Part shown: piece after piece, positions 1 to 64,000 of the stretch | How positions within the stretch are numbered: position 1 is the first letter of the stretch | Layout of the letters: each line of letters opens with the position of its first letter | From: Clostridiales bacterium | GTDB taxonomy: Bacteria; Bacillota; Clostridia; Saccharofermentanales; Saccharofermentanaceae | Length of the DNA stretch: 64,000 nt | Assembly (NCBI GenBank): GCA_017480325.1 | Contig: JAFVAY010000011.1 | Span: 62,001 to 126,000 of the forward strand | Direction: 5' to 3' | The notes under the pieces: model-generated | The model's database searches: none | Seen by the model: only the letters and a program-made list of their open reading frames with translations | Told to the model about the DNA's origin: nothing | Position numbers and translations under genes: made by a program

Positions 1-46
1 GATGAGCGTGATCTCCTCCAAGAGATACGCGAGAATCGCAGCTTAA
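1..46 (+). CDS. possible 3' end of an upstream gene
   Basis: A short open frame (phase starting at base 2) runs from the window edge to TAA at 44-46 and is followed by a stable hairpin at 86-107, as expected for the end of a transcription unit. Another phase (from base 1) stays open to TAA at 118-120 but would read through the hairpin. Too little is visible to name a product, and neither phase is certain to be coding. Confidence 0.25.
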   Translation, partial: MSVISSKRYARIAA

Positions 47-85
47 TATATAACCTTGTATATAAGAGACGCATAAGCGTGTGCG

Positions 86-112
86 GGTGGCCCGACTTCG
101 GGTCACCTTATC
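86..112 (+). terminator. hairpin, possible terminator of the upstream unit
   Basis: Arms 86-94 and 99-107 pair over 9 bp (one G.T wobble) around the loop ACTT. The following stretch TTATCCTTTG is only moderately T-rich, so termination is plausible but weak. It separates the window-edge sequence from the sigma factor promoter. Confidence 0.4.
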
Positions 113-162
113 CTTTGTAACACGACTGTAACATTAATCACGTGAGTTTTCACAAAAAGTCC

Positions 163-191
163 TTGACGATTTCATATATGCGCTGCATACT
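163..191 (+). promoter_or_regulatory. promoter of the sigma-factor operon
   Basis: TTGACG at 163-168 and CATACT at 186-191 are separated by 17 bp, a good housekeeping-type promoter. It would give a 5' leader of about 75-130 nt before the sigma gene. That leader contains an inverted repeat (AATTATTC at 217-224, GAATAATT at 233-240) and a second hairpin at 251-275 that encloses a ribosome binding site. Confidence 0.55.
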
Positions 192-250
192 ATTCAATAC
201 AATTCAAATGCTATTCAATTATTCGCATAAATGAATAATTAAAACCGTAA

Positions 251-275
251 ATTGGAATGTGAAGGGAGTTCCAAT
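251..275 (+). promoter_or_regulatory. 5' leader hairpin around the ribosome binding site
   Basis: ATTGGAA (251-257) pairs with TTCCAAT (269-275). The 11-nt loop holds the purine-rich AAGGGAG, and the closing arm overlaps the ATG at 274. The structure could control translation from that ATG, which opens the small frame at 274-348. Function is inferred from pairing only. Confidence 0.35.
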
Positions 276-348
276 GGTTGGTTCATTGCGCGAAAAAAAA
301 CAAAAAGAAAGGAATAAAACTACATATGACGTTTTCGGATGGTTATAA
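274..348 (+). CDS. 24-codon leader ORF or true frameshifted start of the sigma gene
   Basis: The ATG at 274 has the best ribosome binding site in the region (AAGGGAG) and opens a 24-residue frame ending at 348, overlapping the sigma gene in another phase. It contains a run of eight A (293-300). Losing one A would join this ATG in frame to the sigma factor. It may be a regulatory leader peptide, a slippage site, or the sign of a single-base sequence error; the sequence alone cannot decide. Confidence 0.35.
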   Translation: MVGSLREKKQKERNKTTYDVFGWL

Positions 349-1072
349 GTCTCTTGTTAAGAGCATTCACACAAATTATGTCCCAATGACAGACGCAGAA
401 ACAGTTGCTTTATGCAGTCGCATTCAAAACGGCGACCAGGAAGCATTAAATGAGTTTACCGAGCGTAATCTCGGTCTGATAGTAAAATTCCTTGATAATT
501 ATAAGAACGAACCCGTCGAAGCAGAAGACGCCTTCATGATGGGTTATGAAGGCTTGAGAGCTGCGGCTCTGAAGTTTGACCCCAGCCTGGGGTATAAATT
601 CTCCACATATGCCAAGTCTTGGATTTGCAGAGCCATAGAAAGAGGTATCAATAAGGAAGCATATGACATATATATTCCTGAAAGAGCCAAGGCAGATATG
701 ATAAAGAACAAAGAGGACGTAAGCTTCCAGAGCGCGTCCTCCTTGGACGCTCCCTTAAGAGCCTCAGACGGGGATATGACTGACCTGACCCTGGGTGATA
801 CCATCGCCTCAGACAGACCTGACCCCATAGAGGTTTCAGAAAGAGAGATGGCCTGTGAAGCCCTTCTGGATGCAGTATCAAAGCTTCCAATAAAAGAAGC
901 AATGGCAATAACCCTGTTATATGGGCTTTTTGACATAGACCGTCAGTCTCTCTCCGAGGCCGGCAAATATATGGGCCTTAGCAAGGAAGGCGTCCGCCAG
1001 AATAAGCTGAAGGGCTTCTCCAAGCTTGAGAAGGACTCAGTCCTTGAGGGCTACTCCCTCCTTTATATGTGA
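326..1072 (+). CDS. sigma-70 family RNA polymerase sigma factor
   Basis: About 248 residues from the ATG at 326 (a TTG at 278 would add 16). A region-2 block comes first (NLGLIVKFLDNY, then the GYEGLRAAALKFDP and FSTYAKSWICRAIERG signature of regions 2.1-2.4), then an acidic linker, then a region-4 helix-turn-helix near the C-terminus (LPIKEAMAITLLYG, GLSKEGVRQNKLKGFSKLE). It lacks region 1.1 and is shorter than a primary sigma, so it probably redirects polymerase to a limited promoter set. It is the first gene of the island and 17 bp from the next, so it may drive the island itself. The start is uncertain: AAAGAAAGGA lies about 13 nt before 326, but a better site precedes the ATG at 274 in another phase. 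Confidence 0.8.
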   Translation: MTFSDGYKSLVKSIHTNYVPMTDAETVALCSRIQNGDQEALNEFTERNLGLIVKFLDNYKNEPVEAEDAFMMGYEGLRAAALKFDPSLGYKFSTYAKSWICRAIERGINKEAYDIYIPERAKADMIKNKEDVSFQSASSLDAPLRASDGDMTDLTLGDTIASDRPDPIEVSEREMACEALLDAVSKLPIKEAMAITLLYGLFDIDRQSLSEAGKYMGLSKEGVRQNKLKGFSKLEKDSVLEGYSLLYM

Positions 1073-1089
1073 TAAAGGAGGTGCCCGTC

Positions 1090-1404
1090 ATGGATATACC
1101 CGCAATACAGAAAAGAATAATTCAGAACAAGCTCAACCATGGCTTTAACATGGATGATATAGGCAGAGAGTTCCTTTACCTCTACGGCGAAGTAGGCGAA
1201 GCCTACGACGCCTATTCGAGGGGACTCCCTGCCGAGGAGCTCGGCCTCGAGCTTGCCGATGTTGCCATATATCTTCTGGGCATCGCGGAGCTTCTGGGCT
1301 TCGATATGAATAATGAGATCTTAAAGAAGATCAAGATCAACGAGGGCAGGGTTTATGAAACTCTTCCCGACGGCTCCGTAGTTAAGGTGGAGACTGATCA
1401 GTAA
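1090..1404 (+). CDS. MazG-like nucleotide pyrophosphohydrolase
   Basis: A 104-residue all-alpha protein with the two acidic helices of the MazG/dUTPase superfamily: FLYLYGEVGEAYDAY (ExxE) and LGLELADVAIYLL (ExxD), the residues that bind the divalent metal used to hydrolyse NTPs to NMP and pyrophosphate. I chose the ATG at 1090 because AAAGGAGG at about 1074-1081 precedes it; an upstream GTG at 1069 overlaps the sigma stop and has no such site. In the island it could remove modified or alarmone nucleotides, but the substrate cannot be read from sequence. Confidence 0.7.
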   Translation: MDIPAIQKRIIQNKLNHGFNMDDIGREFLYLYGEVGEAYDAYSRGLPAEELGLELADVAIYLLGIAELLGFDMNNEILKKIKINEGRVYETLPDGSVVKVETDQ

Positions 1405-1412
1405 ACCGGCGG

Positions 1413-1441
1413 TTGACGACATCGGATACCGGCGTCAATTT
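1413..1441 (+). repeat. intergenic hairpin, copy 1 of an island repeat
   Basis: TTGACG (1413-1418) pairs with CGTCAA (1433-1438), with an inner CGG/CCG stem and an ATA loop, followed by TTTAA. It resembles better-formed copies at 7290-7323 and 8210-8241, each placed shortly before an island gene. It may act as an attenuator or RNA processing site. Confidence 0.4.
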
Positions 1442-1507
1442 AACCCCATACACATCAAAACACCCACACCCCATATAAATAACACAAACAAGGAAAGGAA
1501 TAAGCTT

Positions 1508-3571
1508 ATGTTGTTATTCAGGTTTCAGTTCCCGGTGAAGGGAACTTCATTAGAGGAATTCGCCCGTGATTACTATAACGAGGACGGATCTCCCAACAAG
1601 AGAGCTTGGCGCAATTCGCCGGGTAAGGTTCGCGAGCTTAATGATCTGTTCATTATTGATTATAAACGCGACAGAAAGGTGCTGCCTCTCATAGTAGACG
1701 GAGATCCGAAGTACATCTACGCAGTCGCTTCGGTGTCTGCCGAGTTAGGCTCTATAGATGAGGCGCTTAAGGTTTTCTCTCATGCAGTATCCGGATGTCA
1801 GTTCGAGGACTGCACCGAGATCCCGAGAGAAGTCTACATGAGCGCGATAGAGCGTGCATATAACACCGACTATCTATCGATGTCGGGAAGAAGTCTTTAT
1901 GATCTGATCTCGTTATTCTACTATAGCAGAAGAGGACTCTTCGATGTTCCGGCCTTTGAGATCAAAGAAGAATTCGAGTCTTATTCCGATATGACCTATA
2001 AAGAGGCTAAGAAGAGAGCCGCAGATATTATGGCTTCCGATGACTTCAAGGAAGAGCTCGAGAGAATCTATTCCAAGAAGAATCTTAAGGAATATAAGGG
2101 GCATCCCGTACACTATGTTATTTCCGCCGGCGACTACGAGGCGGGTATGGATATGGTGAACATTCTGGTTCCGGCTCTTCGTAAGAACAAGAGACTGCTG
2201 TCGGGGCGTGTGACTCACATGCGTCATATCACACATAATGCGCATAAGGATGAAGGCTTCGAGCGCCTGTTCGAGTCTGAGTCAGGAGCTACCGTGGTAG
2301 TGGATTTCTCACGAGAGGATTCCTACGGCAACATGGTAACGGGCTTTGTGGATCTGTCTAAGGCTCTGGGCAAGATGGTGGAGCGCTACGGCAAGGACAC
2401 CTTATTCATCTTCATCGATGTGTCAGGAGAATCCGAGCTCGCAGGCGCAGCCATCGCAGCCATCCAGTCTGCGGCGGATATGGTCCATCTCACGGAGGGC
2501 TACGGAGATCATGCTGAGGCCGTAAGCTATCTTAAGAGAATCGCATCCCGCGCATCCTTCGGCTACGGTAATGAGAAGGAGCTTACCAAGTACCTTCCCG
2601 AGAAGGTCTCCTACACGGTCACCGATATCTACACAGCATATAACAACTGGTATGCGAAGGGCCTCAAGTCTCACGTGTACAAGGCTTATGCTGAAGTAGA
2701 CACCATGAAGATAACCGTCGCCGATAAGGTGGATCATCCCTATGAGGAGCTTCAGAAGCTCGTGGGTCTTACCGACATTAAGAGAGTCGTAGATCAGATC
2801 ATCAACACAAGTAAGCTTGAGAAGATGAAGTCTCTCATGGGTATCGAGTCTGTACCTATATCAAAGCATATGTGCTTCACGGGAACTCCCGGAACCTGTA
2901 AGACTACGGTAGCAAGACTCATCGCCCAGATACTTAAGGAAGAAGGCGTCCTTAAGAATGGCCATATCGTCGAGTGCGGACGTCAGGATCTGGTGGCAAG
3001 ATACGTCGGCTGGACTGCCAAAAACGTGGAGCAGAAGTTCCGCGAGGCAAGAGGCGGCATACTCTTCATTGACGAAGCCTACTCGCTCGTTGACCACAAC
3101 CAGAAGACCTTTGGCTTCGAGGCGATCAATGCCATCGTCCAGCTTATGGAGAACTATAGGGATGAGGTAATAGTTATTTTCGCAGGGTACGAGGACAAGA
3201 TGAAGCAGTTCCTTGCCGAGAACGAGGGCCTCAACTCGCGTATTGCCTTCCACCTGAACTTCCCTGATTACAACACGGAGGAGCTGGGGGCCATTATGGA
3301 GCTGATGCTTCAGAAGCAGAAGCTGACCTGCGATCCCGAGGCTTACGATAAGTGCCGCAGGATCTTCGATGAAGCCAGAAGCTATAAGAACTTCGGTAAC
3401 GGAAGATTCGTCCGTAACCTGCTGGATCAGGCAAGGCTTAATCAGTCCGCGAGGATCATGGCTCACCTCGAGGGCGATCTCGTGGATAAGGATGAGGTCA
3501 CAAGGCTTACGGCAGAAGACTTCACCATGCCACACATTGCAGCCAGAAAGAGCGCGAGGATGGGGCTTTAA
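1508..3571 (+). CDS. CbbX/SpoVK-type AAA+ ATPase with large N-terminal region
   Basis: 687 residues; GGAAAGGAA precedes the ATG. The C-terminal third is a CbbX/SpoVK/EccA-like AAA+ module: Walker A GTPGTCKTT at about 459-467, Walker B GGILFIDEAYSL at about 516-527, then a sensor block (VIVIFAGYEDKM) and an arginine-bearing GLNSRIAFHLNFPDY. The first 400 residues match no family I recognise. Family members remodel protein complexes (Rubisco activase CbbX, type VII secretion EccA). One oddity: the glycine just before the Walker A lysine is cysteine (Cys464, codon 2897-2899), which may weaken ATP binding. It precedes an acidic repeat protein and a second AAA+ gene, suggesting partners in one assembly. 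Confidence 0.8.
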   Translation: MLLFRFQFPVKGTSLEEFARDYYNEDGSPNKRAWRNSPGKVRELNDLFIIDYKRDRKVLPLIVDGDPKYIYAVASVSAELGSIDEALKVFSHAVSGCQFEDCTEIPREVYMSAIERAYNTDYLSMSGRSLYDLISLFYYSRRGLFDVPAFEIKEEFESYSDMTYKEAKKRAADIMASDDFKEELERIYSKKNLKEYKGHPVHYVISAGDYEAGMDMVNILVPALRKNKRLLSGRVTHMRHITHNAHKDEGFERLFESESGATVVVDFSREDSYGNMVTGFVDLSKALGKMVERYGKDTLFIFIDVSGESELAGAAIAAIQSAADMVHLTEGYGDHAEAVSYLKRIASRASFGYGNEKELTKYLPEKVSYTVTDIYTAYNNWYAKGLKSHVYKAYAEVDTMKITVADKVDHPYEELQKLVGLTDIKRVVDQIINTSKLEKMKSLMGIESVPISKHMCFTGTPGTCKTTVARLIAQILKEEGVLKNGHIVECGRQDLVARYVGWTAKNVEQKFREARGGILFIDEAYSLVDHNQKTFGFEAINAIVQLMENYRDEVIVIFAGYEDKMKQFLAENEGLNSRIAFHLNFPDYNTEELGAIMELMLQKQKLTCDPEAYDKCRRIFDEARSYKNFGNGRFVRNLLDQARLNQSARIMAHLEGDLVDKDEVTRLTAEDFTMPHIAARKSARMGL

Positions 3572-3609
3572 GCCCACTCGCCTCATATCGAAAAGGAGAT
3601 TTAACTCAC

Positions 3610-4545
3610 ATGAACAAGAAAGACAACACGATAAGTGATGAAGAGACCAGACGTTTAGTACTGAAGATGCTGGAAGAGGTGGAAGCCGAAGAGGACGGCA
3701 TCGACGAGGAAGAGTCCGATGATGAGATTGAAGAAACGGAGGATGATTCCTGGGATGACGAAGTGGAGTTCGACTTCGATGACCATAATGACCAGGAGGA
3801 CTATCACAATATGTCTGTAGATGCCGTTAACAGAGGCAATCCGGCCAAGGCATATGAGATATGTGAGGAGGGACTCGAGAAGTTCCCTAACGACCCTGAC
3901 CTTCTGGCAGACAGGATCACCTACGCCGTTAATATGAACGACATGGAGCGTGCTCTGGAAGCGAAGGAAGAGCTTCACCGAATACTGAGTATGGACCGCT
4001 GGAACTGGCGCTGCTTCTTCTTCAGCTGCGAGTTCATGATTAAGGCAGATGTCAGAAATTATGAAGCTGAATGCAGACGTGTGATTTCCTGCTTCAAAGA
4101 GTATATCCCCTACGACGAGAGGTCCGATCTGGCGGAATACCTGCTGGAGGAGGCTCTCGGTAATAACGATGCGGCTTTGGAGGTCCTCGAGAGAGCCGTG
4201 ACTGACAGATCATACGCCTGTCAGTGCTCGGTGGCTCTGTGTGATTTATATCTCGGACGCGGACGGTATGAGGATGTAATCAAGACAGCCAATTACGGTC
4301 TGGCAGCCTCTGCCAAGCCACAGGAGATGGTAAACACCGCTTATCTTCTGTTCCTTCGGGCATTGTCGGAGGATCACCTCATACATATGAAGATATATAG
4401 AGGCGAGACGGTCACCGCTGATGAGCTGGAGCTTGTTCGTTCCGAATACAAGCTTATTCAGGAAGAATTCCTGCAGTTCCTTCATAACTACTCCAATACT
4501 ATCGATATCCGTTCAAAGTTGTTAAGTGTAATTAAGGCGCAGTAA
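3610..4545 (+). CDS. acidic TPR-like repeat protein
   Basis: 311 residues. The first 60 are extremely acidic (runs of E and D around EEVEAEEDGIDEEESDDE), then helical repeats resembling tetratricopeptide units follow (NRGNPAKAYEICEEGLEKFP, NMNDMERALEAKEELHRIL, GRYEDVIKTANYGLAAS). No catalytic motif is visible. TPR proteins usually act as adaptors; a basic or nucleic-acid-like binding partner could be mimicked by the acidic head. It lies between the two AAA+ genes (39 bp after the first, 7 bp before the second), so a scaffold role for those ATPases is the natural guess. No known family name is offered. Confidence 0.6.
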   Translation: MNKKDNTISDEETRRLVLKMLEEVEAEEDGIDEEESDDEIEETEDDSWDDEVEFDFDDHNDQEDYHNMSVDAVNRGNPAKAYEICEEGLEKFPNDPDLLADRITYAVNMNDMERALEAKEELHRILSMDRWNWRCFFFSCEFMIKADVRNYEAECRRVISCFKEYIPYDERSDLAEYLLEEALGNNDAALEVLERAVTDRSYACQCSVALCDLYLGRGRYEDVIKTANYGLAASAKPQEMVNTAYLLFLRALSEDHLIHMKIYRGETVTADELELVRSEYKLIQEEFLQFLHNYSNTIDIRSKLLSVIKAQ

Positions 4546-4552
4546 CAAGGAG

Positions 4553-5740
4553 GTGCCTATGGCAGATGTTAATGATATTAATGAGCTTAGAAGCAAGCTT
4601 AAGAGGATGAGCCCTGAGGAAAGGGCAAGACTTCATAAGCTTATAAGCTCGGCCCCCGTAAGCGAGGCTCCGGCAGTAAGAACGAACTCCGGCAACCGCT
4701 GGTTCGACCGCCCCATTACCGGTCTTAACGCCGAGGGAATGGCCAAGCTTAAGGAGCTCGAGAAAAGGCTCAATAATGATATGTTCATGTCTGCACGCGT
4801 AGACATGAAGCAGGTCAATTATCTTAAGAAGCTTAAGAAGATGAAGCTTCAGGTCCCGTCCTTCTTCCGTAATACGGTTGACCCCAGAAGGATGTATCAG
4901 CATCTTCGTTCCTTCTGCATCAATAACGATATCCCTGAGGAGATAATAACCCGCGTGGTCCCCGCCTTGGTGACCTATATCGAGACAGGGCATATGAGAC
5001 CGATAATCCTGGTGGGAGAGAAGGGCTGCGGTAAGACGACAGCACTCCGTATGCTGGTGGAAGAGGCTTTACAGCTTCATACCGAGATAATCAAGGTTCC
5101 TCAGGCAGACGGCTCCCACGGGATCACCGGTCACTGCGGCTCATTCTATAATGCGGACGTGGGACTTCTGTCAAGAGCCAGATTCAAGTCTAAGAAGCTT
5201 CTTAACGCATACGTCTTCGACGAGATAGATAAGGTAACACACAGTCAGACTCACGCGAGCATCGATGATGAGCTTCTGTCCATTACCGATGAGTCCAATG
5301 ATAGTATCGTCGATAACTACCTCGATACTACTATAGTAGGCCTGGAGTATTGTCCGATGTTCTTTACCGCCAACGACCTTACCAGGATCAACCCGATCCT
5401 GGTAGACCGCTGCACAGTGATACGTTTCCCGAATGCGAATAAGGAGCGCATCAAGGCTATTATGGCAAAGTACGTCAATAACAAGCTCTCCGGTACCTGC
5501 TACAAGCTTATAAGTATCGACATGAAGCTTATGAATAAGTACATCGACATCCTCGTGGACCATGATGTTACTTCACTTCGTAAGCATCAGCAGCTTATAG
5601 AGATCGTTCTTCAGAACGCTCTTAACGTGGCACTTACAAGCCAGGGCAATGACAAGACCGAAGTTACCGAGCAGATGTTCCGTGAGGCCTCGGAGGCAAT
5701 TCTCGGAATCGAGAAGCATAAGATAGGCTTCGCCGCATAA
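4553..5740 (+). CDS. AAA+ ATPase, second of the island
   Basis: 395 residues; ribosome binding site AAGGAGG just before ATG. An N-terminal helical region of about 140 residues (NELRSKLKRMSPEERARLHK) precedes a P-loop GEKGCGKTT at about 154-162, Walker B AYVFDEIDKV at about 218-227, and sensor-1 CPMFFTANDL, with an arginine in VDRCTVIRFP. The order resembles MoxR/Lon-type AAA+ proteins; Lon's protease domain is absent. The next gene is a ClpP-like peptidase 32 bp downstream, so this ATPase could be the unfoldase that feeds it, although I do not see the IGF-type loop of ClpX/ClpA. That pairing is inference from position. Confidence 0.75.
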   Translation: MPMADVNDINELRSKLKRMSPEERARLHKLISSAPVSEAPAVRTNSGNRWFDRPITGLNAEGMAKLKELEKRLNNDMFMSARVDMKQVNYLKKLKKMKLQVPSFFRNTVDPRRMYQHLRSFCINNDIPEEIITRVVPALVTYIETGHMRPIILVGEKGCGKTTALRMLVEEALQLHTEIIKVPQADGSHGITGHCGSFYNADVGLLSRARFKSKKLLNAYVFDEIDKVTHSQTHASIDDELLSITDESNDSIVDNYLDTTIVGLEYCPMFFTANDLTRINPILVDRCTVIRFPNANKERIKAIMAKYVNNKLSGTCYKLISIDMKLMNKYIDILVDHDVTSLRKHQQLIEIVLQNALNVALTSQGNDKTEVTEQMFREASEAILGIEKHKIGFAA

Positions 5741-5772
5741 ATAACAATCAATATAATAAGGAGCATATATTT

Positions 5773-6351
5773 ATGATCATCAATCCAATGTCAATGAGCA
5801 GAGATCACGGCGATGTGTTCTCCAATAACCTTCACAACGGCATCATCTACCTCGTAGGGGAGATCAATGACGACCTTGCCACTACCGTCATCGCCCAGAT
5901 GTTCGATGCGGTGGAGAACAGAAGCACACTTGACGACGATAACAATTCTATTCGTCTTTATATCAACAGCCCCGGAGGATCCATGACCGCAGGGCTTGCC
6001 ATATATGACACCATGAGAAGTCTCCCTATGCCGGTAGACACCATCTGCATGGGTATGGCGGCAAGCATGGCGGCGGTGATTTTCGCCGGGGGAAGAGAGC
6101 GATCCATACTTCCTCATGCCGAGGTCATGATCCATCAGCCCTCGGGAGGCACGGAGGGAACTGCGACGGACATCATCATAGCTGCAGACCACATCAAGAA
6201 GCGTAAGCAGGATGTCATCGAGATACTAAGCGAGCGCACGGGCAACACTCCCGAGAAGGTCGCTCAGGATATTCAGATCGACTGCTGGATGAATGCGGAA
6301 GAGGCCGTCAAATACGGTATCGCAGACAGGATAATCGAGCCTACAGCCTAG
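5773..6351 (+). CDS. ClpP-like serine protease
   Basis: 192 residues, the normal ClpP length. The Ser-His-Asp triad is complete: Ser98 in GMAASMAAV, His121 in AEVMIHQP, Asp170 in QIDCWMNAEEAVKYG; the NSPGGS loop at 65-70 is present. ClpP assembles as a tetradecameric barrel that degrades substrates delivered by AAA+ unfoldases in the cytosol. It differs from housekeeping ClpP around the active serine (MAAV rather than MGAF) and sits in an accessory operon without clpX, so it is best called a paralog dedicated to this island. Ribosome binding site AAGGAG lies before the ATG. The stop codon falls inside the 6335-6357 hairpin. Confidence 0.85.
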   Translation: MIINPMSMSRDHGDVFSNNLHNGIIYLVGEINDDLATTVIAQMFDAVENRSTLDDDNNSIRLYINSPGGSMTAGLAIYDTMRSLPMPVDTICMGMAASMAAVIFAGGRERSILPHAEVMIHQPSGGTEGTATDIIIAADHIKKRKQDVIEILSERTGNTPEKVAQDIQIDCWMNAEEAVKYGIADRIIEPTA

Positions 6352-6383
6352 GCTCGACCCTGCTTCTTACATAATGTTATAAT
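6335..6383 (+). promoter_or_regulatory. hairpin over the clpP stop, then internal promoter
   Basis: TCGAGCCTA (6335-6343) and TAGGCTCGA (6349-6357) form a 9-bp stem with a 5-nt loop spanning the protease stop codon; no strong T tract follows. TCGACC (6354-6359) and TATAAT (6378-6383) with an 18-bp spacer make a plausible promoter for the next gene, predicting a start near 6390. Confidence 0.4.
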
Positions 6384-6414
6384 AACATGATACATAATGA
6401 TCAGAGGTAATAAA

Positions 6415-7248
6415 GTGTCCAGATCAGGCAGAAGCGAATACTACGATGAAGAATATGCTCAGGTGGGGCTTCCCAATAAGCCGGAGCTGTCAAGACTGGT
6501 AAAGGAATCGATAGGCAGCAGAACTATGTCTGCCTTTGCCGAGCTTTGCGATACCAGTCAATCCACGCTTTCCAGATTGATTAATCCCGAATATGAGATG
6601 AAGAATCCGGTGTCTCCCGCGCTCATAAGAAAGGTTGCCGAGAATTCCGCGAGCAATGATGAAGAGATCCTCAAGAAGCTCATGGAAGCTAACGGCATGG
6701 ATACCCGTGAGAATATAAGCAACAGGAAATTCGAGGAGAGGGACAGGCAGGAGAAGGAGCTTTATGAGAGCATCAAGAGCACGATCATTACTCAGCTCGA
6801 GGCTAAGAAACACAGCGTCTGGGAGCTTCAGCAAAGCTCTATGAGAGGCGGCGGTATCGTCCCCAGCAGATTCGACTTCGACATAAGAAGTGATCTCCTT
6901 CTCATGGTACAGGGGAAGGATCCCAGATTCCTGAACTTCATCATCGACAGGACAACCTACTATACCGGCCGGCAGGAGGACTTCTTCTCAGGCACGAACA
7001 GGGTAAGCCGTTATACCAGTCTTTTCCTTATGGATTGCTGGGAGAGCGATATATTAAGAGATTACTGGAACACTATCGTATTCACGAAGGCTTCCATATA
7101 TGAGCAGTTCGTAAAGCCGTTAAGTGTTGTAGAGGTTAACGGCTATATATCTGTACTGCTTATCGATCCCGATAATAAGAAGATCGTAAAGGAATATAAC
7201 ATGACCCGTAAGGACGGAAATAAGGTTAAGTCATTCTTCAAGGGCTGA
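6415..7248 (+). CDS. HTH-type DNA-binding regulator with unknown C-terminal domain
   Basis: 277 residues from the GTG at 6415, which has AGAGGT a few bases upstream; an ATG at 6397 has no ribosome binding site and lies almost on the predicted transcript start. Residues about 33-80 resemble an XRE-like helix-turn-helix (SAFAELCDTSQSTLSRLINP). The C-terminal 150 residues contain a mixed alpha/beta segment (GIVPSRFDFDIRSDLLLMVQG, then ISVLLIDPDNKKIVKEYN) that I do not recognise; the island has similar sensor-like blocks nowhere else. Having its own promoter inside the island suggests it is a regulator of the system. Confidence 0.6.
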   Translation: MSRSGRSEYYDEEYAQVGLPNKPELSRLVKESIGSRTMSAFAELCDTSQSTLSRLINPEYEMKNPVSPALIRKVAENSASNDEEILKKLMEANGMDTRENISNRKFEERDRQEKELYESIKSTIITQLEAKKHSVWELQQSSMRGGGIVPSRFDFDIRSDLLLMVQGKDPRFLNFIIDRTTYYTGRQEDFFSGTNRVSRYTSLFLMDCWESDILRDYWNTIVFTKASIYEQFVKPLSVVEVNGYISVLLIDPDNKKIVKEYNMTRKDGNKVKSFFKG

Positions 7249-7289
7249 TCCGTCTGATCGATTAATTTACACATATTGTGAAATTACGT

Positions 7290-7323
7290 TTGACGCTTGC
7301 GAATGCAGGCGTCAATTTTATTT
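7290..7323 (+). terminator. terminator-like hairpin, island repeat copy 2
   Basis: An 11-bp stem (7290-7300 with 7305-7315, one wobble), tetraloop GAAT, then TTTTATTT. This has the form of an intrinsic terminator or attenuator between the regulator gene and the PARG-type gene, and is closely similar to the copy at 8210-8241. Confidence 0.6.
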
Positions 7324-7374
7324 GGAAGTAACAGCAGGAAAAATAAGATAAATCACTCCATGGAGGGAATAAAC

Positions 7375-8202
7375 ATGGGAATGGAAGTAAACATTAAAGC
7401 ATTTGAGGACACAAAGAAGCTGTGTGAGAGGAATGATCTTCTCAGTAAGTCTATTAAGGGCTCGATCAAGGGCCAAAGGATAATCTATGAGAAGGATGCT
7501 CTGGAGGTTTCTGACCTTAGAAGATTCGAAGAGAAGGCCTCGGTCAAGGTAACGGGAAGGCGTACTCTGGAAGCGGCCTATCTTCACCGGAATGATCATG
7601 TGGCTGTGCTTAACTTCACCTGGGAACGCCCCGGCGGCAGAGTCGCAGAGGGTGAGGACGGACAGCAGGAAAGCCTTTGCAGGTGCACAACACTTAAGCC
7701 CTGTCTTGATGCCTGTGAAGACAGCTTCTACAAGGCTAAGAGCAGAATGCTGACCCCTGACTTCAACAATGATGTCATATTCACACCGGGGGTTACGGTA
7801 ATCAAAGAGGATGATTATTCTCCTTTGCTTATGCCAGATACGGAATGGTTTGATATTGATGTCATATCCTGTATCCCGCCCGACTTCGCTTCTTCAAGAA
7901 GCGGCAGCAGGTATCAAAATCCCAAGGACTTCAACTGCTCGGGTGTAAGGCTTACATGGATTCATGAGAAGCGCTTAAGGCGTATCCTCGATGTGGCTCT
8001 TGCCAACGGGTGCGATACAGTAATTCTGGGGGCATTCGGCTGCGGCAGAGCCAAGAACCCCGTCGACATTGTGGCGCAGGGTATGGCAGATGCCCTTAAG
8101 GATTATATGTATGCCTTTAAGAACGTAGAAATTGCCGTCCACGACAAATTCAACAACAAGGTCCTTTGGGAATTTGATAAAGCAATAAGCGATAAGCTGT
8201 GA
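7375..8202 (+). CDS. PARG-type macrodomain protein (TIGR02452/DUF2263-like)
   Basis: 275 residues; the ATG at 7375 has GGAGGG 7 nt upstream. The fold signature of microbial poly(ADP-ribose) glycohydrolases is visible: a variant of the glycine-rich loop (NFTWERPGGRVAEGE, residues about 80-94), then GQQESLCRCTTL carrying the catalytic-type glutamate (canonical QEExL; here QQESL), and the C-terminal VILGAFGCGRAKNPVDIV. Such enzymes hydrolyse ADP-ribose chains or release ADP-ribose from proteins. In bacteria they accompany ADP-ribosylation-based conflict or stress systems. No ADP-ribosyltransferase is visible in the window, so the target modification may be made elsewhere or by an invader. The gene lies between two similar hairpins. 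Confidence 0.8.
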   Translation: MGMEVNIKAFEDTKKLCERNDLLSKSIKGSIKGQRIIYEKDALEVSDLRRFEEKASVKVTGRRTLEAAYLHRNDHVAVLNFTWERPGGRVAEGEDGQQESLCRCTTLKPCLDACEDSFYKAKSRMLTPDFNNDVIFTPGVTVIKEDDYSPLLMPDTEWFDIDVISCIPPDFASSRSGSRYQNPKDFNCSGVRLTWIHEKRLRRILDVALANGCDTVILGAFGCGRAKNPVDIVAQGMADALKDYMYAFKNVEIAVHDKFNNKVLWEFDKAISDKL

Positions 8203-8209
8203 TCTTGGT

Positions 8210-8241
8210 TGACGCTCGTGTATGCGGGCGTCATTTTAATT
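8210..8241 (+). terminator. terminator-like hairpin, island repeat copy 3
   Basis: A 10-bp stem (8210-8219 with 8224-8233, two T.G wobbles), tetraloop GTAT, then TTTTAATT. It matches copy 2 in stem, loop type and T-rich tail, and stands 34 bp before the helicase start, so it could attenuate helicase expression. Confidence 0.55.
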
Positions 8242-8275
8242 GGATAAAAATTATTATCGAAGGGAGACTATGCCT

Positions 8276-8739
8276 ATGGCTAGTAATTTGGCGTTTATCG
8301 ATCTGCCTAATTCGTGGGACAGTATATTCGACACTCCGGCTACTGACGGTGTTCATGCCGACAGCATTCCGGATGGTCTGATACTGTGTCTTTGTAATCT
8401 CGGCAGAGTTGATATAGGTTACATCAGTCGTATCTCAGGTGAAGACAAAGACAAGGTCATCTCGGTCTTAAGAGGCTCGATCTACCTTAATCCCATGAAA
8501 TGGAACGGGGATATATATCAAGGCTGGGAGACCTCGGAGGAATACCTGTCGGGCAACCTGATCCGTAAATTCCGTGAGGCCGAGACTGCCAACGAGACCT
8601 ACAGGGGTGTCTTTGACGACAATGTTAAGGCGTTAATGCATGTGCTTCCGCCTATCGTCAGAGCTAATGACATCTATATCACTTTGGGCTCTCCGTGGGT
8701 ACCGGCAGATATCATAGATGACTTCATACTGCATCTGTT
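8276..8739 (+). pseudogene. 5' part of the interrupted SNF2-like helicase
   Basis: Codons 1-154 plus two bases of a large helicase gene, cut by the element beginning at 8740. The ATG at 8276 is 9 nt after AGGGAG; an in-frame ATG at 8270 is closer. The N-terminal block (KVISVLRGSIYLNP, then EEYLSGNLIRKF, then ITLGSPWVPADIIDDFILHL) is the conserved N-terminal part of the large SNF2-like helicases common in clostridial mobile elements, as I recall the family. Past 8739 the frame stays open to 8965, adding 75 foreign codons, so a chimeric truncated protein could be made. It lacks every helicase motif, so alone it is unlikely to act as an ATPase. The rest is at 21807-24642. Confidence 0.85.
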
Positions 8740-8759
8740 TGTCAAGACTTTTTCAGTAC
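8738..8759. other. attL, left end of the mobile element
   Basis: TT at 8738-8739 is the predicted crossover dinucleotide. The next 20 bases (8740-8759, ending TTTTTCAGTAC) form an imperfect inverted repeat with the 20 bases before the right-hand TT (21785-21804): 11 of 20 match and most differences are transitions. Symmetrical arms around a 2-bp core are typical of serine-recombinase sites. The choice of TT is fixed by the helicase frame. Confidence 0.65.
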
Positions 8760-9222
8760 AAAAAATGCGGAAACACGTTTTTGGGTGGTTTCGTCATAAC
8801 GGAAGGCTTGAAAAAAGCCCCGGGGAAGGGGCTAATTTCAGAAGTTTCTTTGTCGAGATAATTGAGATATATCTCTATAAACATCATGCCAGGGAGCATA
8901 GGGAATGCAATCTTCTGTCATATATCCGACAGGCAGGAGGCATCTTGGGATCTTCAAAGACCTAACGATGCGAGAACGAATGCTACAGCACTCACTACCC
9001 GGTGGCAGTTTGATTATTTGTGGTAATTATACTACAGGTTTAAGCCTATTTTCAGATTCCGGAGCAATCTCAGACTTTCTGCAAAGCTCATGCCGATCAG
9101 AAGAAAGACGGGACAAGGCGTGTCCCATGCCCGAAAACAAGGCACTTGAGACACGATGTGACCTTCCGGTAGAGATGTGCTAAGGCTAAGCTTAAGCCAT
9201 CAAACCAAGGAGGTGCATTAAG
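8760..9222. other. left end of the element with no recognisable gene
   Basis: About 460 bases without a convincing product. A GC-rich hairpin AGCCCC/GGGGCT lies at 8816-8833, and a second one (GGGACA/TGTCCC) near 9111-9127. An open frame at 8905-9183 has no ribosome binding site and low-complexity composition, so I do not call it. AAGGAGG near the right edge serves the next gene. Confidence 0.4.
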
Positions 9223-9414
9223 ATGAAAAACGATACAAAGATCAAAATCTACAGAGTTGCGGCTATAATATGTGTAATAGTAGGAACTGCATTTCTATTG
9301 TTCAGCTTTTTCGAGATGGGAACAAGGACACTTGCTGTCGGACTTGCTTTTCACAGCATCGGAATGCTATGCAACATCAGATCGAGAGCTATAATCAGGA
9401 AGAATCAGGATTAA
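9223..9414 (+). CDS. small two-helix membrane protein
   Basis: 63 residues preceded by AAGGAGG. Two hydrophobic stretches (AAIICVIVGTAFLLFSFF and LAVGLAFHSIGMLCNI) flank a short turn; both ends are charged. No family is recognised. It is 14 bp before the XRE regulator, and small membrane proteins of this sort commonly travel with XRE-plus-membrane regulators in Firmicutes. Its stop codon is followed at once by the GGAGAG site of that gene, so the two are probably co-transcribed. Confidence 0.55.
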   Translation: MKNDTKIKIYRVAAIICVIVGTAFLLFSFFEMGTRTLAVGLAFHSIGMLCNIRSRAIIRKNQD

Positions 9415-9428
9415 GGAGAGTGAACTTC

Positions 9429-9938
9429 ATGGATCAGCAGAAGATCGGCGCATATCTTAGGGAATTACGTAAGGCAAAAGGAATCACTCAGGAGCAGCTT
9501 GCCGATAAGTTCTATGTGACCAGACGTACAGTCTCCAGATGGGAAACCGGAAGCAACATGCCGGAGATCGAGATCATGATAGAACTTGCTGATTACTACG
9601 AAGTCGATCTTAGAGACCTCTTAAGAGGCGAAAGAAAGGAAGACATTATGAACACGGAGATAAAAGAGACTGCAATGGCAGTGGCAGAATACAGTAGTGA
9701 AGACAAGAAGAAGGTTACAAGAAGATTCAATTATATCTTTATAGCGGCAACAGTATGTCTTATCGGATTCCTTATTACGCTTTTCGCGATGCCTGACGGA
9801 TATAGTAGCCCGATACTGGATTTTATTCAGGGCGTGACGCTTGGAGTGTCTCTCGGAGCGCTCATTCTCGGTATTCTCTTGACCAGCGGTGTTATGGAAA
9901 AGTTTGCAGCTGCAAAGAGGGCATTAATGAAGAAGTGA
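9429..9938 (+). CDS. XRE-family transcriptional regulator with C-terminal membrane helices
   Basis: 169 residues. Residues about 6-62 are a textbook XRE/Cro HTH (LRELRKAKGITQEQLADKF, then VTRRTVSRWETG). After a linker come two transmembrane helices (YIFIAATVCLIGFLITLF and GVTLGVSLGALILGILL), anchoring the regulator to the membrane. Such proteins often control a neighbouring transporter or resistance gene. The next gene is a MATE efflux fragment behind an attenuator, which fits. GGAGAG lies before the ATG. Confidence 0.8.
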   Translation: MDQQKIGAYLRELRKAKGITQEQLADKFYVTRRTVSRWETGSNMPEIEIMIELADYYEVDLRDLLRGERKEDIMNTEIKETAMAVAEYSSEDKKKVTRRFNYIFIAATVCLIGFLITLFAMPDGYSSPILDFIQGVTLGVSLGALILGILLTSGVMEKFAAAKRALMKK

Positions 9939-10090
9939 GTACTTTAATTTGACTATAAGCTCACTTTCCAACATACTGGTCTCAGTAACTCACAATGCTA
10001 TCAACAAGTTAATCTGCTGTGTGATGATAACTGTACTATAAAAGCAATGTATCATCCCGTGCTAAGCGTAAGACGTAACCAATAAACAAC

Positions 10091-10217
10091 CATTTTCGAG
10101 TAAAAAAGCACTTACGCTTTCTGATCGAAAATGATATACTTCGCAAGGTAATGAGCAGCAATGAAGCGTAAGTCCGATTACGGGACTTGCGCTTTTTTGT
10201 TGCTCTTTTTATTTTGA
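10091..10217 (+). promoter_or_regulatory. ribosome-mediated attenuator upstream of the MATE gene
   Basis: Three pairings are visible: CATTTTCGA (10091-10099) with TCGAAAATG (10125-10133); ACTTACGCTT (10110-10119) with AAGCGTAAGT (10164-10173); and a 12-bp terminator stem 10164-10175 with 10183-10194, ending in a T run. The second and third share the same arm, so they exclude each other, as antiterminator and terminator do. The terminator lies inside a short leader ORF, suggesting ribosome stalling chooses the fold. The rest of the 9939-10233 gap shows no gene. Confidence 0.65.
10161..10217 (+). CDS. 18-residue leader peptide of the MATE attenuator
   Basis: The frame MKRKSDYGTCAFLLLFLF starts at ATG 10161 (weak AAGG site about 10 nt upstream) and ends at TGA 10215-10217, 16 bases before the MATE start. 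Codons 2-8 lie in the terminator stem. A ribosome paused on the first codons, for instance by an antibiotic, would block the terminator. The function is inferred from the arrangement, which resembles leader-controlled antibiotic resistance genes. Confidence 0.55.
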   Translation: MKRKSDYGTCAFLLLFLF

Positions 10218-10233
10218 AACGGAGTGGATATCA

Positions 10234-10515
10234 GTGGAAGAATTAGATCTCGGAAAAGAAAGAATAGGAAAACTGATCGCGAAGTTTTCCATCCCTTGTG
10301 TTATCAGCATGATCGTGGCAGCACTTTATAATATCGTCGATCAGATCTTCATCGGATGGAGTGAGGCGGGCGCTTACGGAAATGCTGCTACTAACATTGT
10401 CTATCCTTTTACCGTGCTTGCCTTGGGCCTAGCACTTCTCATAGGCGATGGCGCAGCGGCCGGTTTCAGTATTGCTCTTGGAATGGATAACAGGAAGATT
10501 CTCGACGAAGGAAAT
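10234..10515 (+). pseudogene. truncated MATE-family efflux transporter (5' fragment)
   Basis: From GTG 10234 (GGAG at about 10220) about 90 residues match the N-terminus of MATE drug/sodium antiporters: GKLIAKFSIPCVISMIVAAL, ALYNIVDQIFIG, and a GNAATNIVYPF motif. A full MATE protein has about 450 residues and 12 helices; here similarity stops near 10,500 and the frame enters the reverse complement of the next gene. The rest of the gene is nowhere in the window, so this is a remnant. The 3' boundary is approximate. Confidence 0.8.
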
Positions 10516-10539
10516 ATCTCCATCTCTAATGATTATACA

Positions 10540-11088
10540 TCATTTAATTGTCCCCAGAAGATGAACAAGTTCCTCTATATCATGTTCCAATTCGTCGTCG
10601 GGGATAGGATAGCCTCCTGCTTCCCGATATTGAATTGCTTTGATGAGCTTATTTACTCTCCAGAAATCAGTGACTTTACCTGGATGGTATTTATCGTCAC
10701 TCTCAATGTTCAGATTTATCGTTTTTCTATAGTAATTAACAGTATTAGGATACAATTCCTGCCTGCGGTGTTCATTTACGCATTGCACTAACTTCTCGCG
10801 TCCTTGCTCAATGCCTTTTTCGCGAAGAATCCTTGCCTTTAGGCAAAAAGCATAGTCGGCTCTGTCCCATATATCATAATTTCCATCGAAAGCTATACAG
10901 GAAAGAGCATCGCATATACCTACCGCCTCATCGTTATATCCATAGATGTAAAGCCAAGTCGCAAGAATAATTACGTTGTCCAGATCATTTTTGGACTTGA
11001 AACTGCATTTCTTTAGGATTTTCTTGCAATAACTCTGAACCTTTTTCTTATTAACAGCAACCATTATACTGTTGATCAGCTCTTCCAT
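10540..11088 (-). CDS. hypothetical helical protein of the mobile element
   Basis: 182 residues, rich in helix-forming residues with a TPR-like feel (DNVIILATWLYIYGYNDEAV, then YAFCLKARILREKGIEQGRE). No catalytic motif or membrane segment is seen and I do not recognise the family. It reads leftward and ends next to the breakpoint in the MATE gene, so its 3' end lies at the junction of two differently derived segments. A role as an immunity or adaptor protein for the neighbour at 11189-11614 is possible but unsupported. Confidence 0.55.
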   Translation of the reverse strand: MEELINSIMVAVNKKKVQSYCKKILKKCSFKSKNDLDNVIILATWLYIYGYNDEAVGICDALSCIAFDGNYDIWDRADYAFCLKARILREKGIEQGREKLVQCVNEHRRQELYPNTVNYYRKTINLNIESDDKYHPGKVTDFWRVNKLIKAIQYREAGGYPIPDDELEHDIEELVHLLGTIK

Positions 11089-11120
11089 GTATTCATTCCC
11101 CGTATTCCATCTTGTTAAAA

Positions 11121-11153
11121 TTTATACGACTAAGGCTCCCTTAGCCGTATAAA
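11121..11153. terminator. strong hairpin between two leftward genes
   Basis: TTTATACG (11121-11128) pairs with CGTATAAA (11146-11153), and CTAAGG (11130-11135) with CCTTAG (11139-11144), around a 3-nt loop with one mismatch. On the minus strand it is followed by TTTTAAC, fitting a terminator for the 11189-11614 gene; its symmetry would also allow an operator role. Confidence 0.5.
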
Positions 11154-11188
11154 CCTTATTATACCAGTACGAGTCAATAATCAGGTCA

Positions 11189-11614
11189 TCAAAGATAATC
11201 TCTCGTATCAATATCTTTGGCAATACGTTCATAAACCCATCCGAGTTCTTTATCCCTACGCTTGCGAGCAAACACTCCAGCATACTGATACACATCAGAA
11301 TGTGGAAGCTTGATAAAAGTAATATGAGGCTCTATTCCATCAGGCATGTCCTTTCCTAAACGGCTTGGATCCTCATAATTATTCATATAGATGGTATTGC
11401 CATCGTCGCTTAGTGTATTGCACCACCCATACCATTTATCTCCAGGTTCGGGCTTTCCATTACTTAAATCGGCAATTTTGGGGAACCATGCACTTGTTTT
11501 CTTATAAGAGTTCAACTGGTACCAGCCCTTAAAGCAAGCCTTATAGTTCCATCCAAAGCAATTATTCATTACATCGACGATTCGGTCGTATTTATCTCCT
11601 ATACGTAAAATCAT
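11189..11614 (-). CDS. hypothetical protein with a C-terminal GVF motif
   Basis: 141 residues, aromatic-rich (SGKPEP-like turn, WYGWCNTLSDDGNTIYMNN). The end DVYQYAGVFARKRRDKEL, followed by WVYERIAKDID, resembles the last strand pattern of small PUA/EVE-like modules seen beside some defence nucleases; this is a weak resemblance, not an assignment. GGAGGT lies just upstream of the ATG on the minus strand. It sits apart from the mobility genes, so it may be element cargo such as a defence or anti-defence factor. Confidence 0.5.
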   Translation of the reverse strand: MILRIGDKYDRIVDVMNNCFGWNYKACFKGWYQLNSYKKTSAWFPKIADLSNGKPEPGDKWYGWCNTLSDDGNTIYMNNYEDPSRLGKDMPDGIEPHITFIKLPHSDVYQYAGVFARKRRDKELGWVYERIAKDIDTRDYL

Positions 11615-11688
11615 ATCTGCTACCTCCAGTTTCTTGAACGAGATCGCTACCGCATATAACTATTATACAGCACGATGCTTATTTGCCC

Positions 11689-11862
11689 TCAGAAAGAAGC
11701 TTCTTTGACTTCTTTTCGGATCATACGTTTGATTTTGTCCTCAAGGGTGTCTCCCTTGTCAGCGAACTTGATGCCGATTAGAAAGGTCGTGCCGCCGCTA
11801 TGGAACATGAGAGACGGCTCGATCTTGGGGGTAGGATTCTTGTTGTTATCTGTATTTTCCAT
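11689..11862 (-). CDS. tnpW: transposon-encoded protein TnpW
   Basis: 57 residues beginning MENTDNNKNP; the start has GGAGG 7 nt upstream on the minus strand. The central SLMFHSGGTTFLIGIKF and the basic tail DKIKRMIRKEV are typical of TnpW, a small protein of unknown function found in Tn4451-type and other serine-recombinase elements of clostridia. Longer in-frame starts exist, but they run through the structured region at 11886-11952 and lack a ribosome binding site. It supports the view that this is a clostridial mobilisable element. Confidence 0.75.
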   Translation of the reverse strand: MENTDNNKNPTPKIEPSLMFHSGGTTFLIGIKFADKGDTLEDKIKRMIRKEVKEASF

Positions 11863-11885
11863 AAGTTTTCCTCCAAAAAATAAAT

Positions 11886-11952
11886 GAAGTGGCAAACTGG
11901 CAAGATTTACATGTCTAGGAAATCCTGCCACTTCGATTTTTTCTTGCCAGTT
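11886..11952. promoter_or_regulatory. two interleaved inverted repeats
   Basis: GAAGTGGCA (11886-11894) pairs with TGCCACTTC (11926-11934), and AACTGGCAAGA (11895-11905) pairs with TCTTGCCAGTT (11942-11952). The order A, B, A', B' means both stems can form only as a pseudoknot, or else they alternate. It lies between the replication gene and tnpW, so it may be an RNA switch, a terminator or a replication-related site. A T run at 11936-11942 follows the first stem. Confidence 0.55.
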
Positions 11953-11963
11953 CAACCACGGGG

Positions 11964-13838
11964 TTATTCCATCCAATAGACTTTCTTGTGTCCTTCAATG
12001 AACTTACTTTTCAGGTTTTCACCGAGTTCCTTCTTAGCATCTCGGAGCGTTCGAGTGGAGATCCCTCGATCCAAAGCAGCCTTATCAAGCTGCTCCGAAA
12101 GGACTTCCTTGCCACCGGAAAGCATGTTGCGTATAAGATCACGGGCTTCCTGAGTCTTGGATTCTTTCTTCTCCATACCGGAGAGAAGCTCGTCTGATGT
12201 GATTGCATAAACTCCGAGCCAACGGAATCCGTCTTCATCTCCCAGAGCAAAGGCAAGGGAATCTCCTGCCGGAGCAAGAGAGCTCTTGTCGTGTGCCATG
12301 ATCCTGATATTGGGATCGTCTTTACTCTTTCCGACAACAAGCACACTCCTTGCAGCTGCCCTGAAGTCAATAGATCCGAGATTGCGGTATCCGCTCTGCT
12401 GTCCTGAAGCCTTGTTGAGATGTCCGATCAGTACGATGGCGCAGTCGGTTCTCTCCGCTACATCGCTCAGTTTGCGGAGTAACGGTCTAACCTCATTAGC
12501 ACGGTTCATATCAACATCAGCACCGAGAAATGCCTGTATGGGATCAATAATCACAAGTTTGGCATTGTTCTGCCTGATGGCCTTTTCGATGCGTTCATCC
12601 GTAAGAGTCAGGGGCTCTGTCTCGGAATCATCGATCACGAGTACGCGGTTCAAGTCCGCTCCTGCTTCCAGAAGGCGAGGCTTGATCGTATCTCCTAATC
12701 CGTCTTCGGCTGTCTGATAGATCACATTAACAGGTTCGTGCGGTTCCATGTTCGGCAGGGTAGTACCTGTGGTACAAGCTGCGCAAAGGTACATGGCAAG
12801 GTAAGTCTTGCCGTTGCCGGAATCGCCCTGAAGGATCGTGAGCTTTCCTAAAGGAATATAGGGCGGCCAGAGAAAAATAACGTCCTTGGACTCGACTTCG
12901 CTCATGCGGATCATTGGAACACAAGGATCTTCCGTCACTTCTTCAAAGTTTCTCATGTCGGTAATCACATATCGGTCTTTCGGGTCAAGATCAGCCTTGT
13001 TAAGAAGAAGTTCATTCCAATCTTTATAATGCGGCAGGATGCGGAGCACCTTCTTATCCTTGGGAATCTTTTCTTCTATGGTCATACATGCCACATTACC
13101 GGCCTGATCGTTATCAAGACAGAGACCGATCCGCTTTATGTGATCGTTATCAGAGAGAAACTGTTTCAGAGCTTTATCTGAAACTCCGCCGAGTGACAGA
13201 TAACTATGCTGCTGCCAGTTCCCGGGATATAGACTGATAAACGACATGAGATCAATCGGCGCTTCGAAAACACACAACACGTCATCGGTTCCGATATGGC
13301 AGAAGCCATAACTCTTATCAGATCCTTTAACGTCCTGACGGAACTTTTCTTTTGTTCCGCGACAGTGAGCATATCTCGGGATATCGTAATAATCCCTGCC
13401 TACGAAAATGACGTTATGATGCTTGTCATCTTCATAAACGGATCCTGCACTCAGAAAGAAGTCAACGATTTCCTCACTTAATCCTCTTTCTGTGACAAGA
13501 TAATCCTTTGCAATGTCATTATTGCTATTCCTTAACGGAAGATGGAACTCAGGAGAGGGCACGGGGACAGACTCAGTCTGTCCTTCGGGCTTCTCTCCGA
13601 TAAGCATCTCGACCGCTTCAGGGAAGGTCTTACCGTAGAACTCCATCACAAAACTAATAGGATAGCCGCCGGTATCATTAGAAAAACGGTACCACTGGCT
13701 ACCTCTGATCTTCAGGGAATCGTGTGCTTCCCATTGAAGATCCTTGCCTGACTTTTTCAGGGACTCACCCTGACTTGTTAAAAACTGTTCAAGATCGACA
13801 CCGTTCGCACGGTCGATCTGTTCCTTTGTATAGATCAT
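11964..13838 (-). CDS. replication protein: Toprim-type primase fused to RepA-like helicase
   Basis: 624 residues; AAAGGAGG before the ATG. The N-terminal third has a primase-like module (DUF3991/Toprim pattern): SQWYRFSNDTGGYPISFVM, then VLCVFEAPIDLMS and IGLCLDNDQAGNVA, the acidic Toprim motifs. From about residue 320 it is a RecA-like AAA_25 ATPase: Walker A LQGDSGNGKTYLAM, Walker B AKLVIIDPIQAFLG, then IVLIGHLNK. A basic winged end follows. It probably primes and unwinds the excised element. Starts 12 bp after the relaxase stop with its own ribosome binding site, so they form one unit. Confidence 0.85.
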   Translation of the reverse strand: MIYTKEQIDRANGVDLEQFLTSQGESLKKSGKDLQWEAHDSLKIRGSQWYRFSNDTGGYPISFVMEFYGKTFPEAVEMLIGEKPEGQTESVPVPSPEFHLPLRNSNNDIAKDYLVTERGLSEEIVDFFLSAGSVYEDDKHHNVIFVGRDYYDIPRYAHCRGTKEKFRQDVKGSDKSYGFCHIGTDDVLCVFEAPIDLMSFISLYPGNWQQHSYLSLGGVSDKALKQFLSDNDHIKRIGLCLDNDQAGNVACMTIEEKIPKDKKVLRILPHYKDWNELLLNKADLDPKDRYVITDMRNFEEVTEDPCVPMIRMSEVESKDVIFLWPPYIPLGKLTILQGDSGNGKTYLAMYLCAACTTGTTLPNMEPHEPVNVIYQTAEDGLGDTIKPRLLEAGADLNRVLVIDDSETEPLTLTDERIEKAIRQNNAKLVIIDPIQAFLGADVDMNRANEVRPLLRKLSDVAERTDCAIVLIGHLNKASGQQSGYRNLGSIDFRAAARSVLVVGKSKDDPNIRIMAHDKSSLAPAGDSLAFALGDEDGFRWLGVYAITSDELLSGMEKKESKTQEARDLIRNMLSGGKEVLSEQLDKAALDRGISTRTLRDAKKELGENLKSKFIEGHKKVYWME

Positions 13839-13850
13839 TAATTGCCTCCT

Positions 13851-15446
13851 TTAGCGTGATATTCCTTTATTCTTTTTGGGGTGATTAGGGTTATTTGCTT
13901 TGTTTGCATCGACGATCTTCTGAGCAGCTGCAAGCTTCTTTAATAAGCTTTGCTTCTCACTCTTGATCTCGGGTGTAAGCTTCTCTCCTTCGGGAGTGAG
14001 TTCCGGAATGAGATCTTTTACAAGCTTCTTGGTGTACTTAAGAAGATCCGTCTCTTCCTGATATGGTTTGAGTTTGGAATTAAGACTCTTAAGTTTTGCT
14101 TTCAGAGAAGAAAGATGTTCCTTGAGTTCCTGCGAAGTATATGTCTGATTCTTCATATAGGTCTTGATATACTTGTCGGATTTCTTCCAAGCAGCAAGTT
14201 CTTCCCTATGCTCTTGAGCAAACTTTTCCTTTCTGCCTTTCCAATGGATCTTCTCGTATTTGTCGTGAACCGGATCGAGTTTTGCTTTCCTGTCGAGATG
14301 TTCGACCATGCTTTCGATTTGCTTAACGCTTTCTCGAATGTCACTTATCTCTTCGCGGATCGGAGCTGCGAATTGTGACAGGGTGGTAAGTCTGTTATCG
14401 AGATCAGTAACATTGGTGATATCGTGTTCACGGAGATAAGAAACAATATCGGAGAAGTTGCGAAGATCTTTTATAGCTGCATTCTGTTTTCCGTATATGT
14501 TGCTCCAGTCAGATCGATCCTGGCTTCTCTCGTCAAAACGGATGATAAGAAGATCAACAAGGTTGACTTCCTTTGGATCCATCTCGACTTCCTTGATTGC
14601 AAGTGTGATGTCCGAGATCCATTCTTTGAGTTTGCTGATAGCATTCTTAATAGAACGGATAAGAGAATTCTTTTTCTTGATCTCTCGGTTCAGATTTCCG
14701 ATATTGGTCTTAATCCCTCGCCGCTCCATAGCGGTCACAGCAGGGCCCATGTGAACAGTCGGTATCTGTTCGATGCCCTGTCGTTTATACGACTTCATAC
14801 TAATGCGTTCAGGACGGTGAGCGGCTTCGAGATATTTATTCTGTGTTACTTCCCAAGCATGTCGCCACTTCTCGGCATTTTCTCTGTTATCCCAATCTGT
14901 AGTGAAAACTTTTCGGAACTTCCATTTACCTTTATCATCTTTGATGCGGTTACCGTTTGCATCCAACTCATATTCACGTCTGGATTTCGGAAGCCATTTT
15001 CCGTCCTTGTCCATCGCACGCATTGTGAGCATGACGTGAGCATGAGGATTGTGACCGGGTGGTTCAGGATCATGGATAGCGATATCGGCTATCATACCTT
15101 TGGAGACAAACTGCTCCTGAATATGTTCACGGAGCATCTTGATATTTGTCTCCATCGGCAACTCGATCGGCAGGGCAATCTCTATCCTTCTGGCTAACTG
15201 TGCATTCCAGTTAGGTTCCGATTTCTCGACCGCGTTCCATAACGTGTTGCGGTCGGAGTATTCAGGTGGAGCGCTCTCGGGAAGAAGGATCTGCGTGTAA
15301 ACGATACCTGTCTTCTCGGGATAGTTCTTGGTCTCGTGGGTGCGTTCGTCGTATAACTTCTCACCGGATTGATAAGCAGCACCGGCTACCGAGCACGCTC
15401 CGGCTGATCGCGCAGCGATCTTTATTTTGTAATGAGGGCACGGCAT
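13851..15446 (-). CDS. mobA: MobQ-type relaxase (MobA/MobL family)
   Basis: 531 residues; AAGGAGG before the ATG. The N-terminal nuclease domain starts IKIAARSAGACSVAGAAYQS and carries the metal-binding triad in HNPHAHVMLTM (His132, His135, His137); the Tyr in AAYQSGEKLYDE is the likely DNA-linking residue region. A long charged coiled-coil tail (residues about 250-530) follows. Relaxases of this class nick one strand at oriT to begin transfer through another element's secretion channel. The predicted oriT lies directly upstream at 15703-15733, the usual arrangement. Confidence 0.9.
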   Translation of the reverse strand: MPCPHYKIKIAARSAGACSVAGAAYQSGEKLYDERTHETKNYPEKTGIVYTQILLPESAPPEYSDRNTLWNAVEKSEPNWNAQLARRIEIALPIELPMETNIKMLREHIQEQFVSKGMIADIAIHDPEPPGHNPHAHVMLTMRAMDKDGKWLPKSRREYELDANGNRIKDDKGKWKFRKVFTTDWDNRENAEKWRHAWEVTQNKYLEAAHRPERISMKSYKRQGIEQIPTVHMGPAVTAMERRGIKTNIGNLNREIKKKNSLIRSIKNAISKLKEWISDITLAIKEVEMDPKEVNLVDLLIIRFDERSQDRSDWSNIYGKQNAAIKDLRNFSDIVSYLREHDITNVTDLDNRLTTLSQFAAPIREEISDIRESVKQIESMVEHLDRKAKLDPVHDKYEKIHWKGRKEKFAQEHREELAAWKKSDKYIKTYMKNQTYTSQELKEHLSSLKAKLKSLNSKLKPYQEETDLLKYTKKLVKDLIPELTPEGEKLTPEIKSEKQSLLKKLAAAQKIVDANKANNPNHPKKNKGISR

Positions 15447-15492
15447 AGTATCAACCTCCTTCCGTTGTTCATGTGCGCTCAGGGCAAAATAA

Positions 15493-15699
15493 AAGACCGG
15501 ACTTTCTCACGGCGAAGTGAGAAAGTAACGGTCTTAAGTTGCGATCAGGGCAGGGCAGCGATTAGCCCTGCTCTGTCGCAATAGCAAAAGGGTAGCAAGC
15601 AAAGCTTGCGCAGGGAAAGCGCTAGCGTTCCCTGAAGACGGAAGACTTAGTGCGCTCCTGTGCACAAGTCTGAAGTCAGCCCCTCCGGCCAGGAGCGCA
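15493..15699. other. highly structured non-coding region before the relaxase gene
   Basis: At least five inverted repeats lie side by side: 15493-15535 (ACTTTCTCAC/GTGAGAAAGT, with AAGACCG/CGGTCTT outside), 15539-15581 (GCAGGGC/GCCCTGC inside TTGCGA/TCGCAA), 15595-15609, 15611-15634, and TGCGCTCCTG (15651-15660) with CAGGAGCGCA (15690-15699). This density is typical of a plasmid-like oriT or single-strand origin. On the minus strand the first hairpin is followed by TTTTATTTTG and could terminate transcription from the DUF3847 gene. Confidence 0.6.
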
Positions 15700-15702
15700 A
15701 TT

Positions 15703-15733
15703 CACACCTTTAGGTGTGTATAATTGCGCCCTT
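15703..15733 (+). other. predicted origin of transfer (oriT, IncQ-like nic)
   Basis: A 7-bp inverted repeat CACACCT/AGGTGTG (15703-15718) is followed by TATAATTGCGCCCTTG. The TTGCGCCCTT part resembles the nic consensus TAAGTGCGCCCT of IncQ/MobQ plasmids, and it stands about 260 bp upstream of a MobQ relaxase. The nick would fall near the G/C at 15726-15731. The assignment rests on this motif and on position. Confidence 0.6.
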
Positions 15734-15760
15734 GATTCTCAAGGGACTTATACTGCGGTC

Positions 15761-16045
15761 TCAGGCCGTCGGTTCCTGTTCCTTTTTGCTCAGCATTCCG
15801 ATTACATCCGGAAGGTTAAATACAGTCTTCAGGATGACTTCGATCTGCTCGGTTGTGTACTTCTCCGGATCGAGATACTGTTCCAACATCGCTCCATGAT
15901 TACAAAGGCGGTGAGTGCGTTCCTTGCGTGTCAGTTCCTTCTCCTGCGCACGCAGAATCTTCAATCTCTGCTCTTCGCTCTTGATCTTCTGTTCGGTTCT
16001 CTCGCGATCTGCACGTACATCATCAAGTGTCTTCTTTCTTGCCAT
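15761..16045 (-). CDS. DUF3847 family mobilisation-associated protein
   Basis: 94 residues; AAAGGAGG before the ATG. A basic coiled-coil start (KKTLDDVRADRERTEQKIKS), then THRLCNHGAMLEQYL and a short C-terminal helix. This is the pattern of DUF3847 proteins, which regularly precede MobA/MobL in clostridial mobilisable elements and may help the relaxase bind oriT, as MobC does. The predicted oriT lies between it and the relaxase. Confidence 0.75.
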   Translation of the reverse strand: MARKKTLDDVRADRERTEQKIKSEEQRLKILRAQEKELTRKERTHRLCNHGAMLEQYLDPEKYTTEQIEVILKTVFNLPDVIGMLSKKEQEPTA

Positions 16046-16086
16046 ACGGTTTCCTCCTTTCTCCCGATATTTTTGGGCATAATAAA

Positions 16087-16114
16087 AGCTCCCGGTCTTT
16101 TCAGAACGAGAGCT
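16087..16114 (-). terminator. terminator of the restriction-modification gene
   Basis: AGCTC/GAGCT arms with CG and TCT/AGA inner pairs around GAAA (minus-strand view), followed on the minus strand by TTTATT. It lies 30 bp past the stop of the MmeI-like gene. Confidence 0.55.
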
Positions 16115-16143
16115 CTTAGTATGATCAAATACTATGTAATGAA

Positions 16144-18888
16144 TCAGGTTGTTTTTTCTGAATACAGCTTAAATAGGTGTGCTACGATCTTTTCCTCGTC
16201 GCCATCGAAGTCAACACCGTATGCTTCTTCAACTGCTTTATCGAGTTCCTTATGGGCTTCTATCAGTTCGTTAGGCATCTTATCAGGATCATAAAGATCT
16301 GCAAGAGTTTTATTAGGGTGGTGCTGTCTTATGTCTATCACTTGTTGTGCAAGATTTTCTATTATTTGTTTCTGCTCAGGGGTAGGATCTGGCCAAACAA
16401 AATTGTTGTATACAATAGTGTTTGAGTAACGATATCTACTCTCTAGCCTGCCTGCAACAGCTCTCATCCATGCGTTATGAAACTGTGAAATCAAAATCCC
16501 AAAGACATATTTGCTATCAACAGGAATGAATCTTAACGCATTACTAGCAATAATACTCTTATCAAGGTATGCGATCGGAATATACATTCGTCGTTCTGAA
16601 GATGTTTCGGGTATAGCGATGTAATTTGTAGTAGGTTGCTTGTTTTCTTGAAACAACCAAGGTGTGACTGCGGATTTACGAGTTGCATCTTTCTTGCTTG
16701 CTAGTCTCATCTGTTTAACCTTTTGGACTCTTTCGTAAACGGCAGGCATATCCTCTATATCGTCCATAGATAAGTCCTGCAACCACAAGCAATATCTTGA
16801 ATTATTATTGATAAAATCATCTGATCCCATAAAAGGATGAATATATTTTTCGCACAAAGGACAGTCTGATATCAGAGCAATGCGGTCATCATTTGAAAAA
16901 ATTAAGTTTCCGCCTTCAACAGGTTTTCCTCCAGCTATCATGGGAGGAACCGAATGGCAAAGAGGGGTGCTTCTATTACTTATAAAGATATTTTCGGCTG
17001 GTATCAGATATGCATTAATATTGCTTGATTCAATTACTTCGTTTCCCTTGAATATTCTTCTTTTAATAGTATTCAGTTTAGAATAGGAAACTATGATAAC
17101 AGTAACACCTGCCTGATTATCTGATTCATTAGACCACTTAAACGATGTCCAAGCAAAATCAATATGAAAATTCTTTTCAAATAGTGGTTTCCATACGGGC
17201 TCAACTTGTTGTCCTTGGCAAATTGAGTTTGTAGAAACAAAAGCTACTCTTATTGGGAAATCTTTAACGTATTCAGCAGCCCGCCAGTGCCAACACGCAA
17301 CATAATCTACGGTTTTCACTTTGCCAAATATTGTTTCTCTGTCAGACTCCTGATCAGGTGTAAGGTTTGAATAACCTATAAATGGTGGATTACCCATAAT
17401 AAATGAACATTCAGAAGCAGGAAGAACCTCGTTCCAGTCTTTGCGAAGCGCATTATCATGAACGATATTTGCACGTTCGTGAAGCGGAAAATCATCACCC
17501 GCTGATAAAAGCATGGATTCTTCGCCATTTGCTTTAAGGCGAGATATCCAGAGTGCTGTTTCTGCAACTGTTACCGCAAAATCATTTATCTCTATACCGT
17601 AGAATTGATTGAGTGATACTCGCTTGCCCTTATCCTCATCCTCTTCAAATCCGAAAGCTGCCTGACCGCCTCGCAATTCAATTAAAACTGAGTCCTCTAG
17701 TTTACGGAGACAAAGGTAGGTCTCGGTAAGGAAATTTCCAGAACCTGCGGCCGGATCAAAGAACTTTAGTGAACATAACTTATCAAGGAATAATTTATAT
17801 CTGTTCTTCTTCTGGCGAGGTGTAAGTTCATTGTTATCTCTTATATCTGTGAATTCTTTCTTCAGATCATCAAGAAATAAAGGATCGATTACCTTATGAA
17901 TATTTTCCGGAGAGGTATAATGCATGCCGCCTTTTCGACGAGTCTCAGGGTTCAAAGTAGATTCGAAGATACCACCAAAAATGGTAGGAGAAATCTGAGA
18001 CCAGTTTACCGGTGCTGATACTTTATGCAGAAGAAACTCTTTTGCTTCCTCGCTAAAGTTGGGGATCTCTGTATCTTCCTTGAATAGTCCGCCGTTAACA
18101 TAAGGGAAATCTTTTATAGATGTGTCATAAGGATCCCGATCACTATGCGGAGTATCCAATGCTTTGAATAATCTCTTAAGGTTCATTCGGATGTTTTGAG
18201 CCGGTACATCTTTCAAATAATTGTAAAAAGCATCTTTTGGAAATAGATCCGCATCCTCGCAGTAAAGGCAGAACACCAGTCTTACGCAAAGAACATTTAA
18301 TGCATGCTGAGATGCATCGGAATCGGGATCGATATATCCCTCACGCATCAGATCATAAAGCTGCCCTATAAGACGACCGGCCTCGATAGAGACCTGCTTT
18401 TCTTTTTCAAGGCGGCTGTTATTTGGATCTACTATTATGTTGAGATAATCCGGTCTGCCTGCAAGTTCTGCTAGAGTAAACTCAAATGCATTATTAGCAA
18501 GTTCCGAACGTCCGTATTTTTCTCGATCATAAATTCTGAACTGTCTAAAGTTACAAGTGATAATAAAACGAGGCTGTTCAGGCAACGGAAGATCAACGAC
18601 ATAATCCATCGCCTGTTCGAGCGGAGTTTTCATCTTTCCCTGACGAGGTTCAGGCTTATCAAGATCAATCTCAATGCTTTTCTGTTCTACAAGAATACCG
18701 GCATCACGAATCCATACATCAATAAAACCGCCACCAGGAAGATGATGCTCAAACTTTACATCATCACTATGCGCGTACCCTAAAGCACGAAGAAGCTGAA
18801 GCCAGTACTGTTGAGTATCGCCTTTCTCGTAACCTATACCATCCCATCGTTTGGTGAATTCCTTAATAGCACTCTTATCTATAGCCAT
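16144..18888 (-). CDS. MmeI-like (type IIL) restriction-modification enzyme
   Basis: 914 residues from the ATG at 18888, which has AAGGGG upstream; a TTG-type extension is less likely. The N-terminus has a PD-(D/E)XK nuclease core, FIDVWIRDAGILVEQKS (Asp57, Glu68, Lys70). A helical spacer follows, then an N6-adenine methyltransferase domain with motif I FFDPAAGSGNFLTETY and motif IV FIMGNPPFIGY; the last third should be the target-recognition region. In MmeI-type enzymes one chain both cuts and methylates, needing no separate methylase. As cargo it would make element loss costly and protect the host from phage. Both active sites look intact. Confidence 0.85.
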   Translation of the reverse strand: MAIDKSAIKEFTKRWDGIGYEKGDTQQYWLQLLRALGYAHSDDVKFEHHLPGGGFIDVWIRDAGILVEQKSIEIDLDKPEPRQGKMKTPLEQAMDYVVDLPLPEQPRFIITCNFRQFRIYDREKYGRSELANNAFEFTLAELAGRPDYLNIIVDPNNSRLEKEKQVSIEAGRLIGQLYDLMREGYIDPDSDASQHALNVLCVRLVFCLYCEDADLFPKDAFYNYLKDVPAQNIRMNLKRLFKALDTPHSDRDPYDTSIKDFPYVNGGLFKEDTEIPNFSEEAKEFLLHKVSAPVNWSQISPTIFGGIFESTLNPETRRKGGMHYTSPENIHKVIDPLFLDDLKKEFTDIRDNNELTPRQKKNRYKLFLDKLCSLKFFDPAAGSGNFLTETYLCLRKLEDSVLIELRGGQAAFGFEEDEDKGKRVSLNQFYGIEINDFAVTVAETALWISRLKANGEESMLLSAGDDFPLHERANIVHDNALRKDWNEVLPASECSFIMGNPPFIGYSNLTPDQESDRETIFGKVKTVDYVACWHWRAAEYVKDFPIRVAFVSTNSICQGQQVEPVWKPLFEKNFHIDFAWTSFKWSNESDNQAGVTVIIVSYSKLNTIKRRIFKGNEVIESSNINAYLIPAENIFISNRSTPLCHSVPPMIAGGKPVEGGNLIFSNDDRIALISDCPLCEKYIHPFMGSDDFINNNSRYCLWLQDLSMDDIEDMPAVYERVQKVKQMRLASKKDATRKSAVTPWLFQENKQPTTNYIAIPETSSERRMYIPIAYLDKSIIASNALRFIPVDSKYVFGILISQFHNAWMRAVAGRLESRYRYSNTIVYNNFVWPDPTPEQKQIIENLAQQVIDIRQHHPNKTLADLYDPDKMPNELIEAHKELDKAVEEAYGVDFDGDEEKIVAHLFKLYSEKTT

Positions 18889-18960
18889 ATCAAATCCCCT
18901 TCGGTAATGCACTTATTCAAGTAACATTATACCATCGAAGGGGATTATCGATTCGTAAGA

Positions 18961-21711
18961 TTATGATGCTTTATGCTCTTCGCGATAACGTTTGTTATAT
19001 TCCTTCATATACTGACGTCGTGCTTCAAGCTTTGCAGCAATCTCAGGATCAGTTTTGGCAAGTTCCTTCTTTTTATCTCTACATTTCATAGTAGCTTTTA
19101 CCTGTCTTGACCTGATGTCAGCAAGCTTGGCAGCCGCTTCGGGATCTGTCTTGGCAAGTTCGACGAGCTCTGCCTTGTGATTCTTAGCCCATTCATTTCT
19201 GTGATCCAATCTATCTCTGACCTTTTTTGCGGCTTCAGGATCAGACTCCGCTTGCTCTCTGAGTTTATGTCTGCTCTTAATTGTAGCCCGTGAGCTTTTC
19301 CTTTTCATTCTTTCAAGTTCCTTGGCTGCTTCAGGATCAGTCTTAGCTCTTTCTTTAAGATCTTCTAGTTTAGCCTTCTGCTTGGCATATTGCCTCTTTG
19401 CTTTCTCGTGTATCTTGGCTTTCTGTTCAGCTGCGTATTCAGGATCGTTCTCCATGCGCTCAAGCTTCTTTTTTTGGCACTTCGCGGCATAACCCTTATG
19501 TGCATCATAAAACTTCTGCAACTCAGCTGCTGCATCTGGATCTGTCTCAGCCTGTTCCTTAAGTTTGTCCAGTCTTGCTTTCACCTTGGCATAGTTTTTC
19601 CTTGCCTTCTCAGATCTTTCCGCCTTTACTTGAGCTGCATACTCTGGATCATTGGCCATTCTTTCTTGGAGTTTCTGCTTGTTAAGTGCGTTCTTGGCGG
19701 CCTGCCTTCTTCGCCTTTCGACAAGTGCAGCAGCAGCTTCCGGATCCGTCTTAGCTTTCTCCTTGAGTTCAGCAATGGTAATATAGTTACTATGGAGATG
19801 AATTCTTTCTTGTTCGATTCTCCGTGCTTCTTTCATTGCCTGATACTCAGGATCGGCTTCTCTCTTAGCTTTAATCTTGGCTCTGGCATTGCGCCCTTTT
19901 TCTCTTTCTTTCTCATAATGTGCTTCAAGTTCAGCAGCGGCTTCAGGATCATGCTTGGCACGTTCCTTAAGATTAGCAAGCCACGCTTTTTTTCGAGCTC
20001 GCTCTCTCTGAGATTTAGCTTTTGCTTTTTCGGCATAGTATTCATCGATTTTAGCCCGACGTTCTTCCTCCGTAATGACCGGCAAGGGCGGAAGATAACT
20101 GCCTATAAAATTAAAACAAACATCGATCTGCTGATAACGATATTTACCCCTGCCGCCAACCGGAGCATGAACTTCTATTCGGTCAATCAGTTCATAAAGC
20201 ATTGCATCCGAAATCTCATCAAAGGTCTTATATTTCTTTATAAGAGTTATAAAGCGGTTAGGGTTGGGTTTTTCCGGTGTAGAGTTGTTAATCGTGTCTT
20301 CGAGTTCTGATACTCGCTTCTCAAGAGATACCTGTTCATTATCATACTGCGACATGAGTCTTTGGATCTGGCGCTCAGGCATGATGCCTTTGATTTGGTT
20401 CTCATAAAGGCCTTGAATAAGCGAATCGAGCTCGGTTAAGCGATTCTTAGCTTTCGATAGTTCCTTCTTATCATCAGAAGATATCATTTGTTGCTTCGCT
20501 TCCCATTGCTCCATAAGTTCTCTTGCAAAAGCATCCTCATCCTCTAAAATGTGACTTGCAACAAGCTTTGTTGCCTCAAGTATAGCCGCCTCAAGATCAG
20601 TTGCTTTTACATAGTGATTAGTGCAATTATGTCTGATATTACGGAAGTTACCGCAGTTATAAGTGCTGTCAGAATCCGTTGCAGTTCCTGCCTTAATCTT
20701 CTTGGAAGATGGAGCGGAATATCCCATTCTTGCTCCACAATCAGCACAATATCCGAAGCCTGAAAGCCTGTGCGAGTATGTTCCAGGTGCAGTTTTCTTG
20801 GGCGATCTTTTCCTAAGTTTATTTGCAAGATCCCATGTTTCCTGATCGATGATCGCTTCATGCGTATTAGGAAAAAAGAGGAGTTCTTCAGGTTTTGCCT
20901 TTCTACGCTTCTTGGTCTTAAAGTTCTCGGTTATAGTCTTTCCAAGAACAGTATGTCCGAGATATTCCTGCCTCTCGAGAATATAAACTACAGTGCTTTT
21001 ATTCCAGAAGTACGGATCATAATAATCATGCATGCGAGACACTTGATTATCTTTCTGATCCTGATATGCAGCCGGTATGAGAATTTTTTCCTCTCTCAAT
21101 ATCTCAGCAATTCGTGCTACAGATATACCGGAAGCAGCCATTTGGAAGATCCTTCTGACAACAGCTGCGGCTTCTTCGTCGATATATAGAGTCTGTTTAT
21201 CATCAGCTTTTCGATAGAAACCATAGGGGATCGCTCCACTACACCTTAAGCCGTTCTCCATTCTGTTACGGAAGACGGCGCGGATCTTCTTACTTGTATC
21301 TTTGGCATACCACTCATTCATAATATTTAGGAATGGGGTAAATTCATTGTCTGTGGGATTGTTACTGTCTATTCCGTTATTCACTGCGATGAAACGGACT
21401 CCCTTATCCGGGAAAACCATTTCTGTATAGAATCCTACCTGGAGGTAGTTTCTTCCGAAACGGCTCATGTCTTTTACGATGACCGTTTCAATATTACCGG
21501 CCTTAACTTCGTCTAGCATTTCCTGAAAGCCAGGGCGGTTGAAATTTATTCCGGTGAATCCGTCATCACTAAAGTGTCGGACATTTTTGAAGCCATTTGA
21601 CCTTGCATAGTCTTCAAGGTACTTTTTCTGGTTCAAGATCGAGTTGGATTCTCCCTGCTGTTCATCATCACGGGAGAGACGTTCATAAAGTGCTGTAAAC
21701 TTAGTATTCAT
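18961..21711 (-). CDS. large serine recombinase with an extended repeat-rich C-terminus
   Basis: 916 residues; most relatives have 500-600. Residues 1-150: resolvase domain with catalytic Ser13 in YERLSRDDE and the VKDMSRFGRNYLQVGF arginine motif. Residues about 170-300: recombinase domain. About 315-365: zinc ribbon (GYCADCGARMGYS, then YNCGNFRNIRHNC). About 395-470: coiled coil; then a DUF4368-like block GGRGKYRYQQIDVCFNF. From about 555 to the end runs a highly charged Lys/Arg/Glu/Ala tail with ten spaced xDPExAA units (such as TDPEAAAEL, NDPEYAAQV). It should integrate and excise the element at the TT core. The start is 73 bp from the attR arm. The tail is likely DNA-binding or oligomerising; that is inference. 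Confidence 0.9.
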   Translation of the reverse strand: MNTKFTALYERLSRDDEQQGESNSILNQKKYLEDYARSNGFKNVRHFSDDGFTGINFNRPGFQEMLDEVKAGNIETVIVKDMSRFGRNYLQVGFYTEMVFPDKGVRFIAVNNGIDSNNPTDNEFTPFLNIMNEWYAKDTSKKIRAVFRNRMENGLRCSGAIPYGFYRKADDKQTLYIDEEAAAVVRRIFQMAASGISVARIAEILREEKILIPAAYQDQKDNQVSRMHDYYDPYFWNKSTVVYILERQEYLGHTVLGKTITENFKTKKRRKAKPEELLFFPNTHEAIIDQETWDLANKLRKRSPKKTAPGTYSHRLSGFGYCADCGARMGYSAPSSKKIKAGTATDSDSTYNCGNFRNIRHNCTNHYVKATDLEAAILEATKLVASHILEDEDAFARELMEQWEAKQQMISSDDKKELSKAKNRLTELDSLIQGLYENQIKGIMPERQIQRLMSQYDNEQVSLEKRVSELEDTINNSTPEKPNPNRFITLIKKYKTFDEISDAMLYELIDRIEVHAPVGGRGKYRYQQIDVCFNFIGSYLPPLPVITEEERRAKIDEYYAEKAKAKSQRERARKKAWLANLKERAKHDPEAAAELEAHYEKEREKGRNARAKIKAKREADPEYQAMKEARRIEQERIHLHSNYITIAELKEKAKTDPEAAAALVERRRRQAAKNALNKQKLQERMANDPEYAAQVKAERSEKARKNYAKVKARLDKLKEQAETDPDAAAELQKFYDAHKGYAAKCQKKKLERMENDPEYAAEQKAKIHEKAKRQYAKQKAKLEDLKERAKTDPEAAKELERMKRKSSRATIKSRHKLREQAESDPEAAKKVRDRLDHRNEWAKNHKAELVELAKTDPEAAAKLADIRSRQVKATMKCRDKKKELAKTDPEIAAKLEARRQYMKEYNKRYREEHKAS

Positions 21712-21784
21712 GGGCTTTTTGCCTCCTTTCTATGCAAATTAAAAACCCTAGAAAACAGTATAGATACGCATTTCCTAGAGTTTA

Positions 21785-21806
21785 GTATTGGGGAAGTGGT
21801 CATTTT
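21785..21806. other. attR, right end of the mobile element
   Basis: The 20-bp arm 21785-21804 (GTATTGGGGAAGTGGTCATT) is followed by the core TT at 21805-21806, and host helicase sequence resumes with CGGTGAT at 21807. Another dyad, AAACCCTAGAAAA with TTTCCTAGAGTTT around 21743-21783, lies just inside and may be an extra recombinase binding site. Confidence 0.65.
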
Positions 21807-24642
21807 CGGTGATGCTGTGCCGTCTTACTACAGTCGTGAGGTCAAGGACAGGATGCATAGGCTTAACAGCACTATCCATGATGAGCTGACGGGAAAATGG
21901 GAGATCCCCAACAAGTTCAGATACCGTTATTCGGTAGGCGTTACCAGCACTTACGGTACAAGAAGTCTTATGGCTCTTCATATACTGGAGGATACTCTTA
22001 ATATGAAGGCCGTTAAGGTCACTCAGGAAGTCAGATGTCCTTCATCTAAGACTGGCGTCAAGCGCGTCATAGACAAGAAGGAAACAGTGGCTGCTCTGGA
22101 TAAACAGCAGGCTCTGATCAAAGCCTTCAGAGACTGGGTGTGGACTGATCCCGAGCGTAAGAAACGCCTGGAGCAGATCTTCGACGAGAGATTCGGAAGC
22201 ATCAGAAGACGCATCTATGATGGCTCCTTTCTGACATTCCCTACCATGTCGCCTTCAGTGACGCTCTATCCTTACCAGAAGAATGCAGTAGCAAGAATGA
22301 TCTTCTCGGCCAATACGCTCCTGGCTCACGATGTGGGCTCCGGCAAGACCTATGAGATGATCGCTGCGGGGCAGGAGCTCAAGCGTATGGGATTATCCTC
22401 TAAGAATATGTACGTGGTCCCGAATAACATCGTGGATCAGTGGGTAAAGATATTTCGAGAGATGTATCCTGATGCCAGGCTCCTTATCGTCGAGCCCGGA
22501 AGCTTCAAGGAGAGTAAAAGAAAGCAGGTCCTCAAGCTTATTCGCGATGAGGATTATGACGGCATCATCATCGCCCACAGCTGCTTCGACCTCATACACC
22601 TGTCTAAGAAGTGCCATATGGAAGAGCTTCACAGACAGCTTCAGGATGTGACGGGAAGAGCCCGAGCCAACACAAGATGCTCATCACTCGAATCCAAGCG
22701 TAAAAAGCTCGAGAAAGAGATAATTAAGCTTAGAGACGAGAAGGATGATGATGCTTCCGATATCTACTTCGATGAGCTTGGTATCACCAGGCTGTTTGTA
22801 GACGAAGCTCATCAGTACAAGAACGTCCCTATCGAGACGGGGGTAGGCTTCGTGCCCGGCATCAGCAACAGAGCCTCTAAGAAGTGCAAGAGCATGCTTC
22901 AGAAGGTCCGCTATGTTCAGAGGACCAATGACGGCAAGGGTGTCGTGATGGCGACAGGTACACCTATTACCAATTCCATCACGGATGCCTTCGTCATGCA
23001 GACGTATCTTCAAAGCGGTGAGCTCGGTCTGCTGGAGCTTCAGAACTTCGACAGCTGGATAGGAATGTTCGCGGAAAGAGTAACCGAATTCGAGATCGAT
23101 GTGGATACCAGTGCATACCGTCTGGCTACCAGATTCTCGAAGTTCCATAACCTTCCCGAGCTTACAGCCCTGCTGTCATCTATCGCCGACTTCCATTCTG
23201 TGACACCGTCATCCGATTCCGGCATTCCTACCCATGACGGGTATGTGGATGCAGTCCTCGGTAAGACAGACGAATTCGCTTCGTACCTTACGGATATATC
23301 CAGACGTGCTGACGACGTCCGTCAGGGGCGTGTAAGCCTCACCGAGGACAATCTTCTTAAGATAACCACGGACGGCAGGAAGGCGGCTCTGGATATGCGT
23401 CTGGTGGACCCTGCGGCCGGATCGACAGATCAGTGCAAGGCTTCAAGGTGCGCTGAGAATGTGGCGGATATATACATTCGTACAAATGACTTCAAGGGCA
23501 CACAGCTTGTATTCTGTGATTATTCCACGCCTAAGGACGCCTTTAATCTCTATACCGAGCTCAAGTCGCAGCTTATAGGCTACGGTATACCCTCTGACGA
23601 GATAGCCTTTGTGCATGATGCGGACAGCGCGGATAAGCGAGAGAAGCTTTTCGGGCAGGTCAGACGAGGCGAGGTGCGTATCCTTATGGGCTCTACCGCG
23701 AAGCTCGGACTGGGTGTCAATATCCAGGATAAGCTGGTGGCGCTTCATCACCTCGACGTGCCGTGGCGTCCTGCCGACATGACTCAGCGCGAGGGGCGTA
23801 TCCTGAGGCAGGGAAATACCAACAGCAAGGTCTATATCTACAGATATATCACAGAGGGCAGCTTCGACGCGTACTCATGGCAGCTTCTGGAGACCAAGCA
23901 GAGGTTCATAACGAGCCTTCTGTCGGGGTCACAGACCGAGCGTGATAACGACGACATCGATGATGTGGTCCTGAACTATGCTGAGGTCAAGGCTCTGGCC
24001 GTAGGCAATTCTCTTGTTAAGGAGCGTGTGGAGGCGGCTAATGAGCTTACCCGCTACACCACCCTGCAGAATAAGCTTCGCGAGAACCGCCTGTTGATGT
24101 CAAGCGAGCTGGAGACACTTCCGTCCAAGATCGATTACCAGCGTAAGCTGATAGCCGAGTGCGAGGACGATATTGTCTACTCCCGCATGTGGTCTGACAT
24201 GCACCCCATGCCTGTTGATACTGACGGTAAGAAGCGCTATGCGGATCAAAGACGCGGTATAAGAGAGATAATCGATAACGGTATCCGCTCTAATACCCTC
24301 TACACCGCCGAGCGCACGCTTATCAAGTACAGAGGCTTCGAGGTTATCCTGCCCTCGAACATGACGGTGGATAAACCATACGTCATATTAAAAAGAAGCG
24401 GCAGATATACTGTTGACCTGGGCGATACCGTAGTGGGTAACCTCATCCGTATCGATAACTTTATCGACGGACTTCAAGGCTACGCCAACGGTCTTCGCGA
24501 TGGCCTTAACGGGCTTCTCGGGAAGCAGGCTGATATCACCTCTGAGCTTCAGAAGACTGAGGATTATCAGGAATATATCGACCGTTACAGAGCCAAAATA
24601 GAAGAATTAGATGCAAAGCTGGGAGTAGATGCTTATGAATGA
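21807..24642 (+). pseudogene. 3' part of the interrupted SNF2-like helicase
   Basis: Codons 155-1099 of the interrupted gene. Motif I HDVGSGKTYEMIAAG (about 330), motif II LFVDEAHQYKNV (about 486), motif III MATGTPITNSITD (about 540), and the C-terminal motor VNIQDKLVALHHLDVP, then QREGRILRQGNTN (about 817), are all intact, so this half encodes the whole SNF2-type motor. It continues directly from the 8276-8739 fragment once the element is removed. A GTG at 21796 inside the element could start translation, but no ribosome binding site is seen; while inserted, this half is probably silent or weakly expressed. The last 300 residues are helical with no named domain. The stop overlaps the MoxR start by 8 bp, so coupling is likely. 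Confidence 0.85.
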
Positions 24643-25750
24643 ATTAAAGTTAAGTAATGTTCCGAGTTTATCAGTCGGCGAGACGGTGAGGCTTCTCGCC
24701 GATTCCTACGGGACTATCATCAAGAAGAACCTGCCGATATCCACCATGCCCTCCGTAATGCTGTGGGGACCTCCGGGAGTAGGTAAATCCCAGGCTGTAA
24801 GGCAGATCGCACATCAGGTGGAGAAGCAGTCCGGCAAGAGGGTCGATGTCACGGATGTAAGGCTTCTGCTTTATAACCCCATCGATCTTCGCGGTATCCC
24901 CACGGCCAATGAAGACAAGACTCTGGCAGTGTGGCTTCGCCCGCAGGTGTTCAGCATGGACGAGTCTGATGACGTGGTCAATATACTGTTCCTCGACGAG
25001 ATCACCGCTGCCCCTCAGTCGGTGCAGGCTGCGGCTTATCAGATAACTCTCGATAAGACCGTGGGCGAACACCGCCTGCCGGACAACTGCATCGTCATCG
25101 CCGCAGGTAACAGGACCACCGACCGCTCCGTTGCCTATAAGATGCCGAAGGCGCTGTCTAACAGACTTCTTCACATCGAGGTGCGAAGCAGCTTCGACGC
25201 ATGGCGCGGGTGGGCGATATCCTCCGGAATTAATGATAAGGTCATAGGATTCCTTTCTTTCCGCGAGGATATGCTCATGGACTTCGACCCCGGGAATGAC
25301 GACACCGCTTTTCCTACGCCTCGTGCATGGGAGATGGTGAGCAATATCCTGAACGGCGTTAATAACGACGTCGAGACCGTGTATCCGCTTATCGCAGGTA
25401 TTGTGGGCTCCGGGGTCGCCATGGAGTTCATCACATGGGCCAGGGCCTACGAGCAGCTGCCTTCGGTGCAGGAGATCTTCGAGGGGAAGCCGGTGCCTGT
25501 GCCCGTTAATACTGATGTGCTTTATGCGCTGGTGTCCTCCATGGTCTGCTATGCCCGCGAGCATAAGGATGACCTTAACGCCATCGCCAATTCCATCAAG
25601 TATGCTGAGCTGCTGCCGCCGGACTTCGCCGTGGTGCTGCTTAAGGATTATATGTATCTGGAGCCGGACTACAGGGATCGCCTCATGACGATCCCGGAGT
25701 TCTCGCGCTGGATGGAGCGTAAAGGAGTGCTTCTCAATGGAGTTATCTGA
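24635..25750 (+). CDS. MoxR-type AAA+ ATPase
   Basis: 371 residues from the ATG at 24635 (GGGAG 9 nt upstream), overlapping the helicase stop. Walker A WGPPGVGKSQAV at about 43-54, Walker B NILFLDEITAAP at about 115-126, sensor-1 IVIAAGNRTTD, and the arginine finger region KALSNRLLHIEV. MoxR ATPases act as chaperones that insert metals or remodel complexes, typically with a VWA-domain partner, which is the next gene here (14-bp overlap). MoxR-VWA pairs occur in several NTP-dependent conflict systems. The pair therefore gives the island its best-known functional core. Confidence 0.85.
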   Translation: MNELKLSNVPSLSVGETVRLLADSYGTIIKKNLPISTMPSVMLWGPPGVGKSQAVRQIAHQVEKQSGKRVDVTDVRLLLYNPIDLRGIPTANEDKTLAVWLRPQVFSMDESDDVVNILFLDEITAAPQSVQAAAYQITLDKTVGEHRLPDNCIVIAAGNRTTDRSVAYKMPKALSNRLLHIEVRSSFDAWRGWAISSGINDKVIGFLSFREDMLMDFDPGNDDTAFPTPRAWEMVSNILNGVNNDVETVYPLIAGIVGSGVAMEFITWARAYEQLPSVQEIFEGKPVPVPVNTDVLYALVSSMVCYAREHKDDLNAIANSIKYAELLPPDFAVVLLKDYMYLEPDYRDRLMTIPEFSRWMERKGVLLNGVI

Positions 25751-26963
25751 TAATAAGAAAAGAGAATATGTTAAGAGACTGCTCTTGTCCAGGATGAGGA
25801 TACTTACCCGTAACGGCTTCTACGGGCAGCTTCTGATGCATATGGAATTCGCCCTGGATGAGAAGTGCGACACCGCCGCGACTAACGGGACAAAGATAAT
25901 ATTCGGTCCGGGATTCCTCGATAAGCTAGATGACGGAGAGCTCGACTTCGTGATGATGCACGAGGTCCTGCACGTGGCACTGCAGCACTGCGGGCGTACC
26001 GGGGAGAGGGATAACGAGCTTTTTAATGTCGCCTGCGATATCGTGGTGAACTCGAATATACTTCAGTCCTGCGGGATGAACCGCGCCTCCATCACCCTGA
26101 GCGGGTTCGGCGAGTCGATGCATATCGCGCCTGACGGCCGCGAAGGGTACGAATACACGGCGGAGCAGGTGTACGAGATGATGCTTAAGAGAGGTTCCGG
26201 CATGAATTCCGGGGCCACTTCGAAGATCCCGTCCGGCGGGGGTTGGGATGACCACACTCTATGGGACGGAGCCTGCAGCGATAATCTGAGCCGGGATATG
26301 TGGAAACAGCGGGTAATTAGTGCCGCAGAGAATATGAAGCTTCGTGGCTCGATCGAGAGCGGACGTCTGCCTATGGGCATAGAGCGTATATTAAAGGAGC
26401 TTAGAAGACCTCAGACAGACTGGCGCACCCTGCTTAACGACTTCGTGCAGGAGGAGATCACGGATTATTCCTTCAGTCCTCCCGACAGGCGCTTCGGTGA
26501 TTCGCCCTTCTTCCTGCCGGACTATAACGATAAGGATGAAGTGGTCAAGGATATACTGTTCATGATCGATGCTTCAGGCAGCGTGTCGGATGACATGATG
26601 ACCACGGCGTACTCGGAGGTCGCGGGAGCCATCGATCAGTTCGGCGGTAAGCTCAGGGGGTGGCTCGGCTTCTTCGACGCTGTGGTAAGTGAGGTCACGC
26701 CCTTCGACAGCCTCGATTCGTTTAAGCTGATCAAGCCGACGGGCGGCGGGGGCACCAGCTTCAAGGCGGTGTTCGATTATGTAAGCAGTTTAGCTTCTGC
26801 CGAGAGTACCGGTGGTGACGGTCTGCCATCGTGCATAATCATCCTCACCGATGGCTACGCCCCGTATCCTCCGGAAGCCGACGCTCTCGGGATACCCGTT
26901 CTGTGGCTAATGAGTACCTCTGTCACCCCGCCCTGGGGCCGGGTGGCGAGGATAGAGATGTAA
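25737..26963 (+). CDS. metallopeptidase-like plus VWA-domain protein (DUF2201 type)
   Basis: 408 residues. The N-terminal half is a putative zinc metallopeptidase domain with FVMMHEVLHVALQHCG (HExxH with a third ligand, about residues 71-86). The C-terminal half is a VWA fold with the MIDAS residues: DILFMIDASGSVSDD (DxSxS, about 272-286), GGGGTSFKAVF (Thr) and IILTDGYAPYP (Asp). The two together define the DUF2201 family. It is the usual partner of the MoxR ATPase and overlaps that gene by 14 bp. A regulated protease or a metal-dependent protein-binding subunit is plausible; the substrate is unknown. Confidence 0.85.
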   Translation: MELSDNKKREYVKRLLLSRMRILTRNGFYGQLLMHMEFALDEKCDTAATNGTKIIFGPGFLDKLDDGELDFVMMHEVLHVALQHCGRTGERDNELFNVACDIVVNSNILQSCGMNRASITLSGFGESMHIAPDGREGYEYTAEQVYEMMLKRGSGMNSGATSKIPSGGGWDDHTLWDGACSDNLSRDMWKQRVISAAENMKLRGSIESGRLPMGIERILKELRRPQTDWRTLLNDFVQEEITDYSFSPPDRRFGDSPFFLPDYNDKDEVVKDILFMIDASGSVSDDMMTTAYSEVAGAIDQFGGKLRGWLGFFDAVVSEVTPFDSLDSFKLIKPTGGGGTSFKAVFDYVSSLASAESTGGDGLPSCIIILTDGYAPYPPEADALGIPVLWLMSTSVTPPWGRVARIEM

Positions 26964-27016
26964 GCTTACGAAAATGAATTATAATGTAAGTATTATTCGA
27001 GACAGGAGATTCGATT

Positions 27017-27457
27017 ATGGAATACAATGAGTATGTTGAACGATGCAAGCTGGGATTTGACGAGACTATATCTCGTCTTAATAAGATTATCGAGAAAAAT
27101 GATTACTTGATCGATACAGCCGAAGACAGAATTTCCTGTATCAGATTCAAGATAGATGACGAATACGAAGATGATCTAATTCTGTTCTTCGGAATTGATT
27201 CCGACAAAGTGCTTAAGACGAGTATTTCTTATAAAGGCAAGGTAATAGGGCACGGCATCGCAGATCCATATACTGCAGCCGAGGGAGCGGCAGTCTTTAA
27301 TACGGTATTATCGTCTTTGTATTATGTGCGCAGACATACGAACTGCGTAAATACAAAAGAATTATTAGAAGAATTAGAAGCAGAATTCACCCGCGCCGAG
27401 AAGGCGTACGATCTTCTATATGACTTGTACGTCGAGGATCAGGAAAAGGGCGAATAG
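27017..27457 (+). CDS. hypothetical small acidic protein at the end of the island
   Basis: 146 residues, unrecognised. The first half is alpha/beta (EDDLILFFGIDSDKVLKTSISYKG), the second half helical with an acidic coiled-coil end (ELLEELEAEFTRAEKAYDLLYD). A -10 like TATAAT lies at 26980-26985, so it may have its own promoter, and a strong terminator follows at 27491. It is last in the island and absent from ordinary metabolism, so it may be an accessory or immunity component. GACAGGAG precedes the ATG. Confidence 0.55.
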   Translation: MEYNEYVERCKLGFDETISRLNKIIEKNDYLIDTAEDRISCIRFKIDDEYEDDLILFFGIDSDKVLKTSISYKGKVIGHGIADPYTAAEGAAVFNTVLSSLYYVRRHTNCVNTKELLEELEAEFTRAEKAYDLLYDLYVEDQEKGE

Positions 27458-27490
27458 TATCTCTTCATAATCTATATACATTATTCTGCG

Positions 27491-27521
27491 AGCGATATGT
27501 ACGGCTGTACGTATCGCTTTT
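27491..27521 (+). terminator. intrinsic terminator closing the island
   Basis: Arms 27491-27502 and 27507-27518 pair over 12 bp with one wobble around GGCT, followed by TTTT. It ends the island transcript and separates it from mcrBC. Confidence 0.75.
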
Positions 27522-27571
27522 GCGCGTTTCAAAGGCAAAAATCGGTACATGAATAAATGACAATATCCTTA

Positions 27572-27580
27572 TGCTATAAT
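27572..27580 (+). promoter_or_regulatory. extended -10 promoter of mcrBC
   Basis: TGCTATAAT is an extended -10 element 36 bp before the mcrB start; no good -35 is seen at 17 bp. The surrounding DNA is AT-rich like the genes that follow. Confidence 0.45.
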
Positions 27581-27615
27581 CAAATCATATTGATTTATTA
27601 GGAGATTATTCTGTT

Positions 27616-29538
27616 ATGGCTATTGATAAACAGCATGTAAAGGATCTATGGAATAAAGGGAATGAAACAGAGGCACAGCAACTTATTGACGATATTAAAG
27701 ATGTAGCGAAAGTGTTTTTCACAAGTAGTGAATGGAGTGGTATTTTTACCAATTCCTCAAAAATAAATAAAGGTGTAAAAGATAAACTTGTAAAGTTTAT
27801 TCGCAATGATTCAAAGGTTATATTTGGAAGTGGAGAGTACGCCGTACGTAAAAATGATTCAATTGAAGATGATGCTTTGAGAAAGAGCCTATCTGACAAT
27901 ATAGATGAAGTAAAAAGTGACTATTTTTATAACAAAATTTTGTTTTTAAGGACAGTTGATATTGATAATACATGTAAGTTGGAAAAACATTTCATATGTA
28001 TTTCCAAGGAGGATGTCTTAAATTCGCTTTATAAAAAGTTTTGTGATGAGAATATTTTAGATGCAGAGCTAAAAAATAAGACTTGGGCGAATAAATCCAG
28101 TGCAATATGTGAGAAATGTTATGACATACTAAATGAAGGGAAAACAAAAGGTGAAGAAGGGTTTGTAGATAAATCTTTTGAGAACGATATCAAAATATAC
28201 AAGTACATAATTGAGCCTTTGACGTATGGTGCTAATCCGGTTCTTGCAAATGATTTTGATTTGTTTCCAAATATCATTCTTTATGGTGCTCCGGGAACAG
28301 GAAAGACATTTCACGTTGAGAATGCATTGCAGATGTTAGCAAAAGATCCAAATCGTTATAAGAAGGTTCAATTTCATCCCGGATTCGGATATGAAGAGTT
28401 TATTGAGGGGTTAAAACCCGTTGGAATAAATGATGCTACCGGAGCACTGGAGTTTGAAGTAGTTAATGGAGTATTCAAAGATCTGTGCATAGAAGCGAAT
28501 AAGCATCCTGAAGAAGATTATTTTTTTGTTGCGGATGAGATCAATCGTGCCAATCTATCGGCTGTTTTTGGAGAGACATTGTCGTTATTAGAAAAAGACT
28601 ACAGAGTTCAAGATATAACAGATGTGAAAAACATGAGACAGACTCCACTATCCCAGCTTATAAAAGCCGAGATCGAGAAGGCTGATGACAAGAAGTCGCA
28701 AGAAATAAAGGAAAAACAGTTTTACTGTGATGATAATAAAGAAGTGTATTTTGGTATTCCGAAAAATGTATATTTCATTGGAATGATGAATGACGTTGAT
28801 AAAAGTATTGACTCATTTGATCTTGCATTGAGACGTCGATTCAAGTGGGTCCGTATGGATTGTGATTATGATGTGGTCAGAAACAAGCTTCGTTCTGATG
28901 GCGTAGGAAATAGTTATGTTGAAAGATACATCAATTCTTGCAAGAGACTTAACGGTTTTATATCCGGTGATACTGAATTATATAAGAGTAATAATAAGCA
29001 AGCATCGCTTGGATTTGGAAAGGCATATGAGTTTGGACATGCGTACTATTTAAAGATTGGAAAGAAAGGAGACGCAATCTATAGAAAGCAATACAGTAAC
29101 TTTTTTGATAACCATATAGCGCCCGTCTTAAGCGAATATATCAGATCATTTGTCGAGGAGAAAAGGGTAGATCAGAAGATAAAAGATGCAAAGTGTGTAT
29201 TTACCCAGTATGCTCCCGAGGTGATAGATAACAGTTCTTTTGAAGCCCAAATGAAGAAGCAATGGGAAAATGTAGGAATTGCAAGCGATTGTACTGCATT
29301 GACAACCAAATGCCAAAAAATTAACAATACAATTAATAGTAAGCATGGACCAGCATACAGACTTTCACCCAAGGCCTTTGTTGACCTATTCACTAAAGAT
29401 GAGAATGACAAAAAAGGTTTAATTGATAAGGGCTCCTTACCGGGGTCTAAAGTTGAAAAGGAATTCATAAATAACGAAGACAATCAGAAGAATAAATTAA
29501 AGGTCTTATTTGAGATACCACTTAATATCTGGGAGTAA
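27616..29538 (+). CDS. mcrB: McrB-type GTPase of a type IV restriction system
   Basis: 640 residues. After a 210-residue N-terminal region, which should recognise modified DNA but matches no domain I know, comes the McrB motor: Walker A LYGAPGTGKTFHVENA at about 222-237, Walker B DYFFVADEINRANL at about 303-316, and the family signature MMNDVDKSIDSFDLALRRRF, corresponding to the GTP-specific MNxxD motif. McrB hexamers use GTP to translocate and drive McrC cleavage. Codon use is AT-rich, unlike the genes on both sides, so recent acquisition is likely. mcrC follows 16 bp later. Confidence 0.85.
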   Translation: MAIDKQHVKDLWNKGNETEAQQLIDDIKDVAKVFFTSSEWSGIFTNSSKINKGVKDKLVKFIRNDSKVIFGSGEYAVRKNDSIEDDALRKSLSDNIDEVKSDYFYNKILFLRTVDIDNTCKLEKHFICISKEDVLNSLYKKFCDENILDAELKNKTWANKSSAICEKCYDILNEGKTKGEEGFVDKSFENDIKIYKYIIEPLTYGANPVLANDFDLFPNIILYGAPGTGKTFHVENALQMLAKDPNRYKKVQFHPGFGYEEFIEGLKPVGINDATGALEFEVVNGVFKDLCIEANKHPEEDYFFVADEINRANLSAVFGETLSLLEKDYRVQDITDVKNMRQTPLSQLIKAEIEKADDKKSQEIKEKQFYCDDNKEVYFGIPKNVYFIGMMNDVDKSIDSFDLALRRRFKWVRMDCDYDVVRNKLRSDGVGNSYVERYINSCKRLNGFISGDTELYKSNNKQASLGFGKAYEFGHAYYLKIGKKGDAIYRKQYSNFFDNHIAPVLSEYIRSFVEEKRVDQKIKDAKCVFTQYAPEVIDNSSFEAQMKKQWENVGIASDCTALTTKCQKINNTINSKHGPAYRLSPKAFVDLFTKDENDKKGLIDKGSLPGSKVEKEFINNEDNQKNKLKVLFEIPLNIWE

Positions 29539-29554
29539 GGAACGTATAGTTAAT

Positions 29555-31036
29555 ATGGCGGATTATTATATTCCTGCTAACAACACGGATTATGATTTTG
29601 CACGAAGTCTTGAGAGTCATGATGATTATCAAAGTTTTTACAAGAAGCTAAAAGATAATGGAAGTCTGTGGCTTACAAAAGAACAATACGATAATGTCCT
29701 TGGATTCAAGAAGAGAAGAGACTATTCGGAATGTAGAGATGAGGACAAATGTGTATATCAGTTACAGTATTGCTCTAACGGATCGGGTAATCAGTTCCTG
29801 AAGACTTATAACTATATAGGTTTTATTCCTATTGGTAAAAAAGACAGAATAATCATTGATACCGGCAAACATAGGGCAGGGGAAAAGGACTTATTTCTTC
29901 TTAGGTTATTAAAATATGTTTCCGGGGATGTTTACTTTGATAGTTCCGAAGACGACAGTATTATCGATACACCAAATGATGCCAGTTATTCGCTACTTAT
30001 AATGGGTTATCTTTTTTTATTTCAATTCCGTAAAGCTTTTGCCAAAGGGATTCCTCTTCAGTATGTTAAGCATCAGGAGCATGGACTGAATATCAAAGGT
30101 CAGATAAATATCAAAGAATATATTCAGAGAGATATGCTGTATGGATATAAACTGACATATTCCTATAGTCAGCTTGAATATATTCAAGATATCATTGATG
30201 TTTTATACATTACCATGCGAGAGATGGATGATTCTGCTGTTTTTACAGAACTATTGAATAGTGGAGATTATGCAAGATTTTATAGGCAGTTAAGACAGCT
30301 TTACTCAGGTAAAAGACCATCAGCATCTGTTATCAATCGAATTGAACAGCAAAAGGCGCTTAAAAATCCTATGTATTCTGATTATAAGGAAACACTTCGT
30401 CTGGCTCGCTTTATTCTTGAACATAGAAACGTAATCCATGACGATGACTCGGACAGACCAGGTAATCCGGGATTCCTTGTGGATGTATCTGAATTGTGGG
30501 AACTATATGTAGCAGAGCTTATTCGCAGGAGTGATTACTTCCGAGAGAATAATTATAGAATTTTGGAACAACAGGAAGCAGAATATACCTTGTATAATGA
30601 CACGTTTATAAAGAAGAAAAATATACCGGATATAGTTCTTGAGAACGAAGATAATGTTCTAGTTATTGATGCAAAATTTAAAACTATGAAGTTCAGACCT
30701 TTCGATGTAGATCGAGATGACCTTCATCAGATCCATTCATATTCCGGATTTTTTAATCTGAAGTCAAAAAAAGAAGGGAAGACTTTAAAGGTTAGTTCAC
30801 TGGTATATCCTTATTATAACGATGAGAGTGATTCGGATATTAATGAAATAATTGAGTCTCGATTATATAGTAATGATGCGTTTGAAGATACTGAGGTTAA
30901 GACAGTTTTCTCAATTGGATATGTAAGAATATCAGATCAATCGGATCCGGCTAAATTCGACGAAGAAATGACACAATATGAGCAAGAATATATAGAACGA
31001 TTGCAAAAGTCGATAAGTATGCTAGATAACTTATAA
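29555..31036 (+). CDS. mcrC: McrC-type nuclease subunit
   Basis: 493 residues from the ATG at 29555, which has AAGGA upstream; a longer frame from 29510 overlaps mcrB and is less likely. The middle region holds the McrB-binding part; the PD-(D/E)XK core is IPDIVLENEDNVLVIDAKFK at about 357-376. McrC cuts DNA when McrB translocates from modified sites. AT-rich codon use matches mcrB. It ends 21 bp before the DUF2779 gene, which has host-like codons, so the two transcripts may be joined although their origins differ. Confidence 0.85.
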   Translation: MADYYIPANNTDYDFARSLESHDDYQSFYKKLKDNGSLWLTKEQYDNVLGFKKRRDYSECRDEDKCVYQLQYCSNGSGNQFLKTYNYIGFIPIGKKDRIIIDTGKHRAGEKDLFLLRLLKYVSGDVYFDSSEDDSIIDTPNDASYSLLIMGYLFLFQFRKAFAKGIPLQYVKHQEHGLNIKGQINIKEYIQRDMLYGYKLTYSYSQLEYIQDIIDVLYITMREMDDSAVFTELLNSGDYARFYRQLRQLYSGKRPSASVINRIEQQKALKNPMYSDYKETLRLARFILEHRNVIHDDDSDRPGNPGFLVDVSELWELYVAELIRRSDYFRENNYRILEQQEAEYTLYNDTFIKKKNIPDIVLENEDNVLVIDAKFKTMKFRPFDVDRDDLHQIHSYSGFFNLKSKKEGKTLKVSSLVYPYYNDESDSDINEIIESRLYSNDAFEDTEVKTVFSIGYVRISDQSDPAKFDEEMTQYEQEYIERLQKSISMLDNL

Positions 31037-31057
31037 CAAAGGAGAATTAAACTCACA

Positions 31058-32542
31058 ATGCTTCACCTATCCAAGTCTAAGTATTGCAGCGGTCTGCAGT
31101 GTCCGAAGATGCTGTGGCTCGGTAAGAATATGCCGGAGGCCTTCGATGAGAGCATATTGAATAAGGGTGTCCTTGATGCCGGGAGCGATATCGGAGATCT
31201 GGCGATGGGGCTTCTCGGGGAGTATACGGAGGTACCTTATAGCGAGGACCTGACGAAGATGCTGGAGGAGACCCAAAGGCTTATTGATGAGGGCGTGGAG
31301 AATATCTGCGAGGCGTCACTGGCGTATAACGGGCTTTTCTGTAGCGTGGATATACTTAAGAATCTCGGTGACAAGAAGGTAGAGATCTACGAGGTCAAGA
31401 GCTCGACTCACGTTCACGATCCATACCCGGATGATGTGGCTTACCAGCACTATGTTCTGAAGAATCTGGGATTCGATGTTAAGGGTGTGTACATCGTGCA
31501 TATCAACAATAAGTATGTGAGGCATGGGGAGCTGGAGCTTGATAAGCTTTTCGAGATAGAGGACATGACGGAGGAAGCCAGGGCCCGCTACGATAAGGTG
31601 GAGGAGACCATAAAGAAACTCGAGGCAATAATGGCGGATTCGGAGGAGCCTAATCAGGAGATCGGAGAGCACTGCTTCAAACCGTACGAGTGCGGTTACT
31701 GGAAGCACTGTACCGCGAAGCTTCCCACCCCGAATGTCTTCGATCTCGGCGGGATTAAGCTGTCCACGAAGCTTAAGTACTACAACGATGGCATGGTATC
31801 TTACAAGGAGCTTCTTCAGGACGAGAAGCTCAATAATAAGGTGCAGCAGCAGATAAAGCACGAGATCAACGACCTTCCGGATGAGATCGATAAGGCGGCT
31901 GTGGAGGAGTTTCTTGATTCCTTATGGTACCCGCTGTATTTTCTGGACTTCGAGAGCTTTACCTGCGGCGTGCCGAAATACGACAACAGCTCGCCCTACC
32001 AGCAAATATGCTTCCAGTACTCGCTTCACTATATCGAGGAAAAGGGCGGGGCGCTTAAGCATAAGGAGTTCCTGGCGTATCCCGGAAAGGATCCGAGGCG
32101 CGAGCTGTGTGAGAGGCTGTGCGAGGACATCCCGCTTAATGCCTGCACGATGGTGTATAACAAGTCTTTCGAGCCCTCGAGGATAAAAGAGATGATGCCC
32201 CTCGTCCCCGAGCTTCAGGAGCATCTTACCAATATCTGCGACAACATGGTGGATCTGATGGTGCCCTTCTCCGGCCGCAAATACTATAACCGCGCCATGC
32301 AGGGCTCGTACTCTATCAAATACGTTCTGCCGGCACTGTTCCCGGGTGACCCTGCTCTCGATTACCACAACCTCGAGGGCGTGCACAACGGCGGTGAGGC
32401 GTCAGCGACCTTCCTTCGCATGGAGACTATGAGTCCCGAGGAGCTCGAGGAGTACAGGGGATATCTTCTCAAGTACTGCGGCCTCGATACCTATGCCATG
32501 GTCAAGGTATGGGAGAAGCTCAAGGAAGTCGCCGGGCGGTGA
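31058..32542 (+). CDS. DUF2779 protein: Cas4-like nuclease fused to DnaQ-like exonuclease
   Basis: 494 residues; AAAGGAG before the ATG. N-terminal Cys10 and Cys15 (KYCSGLQCPKML) plus a CxxxxxxCxxxxxxC cluster near 206-219 (CFKPYECGYWKHC) frame a RecB/Cas4-like nuclease core whose KVEIYEVKSSTHVHD supplies the Glu-x-Lys motif; four cysteines suggest an Fe-S cluster. From about residue 290, YFLDFESFTCGVP starts a DEDD-type exonuclease-like DUF2779 domain. Proteins of this family are recurrent near defence genes, but the function is not established. GC content is much higher than mcrBC. Confidence 0.75.
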   Translation: MLHLSKSKYCSGLQCPKMLWLGKNMPEAFDESILNKGVLDAGSDIGDLAMGLLGEYTEVPYSEDLTKMLEETQRLIDEGVENICEASLAYNGLFCSVDILKNLGDKKVEIYEVKSSTHVHDPYPDDVAYQHYVLKNLGFDVKGVYIVHINNKYVRHGELELDKLFEIEDMTEEARARYDKVEETIKKLEAIMADSEEPNQEIGEHCFKPYECGYWKHCTAKLPTPNVFDLGGIKLSTKLKYYNDGMVSYKELLQDEKLNNKVQQQIKHEINDLPDEIDKAAVEEFLDSLWYPLYFLDFESFTCGVPKYDNSSPYQQICFQYSLHYIEEKGGALKHKEFLAYPGKDPRRELCERLCEDIPLNACTMVYNKSFEPSRIKEMMPLVPELQEHLTNICDNMVDLMVPFSGRKYYNRAMQGSYSIKYVLPALFPGDPALDYHNLEGVHNGGEASATFLRMETMSPEELEEYRGYLLKYCGLDTYAMVKVWEKLKEVAGR

Positions 32543-32598
32543 AAACTTTCTAAACCTGTGCCGGACGTGGCGTTCCGAATATTATGCAAACCAGTGAA

Positions 32599-32712
32599 AT
32601 GTATGTTTTTGAGTATGTAATTTCAAAATTACCATACACAATAAAGTAAAAACGCCAATATGTATGGCAATATGTATGCATTTCATGATTACAAATACAA
32701 AAAAACATACAT
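32599..32712. repeat. MITE-like segment with terminal inverted repeats
   Basis: ATGTATGTTTTT at 32599-32610 and AAAAACATACAT at 32701-32712 are perfect inverted copies 90 bp apart. Inside are two direct copies of CAATATGTATGGC-like sequence. No clear target duplication is seen, so a decayed miniature element and a cruciform regulatory site are both possible. Confidence 0.4.
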
Positions 32713-32872
32713 GACATGTGGTTTCATGCTAATCCCAAGGGGAATGTGAATATCCAGGATAATCAGACCTGCATAAAGTCGAGGACAAACTTGAAGGAGC
32801 TGCCTTCTAATTTCATGTCGGGGGCTTGCATTATGGATCTGAGCTACACTGCGGAGACGTAGAGTAATGTGT

Positions 32873-32920
32873 GATGAGTTTCCTGATGGAATTCTCATCG
32901 CCGTTGACGGCTTTTTCTTT
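32873..32920 (+). terminator. double hairpin with T tract
   Basis: GATGAG/CTCATC with inner TTCC/GGAA (32873-32899) is followed directly by GCCG/CGGC with TTGA loop (32900-32911) and TTTTTCTTT. It looks like an intrinsic terminator, possibly of an unannotated short transcript upstream. Confidence 0.5.
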
Positions 32921-33028
32921 AATCAGATTAAGTTCTTTACCGTCCATAACTTAAGAATACAAAATATAAAAACTGCCGTTCACGACGGGTTATTCCTACT
33001 TAAAAACTATATTTTTCTTTCAACACCC

Positions 33029-33057
33029 TTGACATTCTCAAGGGGAGGATGTTTAAT
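33029..33057 (+). promoter_or_regulatory. promoter of the aromatic amino acid operon
   Basis: TTGACA (33029-33034), 17-bp spacer, TTTAAT (33052-33057): a near-consensus promoter. Transcription should begin at 33064-33065, exactly at the ATG of the leader peptide, so the message would be leaderless. Confidence 0.7.
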
Positions 33058-33064
33058 TAACGGC

Positions 33065-33127
33065 ATGAGAAAGAACTTTTACGCATTTGCATACAACTAT
33101 TATTACTACTTTACGAACGTGAAGTAA
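33065..33127 (+). CDS. Tyr/Phe-rich leader peptide of the aro operon
   Basis: A 20-residue frame MRKNFYAFAYNYYYYFTNVK: six Tyr and three Phe, including four Tyr in a row. It lies between the promoter and an intrinsic terminator in front of aroF, the classical arrangement for transcription attenuation: lack of charged tRNA-Tyr or tRNA-Phe stalls the ribosome and should prevent terminator formation. The start ATG coincides with the predicted transcript start; the GGGGAGG at 33042-33048 would lie outside the transcript and therefore be part of the spacer rather than a ribosome site. Confidence 0.75.
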   Translation: MRKNFYAFAYNYYYYFTNVK

Positions 33128-33179
33128 GAGTGGTTTGTGCAAGCAGGAAGTTGATGGATCATTAGATTAAGCTGATCAG

Positions 33180-33212
33180 GCGCCGCACGAATCACTCGGG
33201 CGGCGCTTTTTT
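33180..33212 (+). terminator. attenuator terminator before aroF
   Basis: GCGCCGC (33180-33186) and GCGGCGC (33200-33206) form a 7-bp GC stem with an inner CGA/TCG pair, followed by TTTTTT at 33207-33212. Between the leader peptide and this stem, GATCA/TGATC around 33156-33178 can form another hairpin; the competing antiterminator is not obvious by eye. Confidence 0.75.
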
Positions 33213-33278
33213 ACGGCCCGCCGGAGAAGATCATGAGGACATGACGGCACCAAGACGAGATCAAAGGAGAAAACGAAC

Positions 33279-34277
33279 ATGATTGCAGTACTTAAGGAAA
33301 GCGCAACAGAACAACAGATCCAGAACCTTATCAATTGGTTCGAGAGCCAGGGAGTTAAGGTCAACCGCTCGAAGGGTGATTACGTCACTATCTTAGGTCT
33401 TATCGGAGACACCACTAAGATCGACATTGAGCTTCTCGGCGGTCTTGACATCATCGATAACGTAATGAGAATTTCCGAGCCCTTCAAGAAGGCAAACAGG
33501 AAGTTCCATCCGGAGGATACAATCGTAGATATCGGAGGAGTCAAGATCGGCGGCGGCAACTTCGCTGTAATGGCAGGTCCCTGTTCGGTTGAGAACGAAG
33601 AGCAGATCATCGAGACAGCTAAGGCTGTTAAGGCCGCAGGCGCGACGCTCTTACGAGGCGGAGCTTATAAGCCGAGAACTTCACCCTACGATTTTCAGGG
33701 ACTTCACGAAGAGGGTATAAGACTTCTTCTTAAGGCTAAGGAGGTCACGGGTCTTCCCATCGTATCCGAGATCATGAGCCCCGAGCAGATCCCCGTATTC
33801 GAGGAAGTAGACTGTCTCCAGGTTGGCGCTCGTAACATGCAGAACTTCGACCTTCTTAAGGCTCTCGGTAAGACAGGCAAGCCGGTGCTTCTGAAGCGTG
33901 GACTTTCCGCCACTATCAAGGAGTGGCTAATGAGTGCAGAGTACATCATGTCCGAGGGCAATCCCAACGTTATCCTCTGCGAGAGAGGAATCAGAACATA
34001 CGAGACCTACACAAGAAATACCTTCGATGTAAGTGCTATCTCTGCCTTAAAGGAGCTGACACATCTTCCTGTTGTGGGCGACCCTTCTCACGCTACCGGT
34101 AAGGTTTCTCTCATCAAGCCCATGTCCATGGCGGCAGTCGTATCAGGTGCCGATGCTCTGGAGATCGAGGTTCATACCTGCCCCAGCAAGGCGCTCTCCG
34201 ATGCGGCACAGCAGCTTACTCCCGATCAGTTCGTCGGCGTAATGGAAGCCATCGAGAAGGCAAGAAGCATTCTCTGA
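33279..34277 (+). CDS. aroF: 3-deoxy-7-phosphoheptulonate (DAHP) synthase
   Basis: 332 residues; AAAGGAG before the ATG. An N-terminal ferredoxin-like regulatory segment of about 75 residues precedes the barrel: NFAVMAGPCSVENEEQI, LLRGGAYKPRTSPYDFQG, LQVGARNMQNFDLL, KPVLLKRGLSATIKEWL, and LPVVGDPSHATG. This is the AroH-like type with an extra domain that binds Tyr or Phe for feedback in relatives. It condenses PEP and erythrose 4-phosphate, the first committed step of the pathway. As first gene behind a Tyr/Phe attenuator, it is controlled both at transcription and probably at the enzyme. Confidence 0.95.
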   Translation: MIAVLKESATEQQIQNLINWFESQGVKVNRSKGDYVTILGLIGDTTKIDIELLGGLDIIDNVMRISEPFKKANRKFHPEDTIVDIGGVKIGGGNFAVMAGPCSVENEEQIIETAKAVKAAGATLLRGGAYKPRTSPYDFQGLHEEGIRLLLKAKEVTGLPIVSEIMSPEQIPVFEEVDCLQVGARNMQNFDLLKALGKTGKPVLLKRGLSATIKEWLMSAEYIMSEGNPNVILCERGIRTYETYTRNTFDVSAISALKELTHLPVVGDPSHATGKVSLIKPMSMAAVVSGADALEIEVHTCPSKALSDAAQQLTPDQFVGVMEAIEKARSIL

Positions 34278-34315
34278 TAAGGCGTTTCTGACGAGAAGAA
34301 AGAGGATAATCGAAA

Positions 34316-35158
34316 ATGAAGATAAAAGTAGGCGTAGTAGGCTTGGGTCTTATAGGAGCTTCCTTTTGTAAGGCTTATAAGGAAGACAAAGAGACGACGG
34401 TCTATGGCTGGAACAGAACGGAATCCACAGCTCAGATGGCAAAGATGCAGGGGGTTATCGACGACTATCTTACGGACGATAACCTGGGCGAATGCGATCT
34501 TGTTATCCTGAGCCTCTATCCTGAGGCGTCCATCGCATGGATGGAGGAGCACAGGAAGCTTTTCAACAAGGACGGTCTTGTGATAGACGCCTGCGGTACC
34601 AAGAGATTCGTATGCGAGAAGGCATTTAAGATCGCCGAAGAGGAGGGCTTCACCTTCGTAGGCTGTCACCCCATGGCAGGTACGCATTTCTCCGGTCTAA
34701 GTCACTCTAAGGCGGATATGTATAACGGTGCACCCATGGTGATCGTTCCTCCCAGATTCGACGACATCGAGCTTCTGGAGAGAGTAAAGAAGATTCTTAC
34801 TCCCTGCGGCTTCGGTTCATATCATGTGACTCACGCAGAGGAGCATGACCGGATGATTGCCTTCACATCTCAGATGGCGCACCTTGTGTCTAACGCTTAT
34901 ATCAAGAGCCCGAATGCCAGGAATCACAGCGGTTTCTCTGCCGGCTCCTATAAGGATATGACGAGAGTTGCCTGGCTTAATCCCACGATGTGGACACAGC
35001 TTTTCCTGGAGAATAAGGACAACCTTATCTTCGAGATAGACCACCTTCAGGAGGAGCTGTCTAAGTACAGGGAAGCGTTAGTCAACGACGACTTCGACGG
35101 CCTGAGAGATCTTCTTGACGAAGGCAGAAGGATCAAGGAAGAGGTAGACGGCGTATGA
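34316..35158 (+). CDS. tyrA: prephenate dehydrogenase
   Basis: 280 residues. N-terminal NAD(P)-binding motif VGVVGLGLIGASFCKAY, then VIDACGTKRFV, the substrate loop FVGCHPMAGTHFSGLSH, and the helical dimerisation domain (AFTSQMAHLVSNAY). It oxidises prephenate to 4-hydroxyphenylpyruvate for tyrosine. The chain lacks a C-terminal ACT domain, so Tyr feedback through ACT is not expected. Spacing of 38 bp after aroF, and its stop overlaps the aroB start (ATGA), indicate one operon. Confidence 0.9.
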   Translation: MKIKVGVVGLGLIGASFCKAYKEDKETTVYGWNRTESTAQMAKMQGVIDDYLTDDNLGECDLVILSLYPEASIAWMEEHRKLFNKDGLVIDACGTKRFVCEKAFKIAEEEGFTFVGCHPMAGTHFSGLSHSKADMYNGAPMVIVPPRFDDIELLERVKKILTPCGFGSYHVTHAEEHDRMIAFTSQMAHLVSNAYIKSPNARNHSGFSAGSYKDMTRVAWLNPTMWTQLFLENKDNLIFEIDHLQEELSKYREALVNDDFDGLRDLLDEGRRIKEEVDGV

Positions 35159-36237
35159 TCAGGACGCAGGTTAGAGCATCTAAGACCTATGAGGTATTGA
35201 CCGGAAGCGGACTGCTTGCCTCTTCGGGTAAGATCATGCGCGAGGTCTCACCCGACTCTCAGAAAATACTTATCGTAAGTGAGACCAATGTTGCTCCGTT
35301 ATACCTTCAGACTGTAAGAGCAAGCGCCGAGGAGAACGGCTTCGAGGTTCACGAATATGTTTACGATGCCGGAGAGAAGTCTAAGAACATCAACTCCATC
35401 GCAGGTATGTGGGGAGTGATGGCTCAGGCGGGCTTCACCAGAACGGACCTAGTGGTCGCTTTGGGCGGCGGAGTTACAGGAGATATGGCGGGCTTCGCAG
35501 CCTCGACTTTCCTTAGAGGTATCAATGTTGTTCAGATCCCCACCTCACTTCTGGCTATGGTGGATGCATCCGTGGGCGGCAAGACCGGTATCGATCTTCC
35601 CGAGGGCAAGAATCAGGTAGGGGCCTTCTGGCAGCCGTCTGCTGTGATCGAGGATACGGACTGTCTCAAGACTCTTCCCGATGAGGTGTTCACTGAGGGT
35701 ATGGCTGAGGTAATAAAATATGCCTTCATAATGGACACCAAACTTTATGAGCTCCTTGACGGTAACGCTTCTCGAGGCATTGGTATAAGAGACGATGAGG
35801 AGCTGATGGAGCGTATAGTAGGCATGTGCGTGGCGGACAAGGCTGACGTCATCATGAACGACGAGTTCGATAACGGCAGGCGCCAAACCTTGAATTACGG
35901 TCACACCGTGGGTCACGTAATCGAGAAGAACAGCAATTTCACGAAGCCTCACGGCATCTGCGTCGCTAAGGGCATGGGTATCATAATCGAATCCTGTGTC
36001 GCCGAAGGTTCTCTTGATGTCACCGAGGCATCCAGGATGTTAGGACTTATCTGCGCTTACGGTCTTCCCGTAGAGGATGACATCACCCCCGAGAAGGCAG
36101 TCGAAGGGGCGATGAACGATAAGAAGAAAAGAGGCTCCACGCTCTCTGTTATACTGGTTAACAGGATAGGAAGATCTGAGATCCGTAAGATGGATCCGGA
36201 TCGTTTCCTGAAGTTTCTTAAGGCCGGGAAAGACTGA
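35155..36237 (+). CDS. aroB: 3-dehydroquinate synthase
   Basis: 360 residues. NAD-binding glycine block VVALGGGVTGDMAGFAAST, the PTSLLAMVDASVGGKTGID segment, the metal-binding NYGHTVGHVIE and KPHGICVAKG are all present. It converts DAHP to 3-dehydroquinate. It starts on an ATGA overlap with tyrA and ends 2 bp before aroA. Confidence 0.95.
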   Translation: MIRTQVRASKTYEVLTGSGLLASSGKIMREVSPDSQKILIVSETNVAPLYLQTVRASAEENGFEVHEYVYDAGEKSKNINSIAGMWGVMAQAGFTRTDLVVALGGGVTGDMAGFAASTFLRGINVVQIPTSLLAMVDASVGGKTGIDLPEGKNQVGAFWQPSAVIEDTDCLKTLPDEVFTEGMAEVIKYAFIMDTKLYELLDGNASRGIGIRDDEELMERIVGMCVADKADVIMNDEFDNGRRQTLNYGHTVGHVIEKNSNFTKPHGICVAKGMGIIIESCVAEGSLDVTEASRMLGLICAYGLPVEDDITPEKAVEGAMNDKKKRGSTLSVILVNRIGRSEIRKMDPDRFLKFLKAGKD

Positions 36238-36239
36238 AT

Positions 36240-37373
36240 ATGAAGCTCTTTCTTAAAGATAAGACGTTTGACTTTCATGTGGATGCACCGCCGTCAAAGT
36301 CGGTCTATCACAGGGAGCTTATTATCAGATTTCTTCTGGGGTACGAGGACGACCTGATGCCTTCGCCAGAAGACAGCAAGGACATTATCGCTACCAAGAA
36401 TTGTCTTCTGGCATTACGCGAAAAGAAAACGATATTAGACTGCAACGAGTCGGGATCAACCTTAAGGTTTATGATTCCCGTGGCGGCAGCCTATGCCAAG
36501 GTTAATAACATTTCCGGCAAATTAGTATTTACAACAAAAGGCAGGCTTTACGACAGACCGATAGATGCGCTGGAGAAGTGCCTTGCTACACATAATGTGA
36601 AGATAGTAAGAAATGATAACGAGAGGACCTTCGAGCTTCAGGGGAATCTAACCGAAGGCGAGTTCGTGATCGACGGCAGCGCCTCTTCGCAGTACGTCTC
36701 GGGACTCATGATGGCTCTTACCATCCTCCCGCAGAGCACCCTTACGGTTACCGGCAAGCCCACGTCTGTTCATTACATTAAACTCACAGAAAATATTCTG
36801 AATAAGTATAAACTTGACGATAAGCAAAATCTCCAGGGCTTCAATATCGAGGGAGACTGGTCCGGCGGGGCGTTCCTTCTTTGCTTAAGCGAGCTTATTC
36901 ACGGTCATGTCGAGGTGGGAAATCTCAACAAGGACTCTGTTCAGGGAGACAAGGAGATACTTAAATTTCTTGATAAGCTCGGGGCGGAAGAGCTGTCATG
37001 GGACTGCGAGAATATTCCCGATATCGTCCCCTATATGGCGGTAACGGCAGCTTTCAGAAATAAGAAAACTGTCTTCAACAATATCGGCAGACTTCGTATA
37101 AAGGAGTCTGACCGCGTCGCTGCGATCCGCGAGCAGCTTCAGGTGGCGGGCATCAGAACAGAGGAGACGGAGGACACTCTGACTGTCTGCGGTTATGAGA
37201 ATAACTATAATAGTGATACGATTGAACTTAAGTCGTATAACGATCACCGCATGGTGATGTCGGCGATACTTATTGCTGCGGCTTTGGAATGTGACCTGAT
37301 AATAGACTCGATCGACCCGGTAGATAAATCCTTCCCGGGGCTTAGAGACGTGATAAGGGAGGAATTCTCTTAA
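36240..37373 (+). CDS. aroA: EPSP synthase (3-phosphoshikimate 1-carboxyvinyltransferase)
   Basis: 377 residues, about 50 fewer than the E. coli enzyme. Substrate-binding motifs are visible: PPSKSVYHRELIIR (Lys, Ser), NESGSTLRFMIPVA, GRLYDRPIDALEKC, DGSASSQYVSGLMMAL, the catalytic Asp/Lys region GRLRIKESDRVAAI and YNDHRMVMSAIL. The usual SGTT loop reads ESGST here. It transfers the enolpyruvyl group to shikimate 3-phosphate. Loop shortening is mostly in the N-terminal domain; function should be retained. Confidence 0.9.
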   Translation: MKLFLKDKTFDFHVDAPPSKSVYHRELIIRFLLGYEDDLMPSPEDSKDIIATKNCLLALREKKTILDCNESGSTLRFMIPVAAAYAKVNNISGKLVFTTKGRLYDRPIDALEKCLATHNVKIVRNDNERTFELQGNLTEGEFVIDGSASSQYVSGLMMALTILPQSTLTVTGKPTSVHYIKLTENILNKYKLDDKQNLQGFNIEGDWSGGAFLLCLSELIHGHVEVGNLNKDSVQGDKEILKFLDKLGAEELSWDCENIPDIVPYMAVTAAFRNKKTVFNNIGRLRIKESDRVAAIREQLQVAGIRTEETEDTLTVCGYENNYNSDTIELKSYNDHRMVMSAILIAAALECDLIIDSIDPVDKSFPGLRDVIREEFS

Positions 37374-38479
37374 TGAGTATGGACAGCACCTATAAGGGTA
37401 AGGTTCTCGAACTTAAGATCTACGGGCAATCCCACAGCCCCACGATAGGTGTGTTTATAAAAGGTCTTTCGGACGGCGTCAGGCCGGATGAGGACTTCAC
37501 GAGAAGCCTTATGGCAAGGCGCGCTCCAGGCAATAACAAGTGGTCCACTCCGCGTAAGGAGAAGGATGAGGTTATTTTCGAACAGGGGGAAGAGAATACT
37601 ATTCACGGTTACATAGTAAATACCAACACAAAGCCCAAGGACTACGCTTCCATCATGAACAAGCCGAGGCCCGGGCATGCGGACTACACCGGCAAGATAA
37701 AGTTCAAGGATGAGGCGGCTCAAAGCGGCGGCGGTATCTTCTCCGGAAGAATGACGGCGCCCCTGTGTATCGCAGGTTCCATCGCCCTGAACGAGCTTAA
37801 TAAAAGAGGTATAGAAATATACGCTCACCTTAAAAGATGCGGAGGCATAGATGACGATTCTTGCCTCATGCATGAGGTAAACGATGAGGACTTCAGGCGT
37901 AGGCTCTCTGAGGTTAAGACCAAGGAGTTCCCCGTAGTCTCGGACGAAGCGGGAGAGCAGATGAAGGCGAAGATAGAAGAGGCGAGACTCTCGCTGGATT
38001 CTGTCGGCGCTGTCGTGGAGTGCGTGATTTACGGACTACCGGCAGGACTCGGAGGACCTATCTTCGACGGGCTTGAGGGGAAGATCGCAAGCCTTATTTA
38101 CGCTATCCCCGCGGTAAAGGGAGTTGAATTCGGCGCCGGCTTTGATGTCGCAGATATGAGAGGCTCGCGGAACAACGACGAGTTCAGGTACGAAGGCGAT
38201 AAGGTCACGCTCGCGACCAACAACTGCGGCGGTATCCTGGGCGGTATAAGTGTAGGTGAAGCGGCACCCCTGGTATTCGACTGCGCCTTTAAGCCCACTC
38301 CCTCTATCGCCAGAGAGCAGAATACTATAGATATAATGAATAAAGAGAATACCACCATCTCGATCGAGGGAAGACACGACCCCTGTGTCGCGCCCCGTGC
38401 AGTTCCGGTAGTGGAGGCTGCAGCGGCCATCGCGATCTACGACGAGATATTGGCGGAGGAAATTAATGAAGACGCTTGA
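37373..38479 (+). CDS. aroC: chorismate synthase
   Basis: 368 residues. GQSHSPTIGVFIKGLSDG carries the first FMN/EPSP-binding histidine, RRAPGNNKWSTPRKEKD the arginines, RPGHADYTGKIKF and GGIFSGRMTAPLCIAG the rest; GGILGGISVGEAAPL and RHDPCVAPRAVPV close the active site. It makes chorismate using reduced FMN. The start overlaps the aroA stop (TAATG) and the end overlaps the fusion gene by 14 bp. Confidence 0.95.
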   Translation: MSMDSTYKGKVLELKIYGQSHSPTIGVFIKGLSDGVRPDEDFTRSLMARRAPGNNKWSTPRKEKDEVIFEQGEENTIHGYIVNTNTKPKDYASIMNKPRPGHADYTGKIKFKDEAAQSGGGIFSGRMTAPLCIAGSIALNELNKRGIEIYAHLKRCGGIDDDSCLMHEVNDEDFRRRLSEVKTKEFPVVSDEAGEQMKAKIEEARLSLDSVGAVVECVIYGLPAGLGGPIFDGLEGKIASLIYAIPAVKGVEFGAGFDVADMRGSRNNDEFRYEGDKVTLATNNCGGILGGISVGEAAPLVFDCAFKPTPSIAREQNTIDIMNKENTTISIEGRHDPCVAPRAVPVVEAAAAIAIYDEILAEEINEDA

Positions 38480-40001
38480 TGAGTTACGACAGGAAATTGA
38501 TGCGGCAGATAAGGATTTGCTCGACGCATTCGAGCGCAGGCTTCAGGCGGCAAAGAGCATAGGAGAACTTAAGAGGGTGGAAGGTAAGCCGGTGTTTGAC
38601 CCCGAGAGGGAGCAGCTGAAGCTGGACCGTATCGCGGCTTTGGCGGGATTCGAGTCGAAGCCTTATGCCGGAAGGCTTTATAAAGAGATTATGAATATAG
38701 CAAAAGACCTCGAGAGCAGACCTATCTTCGGCGTTCTCGGGAAATCTCTGCCTCACACGTATTCTCCGCAGATTCATAGCCTTATAACAACTGACTATGC
38801 TTATACCATAATCGAGAGGGAAGAGGACGAGCTTGATGAGCTATGGGCTCAGGGAAGACGCGGGGTCTATGGCGGATTTAACGTAACTATTCCATATAAG
38901 AAGACGGCGCTTCAAAGATGTGATGAACTTACGGAATGTGCGAAGAATATCGGTGCAGTAAATACTGTCGTGTTCAGAGAGGACGGGACGAGTCTTGGAG
39001 CCAACACAGATGTCTATGGCTTCAAGTACATGCTTAAGTCGTCAGGCATCGACCCTGCAGGGAAGACGGCTTTGATATTGGGAACCGGCGGTGCGTCTGT
39101 TGCTGTCGAAGAGGCTTTAAAGAAAATGGGAGCTTCTGATATCAGGTTCGTAAGCAGAACCGGAGACATCAACTACGAGAACGTCTATGAGACCTGCGAA
39201 GAAGCGAACCTTATCGTAAACACAACACCGGTCGGCATGTACCCGGAGATAATGAACTCGCCTCTTGATATCGCGAAGTTTCAAAATCTCGAAGCCGTGG
39301 CGGACATCATTTACAACCCTTCCTGTACGAGACTTCTTTACAATGCGAGGAAGGCCGGTCTTAAGACTGCAGGCGGATTGAAGATGCTTGTGGCGCAGGC
39401 GTTCAAGGCGTCGGCTTTCTTCAGGGGTGCTAGGGATGATAACGATGCGGAAGCGTCCGTAAACGAAGAGGACGTCGAGCGTGTTACCAAGCTTCTTGAG
39501 AATAAGATGAAGAACATAACGATAATAGGTATGCCCGGATCGGGTAAGACCTGGTTCGCCAGATGGCTCGGCACAAACCTCGGAATGAAAGTAGTTGACT
39601 TAGACTTGGTTTATGCCGAAGAATACGGCGAGACCTGCGCCGAGACTTTACGTAGAGACGGTGAGGATGTCTTCCGTGAGAGGGAGTCCAAGATAGCAAG
39701 AGAGTATCTTGGCAGAAGCGGGCTTATCATATCCTGCGGAGGCGGCATTATCGTAAGGAAAGAGAATCATTTCCCAATTAAGTGCAATTCTCTGGTTATC
39801 TATAACGAGCGTCCTCTTGAAGTCCTCTCACTTAACAACAGACCCTTAAGCGCAGGACATGGAGTCGAGAAGCTCTACGAGCAGAGGAAGGATAAATACG
39901 AGTCTCTTGCTGATATCGTGATACATGTGGATAAGAAGGATTCCCGCGAGGAATACCTTAACGAAGCACTGGAGAAATACTATGAAGCTACTTGTTCTTA
40001 A
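38466..40001 (+). CDS. trifunctional chorismate mutase-shikimate dehydrogenase-shikimate kinase
   Basis: 511 residues in three parts. Residues 1-88: AroQ-type chorismate mutase (LDELRQEIDAADKDLLDAFE, RLYKEIMNIAK). Residues about 89-340: shikimate dehydrogenase (IFGVLGKSLPHTYSPQIHS, GGFNVTIPYKKTAL, NTDVYGFKYML, ILGTGGASVAVEEAL, IIYNPSCTRLLYNARKAG). From about 348: shikimate kinase with P-loop IIGMPGSGKTWFARWL, substrate Asp in KVVDLDLVYAE and LIISCGGGIIVRKENH, and the lid RPLSAGHGVEKLYEQRKDKYE. All active-site motifs look intact. It supplies two steps before EPSP synthase and the step after chorismate. Two-part fusions exist; this three-part order is unusual to my knowledge. Confidence 0.9.
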   Translation: MKTLDELRQEIDAADKDLLDAFERRLQAAKSIGELKRVEGKPVFDPEREQLKLDRIAALAGFESKPYAGRLYKEIMNIAKDLESRPIFGVLGKSLPHTYSPQIHSLITTDYAYTIIEREEDELDELWAQGRRGVYGGFNVTIPYKKTALQRCDELTECAKNIGAVNTVVFREDGTSLGANTDVYGFKYMLKSSGIDPAGKTALILGTGGASVAVEEALKKMGASDIRFVSRTGDINYENVYETCEEANLIVNTTPVGMYPEIMNSPLDIAKFQNLEAVADIIYNPSCTRLLYNARKAGLKTAGGLKMLVAQAFKASAFFRGARDDNDAEASVNEEDVERVTKLLENKMKNITIIGMPGSGKTWFARWLGTNLGMKVVDLDLVYAEEYGETCAETLRRDGEDVFRERESKIAREYLGRSGLIISCGGGIIVRKENHFPIKCNSLVIYNERPLEVLSLNNRPLSAGHGVEKLYEQRKDKYESLADIVIHVDKKDSREEYLNEALEKYYEATCS

Positions 40002-40410
40002 CGGTCCCAACCTTAACATGCTCGGTATAAGAGAGCCCGACATCTACGGCAAAAGCACCTACGCCGACCTTATCGCTATGATCAAGGCGCACTGCGACGA
40101 TAAGGGCGTAGAGGTTATCTTCAAGCAGAGTAATCACGAGGGGGACCTGGTGGACTTTATACAGCAGGCCCTTTTCGACAAGTGTGACGGCATATTGATA
40201 AACCCCGGAGCTTATACTCACACTTCGGTGGCGCTCCTGGATGCTCTTAAGGCGGTGCAGATCCCCTCGGTCGAGGTTCACATAAGCGATGTGGACTCGA
40301 GAGAGGAATTCAGGCAGATATCCTATGTGTCCCTTATCGCGGCCAAGACCATCAAGGGACACGGGTTTGAAGGCTACATCGAGGCGGTAGATTATCTTAT
40401 TGGAGCGTAA
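39982..40410 (+). CDS. aroQ: type II 3-dehydroquinate dehydratase
   Basis: 142 residues from the ATG at 39982, 20 bp inside the previous gene's end. LLVLNGPNLNMLGIREPDIYG carries the catalytic Arg and Tyr loop; LINPGAYTHTSVALLDAL and VEVHISDVDSREEFRQIS carry the Asn and His/Arg ligands. Converts dehydroquinate to dehydroshikimate. It is the last aro gene of the operon. Confidence 0.95.
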   Translation: MKLLVLNGPNLNMLGIREPDIYGKSTYADLIAMIKAHCDDKGVEVIFKQSNHEGDLVDFIQQALFDKCDGILINPGAYTHTSVALLDALKAVQIPSVEVHISDVDSREEFRQISYVSLIAAKTIKGHGFEGYIEAVDYLIGA

Positions 40411-40444
40411 TGATATATAATTACCCTTGCGGAGGGAAAGAATA

Positions 40445-41785
40445 ATGTCCGATAAAGATAAGATAATGAACCTCGAGGGGGACGAGCTTGATGCGGCGCT
40501 CCTCGCGGCTATAGACGAGACAGAAGAGGAAGAAAGAGCAGCCAGAGAGCAGAAGGCTCAGGAGCAAAGAGAGCGCGCGGAGCAGATCCGCCTGGATGCT
40601 CTCGAGGATCAACAGAAGAAGGCTAAGATAGATGAGCTTCGAAGCACTCTTCCCAACGAAGGAAGAAGATATTTCCTTATGGCAGAGGAAGCGGAGTGCA
40701 ACGAGGACAATAACGATGCTACCGTTACCGGTGTGATGTTCGGCACCTGTAAGAAGGGCGATATTGTCTATCTTTACAGGATCGACGGCAGAGCTATGGG
40801 AAGCCGTGTTCTCGATATTGATGTATATAACGGCAATCTGTATGAGCCTGCTGACGAGGTGACGTCGGGCAAAACCAAGATCAGGATATCAGTAGACTAT
40901 GAGAAGCTGGGCTTTAATAAGGAGACAGCGATCCCTAGATTCTCCGTTCTTACCAGTGTGGAGCCGGGTGCTAAGATGAAGGACGGCAATCCCCGCGTCG
41001 AGAATCCCGCGCTTATGGGACTAATGTTCAGGCACGGCGAATATAACAAGGATAAGAATTACCTTGACTTCCTCATGAACAGTATCGTTAACGGACGTTT
41101 CCTGATCCCTGCCATGAATGCGGATGCGAATGATAAGGTACCCGCTAACGGCAAGAAGCAGCTTAAGATCGTAATGATCACGAAGAAGGAGGAGCCCGGT
41201 AAGAGGGTGCTTCCACTGTTTACAGATGCCAATTCGCTGGCGATGTGGAAGGAGCTTTTCGCAGGGGAGGAGAAGCCCTCTGTCATTACCATGAGCTTCA
41301 TGGAGGCGGCGAAGTTCGTATCCAAGGACAAATTCGACATAGTCTTCAATCCCAGGGGACCGGTGTCCTTCGGGCTCCCGAATAAGGTGATAAACGCCAT
41401 GGCTGCGACCGTGGAGAACCACAAGAAGAACGCTCCGGTTAATAAGCAGGTGATAACCGACGGCTCCAAGATCATGGTGGGAGAGCCGCGCCCGGGGGCG
41501 GAGACGGATAATGTAAGGTCCGCGCTAATAAGCTACTGCCGAGGCAACAGCAGCGTTAACAGGGCAGGACTTCTTTACATAATGAAGGAGAATAAGCTCA
41601 GTTATCTTATAATCGTCGACACGCCGAAGGGTGAGGAGCAGGCGGTGTTCGCGGGTATACTCGCGGCGGTGAAGCCTCATCTTAATTCCGTCAAGACAGT
41701 GGATTTCTCGCTGTTGTCGGAGGCGGCCTTCGCCAACGATTACTATAAGAAAAAGGAATGGGACTACGTACGTGTGGTACAATAA
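40445..41785 (+). CDS. SseB-like domain protein
   Basis: 446 residues from the ATG at 40445 (GGAGGGAAAG upstream). An N-terminal charged helix of about 80 residues (ETEEEERAAREQKAQEQRER) is followed by an unnamed middle region. From about residue 245, VLPLFTDANSLAMWKELF and KFDIVFNPRGPVSFGLPN resemble the SseB N-terminal domain, and ALISYCRGNSSVNRAGLLYI onward resembles the SseB C-terminal half. SseB confers enhanced serine sensitivity in E. coli; molecular role unknown. The gene follows the aro operon by 34 bp but its link to it is not evident. Confidence 0.65.
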   Translation: MSDKDKIMNLEGDELDAALLAAIDETEEEERAAREQKAQEQRERAEQIRLDALEDQQKKAKIDELRSTLPNEGRRYFLMAEEAECNEDNNDATVTGVMFGTCKKGDIVYLYRIDGRAMGSRVLDIDVYNGNLYEPADEVTSGKTKIRISVDYEKLGFNKETAIPRFSVLTSVEPGAKMKDGNPRVENPALMGLMFRHGEYNKDKNYLDFLMNSIVNGRFLIPAMNADANDKVPANGKKQLKIVMITKKEEPGKRVLPLFTDANSLAMWKELFAGEEKPSVITMSFMEAAKFVSKDKFDIVFNPRGPVSFGLPNKVINAMAATVENHKKNAPVNKQVITDGSKIMVGEPRPGAETDNVRSALISYCRGNSSVNRAGLLYIMKENKLSYLIIVDTPKGEEQAVFAGILAAVKPHLNSVKTVDFSLLSEAAFANDYYKKKEWDYVRVVQ

Positions 41786-41803
41786 GCCCCGGAGGCAGAA
41801 GGT

Positions 41804-41986
41804 ATGACTAGCGACCCCAATATTCTTCTAAGTGTGATCAATACGGGACTGAGGGACGAGTACTCGTCGCTTACGGATCTGTGTCTGTCCAAGGGACTTC
41901 AGGAGGAGAGCATCGTCGAGACTCTTAAGGGGATCGGTTATGAGTACAGCTCCGAGTTAAACAGATTTATATACAAAGACAAATAA
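41804..41986 (+). CDS. DUF4250 family small protein
   Basis: 60 residues. The pattern LLSVINTGLRDEYSSLTDLC, then GIGYEYSSELNRFI, matches DUF4250 proteins of Bacillota, whose role is unknown. A helical N-terminal half is followed by a beta hairpin, as in a minimal DNA- or ribosome-associated fold. It stands between the SseB-like gene (18 bp) and gpmI (17 bp), so a shared transcript is likely. Confidence 0.75.
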   Translation: MTSDPNILLSVINTGLRDEYSSLTDLCLSKGLQEESIVETLKGIGYEYSSELNRFIYKDK

Positions 41987-42003
41987 AGCAAGGAGACACT
42001 AAC

Positions 42004-43596
42004 ATGAAGAGAAGACCAGTTGTATTAATGGTGCTTGACGGCTTCGGACTTACTGACAACAAGGAGTACAATGCGGTTTATATCGCCAACACTCCGGTCA
42101 TCGACAAGCTTGAGGCTGAATGCCCTTTCGTAAAGGGATATGCGTCGGGACTCGCGGTAGGACTTCCTGACGGACAGATGGGTAATTCCGAGGTAGGTCA
42201 CATGAATATCGGTTCGGGAAGGATCATCTATCAGGACCTGACCCTCATCACGAAGTATATCGAGGACGGTGTGTTCTTCAAGAATGAGGACCTCCTCCGC
42301 GCTATCAATAACTGTAAAGAGAATAACTCCGATCTTCATGTCTGGGGACTTCTCTCCGACGGCGGTGTTCACTCACATATTACGCATCTTTATGCGATCC
42401 TCGAGCTTTGTAAGAGAGAGAGCTTCGACCGTGTGTATGTTCATCCTTTCTTTGACGGGCGTGATACACCTCCGGCATCCGGTAAGAGCTATCTCGAGGC
42501 TTTGATCGCGAAGATGAATGAGATCGGCGTAGGCAAGGTCGCTTCACTGTCAGGACGTTACTACGCTATGGACAGAGACAATAACTGGGATCGTATCCAG
42601 ATTGCTTACGATTCCCTTGTCAAGGGTGAGGGAGTTAAGGCTACTGACCCTGTAGAGGCTATGCAGGCCTCCTACGACGCAGGTGTAACGGACGAGTTCG
42701 TAATGCCTACGGTCATTACAGACGAGAGCGGTGCCCCCGTAAGCGTTGTAAAGCCTAACGATTCCGTTATCTTCTTCAACTTCCGTCCTGATCGTGCCCG
42801 TGAGATCACCAAGGCGTTCTGCTTCTCCAACGAGGACATCGCAGCCCAGCCCGGTGACGCAGCCGATACAAAGTGCATGAAGCACCTCGTAAGAGCTAAC
42901 GGATTTATGCCTCTTACATACGTTTGCTTCAAGGACTACGACGAGACTATTCCCAATAAGTTCGTCGCCTTCAAGAAGGAGGAGATCGTCAATACTCTGG
43001 GTCAGTATCTCGCTGACAACGGCCTGAAGCAGCTTCGTATCGCAGAGACAGAGAAGTATGCTCACGTTACCTTCTTCTTTAACGGCGGTATCGAGGAGCC
43101 TAATAATGACGAGGACAGAACTCTCGTTCCTTCCCCTGCGGTTGCCACCTATGATCTGAAGCCCGAGATGAGTGCTCCCGAGGTCTCCGAGAAGCTTGAT
43201 GCCGCTATCTGCTCCGATAAGTATGATGTGGTCATTATCAACTTCGCGAATCCCGATATGGTAGGTCACACCGGTAATCTCGAGGCTGCCATCGAGGCGG
43301 TAGAGAGAGTCGATGCCTGCGTCGGCGGTGCGGTAGAGGCCGTTAAGAAGATGAACGGCGTGCTCTTCATCTGTGCTGACCACGGTAATGCGGAGCAGAT
43401 GATCAACTTCGAGACACATCAGCCTCACACGGCTCACACCACTAATCCGGTACCGTTCATCCTCTATAACTACGATCCCGAGTACACATTAAGAGAGGGC
43501 GGACGCCTGTGCGATATCGCTCCAACGCTCCTGGAGATCATGGGTCTCCCTCAGCCTAAGGAGATGACCGGCGAGTCGCTTCTTATTAAGAAGTAA
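42004..43596 (+). CDS. gpmI: 2,3-bisphosphoglycerate-independent phosphoglycerate mutase
   Basis: 530 residues; AAGGAG before the ATG. Metal-binding alkaline phosphatase-like motifs: VVLMVLDGFGLTDN (Asp), DGQMGNSEVGHMNIGSG with the phosphorylated Ser, GGVHSHITHLYAIL, HPFFDGRDTPPASGKSYLE, INFANPDMVGHTGN, and CADHGNAEQM. It interconverts 3- and 2-phosphoglycerate in glycolysis using two Mn ions. It is the housekeeping glycolytic gene of this neighbourhood, closed by the terminator at 43628-43657. Confidence 0.95.
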   Translation: MKRRPVVLMVLDGFGLTDNKEYNAVYIANTPVIDKLEAECPFVKGYASGLAVGLPDGQMGNSEVGHMNIGSGRIIYQDLTLITKYIEDGVFFKNEDLLRAINNCKENNSDLHVWGLLSDGGVHSHITHLYAILELCKRESFDRVYVHPFFDGRDTPPASGKSYLEALIAKMNEIGVGKVASLSGRYYAMDRDNNWDRIQIAYDSLVKGEGVKATDPVEAMQASYDAGVTDEFVMPTVITDESGAPVSVVKPNDSVIFFNFRPDRAREITKAFCFSNEDIAAQPGDAADTKCMKHLVRANGFMPLTYVCFKDYDETIPNKFVAFKKEEIVNTLGQYLADNGLKQLRIAETEKYAHVTFFFNGGIEEPNNDEDRTLVPSPAVATYDLKPEMSAPEVSEKLDAAICSDKYDVVIINFANPDMVGHTGNLEAAIEAVERVDACVGGAVEAVKKMNGVLFICADHGNAEQMINFETHQPHTAHTTNPVPFILYNYDPEYTLREGGRLCDIAPTLLEIMGLPQPKEMTGESLLIKK

Positions 43597-43627
43597 GCAG
43601 CAGGCTATAGTTTAAGCTGTATATTAG

Positions 43628-43657
43628 GGCCACTTCGCGATTGAGGTGGCCTTTATT
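43628..43657 (+). terminator. terminator of gpmI
   Basis: GGCCACTTC (43628-43636) pairs with GAGGTGGCC (43643-43651), one wobble, loop GCGATT, then TTTATT. The downstream arm also contains the -35 of the toxin-antitoxin promoter. Confidence 0.75.
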
Positions 43658-43687
43658 ATATGCTATAATAAGGTATCAAATGATACC
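43641..43687 (+). promoter_or_regulatory. promoter and operator of the toxin-antitoxin operon
   Basis: TTGAGG (43641-43646), 17-bp spacer, TGC-TATAAT (-10 at 43664-43669). Immediately after it lies a perfect inverted repeat GGTATCA-AA-TGATACC (43672-43687), covering the transcript start, as expected for an autorepressed antitoxin operator. Confidence 0.65.
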
Positions 43688-43702
43688 GTCAGGAGGCCGA
43701 AT

Positions 43703-44143
43703 TTGACTTCGGATTATTCATCAAGAATCGAGACCGAATTAGAGGTCAGTGCTTATATACAAGATCTAAGATATGCCTTAGACAGGGGCGCTACATTGAC
43801 GTTTCAGGTAACAAGGCGCATAGATGACAATAGGGATGAGCAATACACCAACCTTTATACTGTTAATACACTTTTCCCTGACGAGGACCCTGTTAATGCT
43901 TTAAGGCGGGAATTGCGAGATCTAACAGTAGAGGATTATATGAAGACTGTTAAGGACCTACGGTTCCCCGGAAGAAGCGAGATGCGTGAATTCGGGAAGG
44001 TGTATAACGGGAAGGATGATGTATACATTAAGATCAGAGTAGAACTTCTTAACAAGTTTGGTAATACAACAGCTTTTGTTATGTCTTTTCACTTTGCAGA
44101 GAAGGCCTTCACATTGAATATGTTTCCTTACAAGAAAGGTTAG
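43703..44143 (+). CDS. MqsR-like toxin of a type II toxin-antitoxin system
   Basis: 146 residues from a TTG start with GGAGG 10 nt upstream; the longer frame from 43646 starts inside the promoter and is not used. The core LTVEDYMKTVKDLRFPG, then MREFGKVYNGKDDVYIKIRV and FVMSFHFAEKAFTLNMFP, resembles MqsR-family RNase toxins of Firmicutes (the YIKI and SFHxAE blocks). MqsR cleaves mRNA at GCU sites in E. coli; that specificity is not shown here. It is 8 bp before the antitoxin, with the toxin first as in mqsRA. Confidence 0.65.
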   Translation: MTSDYSSRIETELEVSAYIQDLRYALDRGATLTFQVTRRIDDNRDEQYTNLYTVNTLFPDEDPVNALRRELRDLTVEDYMKTVKDLRFPGRSEMREFGKVYNGKDDVYIKIRVELLNKFGNTTAFVMSFHFAEKAFTLNMFPYKKG

Positions 44144-44150
44144 GTACCGC

Positions 44151-45179
44151 ATGAGAATGAAGATTATAGATTCAGAGAAGAAGCTTTGCTCCTGCTGCAT
44201 GGAAGAGCATGAGGTTAATATTGTAAAAGTTAAAGAAAACACCTCTTATAAAGGAAGAGACGTTACTTACGATGCCTTCTACACATATTGCGAGAACGCC
44301 GATGAGCTTTATATGGATGAGCAACAAATTAGGGAGAATGATATCAGATTAAAGGATTCGTATCGAGAGGCAGAGGGGCTTCTTACGTCTCATGCCATAA
44401 GTGCAATCAGAGCGAAGTACGGAATATCTCAGAGTGATTTTTGTATATTACTTGGGTGGGGAGGCAAGACTATCACCAGATATGAGAGCCATCAGATACA
44501 GGATAGGGCTCATGACACTATACTTAAGAAGGTTGACCATGACCCCGAGTGGTTCCTTTGTTTGCTGAATGACGCCAAGGGCAATATATCGGAGGTGTCA
44601 TACCATAAGTATTCTTCGTCTGCTTCAAGGCTATACGAAGCTAGTATGGATTTATATCTTCGTAAGGCGATAGAGGCGAAGTATGCCAAATTCCTAGGGA
44701 ATGCCATGTATCACGGAAACACCGAATTATCCCTGGATAAAGTGATAGATATGATTAGATACTACGCCGCATCCAAGGGTGTAAGTAATCTTTATAAGGT
44801 AAAACTAATGAAGCTTATGTGGTATGCAGACGCCTTGTCGTACAAGCAGAGGGGCTCTGCCATTACAGGTCTTGTGTACCAGGCCCTGCCGATGGGTGCG
44901 GTTCCTATTGGTCATAACGTGATCATTACTCTTAAAGGAGTTCCGTGTGAAGAGATAGATATGGGAGATGTAAATGCATATCACTTCTCGCTGACCGAAG
45001 AATGTAATTATCCAAGCCTGTCAGAGGAGGATAAGAGCATTATGGATATGGTTATATGTAAGCTGGGGAAGATGACGAAGGATGAGATTGTGTCGACTAT
45101 GCATAATGAGTTGGCCTACATAAAGACGGCGCCGCGGGAGATTATAGAATTCAAGTACGCCGAGAACCTAATGATATAA
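44151..45179 (+). CDS. MqsA-type antitoxin with a Panacea (DUF4065) domain
   Basis: 342 residues in three parts. Residues 1-60: YgiT/MqsA-like start with CSCC and YC, only a partial zinc ligand set. About 65-130: the XRE-type helix-turn-helix (SAIRAKYGISQSDFCILLGW, KTITRYESHQIQDRAHD). From about 195: a Panacea domain (SNLYKVKLMKLMWYADALSY, GLVYQALPMGAVP). Panacea domains neutralise very diverse toxins and serve as exchangeable antitoxins. The HTH should bind the 43672-43687 operator. The combination MqsA-HTH plus Panacea suggests this antitoxin both regulates and neutralises the neighbour. Confidence 0.8.
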   Translation: MRMKIIDSEKKLCSCCMEEHEVNIVKVKENTSYKGRDVTYDAFYTYCENADELYMDEQQIRENDIRLKDSYREAEGLLTSHAISAIRAKYGISQSDFCILLGWGGKTITRYESHQIQDRAHDTILKKVDHDPEWFLCLLNDAKGNISEVSYHKYSSSASRLYEASMDLYLRKAIEAKYAKFLGNAMYHGNTELSLDKVIDMIRYYAASKGVSNLYKVKLMKLMWYADALSYKQRGSAITGLVYQALPMGAVPIGHNVIITLKGVPCEEIDMGDVNAYHFSLTEECNYPSLSEEDKSIMDMVICKLGKMTKDEIVSTMHNELAYIKTAPREIIEFKYAENLMI

Positions 45180-45207
45180 GGCTTTGCCCCTGTGCATCTA
45201 AAATGTA

Positions 45208-45255
45208 ACACAATATATTGTGGTTTGTAGTTGACTAGACCACAACATATAGTTA
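45208..45255 (+). promoter_or_regulatory. two NrdR boxes upstream of nrdD
   Basis: Box 1, ACACAATATATTGTGG (45208-45223), and box 2, CCACAACATATAGTTA (45240-45255), match the NrdR consensus and are 32 bp apart start to start, about three helical turns, which is the usual spacing. NrdR represses ribonucleotide reductase genes when dATP is high. Box 2 overlaps the promoter. Confidence 0.85.
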
Positions 45256-45259
45256 GAAT
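45231..45259 (+). promoter_or_regulatory. nrdD promoter
   Basis: TTGACT (45231-45236), 17-bp spacer, TAGAAT (45254-45259). The -10 overlaps NrdR box 2, so bound NrdR should block polymerase. Confidence 0.65.
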
Positions 45260-45293
45260 GAATGAGCAATCGGAAACAGTCAAAAATCCGTTA

Positions 45294-45351
45294 GAAATGT
45301 AATATTACATTTCCCAAAACCGGTTAACAAACTTTTGTAACATTGTTACAA
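45294..45351. promoter_or_regulatory. two palindromes in the nrdD leader
   Basis: GAAATGTAATATTACATTTC (45294-45313) is a perfect 20-bp palindrome, and TTGTAAC-ATT-GTTACAA (45335-45351) a 7-bp inverted repeat. They lie after the predicted transcript start, not in NrdR boxes, so they may be a second operator or leader hairpins. Confidence 0.5.
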
Positions 45352-45395
45352 TAGTCAAGCTGATTCAAAAGACATAAAAGGGCAGGGTGCACAAC

Positions 45396-47579
45396 ATGAA
45401 GATCATTAAGCGTAACAAACAGGAAGTCGAGTTCGATATCTCCAAGATTATCAACGCTATTTCTAAGGCGAATGAGGCTGCCAAGGAGCCCGATCGCATG
45501 ACCTACAAGCAGATCACACGTATCGCAGAGCGTGTTACCAACGAGTGCGAGAATATGAATCGTGCCATGTCGGTCGAGGAGATCCAGGATCTTGTTGAGA
45601 AGCAGATCATGGCTCACGGCGCTTATGAGGTTGCCAAGCTCTACGTTACATATCGTTACACCAGAAGCCTTATCCGTCAGTCCAACACGACTGATGCATC
45701 CATCCTTACCCTTATCGAGTGCAATAACGAGGAATTGAAGCAGGAGAATTCCAATAAGAACCCTACCGTCAACAGTGTTCAGCGCGACTATATGGCCGGT
45801 GAGGTCAGCAAGGATATCACTCAGAGACTGCTCCTGCCTCAGGATATTGTCGAAGCTCATCAGCAGGGTCTTATCCACTTCCACGACAGCGATTACTTCG
45901 CACAGCACATGCATAACTGCGATCTCGTGAACCTCGAGGATATGCTCCAGAACGGAACAGTAATCTCCGGTACCATGATCGAGAAGCCCCACAGTTTCTC
46001 CACAGCTTGTAATATCGCTACACAGATCATTGCTCAGGTAGCTTCTAACCAGTATGGCGGTCAGTCCATCTCCCTGACACATCTGGCCCCCTTCGTTCAG
46101 ATCAGCAGAGAGAAGATCACGAGGAAGGTCGAGCAGGAGTTCGAGGAGCTCGGGATCAACCCTTCCGAGGACAAGAAGAAGCAGATCGTCGAGCAGAGAC
46201 TGCACGAGGAGATCGAGCGCGGTGTTCAGACCATTCAGTATCAGGTAGTTACACTTCTCACCACTAACGGTCAGGCTCCCTTCGTTACCGTATTCATGTA
46301 TCTGAACGAGGCGAAGGATCCTCAGCTTAAGTCCGACCTTGCCATGATCATCGAGGAGGTTCTGAAGCAGAGGATTCAGGGCGTTAAGAACGAGGCCGGT
46401 GTCTACATTACACCTGCTTTCCCTAAGCTCATCTACGTTCTCGAGGAGGACAATATAAGAGAGGGTGCTCCTTACTATGAGCTCACAAGACTTGCCGCGA
46501 AGTGCACCGCCAAGAGAATGGTTCCCGACTATATCTCCGAGAAGGTAATGCTTCAGCTTAAGGTCGACAAGAACGGTAACGGCAACTGCTACACCTGCAT
46601 GGGCTGCAGATCCTTCCTTACCACATATGTCGATGAAGAGGGCAAGCCTAAGTACTACGGCAGATTCAATCAGGGTGTTGTTACCATCAACCTTGTTGAT
46701 GTCGCATGCTCTGCCTGCTGTGAGTCAAGAGACGAGGAGAAGTTCTGGAAGATTCTGGATGAGAGGCTCGAGCTGTGCCACAGAGCACTTCGCTGCAGAC
46801 ATGACAGACTCGCCGGAACTTTGTCCGATGCCGCTCCTATCCTTTGGCAGTACGGAGCTCTCGCGAGACTTAAGAAGGGTGAGCCTATCACCAAGCTTCT
46901 CTACGGCGGTTATTCCACAATCTCCTTGGGCTATGCGGGACTTTGGGAGTGCGTATATGAAGTAACCGGTAAGAAGCTTACCGAGCCCGAGGGGGAGGCC
47001 TTCGGTCTCAAGGTAATGGAGACCTTGAATGCAGCCTGCGCTAAGTGGAAGGCAGCCGAGAATATCGATTACTCCATCTATGGCACACCTCTCGAGTCCA
47101 CAACCTATAAGTTTGCCAAGGCTCTTCAGAGAAGATTCGGAATCATCAAGGGTGTTACCGATAAGAACTACATCACTAACAGCTACCACATCCATGTAAC
47201 CGAACAGATCAGTGCCTTTGATAAGCTGAAGCTCGAGTCCAAGTTCCAGAGACTGTCTCCCGGCGGAGCCATCTCCTACATCGAGGTGCCCAACATGCAG
47301 CATAATATCGACGCTGTCATGGAGGTAATGCAGTTCATCTACGAGAACATCATGTATGCTGAGCTTAATACCAAGTCCGACTACTGCCAGGTATGCGGCT
47401 ACGACGGAGAGATCGGTATCGAGGAGAGAGATCACAAGCTCGTATGGGTATGCCCCAAGTGCGGTAACGACGACGAGAATAAGCTTAATGTAGCAAGAAG
47501 GACCTGCGGTTATATCGGAACTCAGTTCTGGAACCAGGGCAGGACACAGGAGATAAGAGAGCGCGTGATGCATCTTTGA
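45396..47579 (+). CDS. nrdD: anaerobic ribonucleoside-triphosphate reductase, class III
   Basis: 727 residues. Residues 1-90 are an ATP cone (IKRNKQEVEFDISKIINAI) for dATP feedback. The barrel holds the catalytic cysteines (CYTCMGCRSF, CSACC). Near the end, CQVCGYDGEI and VCPKCGN bind zinc, and RRTCGYIGTQFWNQGR carries the glycyl radical (Gly at about 706). It reduces NTPs using formate under strict anoxia. The ATG at 45396 follows AGGG; a GTG at 45387 is less likely. nrdG follows 30 bp later. Confidence 0.95.
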   Translation: MKIIKRNKQEVEFDISKIINAISKANEAAKEPDRMTYKQITRIAERVTNECENMNRAMSVEEIQDLVEKQIMAHGAYEVAKLYVTYRYTRSLIRQSNTTDASILTLIECNNEELKQENSNKNPTVNSVQRDYMAGEVSKDITQRLLLPQDIVEAHQQGLIHFHDSDYFAQHMHNCDLVNLEDMLQNGTVISGTMIEKPHSFSTACNIATQIIAQVASNQYGGQSISLTHLAPFVQISREKITRKVEQEFEELGINPSEDKKKQIVEQRLHEEIERGVQTIQYQVVTLLTTNGQAPFVTVFMYLNEAKDPQLKSDLAMIIEEVLKQRIQGVKNEAGVYITPAFPKLIYVLEEDNIREGAPYYELTRLAAKCTAKRMVPDYISEKVMLQLKVDKNGNGNCYTCMGCRSFLTTYVDEEGKPKYYGRFNQGVVTINLVDVACSACCESRDEEKFWKILDERLELCHRALRCRHDRLAGTLSDAAPILWQYGALARLKKGEPITKLLYGGYSTISLGYAGLWECVYEVTGKKLTEPEGEAFGLKVMETLNAACAKWKAAENIDYSIYGTPLESTTYKFAKALQRRFGIIKGVTDKNYITNSYHIHVTEQISAFDKLKLESKFQRLSPGGAISYIEVPNMQHNIDAVMEVMQFIYENIMYAELNTKSDYCQVCGYDGEIGIEERDHKLVWVCPKCGNDDENKLNVARRTCGYIGTQFWNQGRTQEIRERVMHL

Positions 47580-47586
47580 TGCACAC

Positions 47587-47605
47587 GTCTCCTTATTAAG
47601 GAGAC
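47587..47605 (+). promoter_or_regulatory. hairpin covering the nrdG ribosome binding site
   Basis: GTCTCCTT (47587-47594) pairs with AAGGAGAC (47598-47605) over 8 bp with a 3-nt loop. The AAGGAG of nrdG lies wholly in the downstream arm, so folding would hide it. Confidence 0.6.
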
Positions 47606-47609
47606 CCCT

Positions 47610-48149
47610 ATGTACTACAGTGCTATAAAAGATTGTGATATCGCGAACGGAACGGGAGTGCGCGTTACTCTTTTCGTATCCGGATGTACCAACTGCTGTG
47701 AGGGCTGCTTTAACCCCGATACGTGGGACTTCTGTCATGGGCAGGAGTTTACGAAGGAGACCGAGGAGGAGCTTCTGGAGCTTCTTGATCACAGCTACAT
47801 CAAGGGACTCACGCTTCTGGGAGGAGAGCCCTTCGAGCCCTCCAATCAGCGGGCACTGATGCCTTTCCTCCGGGAGTATAAGAAACGCTTCCCCGATAAG
47901 GACCTGTGGATATTCACCGGATTCTACTATGACACGGAGCTTCTGGTAGACGGAAGTCACCCCAGGTGTGAGGTCACGGATGAGATACTCGGTATGACGG
48001 ATGTGCTTGTGGACGGCAGATTCATATTGGCGCAGAAAGATATAAGTTTGGTGTACCGCGGCTCGTCAAATCAGCGTATAATAGACATGTGTAAAACGAG
48101 GATGAAGGGTGAAGTGGTACTTTGGAACGAGGCTTTGGCAACAAATTAG
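47610..48149 (+). CDS. nrdG: anaerobic ribonucleotide reductase activating protein
   Basis: 179 residues of the radical-SAM superfamily. Cys motif GCTNCCEGCFNPDTWD is the class-specific CxxxCxxC, binding the 4Fe-4S cluster; GLTLLGGEPFEP and DLWIFTGFYYDTELL are further core strands. It generates the glycyl radical on NrdD. Its translation may be limited by the hairpin at 47587-47605, in keeping with the low amount needed. Confidence 0.95.
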   Translation: MYYSAIKDCDIANGTGVRVTLFVSGCTNCCEGCFNPDTWDFCHGQEFTKETEEELLELLDHSYIKGLTLLGGEPFEPSNQRALMPFLREYKKRFPDKDLWIFTGFYYDTELLVDGSHPRCEVTDEILGMTDVLVDGRFILAQKDISLVYRGSSNQRIIDMCKTRMKGEVVLWNEALATN

Positions 48150-50116
48150 AGCAAGACGCCGTTAAACCTAACGAGAGTATCAAGGATAAGCTCGTAAGGT
48201 GGCTTGGCCTCGGTAAACAAAGTGATTCCGTGAGACAATACATGGTCAGCAGTAACACGCGGGCCATCATCTACATGGCGGCTGTGGTACTTGCTATAGT
48301 CGCACTTACATTCGCGAAGGTCATCTACGCTCACTCGACAGGAACCGATCAGGGGACTTCTAATTATGCGATGCAGATACTTCTGTGTCTTATGGTCTTC
48401 CTGACCTGCGCACTGTCCATATCCTACGCACGTAAGGATCTTCTTCAGACCAAGCTTAATCAGACTCAGCTGTCGTATTCGACGATAATTATCTTTTCCG
48501 TTGTCTGCCTGATCTTCGGTATATTCATCTCGCTTTCAGAGTACAGAAATGACGGTCTTGTCATGACCTTTATCTCCATGGAGCTTATCGTTATATGTAT
48601 CCTTGGCTGGCGTCCCTTCGTGTCGCTGGCTGTAGTGGCTGGCACCTTCGGACTTCTGTATCTCATGATATCGCTCGACAGCGGACGCACTCCGGATTCG
48701 GGATTCACCATCGGTTACATCATAGTGGCGGCTTCCATTATAGTTACGGGCATAAGCTCCTATAACCAAATGAGGAACGAAGCCGAGAAGGACGAGTCCC
48801 TTGTATCCACCTACAAGCATCTGGCCGAGACTGCGGTTAAGGACGAGCTTACGGGAACGGCCAACATGAGCTTCTTCAGAAAGAGGGCGAAGGAGATCCT
48901 TCACGATCCTACCACCCAGTACTTCAGACAGATATTCGTATACCTGGATGTGGAGAACTTCAGACCCTTGAACGAGAAGTACGGCTTCGAGTCGGGAAAC
49001 TCCTTTATCAGGAAATTCGCGGGGCAGATAATTGACGTATTCTACGACGGACTCGTAGGACGTCAGGGCGACGATCACTTTGTTGTCCTGTGCGATAAGG
49101 AGGATCTGGAGCAGAGACTTGCAACTCTTCGTAACTACATCTACGACTGCGGCTTCGATACTCAGACCGGACTTAAGGCCGGCGGATATATGGTGAAGAG
49201 CAGAGACATCGACCCGTCGGTAGCCTGCGACAGAGCGCGCTATGCATGTAACTCCATAAAGAAGCTCTACGATCAGGATTACTGCGAGTATGATGAGGAG
49301 TTAGATAAGAAATTCATCATGCGTCAGTACATAGTAAATAACGTCGATGCCGCTATCGACAGAGGTGATATCAAGGTCTTCTATCAGCCCGTGTGCTGGG
49401 CCAGGAACAGGAAGCTGTGCGGCTATGAGGCTTTGTCCAAGTGGGAGGATCCGGTTTACGGCTTCCTGCCTACATCCCTGTTCATCCCGGTTCTCGAGGA
49501 GTATCACCAGGTCCATAAGATAGACATGGTAGTGGTCGATACCGTATGTAAGGATCTAAGATGGCTCATGGATAACGGAAGGCCTGCGGTACCCGTATCC
49601 CTCAATTTCTCGAGGCTCGACTTCGAGCTTACGGATGTCGTCGATCTGCTTTGCTCATGTACCAGAAAGTACAATATCAATCCCGATATGATCCATGTGG
49701 AGGTAACGGAAAGCGCACTGTCTGATAATCTCGAGTCGCTACATCGCGACTTGGACAGACTTAAGGAATTGGGGTTCCCGCTCTGGCTCGATGACTTCGG
49801 CTCCGGCTATTCTTCACTTAACGTTCTTAAGGACTTTGACTTCGACGTTATGAAGATAGACATGGTATTCCTCTCAAGCTTCTACGATCAGGAGGCCAAG
49901 ACCAAGGCCGTTCTTAAGAACGTTGTGTCCATGGCTAATGACCTTAACATGCATACCTTAACAGAGGGCGTAGAGACTCTCGATGAGGCCGAATATTTAA
50001 GAAGCATCGGCTGCGAGAGATTACAGGGATATCTGTTCGGCAAGCCAATGCCTCTTAAGGAAGCACTCGTAAAGATCACTGCCGGTACCTTACCGGTATC
50101 AGAGGAGTTTATTTGA
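48122..50116 (+). CDS. membrane GGDEF-EAL protein, probable c-di-GMP phosphodiesterase
   Basis: 664 residues from a TTG at 48122 with GAAGGGTG upstream, overlapping nrdG by 28 bp; the first ATG is at 48242. About six membrane helices (residues 50-220) form a sensor-like N-terminus. The GGDEF domain is degenerate: the active loop reads GRQGDDHFVVL, missing the GG, so cyclase activity is unlikely, although GTP binding could persist. The EAL domain is complete: GYEALSKWEDP, HVEVTESAL, LDDFGSGYSSL, KIDMVFL. Its likely output is c-di-GMP cleavage, in response to a membrane signal. Confidence 0.8.
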   Translation: MERGFGNKLEQDAVKPNESIKDKLVRWLGLGKQSDSVRQYMVSSNTRAIIYMAAVVLAIVALTFAKVIYAHSTGTDQGTSNYAMQILLCLMVFLTCALSISYARKDLLQTKLNQTQLSYSTIIIFSVVCLIFGIFISLSEYRNDGLVMTFISMELIVICILGWRPFVSLAVVAGTFGLLYLMISLDSGRTPDSGFTIGYIIVAASIIVTGISSYNQMRNEAEKDESLVSTYKHLAETAVKDELTGTANMSFFRKRAKEILHDPTTQYFRQIFVYLDVENFRPLNEKYGFESGNSFIRKFAGQIIDVFYDGLVGRQGDDHFVVLCDKEDLEQRLATLRNYIYDCGFDTQTGLKAGGYMVKSRDIDPSVACDRARYACNSIKKLYDQDYCEYDEELDKKFIMRQYIVNNVDAAIDRGDIKVFYQPVCWARNRKLCGYEALSKWEDPVYGFLPTSLFIPVLEEYHQVHKIDMVVVDTVCKDLRWLMDNGRPAVPVSLNFSRLDFELTDVVDLLCSCTRKYNINPDMIHVEVTESALSDNLESLHRDLDRLKELGFPLWLDDFGSGYSSLNVLKDFDFDVMKIDMVFLSSFYDQEAKTKAVLKNVVSMANDLNMHTLTEGVETLDEAEYLRSIGCERLQGYLFGKPMPLKEALVKITAGTLPVSEEFI

Positions 50117-50892
50117 AACACGTTTTCTTTGACATAGACGGTACGCTGTGGGATATGAGAAGCGTGATCCCGGAGTCTGCCGTGCGCGCTGTTAAGCGCC
50201 TTCAGGCTAACGGACACAAGGCTTATATCAGCACCGGCAGGACCAGAGGGTATGTAACGGACACGAGACTCTTGTCCTTAGGCTTCGACGGGATACTGAC
50301 GGGCTGCGGCACACGTATCGAGCTTAATAACGAGGTCATCTATGAGCACACCTTGTCCCGGGACCTGGCGACGAGGACCGTTGATGCGGTGAGAAGATAT
50401 GGTTTTCGCCCTATTCTGGAAGGACCCGAGTACTTGTACATGGATTACGACGACTTCAAAGACGACCTGTACGGCAGGAAGGTAATGAAGGATCTGGGTG
50501 AGCATCTTCAGCCTATTAAGGAGAACTACGGCAAGTGGAGAATATCGAAGCTGTCGTGCGACATGACAGGCTGCGATAAGGACTCCTGCTACCGTGAGCT
50601 CAGAGATGATTTTGACATAATAGAGCATAATGACACCATAGCGGAGATCGTGCCCAAGGGCTTTAACAAGGGTACGGGACTTCTGAAGCTGTGCGAGCTT
50701 ATAGATATCGATATCAAGGACACGATAGTCTTAGGCGACGGAGCCAATGACGTAGACATATTCAAAGTGGCTGGCTTCTCTATCGCTATGGGAAGCGGCT
50801 CCCCTCTTGCCAAGGAGGCCGCAGATTACGTGACGACGGGACTTCACGAGGACGGCGTCATGAACGCACTGGAGCACCTTAAGCTTATCTGA
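50113..50892 (+). CDS. HAD-superfamily Cof-type phosphatase
   Basis: 259 residues from TTG at 50113, which overlaps the previous stop; GAGGAG lies just upstream. VFFDIDGTLWDM (catalytic DxD), YISTGRTRGY (motif II Ser/Thr region), the central alpha/beta cap, then motif III Lys in PKGFNKGTGLL and DTIVLGDGANDVDIFKVA (motif IV). Cof-type HADs hydrolyse sugar phosphates, FMN or pyridoxal phosphate; substrate unknown here. Convergent with the LysR gene, overlapping it by 8 bp. Confidence 0.85.
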   Translation: MKHVFFDIDGTLWDMRSVIPESAVRAVKRLQANGHKAYISTGRTRGYVTDTRLLSLGFDGILTGCGTRIELNNEVIYEHTLSRDLATRTVDAVRRYGFRPILEGPEYLYMDYDDFKDDLYGRKVMKDLGEHLQPIKENYGKWRISKLSCDMTGCDKDSCYRELRDDFDIIEHNDTIAEIVPKGFNKGTGLLKLCELIDIDIKDTIVLGDGANDVDIFKVAGFSIAMGSGSPLAKEAADYVTTGLHEDGVMNALEHLKLI

Positions 50893-51748
50893 TCCTGTCG
50901 ATCACAGACATGAAGCTCTCTATAAGCTCAGGGCTGTCGCTTCTTCTCCTGATGTAGATGTAAAGTGATGTGAATATTCTGGGACTACAGATATAGAAGG
51001 AGATGTTCTTTGTTCTCAGATCATCACTATAGCTTCTCGGCGCGAAGCTGCAGCCGTTCCCCTTAAGAAAGAGTGCCTCCAGCATATCCTTGCTGTTAAA
51101 GCTGTCTGAAGTGATGAGCTTATCTAAGTCGCCGTACCATTCGCTAATAGAGCGAAGACTGCTTCGATCCTCCGGAACAAGTAACGGGTAGCCGTCAAGA
51201 TCATCAGGCTCGACGTATGATCTTTCCGTAAGCTCGATTCCCTCGGGTACCGCGACGCCCCATTCGTAGTCGTCGATCGTGCGCACGATACGGTAATCCT
51301 GATAGTTCAGTATATCCGGAAGTATAGCGATATCAAGATCCTTATCCAGAAGCTTGTGGCGAATGCTGGCATTATCTCCGGCGTAAAGCTTAACAGGAAT
51401 ATCCGGATATCTATGCTTAAAGCTAAGAAGGCTGTCCGTTATAAGCTTCGAGGATGAGGGAAAGGCGAGCCCCACCTTGATATTCCTGACTCTTCTTTCA
51501 TTGATGAACCGTGTGAATCTCTGGCTTATACTCATGCCGTTATCTATCTCGTTCTTAAGGAAGGCTCCGTAAAGTGTAAGGGTGAAGGGGGAGTGATCTC
51601 GGTTAATAAGCTTAGTGTCAAGCTCTACCTCGAGATTGGTAATGGATCTCGATACGTTCGACTGCGACATGTTAAGTATCCTCGCAGCTTCTGTATTGCT
51701 TCCGCAGTCAGCAACTGTACTGAAGATCAACAGACCTTTATCAGTCAT
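50885..51748 (-). CDS. LysR-family transcriptional regulator
   Basis: 287 residues. The N-terminal winged HTH is typical (LIFSTVADCGSNTEAARILN, MSQSNVSRSITNLEVEL); residues about 90-280 form the periplasmic-binding-like effector domain (IKVGLAFPSSSKLITDSLL). Its stop lies beside the HAD gene and it follows the Sel1-type gene by 27 bp on the same strand, so the latter may be co-transcribed. The effector cannot be inferred. Confidence 0.85.
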   Translation of the reverse strand: MTDKGLLIFSTVADCGSNTEAARILNMSQSNVSRSITNLEVELDTKLINRDHSPFTLTLYGAFLKNEIDNGMSISQRFTRFINERRVRNIKVGLAFPSSSKLITDSLLSFKHRYPDIPVKLYAGDNASIRHKLLDKDLDIAILPDILNYQDYRIVRTIDDYEWGVAVPEGIELTERSYVEPDDLDGYPLLVPEDRSSLRSISEWYGDLDKLITSDSFNSKDMLEALFLKGNGCSFAPRSYSDDLRTKNISFYICSPRIFTSLYIYIRRRSDSPELIESFMSVIDRIR

Positions 51749-51775
51749 TTTACCGCCCCTTGTAAAAAAGACTGG

Positions 51776-53377
51776 TTAGGGTCTAGATATAGTGAAGCTC
51801 TCCGCCTTGATAGTTGCCAGAAGCTTAGTGCCGGCCGTGAATCTGATTAGGGTCTTTCCGTCGGGTGTATCCTCGAAGGAGAAATTATCGAAGACTATCG
51901 CCCTGCTCATCTGTTCATACAATACGTCAGCTTTATTGCATGTGACGGATACGCTGTCTGTCAGAGTGCTTAAGGCAAATTCGTTATAGGTCATAAGAGA
52001 CAGAGCGGGATAGGTCTCATCAGACCAGGGCAATCTGTCTATCGTAAGTTTAACGCGATCGTTCTTAAGTCTCTTTACCGTGAGCTTGTAGTTCCCGAAG
52101 GGGCGGGCGTTAATGAACTCCTTAACATGATCGGGATATCTGCTCTTATACGAGGTCTTATATATCTTTCTTCCGGCAAGAAGCTCATCCACCTTGGCAT
52201 CGATATTAGAAAGCAGCTTCTTATCTGCCAGCGAGGAGCCGAACTGGGATCGCATGAATACCGCGAACTGTGCCTGAAGGTAGAAGCTTAGAGCCTGGTC
52301 TCTTATGAAGGCTATGTTGTCGGGCCTTTCCTCGTAGATCCTGAGCTGAAGCTGACCCATGTGCATGGCGGCCTCGGCGAAGGTTCCTTCAAAGTCCTCC
52401 TGCTCGAACTTGAATCTGGAATCCACGTACAGCCTCTCTATAAGTGAGGCCGCCGTCTCGAGACTTCGCGACACGTATACTCCGTTCATGAACATCTCCG
52501 AGAGCTTATAGGTAGACTCGGATATCCCGAAGGCGTGTCCTATAGAGAAATACTTGAAGGCCTGATCGAGATCGGGCTTACCGTCCGTAAGGCGTCCCTC
52601 CAGGTGCATGAAGCCCAGGGTGTTGGCAGCGTAGCCGAAGCCGCCCTCTTTCCACAGTATCTCCATGCAGCGCGCGGCCTCTTGGAAGTCACACTTGAAG
52701 ACCGAGTTTCCTCCGTTACACGCGAAGCCCTTGATCCTTAAGGCGTTGAAGTTGTTCTTCTCCGACAGCTCGTTGACGTATTTCCTGAACAGAGACTTCG
52801 TGTATCTGTCTGCGTCCTTCAGGATGAGGTCGTTATCGAGCTCTCTTATGAAGTCGTTCTTGATCTCGTCTATATATTCTCTTTCCTCTACCGGGAGCAT
52901 GTACTCGTCACACTGAAGATCGATCATGTGAAGAAGATCCTCGGCACCCATGTAATCCGCCGCGGACTGGTGCAGGTTAACGGGACTTAAATCCCTAAGA
53001 AGATCGGTAAGGTATGCTATTATCCACCTAAGAAGGTCGTCGTCGGTCTGGGGCATGAACACAAGTCTATAGGATTCTATAGCAGAAGGATAATCACCGA
53101 AAAGCGTATTCAGCATAAGATTATCGTAGAAATGCGCTATCAGGGGCTCGAACCACGCCAGGAAAAACATGCCGGCATCGGTATTCTTCTCGAGAACCTT
53201 CTCGAGAACGACTGCCATGTCATCGAGGGTGAACTTCCTGTAATAATCGCACTTGATTGTGGTCTCTTTGGTCGTCGCCAGAGGAAGGAGAGTTATATCA
53301 TAGAAGCTGCTGTCATATACCGCGAAAGATTCGAGAGAGTACTCACTGATCTTTATGATACGTTTGGAATCGGCCAT
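51776..53377 (-). CDS. Sel1/TPR-like repeat protein
   Basis: 533 residues from the ATG at 53377 (AAAGGA 7 nt upstream on the minus strand). The middle part shows Sel1-type units: GYAANTLGFMHLEGRLTDG, LDQAFKYFSIGHAFGISEST, KLSEMFMNGVYVSRSLET. The C-terminal 100 residues (YKLTVKRLKNDRVKLTIDRLPW) form a beta-rich domain of unknown function. Sel1 proteins are protein-binding scaffolds. No signal peptide is evident, so it is probably cytosolic. It precedes the LysR gene. Confidence 0.7.
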   Translation of the reverse strand: MADSKRIIKISEYSLESFAVYDSSFYDITLLPLATTKETTIKCDYYRKFTLDDMAVVLEKVLEKNTDAGMFFLAWFEPLIAHFYDNLMLNTLFGDYPSAIESYRLVFMPQTDDDLLRWIIAYLTDLLRDLSPVNLHQSAADYMGAEDLLHMIDLQCDEYMLPVEEREYIDEIKNDFIRELDNDLILKDADRYTKSLFRKYVNELSEKNNFNALRIKGFACNGGNSVFKCDFQEAARCMEILWKEGGFGYAANTLGFMHLEGRLTDGKPDLDQAFKYFSIGHAFGISESTYKLSEMFMNGVYVSRSLETAASLIERLYVDSRFKFEQEDFEGTFAEAAMHMGQLQLRIYEERPDNIAFIRDQALSFYLQAQFAVFMRSQFGSSLADKKLLSNIDAKVDELLAGRKIYKTSYKSRYPDHVKEFINARPFGNYKLTVKRLKNDRVKLTIDRLPWSDETYPALSLMTYNEFALSTLTDSVSVTCNKADVLYEQMSRAIVFDNFSFEDTPDGKTLIRFTAGTKLLATIKAESFTISRP

Positions 53378-53488
53378 AAATAATCCTTTCTCCAATAAAT
53401 TTTACCTTTTTAACCCCGTCTCGTGTAGTACAATATCAATATATAAGGTTAAATTTATATTTCATTTCGAAGGGCGGAGGATATTAAC

Positions 53489-54520
53489 ATGGGCTTGTGT
53501 TTCAGGAAGAGTATTACTGTGGCGCCGGGGGTTAAGCTTAACCTGAGTAAGAGCGGCGTAAGCTGCAGCTTCGGCAAGAAGGGTATAAGAGAGACCATAA
53601 GCAGCACAGGACGGTCGACCACAAGCATCGGTATTCCCGGTACGGGCGTTTACTATAAGAAGACCACGTCCCTTAAGAAGCTTGGAAATATCTTCAAGGG
53701 CAAGGGGGAAGAGACCAAGGAGAAGACCTCTAAGGGTAAGGGCAAGGCGAATGCCTCGCAGAAGGCTGCCGAGTCCGCTCAGGCATCAGCTCAGGCAGCT
53801 GCAGAGAATGCCGCACTTCTTGAAGAGAATAAGGCCAGAGTCGAGCAGTATGACAGCTATGTCACCGCCATCAAGTCAGTACATAAGGCTACTGACGGTT
53901 ACATAGACTGGGAGGCTCTTAACAGGGACGAGATCCCTTCCGGACTTACCAAGGGCAGTGAAGAGTATAAGACCTGGGAGAATCTCAAGAAATTCTCAGA
54001 GAGAGTTCTGGAGGGCGATGTGGATTCCTACTTCGAGATCATAGATGAGGTCAAGCCCTACGATGATCTTCTGGATTACGGCTCATCCTTCGAGGTCGGG
54101 ACCGACAGGAAGGACGTGCTGGAGGTGGAGTTCCACGTCAAGTCCGATACTGTAGTACCTAATATCGAGCTCTCGCTTAAGGCGAACGGAACTGTCTCCG
54201 AGAAGGAAATGACAAAGACGAATTACTACGCTCTCGTTCAGGATTATGTCGCCAGCACCATGATAAGGATCGCCAGAGATTCCTTCGCTCTTCTGCCTAT
54301 TGATAAGGTCTATGTTCACGCTGTTGACAGTATCCTTAATAGAGCTACGGGACACGAGGACGAGATCACTATCCTGTCCGCCGAGTTCGGCCGGAATCAG
54401 CTTCTGTCACTTAACATGGAGATGATCGATCCGTCCGATGCAGTATCTGCCTTCAAGCACAACATGAAGTTCGCCAAGACTACAGGCTTCAAGGCAGTAG
54501 AGAGGATCCTGCCCGTATAA
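53489..54520 (+). CDS. DUF4236 domain protein
   Basis: 343 residues; GGCGGAGG before the ATG. The N-terminal 55 residues are a DUF4236 domain (FRKSITVAPGVKLNLSKSG, then TTSIGIPGTGVYYKK). An Ala/Lys-rich linker with coiled-coil character (KASQKAAESAQASAQAAAEN) leads to a C-terminal alpha/beta domain of unknown function. DUF4236 occurs in uncharacterised proteins of many bacteria. It is divergently arranged from the Sel1-type gene across 111 bp. Confidence 0.75.
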   Translation: MGLCFRKSITVAPGVKLNLSKSGVSCSFGKKGIRETISSTGRSTTSIGIPGTGVYYKKTTSLKKLGNIFKGKGEETKEKTSKGKGKANASQKAAESAQASAQAAAENAALLEENKARVEQYDSYVTAIKSVHKATDGYIDWEALNRDEIPSGLTKGSEEYKTWENLKKFSERVLEGDVDSYFEIIDEVKPYDDLLDYGSSFEVGTDRKDVLEVEFHVKSDTVVPNIELSLKANGTVSEKEMTKTNYYALVQDYVASTMIRIARDSFALLPIDKVYVHAVDSILNRATGHEDEITILSAEFGRNQLLSLNMEMIDPSDAVSAFKHNMKFAKTTGFKAVERILPV

Positions 54521-54530
54521 CGGGCTCTTG

Positions 54531-55424
54531 ATGAGACTTAAAAGCAATCACGCGAAGGGCATAATCTGCATACTGCTCGCAGCCTTCGGCTTCGCTCTTA
54601 TGACCTTCTTCGTAAGGCTGTCGGGCGACGTGCCCACTATGGAGAAGGCATTCTTCCGTAATGCCTTCGCGGCTGTGATCGCTTTCTTCTCGCTTCTTCG
54701 ATCAGAAGAAAAATTCAAGATCGGTAAGGGCAACGGTAAGTATATCTTCCTAAGATGTCTCTTTGGCACCACCGGTCTCATGTGTAATTTCTACGCCATA
54801 GATAATCTTCCTCTGGCGGATGCGAATATGCTTAATAAGCTGTCGCCCTTCTTCGCCATTCTCGCGTCCATTCCGATCCTTAAGGAGAAGCCCACCAAGG
54901 TCGATATCATATCCACGGTGATTGCCTTCGGAGGTGTGCTTCTTATCGTAAGGCCTACGGGAGATGTCAGTATGCTTCCGGCTCTGGCAGGTCTGTGGGG
55001 CGGTGCAGGCGCAGGTATCGCTTATACCTTTATTCGTCTTCTGGGGCGCAAAGGAGAGCGCACATCCGTTATAGTTCTGTGCTTCTCCTTATTCTCTTGT
55101 CTTCTGACGTCGCCCTTTATGACCATTAGCTTTAAGCCCATGGAGTGGTGGCAGCTGGGTTGTCTAATCCTGGCGGGAATATTCGCGGCGATGGCTCAGT
55201 TCTCCATCACCTCTGCCTATAAGTTTGCTCCTGCCAAGGACATATCGGTGTTTGATTACACGCAGGTGATTTTCGCTGCGCTTCTCGGGATACTGTTCCT
55301 GGGGGAGGTGCCGGTGGCGTTAAGCATCCTGGGGTACGTGGTGATAATCGGCATGGCCGTATTCAGGTGGTATTGGAACCTGCGAGACGACAGGCGCAGA
55401 GAAGCCTCGACTACAGCGTCTTAA
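54531..55424 (+). CDS. EamA-family (DMT) transporter
   Basis: 297 residues from the ATG at 54531. Ten hydrophobic helices in two EamA repeats: AKGIICILLAAFGFALMTFF through VIAFGGVLLIV, then GLWGGAGAGIAYTFIRLLG through IFAAMAQFSITSAYKF and ALLGILFLGEVPVALSILG. Family members export small metabolites such as amino acids or nucleosides; the substrate is not readable. It overlaps the convergent YfcE-like gene by 14 bp. Confidence 0.85.
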   Translation: MRLKSNHAKGIICILLAAFGFALMTFFVRLSGDVPTMEKAFFRNAFAAVIAFFSLLRSEEKFKIGKGNGKYIFLRCLFGTTGLMCNFYAIDNLPLADANMLNKLSPFFAILASIPILKEKPTKVDIISTVIAFGGVLLIVRPTGDVSMLPALAGLWGGAGAGIAYTFIRLLGRKGERTSVIVLCFSLFSCLLTSPFMTISFKPMEWWQLGCLILAGIFAAMAQFSITSAYKFAPAKDISVFDYTQVIFAALLGILFLGEVPVALSILGYVVIIGMAVFRWYWNLRDDRRREASTTAS

Positions 55425-55917
55425 GCTCCACGTCGTAAGCGCCGTCATCCTTCAGATTCATTATCATGTATGAGGGCTTCGAGCCGCCTCTGGGAAGCGC
55501 GATGCTCCCGGGATTAAGGACATGAATCTTAGGCCTTCCGAAGGAGCCGTCCAGAAACTCGTTAAAGGGCACATGAGTGTGACCGTAGAGCACGATGTCG
55601 CAGCCGTTCTCTTCGGCGGTATAGACCAGCTTCTCAAGGTTATAGTTCACGTACATCAGATGCCCGTGAGTGCAGTAGAATTTGTGCCCTTTAAGATTAA
55701 AAACGGACATGTTCCACAGATCTCCCTGAGAGCTGAAATCGCAGTTGCCTTTAATGAAGATGCAGGGAAGCTCAGGTGCCCCGATCCTGCGTTCGACTGT
55801 GTCGCGCATGTCCTCGAGGTCACCTAAGTGGATGAACATATCGGGGTTCTCTAATGCAGCGACCTGATATATGAGATCGGATCTTCCGTGGGAGTCGCTC
55901 ATTATCAGTATTCGCAT
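55411..55917 (-). CDS. YfcE/MJ0936-type phosphodiesterase
   Basis: 168 residues. Calcineurin-like metal motifs: MRILIMSDSHGRSDLI (DxH), HLGDLEDMRD (GDLE), IFIKGNCDFSS (GNCD), FYCTHGHLMYVN (HGH) and VLYGHTHVPFNEF (GHTH). This small class hydrolyses phosphodiesters with two metal ions; the physiological substrate is unknown. Confidence 0.85.
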   Translation of the reverse strand: MRILIMSDSHGRSDLIYQVAALENPDMFIHLGDLEDMRDTVERRIGAPELPCIFIKGNCDFSSQGDLWNMSVFNLKGHKFYCTHGHLMYVNYNLEKLVYTAEENGCDIVLYGHTHVPFNEFLDGSFGRPKIHVLNPGSIALPRGGSKPSYMIMNLKDDGAYDVELKTL

Positions 55918-55932
55918 GCCGTCATGCTCCGA

Positions 55933-57552
55933 TCATAGGAAGGGACTGCTGTTCTTGGGCATCATGATTCCGGATGCGCCGCCCTTGGTCAGTATCTTCC
56001 TGGCCTTAAGCTTCCTGGTGGTATCGTAGTAGAAGGATACGTCAGGGGCCTTATCGAGGCTGTGAGGATCTCTCGCGAGCATCTTGGCGGTACGATTCTT
56101 CTCGAAGGACATGAAGACGGAAGGCAGACACAGCATAGCTATATAAGATACGACAAGCATGACGAGCAGACCGACAATAATATTGGCCTCTAGATGACGA
56201 TCTCTTATGATGTTCATTCTGAGAAGTCCCATCAAAGCTCCGAAGATCATGGCAGGAGCGACATAGACAATGCTTCTGATCTCTCTGTTGGCAAGGTAAG
56301 AGAACGTGCCGGTCCTGTCGGTAAAGCTCTTCATGAGGTCATACGCTTTACTGGTGGGAATAGTGCCGCACACCTCGCCTGACTGGCCGTTTACCGCGAA
56401 CTGATAGTTCTTCCCGTTGTAGTTGATATTAAGAAACCATATGGGAAGAAGACAGTAGATAACTCTGTAGTTCTTATACGTGATCCAGGTGTAGGAGGAG
56501 TTATATGTGAAGGCGTCACAGTCCTCGAACTGAACGAGCTCCGCCACGTCATGACAGTAGTTGTCGAGCCTTTTCTTAATTCGCTCGTACATATCCTTGG
56601 GCTGGCTGTCGTACTTCTCCGCGAGAAACCCCGTAAGATAGGACGCGTTATAGGGAACGAGCTTCGTGAAGTCGAATGGCTCGCACGCTTCCATCAGCTT
56701 ATTCGATATTCTCTTGGACCCGTCGAAAGGAACATTTGCCAATGAGAATTCCACCGTGCCGTCTACAGGCACGTCAAGTGAATGCTGACGGGTCGTCTCC
56801 TGCTTGACCGGATCATAGAAAGCGCTTCCGTCCATAATGGTGTGAGTCCATCCGCCGATATCCATCTTAACGTCTGCAGATATGAGCCAGAAGGGTACAT
56901 AAACGGCTGTGATCTTCTCCACGTTTGCCTTGGTCTTGAATGAACTCGGAACGTGACCTACCGAAGAGATGTGATCGTGATATGCCTTCATAGCCTCTTC
57001 CTTGGTGACCGAGAAGGGGATAATGGCATCGGGTCTGAACTGTCTTGTAAGTCGTCTTGTTACCAGCGTAGGAGAACCGCAGAAGGGGCACATGGTCGCA
57101 GCGGTATTGCCGTCTGTTACGATCTGAGAGCCGCAGGAATTACAGACTATCTCCTTCTTACTCTGATCCTCGTAGTCAAGCTCGTCGTCGATTCCGTACT
57201 CCTGCTCCTGATTCTCAATTCCGAGAGAACCGTTCATCTCCATAGTCGTAGGGTCGTAAACGTTACCGCAGGACTTGCAGATCAGTGATCCTACATCGAT
57301 ATCGTAAATAATATTCGCGCCACAGCCGGGACACTTCTTGGTGCCACCGGAGAACTTGTCCTCCTTGCCGACGTCCAAAGGATCCGGGCGCTCTGATTCC
57401 TGCTCCCAGATAGGCTTAAATACCTGATCCTTGGCCGTGCTCCCGAAGGGTGTGTCAAGACTGTACTGATCGTGCATGGGATTAACTCCGCTGTGCGAAT
57501 CCGCGAAGTCTTTTACAGTTACCTTCTTCTTGTTGATTTCTTTTTCTTCCAT
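55933..57552 (-). CDS. zinc-ribbon membrane protein of unknown function
   Basis: 539 residues. Two zinc ribbons near the N-terminus: KKCPGCGANIIYD with LICKSCGNVYDP (about residues 72-103) and IVCNSCGSQIVTD with MCPFCGSPTLV (about 134-165). A 250-residue central domain (VTAVYVPFWLISADVKMDI, LNINYNGKNYQFAVNGQSGE) resembles the uncharacterised TFIIB-zinc-ribbon membrane family in Bacillota, with two C-terminal helices (IVYVAPAMIFGALMGLL, LEANIIVGLLVMLVVSYI). A role in sensing or protein quality control is possible; no catalytic motif is visible. Confidence 0.6.
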   Translation of the reverse strand: MEEKEINKKKVTVKDFADSHSGVNPMHDQYSLDTPFGSTAKDQVFKPIWEQESERPDPLDVGKEDKFSGGTKKCPGCGANIIYDIDVGSLICKSCGNVYDPTTMEMNGSLGIENQEQEYGIDDELDYEDQSKKEIVCNSCGSQIVTDGNTAATMCPFCGSPTLVTRRLTRQFRPDAIIPFSVTKEEAMKAYHDHISSVGHVPSSFKTKANVEKITAVYVPFWLISADVKMDIGGWTHTIMDGSAFYDPVKQETTRQHSLDVPVDGTVEFSLANVPFDGSKRISNKLMEACEPFDFTKLVPYNASYLTGFLAEKYDSQPKDMYERIKKRLDNYCHDVAELVQFEDCDAFTYNSSYTWITYKNYRVIYCLLPIWFLNINYNGKNYQFAVNGQSGEVCGTIPTSKAYDLMKSFTDRTGTFSYLANREIRSIVYVAPAMIFGALMGLLRMNIIRDRHLEANIIVGLLVMLVVSYIAMLCLPSVFMSFEKNRTAKMLARDPHSLDKAPDVSFYYDTTRKLKARKILTKGGASGIMMPKNSSPFL

Positions 57553-57657
57553 AGTATCTACCCCCTAATATTCCTTTGAGAATTATACAATATTGTTAAC
57601 GTAAGTGCTATAATAATCGGGTTAAAACGAGTTTAATTAGAAAAGAGGTTTCTGGTT

Positions 57658-58692
57658 ATGGAAAAGAAGAATCTTGACTGGTCAAATCTGACATTCAGTT
57701 ACATGAAGACAGACAAGCGCTTCGTTGCCAATTACACAAACGGAGCTTGGGACGAGGGTGGTCTTATTGACGACGATAAGATCGTCATGAGCGAGGATGC
57801 CGGAGTTCTTCAGTATGCGCAGACTGTTTTCGAAGGGCTTAAGGCGTATGAGACGGTTGACGGAAGGATCGTTACTTTCCGCCCTGACCTCAATGCCCAG
57901 AGGCTTCACGATTCTGCTGTCCGTCTTGAGATTCCTCCCATCACAGAGGAGATGTTCATAAGATCCGTTCAGGAGACGGTCGCAGGCAATGCGGCTTGGG
58001 TACCTCCTTACGGTTCCGGCGCATCGCTTTACTTGAGACCTTATATATTCGGTATCAACCCCGTTATCGGAGTTAAGCCTGCCGACGACTATCAGTATCG
58101 TATCTTCGCGACACCTGTAGGGCCTTACTTCAAGGGCGGCGCTAAGCCCATCTCGGTCAAGGTTTCCGACTTCGACAGAGCGGCTCCTCACGGAACGGGT
58201 AACATCAAAGCGGGCCTTAACTATGCTATGTCCCTGCACGCTATCGTTACTGCTCATAACGAAGGTTTTGCCGAGAACATCTATCTCGATCCTCAGACAA
58301 GAACGAAGATCGAGGAGACAGGCGGAGCAAATATCATCTTCACAGACGGCAATGGTACTTTGATCGTACCTAAGTCCAATTCTATCCTGCCCTCTATCAC
58401 GAGAAGGTCTCTCGTTTATGTCGCGGAGCACTACTGTGGCATGAAGATCGAAGAGCGTGAGGTCACACTCGAGGAAGTTATGGGCGGCGCATTCACAGAG
58501 GGCGGTCTGTGCGGTACAGCTGCTGTTATCTCTCCTCTCGGAAAGATCACCGACCACGGCAGGGAGTTCACATTCGCATCCGGCATGGAGGAGATGGGTC
58601 CTGTAATGACCAAGCTTCGTGAGACGCTGACAGGTATCCAGATGGGTACAGTCGAGGCACCGGAAGGCTGGATCATGGAGATCAAGTGCTGA
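57658..58692 (+). CDS. ilvE: branched-chain amino acid aminotransferase
   Basis: 344 residues; AAAGAGG before the ATG, and TGCTATAAT at 57606-57614 as an extended -10. Class IV aminotransferase motifs: QTVFEGLKAYETVDG, RPYIFGINPVIGV, the PLP lysine in GTGNIKAGLNYAMSL, and EENIYLDPQTR-like NIYLDPQTRTKIEETGGAN. It transaminates Leu, Ile and Val with 2-oxoglutarate. Single-gene unit closed by the terminator at 58732. Confidence 0.92.
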   Translation: MEKKNLDWSNLTFSYMKTDKRFVANYTNGAWDEGGLIDDDKIVMSEDAGVLQYAQTVFEGLKAYETVDGRIVTFRPDLNAQRLHDSAVRLEIPPITEEMFIRSVQETVAGNAAWVPPYGSGASLYLRPYIFGINPVIGVKPADDYQYRIFATPVGPYFKGGAKPISVKVSDFDRAAPHGTGNIKAGLNYAMSLHAIVTAHNEGFAENIYLDPQTRTKIEETGGANIIFTDGNGTLIVPKSNSILPSITRRSLVYVAEHYCGMKIEEREVTLEEVMGGAFTEGGLCGTAAVISPLGKITDHGREFTFASGMEEMGPVMTKLRETLTGIQMGTVEAPEGWIMEIKC

Positions 58693-58731
58693 GGATAATT
58701 TCCTTTTAATTTCAAAAGAAGTTTGAGAGGG

Positions 58732-58776
58732 CTGTGTAAACTCGACCTGTAAATCGGGGTTGCACAGTTCTTTTTT
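58732..58776 (+). terminator. terminator of ilvE
   Basis: A 14-bp stem with one mismatch (58732-58745 with 58754-58767), followed by TTCTTTTTT. Confidence 0.75.
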
Positions 58777-58800
58777 GAGTCATGTGTAAAACGCATATTT

Positions 58801-58918
58801 CTTCCATAACTGTTAAAATCGGGAGAGTTGTGGAAGAAATATGGACAATTAGCGCTACGGATGATACAATCAATGCACAAAACTTCCGTAACTTGGTTAG
58901 ATGTTTAGGTTATGGAAG
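58801..58918 (+). promoter_or_regulatory. promoter flanked by two related inverted repeats
   Basis: TGGACA (58842-58847), 17-bp spacer, TACAAT (58865-58870). On each side lies an inverted repeat of the same half-site: CTTCCATAACT (58801-58811) with AGTTGTGGAAG (58826-58836), and CTTCCGTAAC (58883-58892) with GTTATGGAAG (58909-58918). The four half-sites suggest a dimeric repressor binding both pairs and looping across the promoter. Confidence 0.55.
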
Positions 58919-58934
58919 AAAAAGGAGATTTTAT

Positions 58935-60380
58935 ATGATAGGCAGGGATACAGAAACAAACTATCTTAAATCTTTGAAAAATGAGGAAGAACATCAATTT
59001 GTAGCAGTATATGGAAGGCGAAGAGTAGGAAAAACATATTTAATAAGAGAGAGTTTCGGGTACGAGTTTACATTTCAACACACAGGACTCAGTGTTAATG
59101 ATGAAAAGACTTCGGAAACACAGAGGCAGGAACAATTAGATAAATTTGCTCAATCTTTGTCAGAGGCGGGATACAAAAGCGGGAAAAAACTTTCTTCATG
59201 GGGTGACGCTTTTAATGGGCTTAAAGAATTAATCAAGAAATCAAAAGCCAAGAAGAAGGTTATTTTTATTGATGAACTGTCATGGATGGACACGAAAGAC
59301 AGTGGATTAATTTCTGAGCTTGAACATTTTTGGAATGGTTGGGTGACTGCCAGAAAAGAGAAAGATGTTATTTTAATCGTCTGCGCATCCGCTACCTACT
59401 GGATGATGGATAAGATAGTAAATGATAAGGGTGGGTTACATAACAGACTAACAGGCCAGATACATCTTAAACCGTTTACATTAAAAGAATGCGAAGAATA
59501 CCTTATAACAAGAAAGATTATTCTTAGCAGGCACCAGATTATCCAGTGTTACATGATATTGGGCGGAGTGCCATATTACTGGAGTCTGTTAAAGAAGGGA
59601 AAAAGTCTTCCACAAAACATAGATGAACTCTTTTTTGCTGATAAAGCACCGCTTCAATATGAGTACAATAATCTGTATCGCGCTTTGTTTAAGAAACCGA
59701 ATCAATATATAAAAATAATAGAAGCATTAAGTACTGAGAATAAAGGAATCTGTAGAGCAGATATCTGTAAAAAGACAGGAATAGCAAGTTCCGGAGAACT
59801 TACAAAAAAATTGAAGGAACTGGAAGATTGCGGATTTATAAGAAAATATATACCGTTCGGAAATATAGAAAGAAATGCTATATACCAACTAATCGATAAC
59901 TATACGCTCTTTTATCTGAGATTTATGAATAAGCAGACGTATGATGAGAAGTTTTGGGAAGTTCAAAATAACAGTTCTGCTATAAACGCTTGGAGTGGTG
60001 TGGCTTTTGAGCGTGTGTGCTTGGAACATGTGCCTCAGATAAAAAAAGCATTGGGCATAGCCGGGGTTCATACAAATGTTAATGTATGGCAATGTCAAAG
60101 TGATATGAAAAAAGGATTACAAGGTTCGCAGATTGATCTTTTGATTGTACGAGATGATCAGATAATAAATGTGTGCGAGATAAAGTATTCTAAAACAAAT
60201 TATCGTATCGATGCCGCATTTGACAAAGCTATGCGGCGAAAGATTTCAGATTACTTGATAGATAGCAAGACAAAGTATGCTATTCACCCCACGCTTATAA
60301 CCACTTATGGAGTTGTGGAGAACTCATATTCCGGTGAATTGCAGACTGTAATTACCGGTGAGGATTTATTTAACTATTGA
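58935..60380 (+). CDS. ATPase with C-terminal DUF234-type nuclease-like domain
   Basis: 481 residues from the ATG at 58935 (AAGGAG upstream). N-terminal ATPase: FVAVYGRRRVGKTYLIRES (Walker A), KVIFIDELSWMDTKD (Walker B). The winged helix at about 315-370 (GICRADICKKTGIASSGEL) and the C-terminal EXXK-type core GSQIDLLIVRDDQIINVCEI fit archaeal-type ATPases with DUF234/PD-(D/E)XK. AT-rich codons differ from the neighbours, so transfer is likely. Function is unknown; such proteins occur in defence or toxin-like loci. Confidence 0.8.
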   Translation: MIGRDTETNYLKSLKNEEEHQFVAVYGRRRVGKTYLIRESFGYEFTFQHTGLSVNDEKTSETQRQEQLDKFAQSLSEAGYKSGKKLSSWGDAFNGLKELIKKSKAKKKVIFIDELSWMDTKDSGLISELEHFWNGWVTARKEKDVILIVCASATYWMMDKIVNDKGGLHNRLTGQIHLKPFTLKECEEYLITRKIILSRHQIIQCYMILGGVPYYWSLLKKGKSLPQNIDELFFADKAPLQYEYNNLYRALFKKPNQYIKIIEALSTENKGICRADICKKTGIASSGELTKKLKELEDCGFIRKYIPFGNIERNAIYQLIDNYTLFYLRFMNKQTYDEKFWEVQNNSSAINAWSGVAFERVCLEHVPQIKKALGIAGVHTNVNVWQCQSDMKKGLQGSQIDLLIVRDDQIINVCEIKYSKTNYRIDAAFDKAMRRKISDYLIDSKTKYAIHPTLITTYGVVENSYSGELQTVITGEDLFNY

Positions 60381-60405
60381 GATTAAAATAAGGAGTGAGA
60401 AAAAT

Positions 60406-60963
60406 ATGTATAAAGTAACTGTATTTATAGCTGACGGGACGGAAGAGACGGAGTGCTTGACGATCGTTGATCTTCTGAGGCGCGCGGGGATCGAGGTTCG
60501 CCTCGTATCGATCATGGAAAGCGAGAAGATAGTAAGCTCTCATAAGGTGACAATAATTGCGGACGGGCAGTTTGACAGCGAGAACTACGATGATTCCGAT
60601 ATGCTTTTCGTGCCGGGGGGAATGCCCGGAGTTACCAATATGCTTGCCCACGAAGGCTTGAAGGAGCTTATCGGAAAGTTCGCATCTGAAGGCAAGTTCA
60701 TCGGTGCCGTATGCGCCGGTCCCTCTGTCTTGGGTCAGGCGGGAGTTCTTGCAGGTAAGAAAGCCACATGTTTCCCCGGATGGGAGGATAAGCTTAACTG
60801 CGGCGAATATACGGGTGCGCTCGTGGAAGTCGATGGCCGCATCATTACCGGAAGAGGTCTGGGTGCCTGTATCGACGAAGGTCTGGAGATCATAAAGCTT
60901 CTTAAAGACGAAGAAACGGCGCTCGATATCAAGCGCCGCATCCAGCATCCGGAAACAATCTGA
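60406..60963 (+). CDS. DJ-1/PfpI family protein
   Basis: 185 residues from the ATG at 60406 (AAGGAG 10 nt upstream). IADGTEETECLTIVDLLRR carries the Glu of the family; IGAVCAGPSVLGQAGVL holds the nucleophile cysteine. Relatives are glyoxalases, chaperones or amidases involved in stress; the exact class is not resolved. It is convergent with galT, 10 bp apart. Confidence 0.85.
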   Translation: MYKVTVFIADGTEETECLTIVDLLRRAGIEVRLVSIMESEKIVSSHKVTIIADGQFDSENYDDSDMLFVPGGMPGVTNMLAHEGLKELIGKFASEGKFIGAVCAGPSVLGQAGVLAGKKATCFPGWEDKLNCGEYTGALVEVDGRIITGRGLGACIDEGLEIIKLLKDEETALDIKRRIQHPETI

Positions 60964-60973
60964 ATTTACAAAT

Positions 60974-62464
60974 TTACAGTGAATCAACAAATCTCATAAA
61001 GGCGGCGTGACCCTTCTCGTCGCGCTTATAGACTCCTGCGCACTCTAAGATCTCGGAGAAGGCAACGCCCACTTCGTCCTTAATGATGTTCAGGATATCT
61101 TCTTCCGAAGCCTCTGAGGTGACGCGGGGCATTACCTTGGAAGCAACCCAGTCTGCGTGTTTCGCCAAAGTCTCGTCGGAGGCGATGTCCTGTCTGTTCT
61201 TTATTGCAGCGGCAAGGTCAGCTAGCTCTTTCTTAAGTCTTGCGGGAAGAATTGCAAGTCCCATTACCTCAATAAGACCGATGTTCTCTTTCTTAAGGTG
61301 GTGGTACTCCGCATGGGGGTGATATACGCCCAGGGGATTCTCGTCCGTCGTGATGTTGTTGCGTAACACAAGGTCGAGCTCAAACTTACCGTCCTCGTTA
61401 ACGCGGGCGATAGGTGTGATGGTGTTATGCGGCGTGCCCTCAGTCTCGGCGAGTATAAATGCGTCCTCGTCAGTGTAAGCGCGCCATGAAGTGAGGATCT
61501 TATCCGCCAGGTCAGCGATGCGTCCTGCGTCAGTTCCCGTGAGTCGAATGACCGACATAGGCCACTTAACGATGCCGGCGGTAACGTCTTCGAATCCTGG
61601 GATCGTGAATGTGCTCTCGTACTTGGCGCGTGCCATTGGGAAAGTGTAGCAGCCTCCCTGGAAGTGGTCATGCGAGAGGATCGAACCGCCGACGATGGGA
61701 AGGTCTGCGTTGGACCCTGCGGTATAGTGAGGGAACTGCTCAACGAAAGACAGTAGCTTAACGAAAGTGGAGCGGTTGATCACCATGGGAATGTGCTCTT
61801 TATTGAAGATAATGCAGTGCTCGTTGTAATAGACGTAAGGTGAATACTGCAGGAAATAAGCATCGCCATCGAGCTCGATGGGAATTATCCTGTGGTTCTG
61901 TCTTGCCGGGTGCGTAAGGGTTCCTACGAAGCCCTCATTCTCCTTGCAAAGAAGGCACTTGGGGTAAGAGGTTGACTTTGTCTTGCCGGCAGCGGCGATA
62001 TCGCGGGGATCCTTCTCGGGCTTACTTAAGTTGATGGTGATATCCATGTCGCCGTACTGCGTCGCGGACTTCCATTTGATGTCTTTCGCAATGCGGTCTG
62101 TGCGGATGTAGTTGGTGTTCTTGGAGAAACTGTAGTACCAGTCGGTGGCGTCTTTCGCTGACTGCTCCCTAATGGCTTCGAACATGCTTATTACAAAAGA
62201 GGGCGGAGGGGTAAGGCATCCCATAAGCTTTGTGTCGAAAAGGTCCTTCTGCGCATTCGAGAGGTCCCCCTGAAGAGTGATAAAGTCCTCGAGGATAAGG
62301 TGAAGCTCGCGGGGCGCGATGGGCTCTTCGGGTTCGACGTATTCGTTAAGTCCCAAGATCTCTACCAGCCTGTTGACCGTATATACCTTGTCCATATCGT
62401 CAACAAGCTCGTTCTGAAGACCGTAGTTTATAAGTTCAGTAATCAGATAATTGATGTCTTTCAT
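60974..62464 (-). CDS. galT: UDP-glucose--hexose-1-phosphate uridylyltransferase (class II)
   Basis: 496 residues, the length typical of Gram-positive class II GalT. Active-site block GGSILSHDHFQGGCYTFPMA, with the zinc-free HxHxQ arrangement; cysteine pairs YPKCLLCKENEGFVGTL and the domain start ITELINYGLQNELV. It transfers UMP between glucose- and galactose-1-phosphate in the Leloir pathway. It follows galK by 16 bp on the same strand. Confidence 0.92.
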   Translation of the reverse strand: MKDINYLITELINYGLQNELVDDMDKVYTVNRLVEILGLNEYVEPEEPIAPRELHLILEDFITLQGDLSNAQKDLFDTKLMGCLTPPPSFVISMFEAIREQSAKDATDWYYSFSKNTNYIRTDRIAKDIKWKSATQYGDMDITINLSKPEKDPRDIAAAGKTKSTSYPKCLLCKENEGFVGTLTHPARQNHRIIPIELDGDAYFLQYSPYVYYNEHCIIFNKEHIPMVINRSTFVKLLSFVEQFPHYTAGSNADLPIVGGSILSHDHFQGGCYTFPMARAKYESTFTIPGFEDVTAGIVKWPMSVIRLTGTDAGRIADLADKILTSWRAYTDEDAFILAETEGTPHNTITPIARVNEDGKFELDLVLRNNITTDENPLGVYHPHAEYHHLKKENIGLIEVMGLAILPARLKKELADLAAAIKNRQDIASDETLAKHADWVASKVMPRVTSEASEEDILNIIKDEVGVAFSEILECAGVYKRDEKGHAAFMRFVDSL

Positions 62465-62480
62465 ATTAAATTCCCCCGAA

Positions 62481-63740
62481 TCAAAGTACTTTCATTCCGC
62501 CGTATTTTCTGATTTTCAGTATCTGGCAGGAGCCTTCGCCGAAGATGCTGTCCATTGTTTCTCTATATTTTGAAGTATGCTCATTCTTTACGAAAGCCTG
62601 TATCGTTCCTGCGAAGCCGCCGCCGTGAACGCGCGCCGCCTCGTCGTTTTCAAGGATTGCTTCGCTAACCGCGAGAGCTATGGATACGTTCTGGTGCTCA
62701 ACGTCATTGTTGGTATAAACGTTCTGAAGATATTTGAAGGATGAGTTTCCGGACTGCTTCACAAGCTTTAAGAATTCATACAGGTCGCCTCTTTGAAGGG
62801 CAGCGGCTTCGCTGTGGGCTCTTTGGGTCTCCTCTACAAAATGGATCGCGCGAAGTACGGCGCGGTCGCCCGCCTTCTGGCGCAGGGTGGAGATATTTGT
62901 AAGAATGTCATCCAGCGTCACCGGGCGAAGGACGTCGTGCCCGAGAAGGTTAGCAATTTCTTTCATCTCCTGAGGAACTGCGGCATAATCTGCCGTCAGA
63001 TCGGAGTGTGAGCCCTTGGTGTCGGTGATGCAGAGGCTGTAGCCCGTCTTGGTAAAATCAAAATCGACCCTCTCGACTTCCGGGTTCTCGGGGTGCTTAA
63101 AGTCGATGTGAACCATGTTGCCCACGGAGCATGCCATCTGGTCCATGAGACCGCAGGGCTTGCCGAAATAAACGTTCTCGGCGTACTGCCCGATTTTGGC
63201 GATAGTGACGGCGTAGATGCTCCTGTCGTTATATAGACCGGAGATTATTGTTCCGATAAGTGTCTCGAAAGCGGCGGAAGAGGAAAGACCCGCGCCTATG
63301 AGAACATCGCTCGTAATGTAGGCATCGAAGCCTCCGACATGGAAGCCTTCGAACTGAAGCTGCGCGAGGACACCTTTAATTAGCGCGGTTGTTGTGCCTT
63401 TCTCGCTCTCGTTTCCTGTGAGGTCCTCGATGTTTATGGTAATCATGGGGGCGGTGCCCGATATTACTCTAACGATTCCGTTGTCAGTTTTTCTTACGAT
63501 CGCGATGGCATCCCTGTTGATCGAAGCTGCAAGGACTTCTCCGTGCTGGTGGTCCGTGTGGTTGCCGCCGACCTCTGTCCTTCCGGGCGCCGAATAGATC
63601 TCAATGTCGTTTCCTTCGCCGAAGTTCTCTTCGAAAATCTTCAGCGCTTTCTCGTACCGCGCAGGCTGCTTTGCCGCCCACTCGGGGTCGATGTAAATGT
63701 CTTCGTAATTGATTGAAGAAAGATCTATTTCGGAACTCAT
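62481..63740 (-). CDS. galK: galactokinase
   Basis: 419 residues; GGAGGT before the ATG. GHMP kinase motifs: IYSAPGRTEVGGNHTDHQHG (substrate loop), VLIGAGLSSSAAFETLIG (phosphate loop), and AARVHGGGFAGTIQAFV. It phosphorylates galactose, first gene of galKT. Its promoter contains a LacI-type operator in the spacer (see 63768-63822). Confidence 0.95.
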   Translation of the reverse strand: MSSEIDLSSINYEDIYIDPEWAAKQPARYEKALKIFEENFGEGNDIEIYSAPGRTEVGGNHTDHQHGEVLAASINRDAIAIVRKTDNGIVRVISGTAPMITINIEDLTGNESEKGTTTALIKGVLAQLQFEGFHVGGFDAYITSDVLIGAGLSSSAAFETLIGTIISGLYNDRSIYAVTIAKIGQYAENVYFGKPCGLMDQMACSVGNMVHIDFKHPENPEVERVDFDFTKTGYSLCITDTKGSHSDLTADYAAVPQEMKEIANLLGHDVLRPVTLDDILTNISTLRQKAGDRAVLRAIHFVEETQRAHSEAAALQRGDLYEFLKLVKQSGNSSFKYLQNVYTNNDVEHQNVSIALAVSEAILENDEAARVHGGGFAGTIQAFVKNEHTSKYRETMDSIFGEGSCQILKIRKYGGMKVL

Positions 63741-63767
63741 GGGATACCTCCTAAAGGTTATGTCTTG

Positions 63768-63841
63768 ATAATACGCTGCGTTTAGTAAACTGTCAATGAT
63801 ATTTACTAAAGGTTTACTAAACTTTCGCCAAGTGCTATTAT
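63768..63841. promoter_or_regulatory. divergent galK / regulator promoters with three operators
   Basis: Operators: GTTTAGTAAAC (63780-63790), ATTTACTAAAG (63801-63811), GTTTACTAAAC (63812-63822), centres 21 and 11 bp apart, so on one face of the helix. galK promoter (minus strand): TTGACA at 63791-63796 and TATTAT at 63768-63773, spacer 17 with the first operator inside. Regulator promoter (plus): TTTACT (63813-63818) and TGC-TATTAT (63836-63841), spacer 17, overlapping the third operator. Confidence 0.8.
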
Positions 63842-63868
63842 TGTCGTGTATAAGGAGCAGTCGCAGCT

Positions 63869-64000
63869 ATGGCAACCATCAGAGACATTGCGAAGGAAAG
63901 CGGAGTATCGCCCGCGTCCGTATCGAGAATACTGAATAACGATAGTACCTTGCAGGTCACCGACGAGACCCGCAAGAGGGTGGTCGCCGCGGCTAAGAAG
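63869..64000 (+). CDS. LacI-family transcriptional regulator (5' part)
   Basis: 44 codons up to the window edge. ATIRDIAKESGVSPASVSRI, then LNNDSTLQVTDETRKRVVAA, is a complete LacI-type helix-turn-helix and the start of the hinge region. It is divergent from galK, and the three palindromes between them are the expected targets, so it is probably the galactose repressor (GalR type) and autoregulated. AAGGAG lies 10 nt before the ATG. The effector domain lies outside the window. Confidence 0.85.
   Translation, partial: MATIRDIAKESGVSPASVSRILNNDSTLQVTDETRKRVVAAAKK

What the first reader, a model, noticed from the sequence alone, without database searches (positions are those of the whole stretch)
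33029..33212. Leaderless Tyr/Phe leader peptide and attenuator controlling the whole chorismate operon
A near-consensus promoter predicts a transcript starting at the ATG of a 20-residue peptide with six Tyr and three Phe, followed by a terminator before aroF. Amino-acid attenuation of this kind is classical in Proteobacteria, while Bacillota usually use T-boxes or RNA-binding proteins. A leader peptide translated from a leaderless message would be an unusual variant.
Basis: partly seen in the sequence, partly recalled or inferred. Interest (0 to 1): 0.7.

Follow-up and report, generated by a model that had tools for sequence, protein, structure and literature searches.

The report
Leaderless tyrosine-sensing attenuator of aromatic operon
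A rumen bacterium appears to switch its aromatic amino acid operon on only when its ribosomes stall on tyrosine codons of a tiny 20-residue peptide whose start codon lies at the very beginning of the message; the switch type is textbook, but this Tyr/Phe version turns out to be widespread in Clostridia and its leaderless form evolved there several times.

Summary
Confirmed and extended. At 33029-33212 lie TTGACA-17-TTTAAT, an ATG 7 nt after the -10, a 20-codon ORF (6 Tyr, 3 Phe) and an intrinsic terminator before aroF-tyrA-aroB-aroA-aroC-(CM/aroE/aroK)-aroQ. AroF was found in 57 of 58 congeners; the leader is intact before it in all but two. The 1:2, antiterminator (2:3) and terminator (3:4) helices each show compensatory changes. 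The last Tyr codon always lies 17-24 nt before segment 2, although the stop codon moves by 22 nt. This is a classical ribosome-mediated attenuator; no T-box or Rfam family matches. A covariance model hits 31 of 391 Clostridia genomes; 28 of 30 checked hits precede aromatic genes. Leaderlessness is well supported: 7-nt spacing in all 7 species of the window's clade without a conserved SD, against about 30 nt plus SD in other congeners. On AroF trees it changed at least three times. The genus's pheA also has a Phe leader peptide, leaderless in every case found. Phe/Tyr uORFs on shikimate genes and leaderless leaders (Sinorhizobium trpL, Corynebacterium ilvB) were known; I found no report of the Clostridia class or of leaderless leaders in Bacillota. 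No 5' ends or read-through were measured.

The parts
33029..33034 (+). -35 hexamer TTGACA
   Evidence: same element in all congeners with readable upstream DNA, as TTGACA or TTGCAA/TTGCAT/TTGACT
33052..33057 (+). -10 hexamer TTTAAT, 17 nt from the -35; ends 7 nt before the ATG
33063..33065 (+). inferred transcription start (G/C/A; A of the ATG most likely), giving a 5' UTR of 0-2 nt
   Evidence: inference from the -10 position; not measured
33065..33127 (+). leader peptide ORF MRKNFYAFAYNYYYYFTNVK*
   Evidence: conserved Tyr/Phe-rich ORF in the genus
33098..33109 (+). four consecutive Tyr codons (12-15), predicted stall site
33087..33093 (+). segment 1 (TTGCATA), 5' arm of the 1:2 protector hairpin
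   Evidence: 89% of cells paired, 14 two-sided changes
33128..33140 (+). segment 2 (GAGTGGTTTGTGC): pairs with segment 1 or segment 3
33185..33197 (+). segment 3 (GCACGAATCACTC): antiterminator partner of segment 2, overlaps the terminator 5' arm
   Evidence: 99% of cells paired, 9 two-sided changes
33178..33212 (+). intrinsic terminator (3:4) with U-tract 33207-33212
   Evidence: 5 pairs with changes on both sides
33279..34277 (+). aroF, DAHP synthase; its SD AAAGGAG is at 33263-33269
   Evidence: PF00793, NF006421
34316..35158 (+). tyrA-like prephenate dehydrogenase
   Evidence: PF02153/PF20463
35155..36237 (+). aroB, 3-dehydroquinate synthase
36240..37373 (+). aroA, EPSP synthase
37373..38479 (+). 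aroC, chorismate synthase
38466..40001 (+). fusion: chorismate mutase, shikimate dehydrogenase, shikimate kinase
   Evidence: PF01817, PF08501, PF01202
39970..40410 (+). aroQ, type II dehydroquinase

Best explanation
A ribosome-mediated transcription attenuator, trpL/pheL-like in mechanism, reads charged tRNA-Tyr (and probably tRNA-Phe) and controls the aroF-tyrA-aroBAC-aroEK-aroQ operon. The transcript starts at or within 2 nt of the AUG, so a ribosome must load on a leaderless 5' end (inferred). With Tyr plentiful, the ribosome reaches the stop codon and covers segment 2; the terminator 3:4 forms and transcription stops. When Tyr is scarce, the ribosome stalls on codons 12-15 over segment 1; segment 2 is free, pairs with segment 3 before segment 4 is made, and RNA polymerase reads through. 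With no ribosome, 1:2 forms and transcription terminates. The anatomy, conservation and covariation are shown; the 5' end, the stalling and the read-through are inferred.
For: Leader ORF rich in Tyr/Phe in 56 loci of the genus, 3-9 Tyr each. Antiterminator 99% paired with U-A to C-G exchange, 9 cells; terminator with 5 two-sided pairs; 1:2 hairpin with 14 two-sided cells; covariation scores beat 500/500 shuffles and every slid control. Distance from last Tyr codon to segment 2 is 17-24 nt in all 56 while the stop codon lies from 7 nt before to 15 nt inside segment 2. Folding with a stalled ribosome and RNAP just past segment 3 gives the 13-bp antiterminator (-25.2 against -7.2 kcal/mol with the ribosome at the stop). 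CM search: 28 of 30 checked hits precede aroF, tyrA or CM-prephenate dehydratase. No T-box or other regulatory Rfam family at gathering score. Leaderless: -10-to-ATG of 7 nt in 7/7 clade species, 28-38 nt, nearly always with an SD-like motif, in 47 others; at least 2 changes within the genus and at least 3 over Clostridia. In the same genus the pheA leader is leaderless in all 13 cases and 3 more. The genome sample has an excess of -10 hexamers 6-7 nt before ATGs, 27 against 12 expected, P about 1e-4.
Against: No expression data. With the full-length transcript the terminator still wins thermodynamically even under a stalled ribosome, so the switch must be kinetic, as in classical attenuators. 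In the window itself an SD-like AAGGGGAGG lies at 33040-33048, 16 nt before the ATG, though it is absent from clade mates. Phe codons are fewer and lie partly outside the predicted stall site, so a Phe response is less certain than a Tyr one.
Confidence: 0.86

Rival explanations
1. The attenuator is real, but its message is not leaderless in this species: transcription starts further upstream and the SD-like AAGGGGAGG (33040-33048) serves the ATG 16 nt away or a non-standard start (for example ATT at 33056, 7 nt away).
For: A strong SD-like run exists in the window; most congeners use an SD.
Against: The run sits between -35 and -10 and is missing from all six clade mates, which keep the -10 and the 7-nt spacing. 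The pheA leaders in the genus are leaderless too.
Confidence: 0.1
2. The nascent peptide itself, rather than tRNA charging, stalls the ribosome (arrest-peptide sensing, TnaC- or Erm-like).
For: Peptides keep some non-Tyr residues within clades, for example the MKTAVF..YAYSYYYYF core.
Against: Across Clostridia only Tyr/Phe richness persists, not a residue pattern, and what stays fixed is codon position relative to segment 2. A peptide arrested by high Tyr would switch a biosynthetic operon on when it is not needed.
Confidence: 0.04
3. The peptide is incidental, and the terminator is controlled by an RNA-binding protein, a riboswitch or a T-box.
For: T-boxes and RNA-binding proteins are common regulators in Bacillota (literature).
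Against: No regulatory Rfam family matches. Covarying segment 1 lies inside the ORF and Tyr spacing is fixed.
Confidence: 0.02
4. Chance ORF and an ordinary terminator of the upstream gene.
For: None beyond the small size of the ORF.
Against: Conservation over the genus and at AroF in other Clostridia: 39 of 74 loci against 1.8% of shuffles.
Confidence: 0.01

Closest known systems
E. coli trpL / pheL type amino-acid attenuators
   Same: Leader peptide with regulatory codons, 1:2, 2:3 and 3:4 helices, terminator before the biosynthetic operon.
   Different: Sensor is Tyr plus Phe, target is the whole chorismate/Tyr operon, host is Clostridia, and the leader has no SD or 5' UTR.
Sinorhizobium meliloti trpL (PMC7298713)
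   Same: Attenuator RNA whose 5' end is the ATG of the leader peptide.
   Different: Trp sensor, Alphaproteobacteria; no sequence relation was tested.
Corynebacterium ilvBNC leader (PMC11857589; a paper cited in PMC10272879 reports no ribosome binding site)
   Same: Leaderless leader peptide and attenuator.
   Different: Branched-chain amino acids, Actinobacteria.
uORFC-13-1 motif before aroF in Acholeplasma (PMC8632094) and two F/Y uORFs on shikimate genes (PMC6429828, Fig. 6b legend)
   Same: Proposed Phe/Tyr uORF attenuators on shikimate genes.
   Different: uORFC-13-1 has an RBS and at least one Phe codon and is confined to Acholeplasma and environmental sequences. The Fig. 6b motifs' sequences were not readable here, so overlap with the Clostridia class cannot be excluded.
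His and Leu leader peptides in Bacillota (PMC2965389, PMC9413887, PMC5794164)
   Same: Leader-peptide attenuation outside Proteobacteria.
   Different: Different amino acids and genes; leaderlessness not stated in the passages read.

Membership tests
Ribosome-mediated amino-acid attenuator | Short leader ORF with clustered codons for the end product | tested here: met
   6 Tyr and 3 Phe of 20; 3-9 Tyr in 56 loci
Ribosome-mediated amino-acid attenuator | Intrinsic terminator between leader ORF and first gene | tested here: met
Ribosome-mediated amino-acid attenuator | Mutually exclusive antiterminator and protector hairpin | tested here: met
   covariation in both, overlapping segment 2
Ribosome-mediated amino-acid attenuator | Regulatory codons and stop placed so that a stalled ribosome frees, and a terminating ribosome covers, segment 2 | tested here: met
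Ribosome-mediated amino-acid attenuator | Downstream genes make the sensed amino acid | tested here: met
Ribosome-mediated amino-acid attenuator | Read-through rises on starvation for that amino acid | not testable with these tools
   needs a reporter or RNA-seq
Leaderless mRNA | -10 element 6-8 nt before the start codon, no SD in between | tested here: met
   7 nt in 7/7 clade species, no conserved SD
Leaderless mRNA | Mapped 5' end at the start codon | not testable with these tools
   no transcriptome data
T-box | Stem I/specifier, T-box sequence and antiterminator bulge | tested here: not met
   no Rfam T-box match at gathering score; at E<=1 the leader region gave one unrelated sub-threshold hit
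uORFC-13-1 / Stav 2019 shikimate uORFs | Match to the published consensus | not tested
   consensus only in figures, not held

The most novel reading that the evidence does not exclude
Leaderlessness is part of the sensor. Because both aromatic attenuators of this clade (aroF and pheA) start at their AUG, ribosome loading needs 70S-type initiation on the nascent 5' end, so attenuation would report initiation state or 70S availability together with Tyr/Phe charging. That would explain why the arrangement arose repeatedly.
Probability: 0.15. Interest if true: 0.8.

Novelty: new variant of a known kind. Interest (0 to 1): 0.6.

Why it matters
It shows a classical Tyr/Phe attenuator class spread over Clostridia, a group in which T-boxes or RNA-binding proteins are the expected answer, and a natural series in which the same attenuator switches between SD-led and leaderless starts. 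That makes it possible to test, in matched natural pairs, what a 5' UTR contributes to ribosome-RNA polymerase timing in attenuation, and how Bacillota translate leaderless messages.

Tried and rejected
T-box or other regulatory Rfam element: none in the window, in 19 related loci or in 131 kb of the genome and loci (only tRNAs); the one weak hit in the leader, RF02865 (21 bits against a cut-off of 58), is most likely chance. Leaders on trpE and hisG in the genus: none recognisable with the thresholds used. pheA leaders elsewhere in Clostridia: among the 70 pheA loci scanned, one clear case outside the genus (L290, SD-led); the other clear ones are in the genus. AroF homologues of other families of the same order: no Tyr/Phe leader. 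One search used a mistyped family (ATP synthase delta) and was ignored. CM hits L353 and L360 look like chance terminators. The PMC6429828 supplement, which may hold a related motif, was not readable. The report was first sent with a formatting error.

Full report
OBSERVATION. The sequence holds TTGACA (33029-33034), a 17-nt spacer, TTTAAT (33052-33057), seven bases (TAACGGC) and the ATG at 33065. The ORF 33065-33127 reads MRKNFYAFAYNYYYYFTNVK*, 6 Tyr and 3 Phe. A GC-rich hairpin with a U-tract ends at 33212, and aroF begins at 33279 with its own SD. The leader RNA is far more stable than shuffles (z -5.1). The operon is aroF, tyrA, aroB, aroA, aroC, a chorismate mutase/shikimate dehydrogenase/shikimate kinase fusion, and aroQ.

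RELATIVES. A search with AroF found it in 57 of 58 same-genus genomes. Their upstream DNA was taken from the loci of that search or fetched. A Tyr/Phe-rich leader ORF stands 159-237 nt before aroF in 56 loci including the window. The two exceptions are L015, where the upstream contig is cut short, and L038, where the leader is broken by a deletion.

STRUCTURE. On 28 diverse leaders (alignment A1) three helices were counted. Antiterminator 2:3 (GUGGUUUGUGC with GCACGAAUCAC): 99.0% of cells paired and a U-A/C-G/A-U exchange with 9 two-sided cells. Terminator 3:4: 94.9% paired, 5 pairs with two-sided change. Protector 1:2 (UUGCAUA with UGUGCAA): 89.3% paired, 14 two-sided cells. In each, no shuffle of 500 reached the covariation score, and every slid control scored about half or less. 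Related sequences inflate shuffle tests, so the exchanges themselves and the slid controls carry the weight. The second clade (A2) is too similar internally to test 2:3, but its terminator is conserved.

GEOMETRY. Across 56 leaders the start of segment 2 lies 17-24 nt after the start of the last Tyr codon (47 of 56 at 21 or 22), although peptide length runs from 19 to 27 codons and the stop codon moves from 7 nt before segment 2 to 15 nt inside it. A ribosome stalled on the Tyr run would end just short of segment 2, while a ribosome at the stop would sit on it. In the window, masking nt 1-51 (stalled) with RNA polymerase just past segment 3 yields the 13-bp antiterminator at -25.2 kcal/mol; masking nt 1-75 (at the stop) leaves only -7.2. 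On the full transcript the terminator wins in either case, so order of synthesis must decide, as in known attenuators.

LEADERLESSNESS. The distance from the -10 to the leader ATG is exactly 7 nt in all seven species of the window's clade, 9 nt in L052, and 28-38 nt in 47 others, nearly all of which carry an AGGAG-like SD; one more (L033) is cut off before its promoter. The clade's spacers between -35 and -10 differ, and the SD-like AAGGGGAGG of the window is not shared. An AroF tree needs two changes within the genus, both forced by well supported branches. Among 80 AroF loci from named genomes, 56 leaders are SD-led by a simple rule, and eight outside the genus are clearly leaderless (L088, L094, L099, L112, L121, L131, L136, L140), for example TTGACA-17-TATAAT-6-ATG in L099. 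On the wider tree the label needs 5 changes, at least 3 forced (quick method). The direction of change, SD to leaderless, is a parsimony inference within the genus.

SAME GENUS, SECOND CASE. pheA (prephenate dehydratase) has its own Phe-rich leader (own genome: MNSNVFTSFDFFWGFGFFTRSE, L182) in 13 of 16 same-genus loci. In all 13 a TATAAT ends 6-7 nt before a leader ATG, counting the first of two adjacent ATGs in L178, without an SD; in most of them a TTCACTGC-like segment complementary to GCAGTGA of the terminator follows. Three more congeners agree on the start. In a 464-kb sample of the genome, -10-like hexamers pile up 6-7 nt before in-frame ATGs (18 and 9, against a mean of 6.0 per position further upstream; P about 1e-4), so leaderless genes are not rare here. 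Zheng et al. found leaderless genes in Firmicutes concentrated in Lactobacillales and Mycoplasma (PMC3160421).

SPREAD. Before more distant AroF relatives (57-70% identity), 39 of 74 loci have a strong Tyr/Phe ORF against 1.8% of dinucleotide shuffles and 4 on the reverse strand. 109 of 120 leaders examined are followed by a terminator, and segment complementarity to its 5' arm is stronger than for shuffles (median z -2.5 in the genus, -1.9 outside). A covariance model built from A1 hits 31 of 391 Clostridia genomes, once each, in 15 genera. Of 30 hits checked, 26 precede aroF, one tyrA-aroB and one a CM-prephenate dehydratase gene; two look like chance. This search did not use AroF, so it is an independent test.

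COMPARISON. Leader-peptide attenuation in Bacillota is documented or proposed for His (PMC2965389, PMC9413887) and Leu (PMC5794164). A Phe uORF before aroF is proposed in Acholeplasma (PMC8632094), and two uORFs with Phe and Tyr on shikimate genes appear in PMC6429828 (Fig. 6b legend), whose consensus I could not read. Leaderless leader peptides are known for trpL of Sinorhizobium (PMC7298713) and ilvBNC of Corynebacterium (PMC11857589). I found no description of the Clostridia Tyr/Phe class, nor of leaderless leaders in Bacillota, in the library searched, which lacks most subscription journals.

VERDICT. The mechanism is a known kind; the aromatic Clostridia class and its repeated leaderless form make it a new variant. 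What is shown is anatomy, conservation, covariation and phylogeny. What is inferred is the transcription start, the stalling and the amino-acid response.

Noticed in passing
L182 (G000:C13, reverse strand), leader at locus position 988: Own-genome pheA carries a leaderless Phe-rich leader peptide MNSNVFTSFDFFWGFGFFTRSE with a terminator and complementary segment; same in the genus.
   Followed up: partly
window and L241-L260: Excess of -10-like hexamers 6-7 nt before in-frame ATGs suggests a few percent of genes in this genome are leaderless.
   Followed up: partly
window 33026-33044: Inverted repeat CCCTTGA-CATTC-TCAAGGG overlaps the -35 element in this species only; could be a chance hairpin or an operator.
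   Followed up: no
L038 (G020), upstream of aroF: Leader ORF broken by a deletion that leaves ATGCTATTACTACTACTTTAG; natural attenuator mutant or assembly error.
   Followed up: no
L339 (G418) and L346 (G398): The same kind of leader stands directly before tyrA-aroB without aroF (L339) and before a CM-prephenate dehydratase gene (L346), so the element occurs on other aromatic operons too.
   Followed up: partly
L077: A MAG labelled Treponema carries this AroF and a Tyr-rich leader, nesting within the Clostridia; probably misbinned or transferred.
   Followed up: no
window 27616-32542: Possible defence cluster upstream of the operon: an ATPase-like protein matching a PADLOC restriction-enzyme model, an unmatched 508-aa partner, and a Cas4-like/DUF2779 protein.
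   Followed up: no
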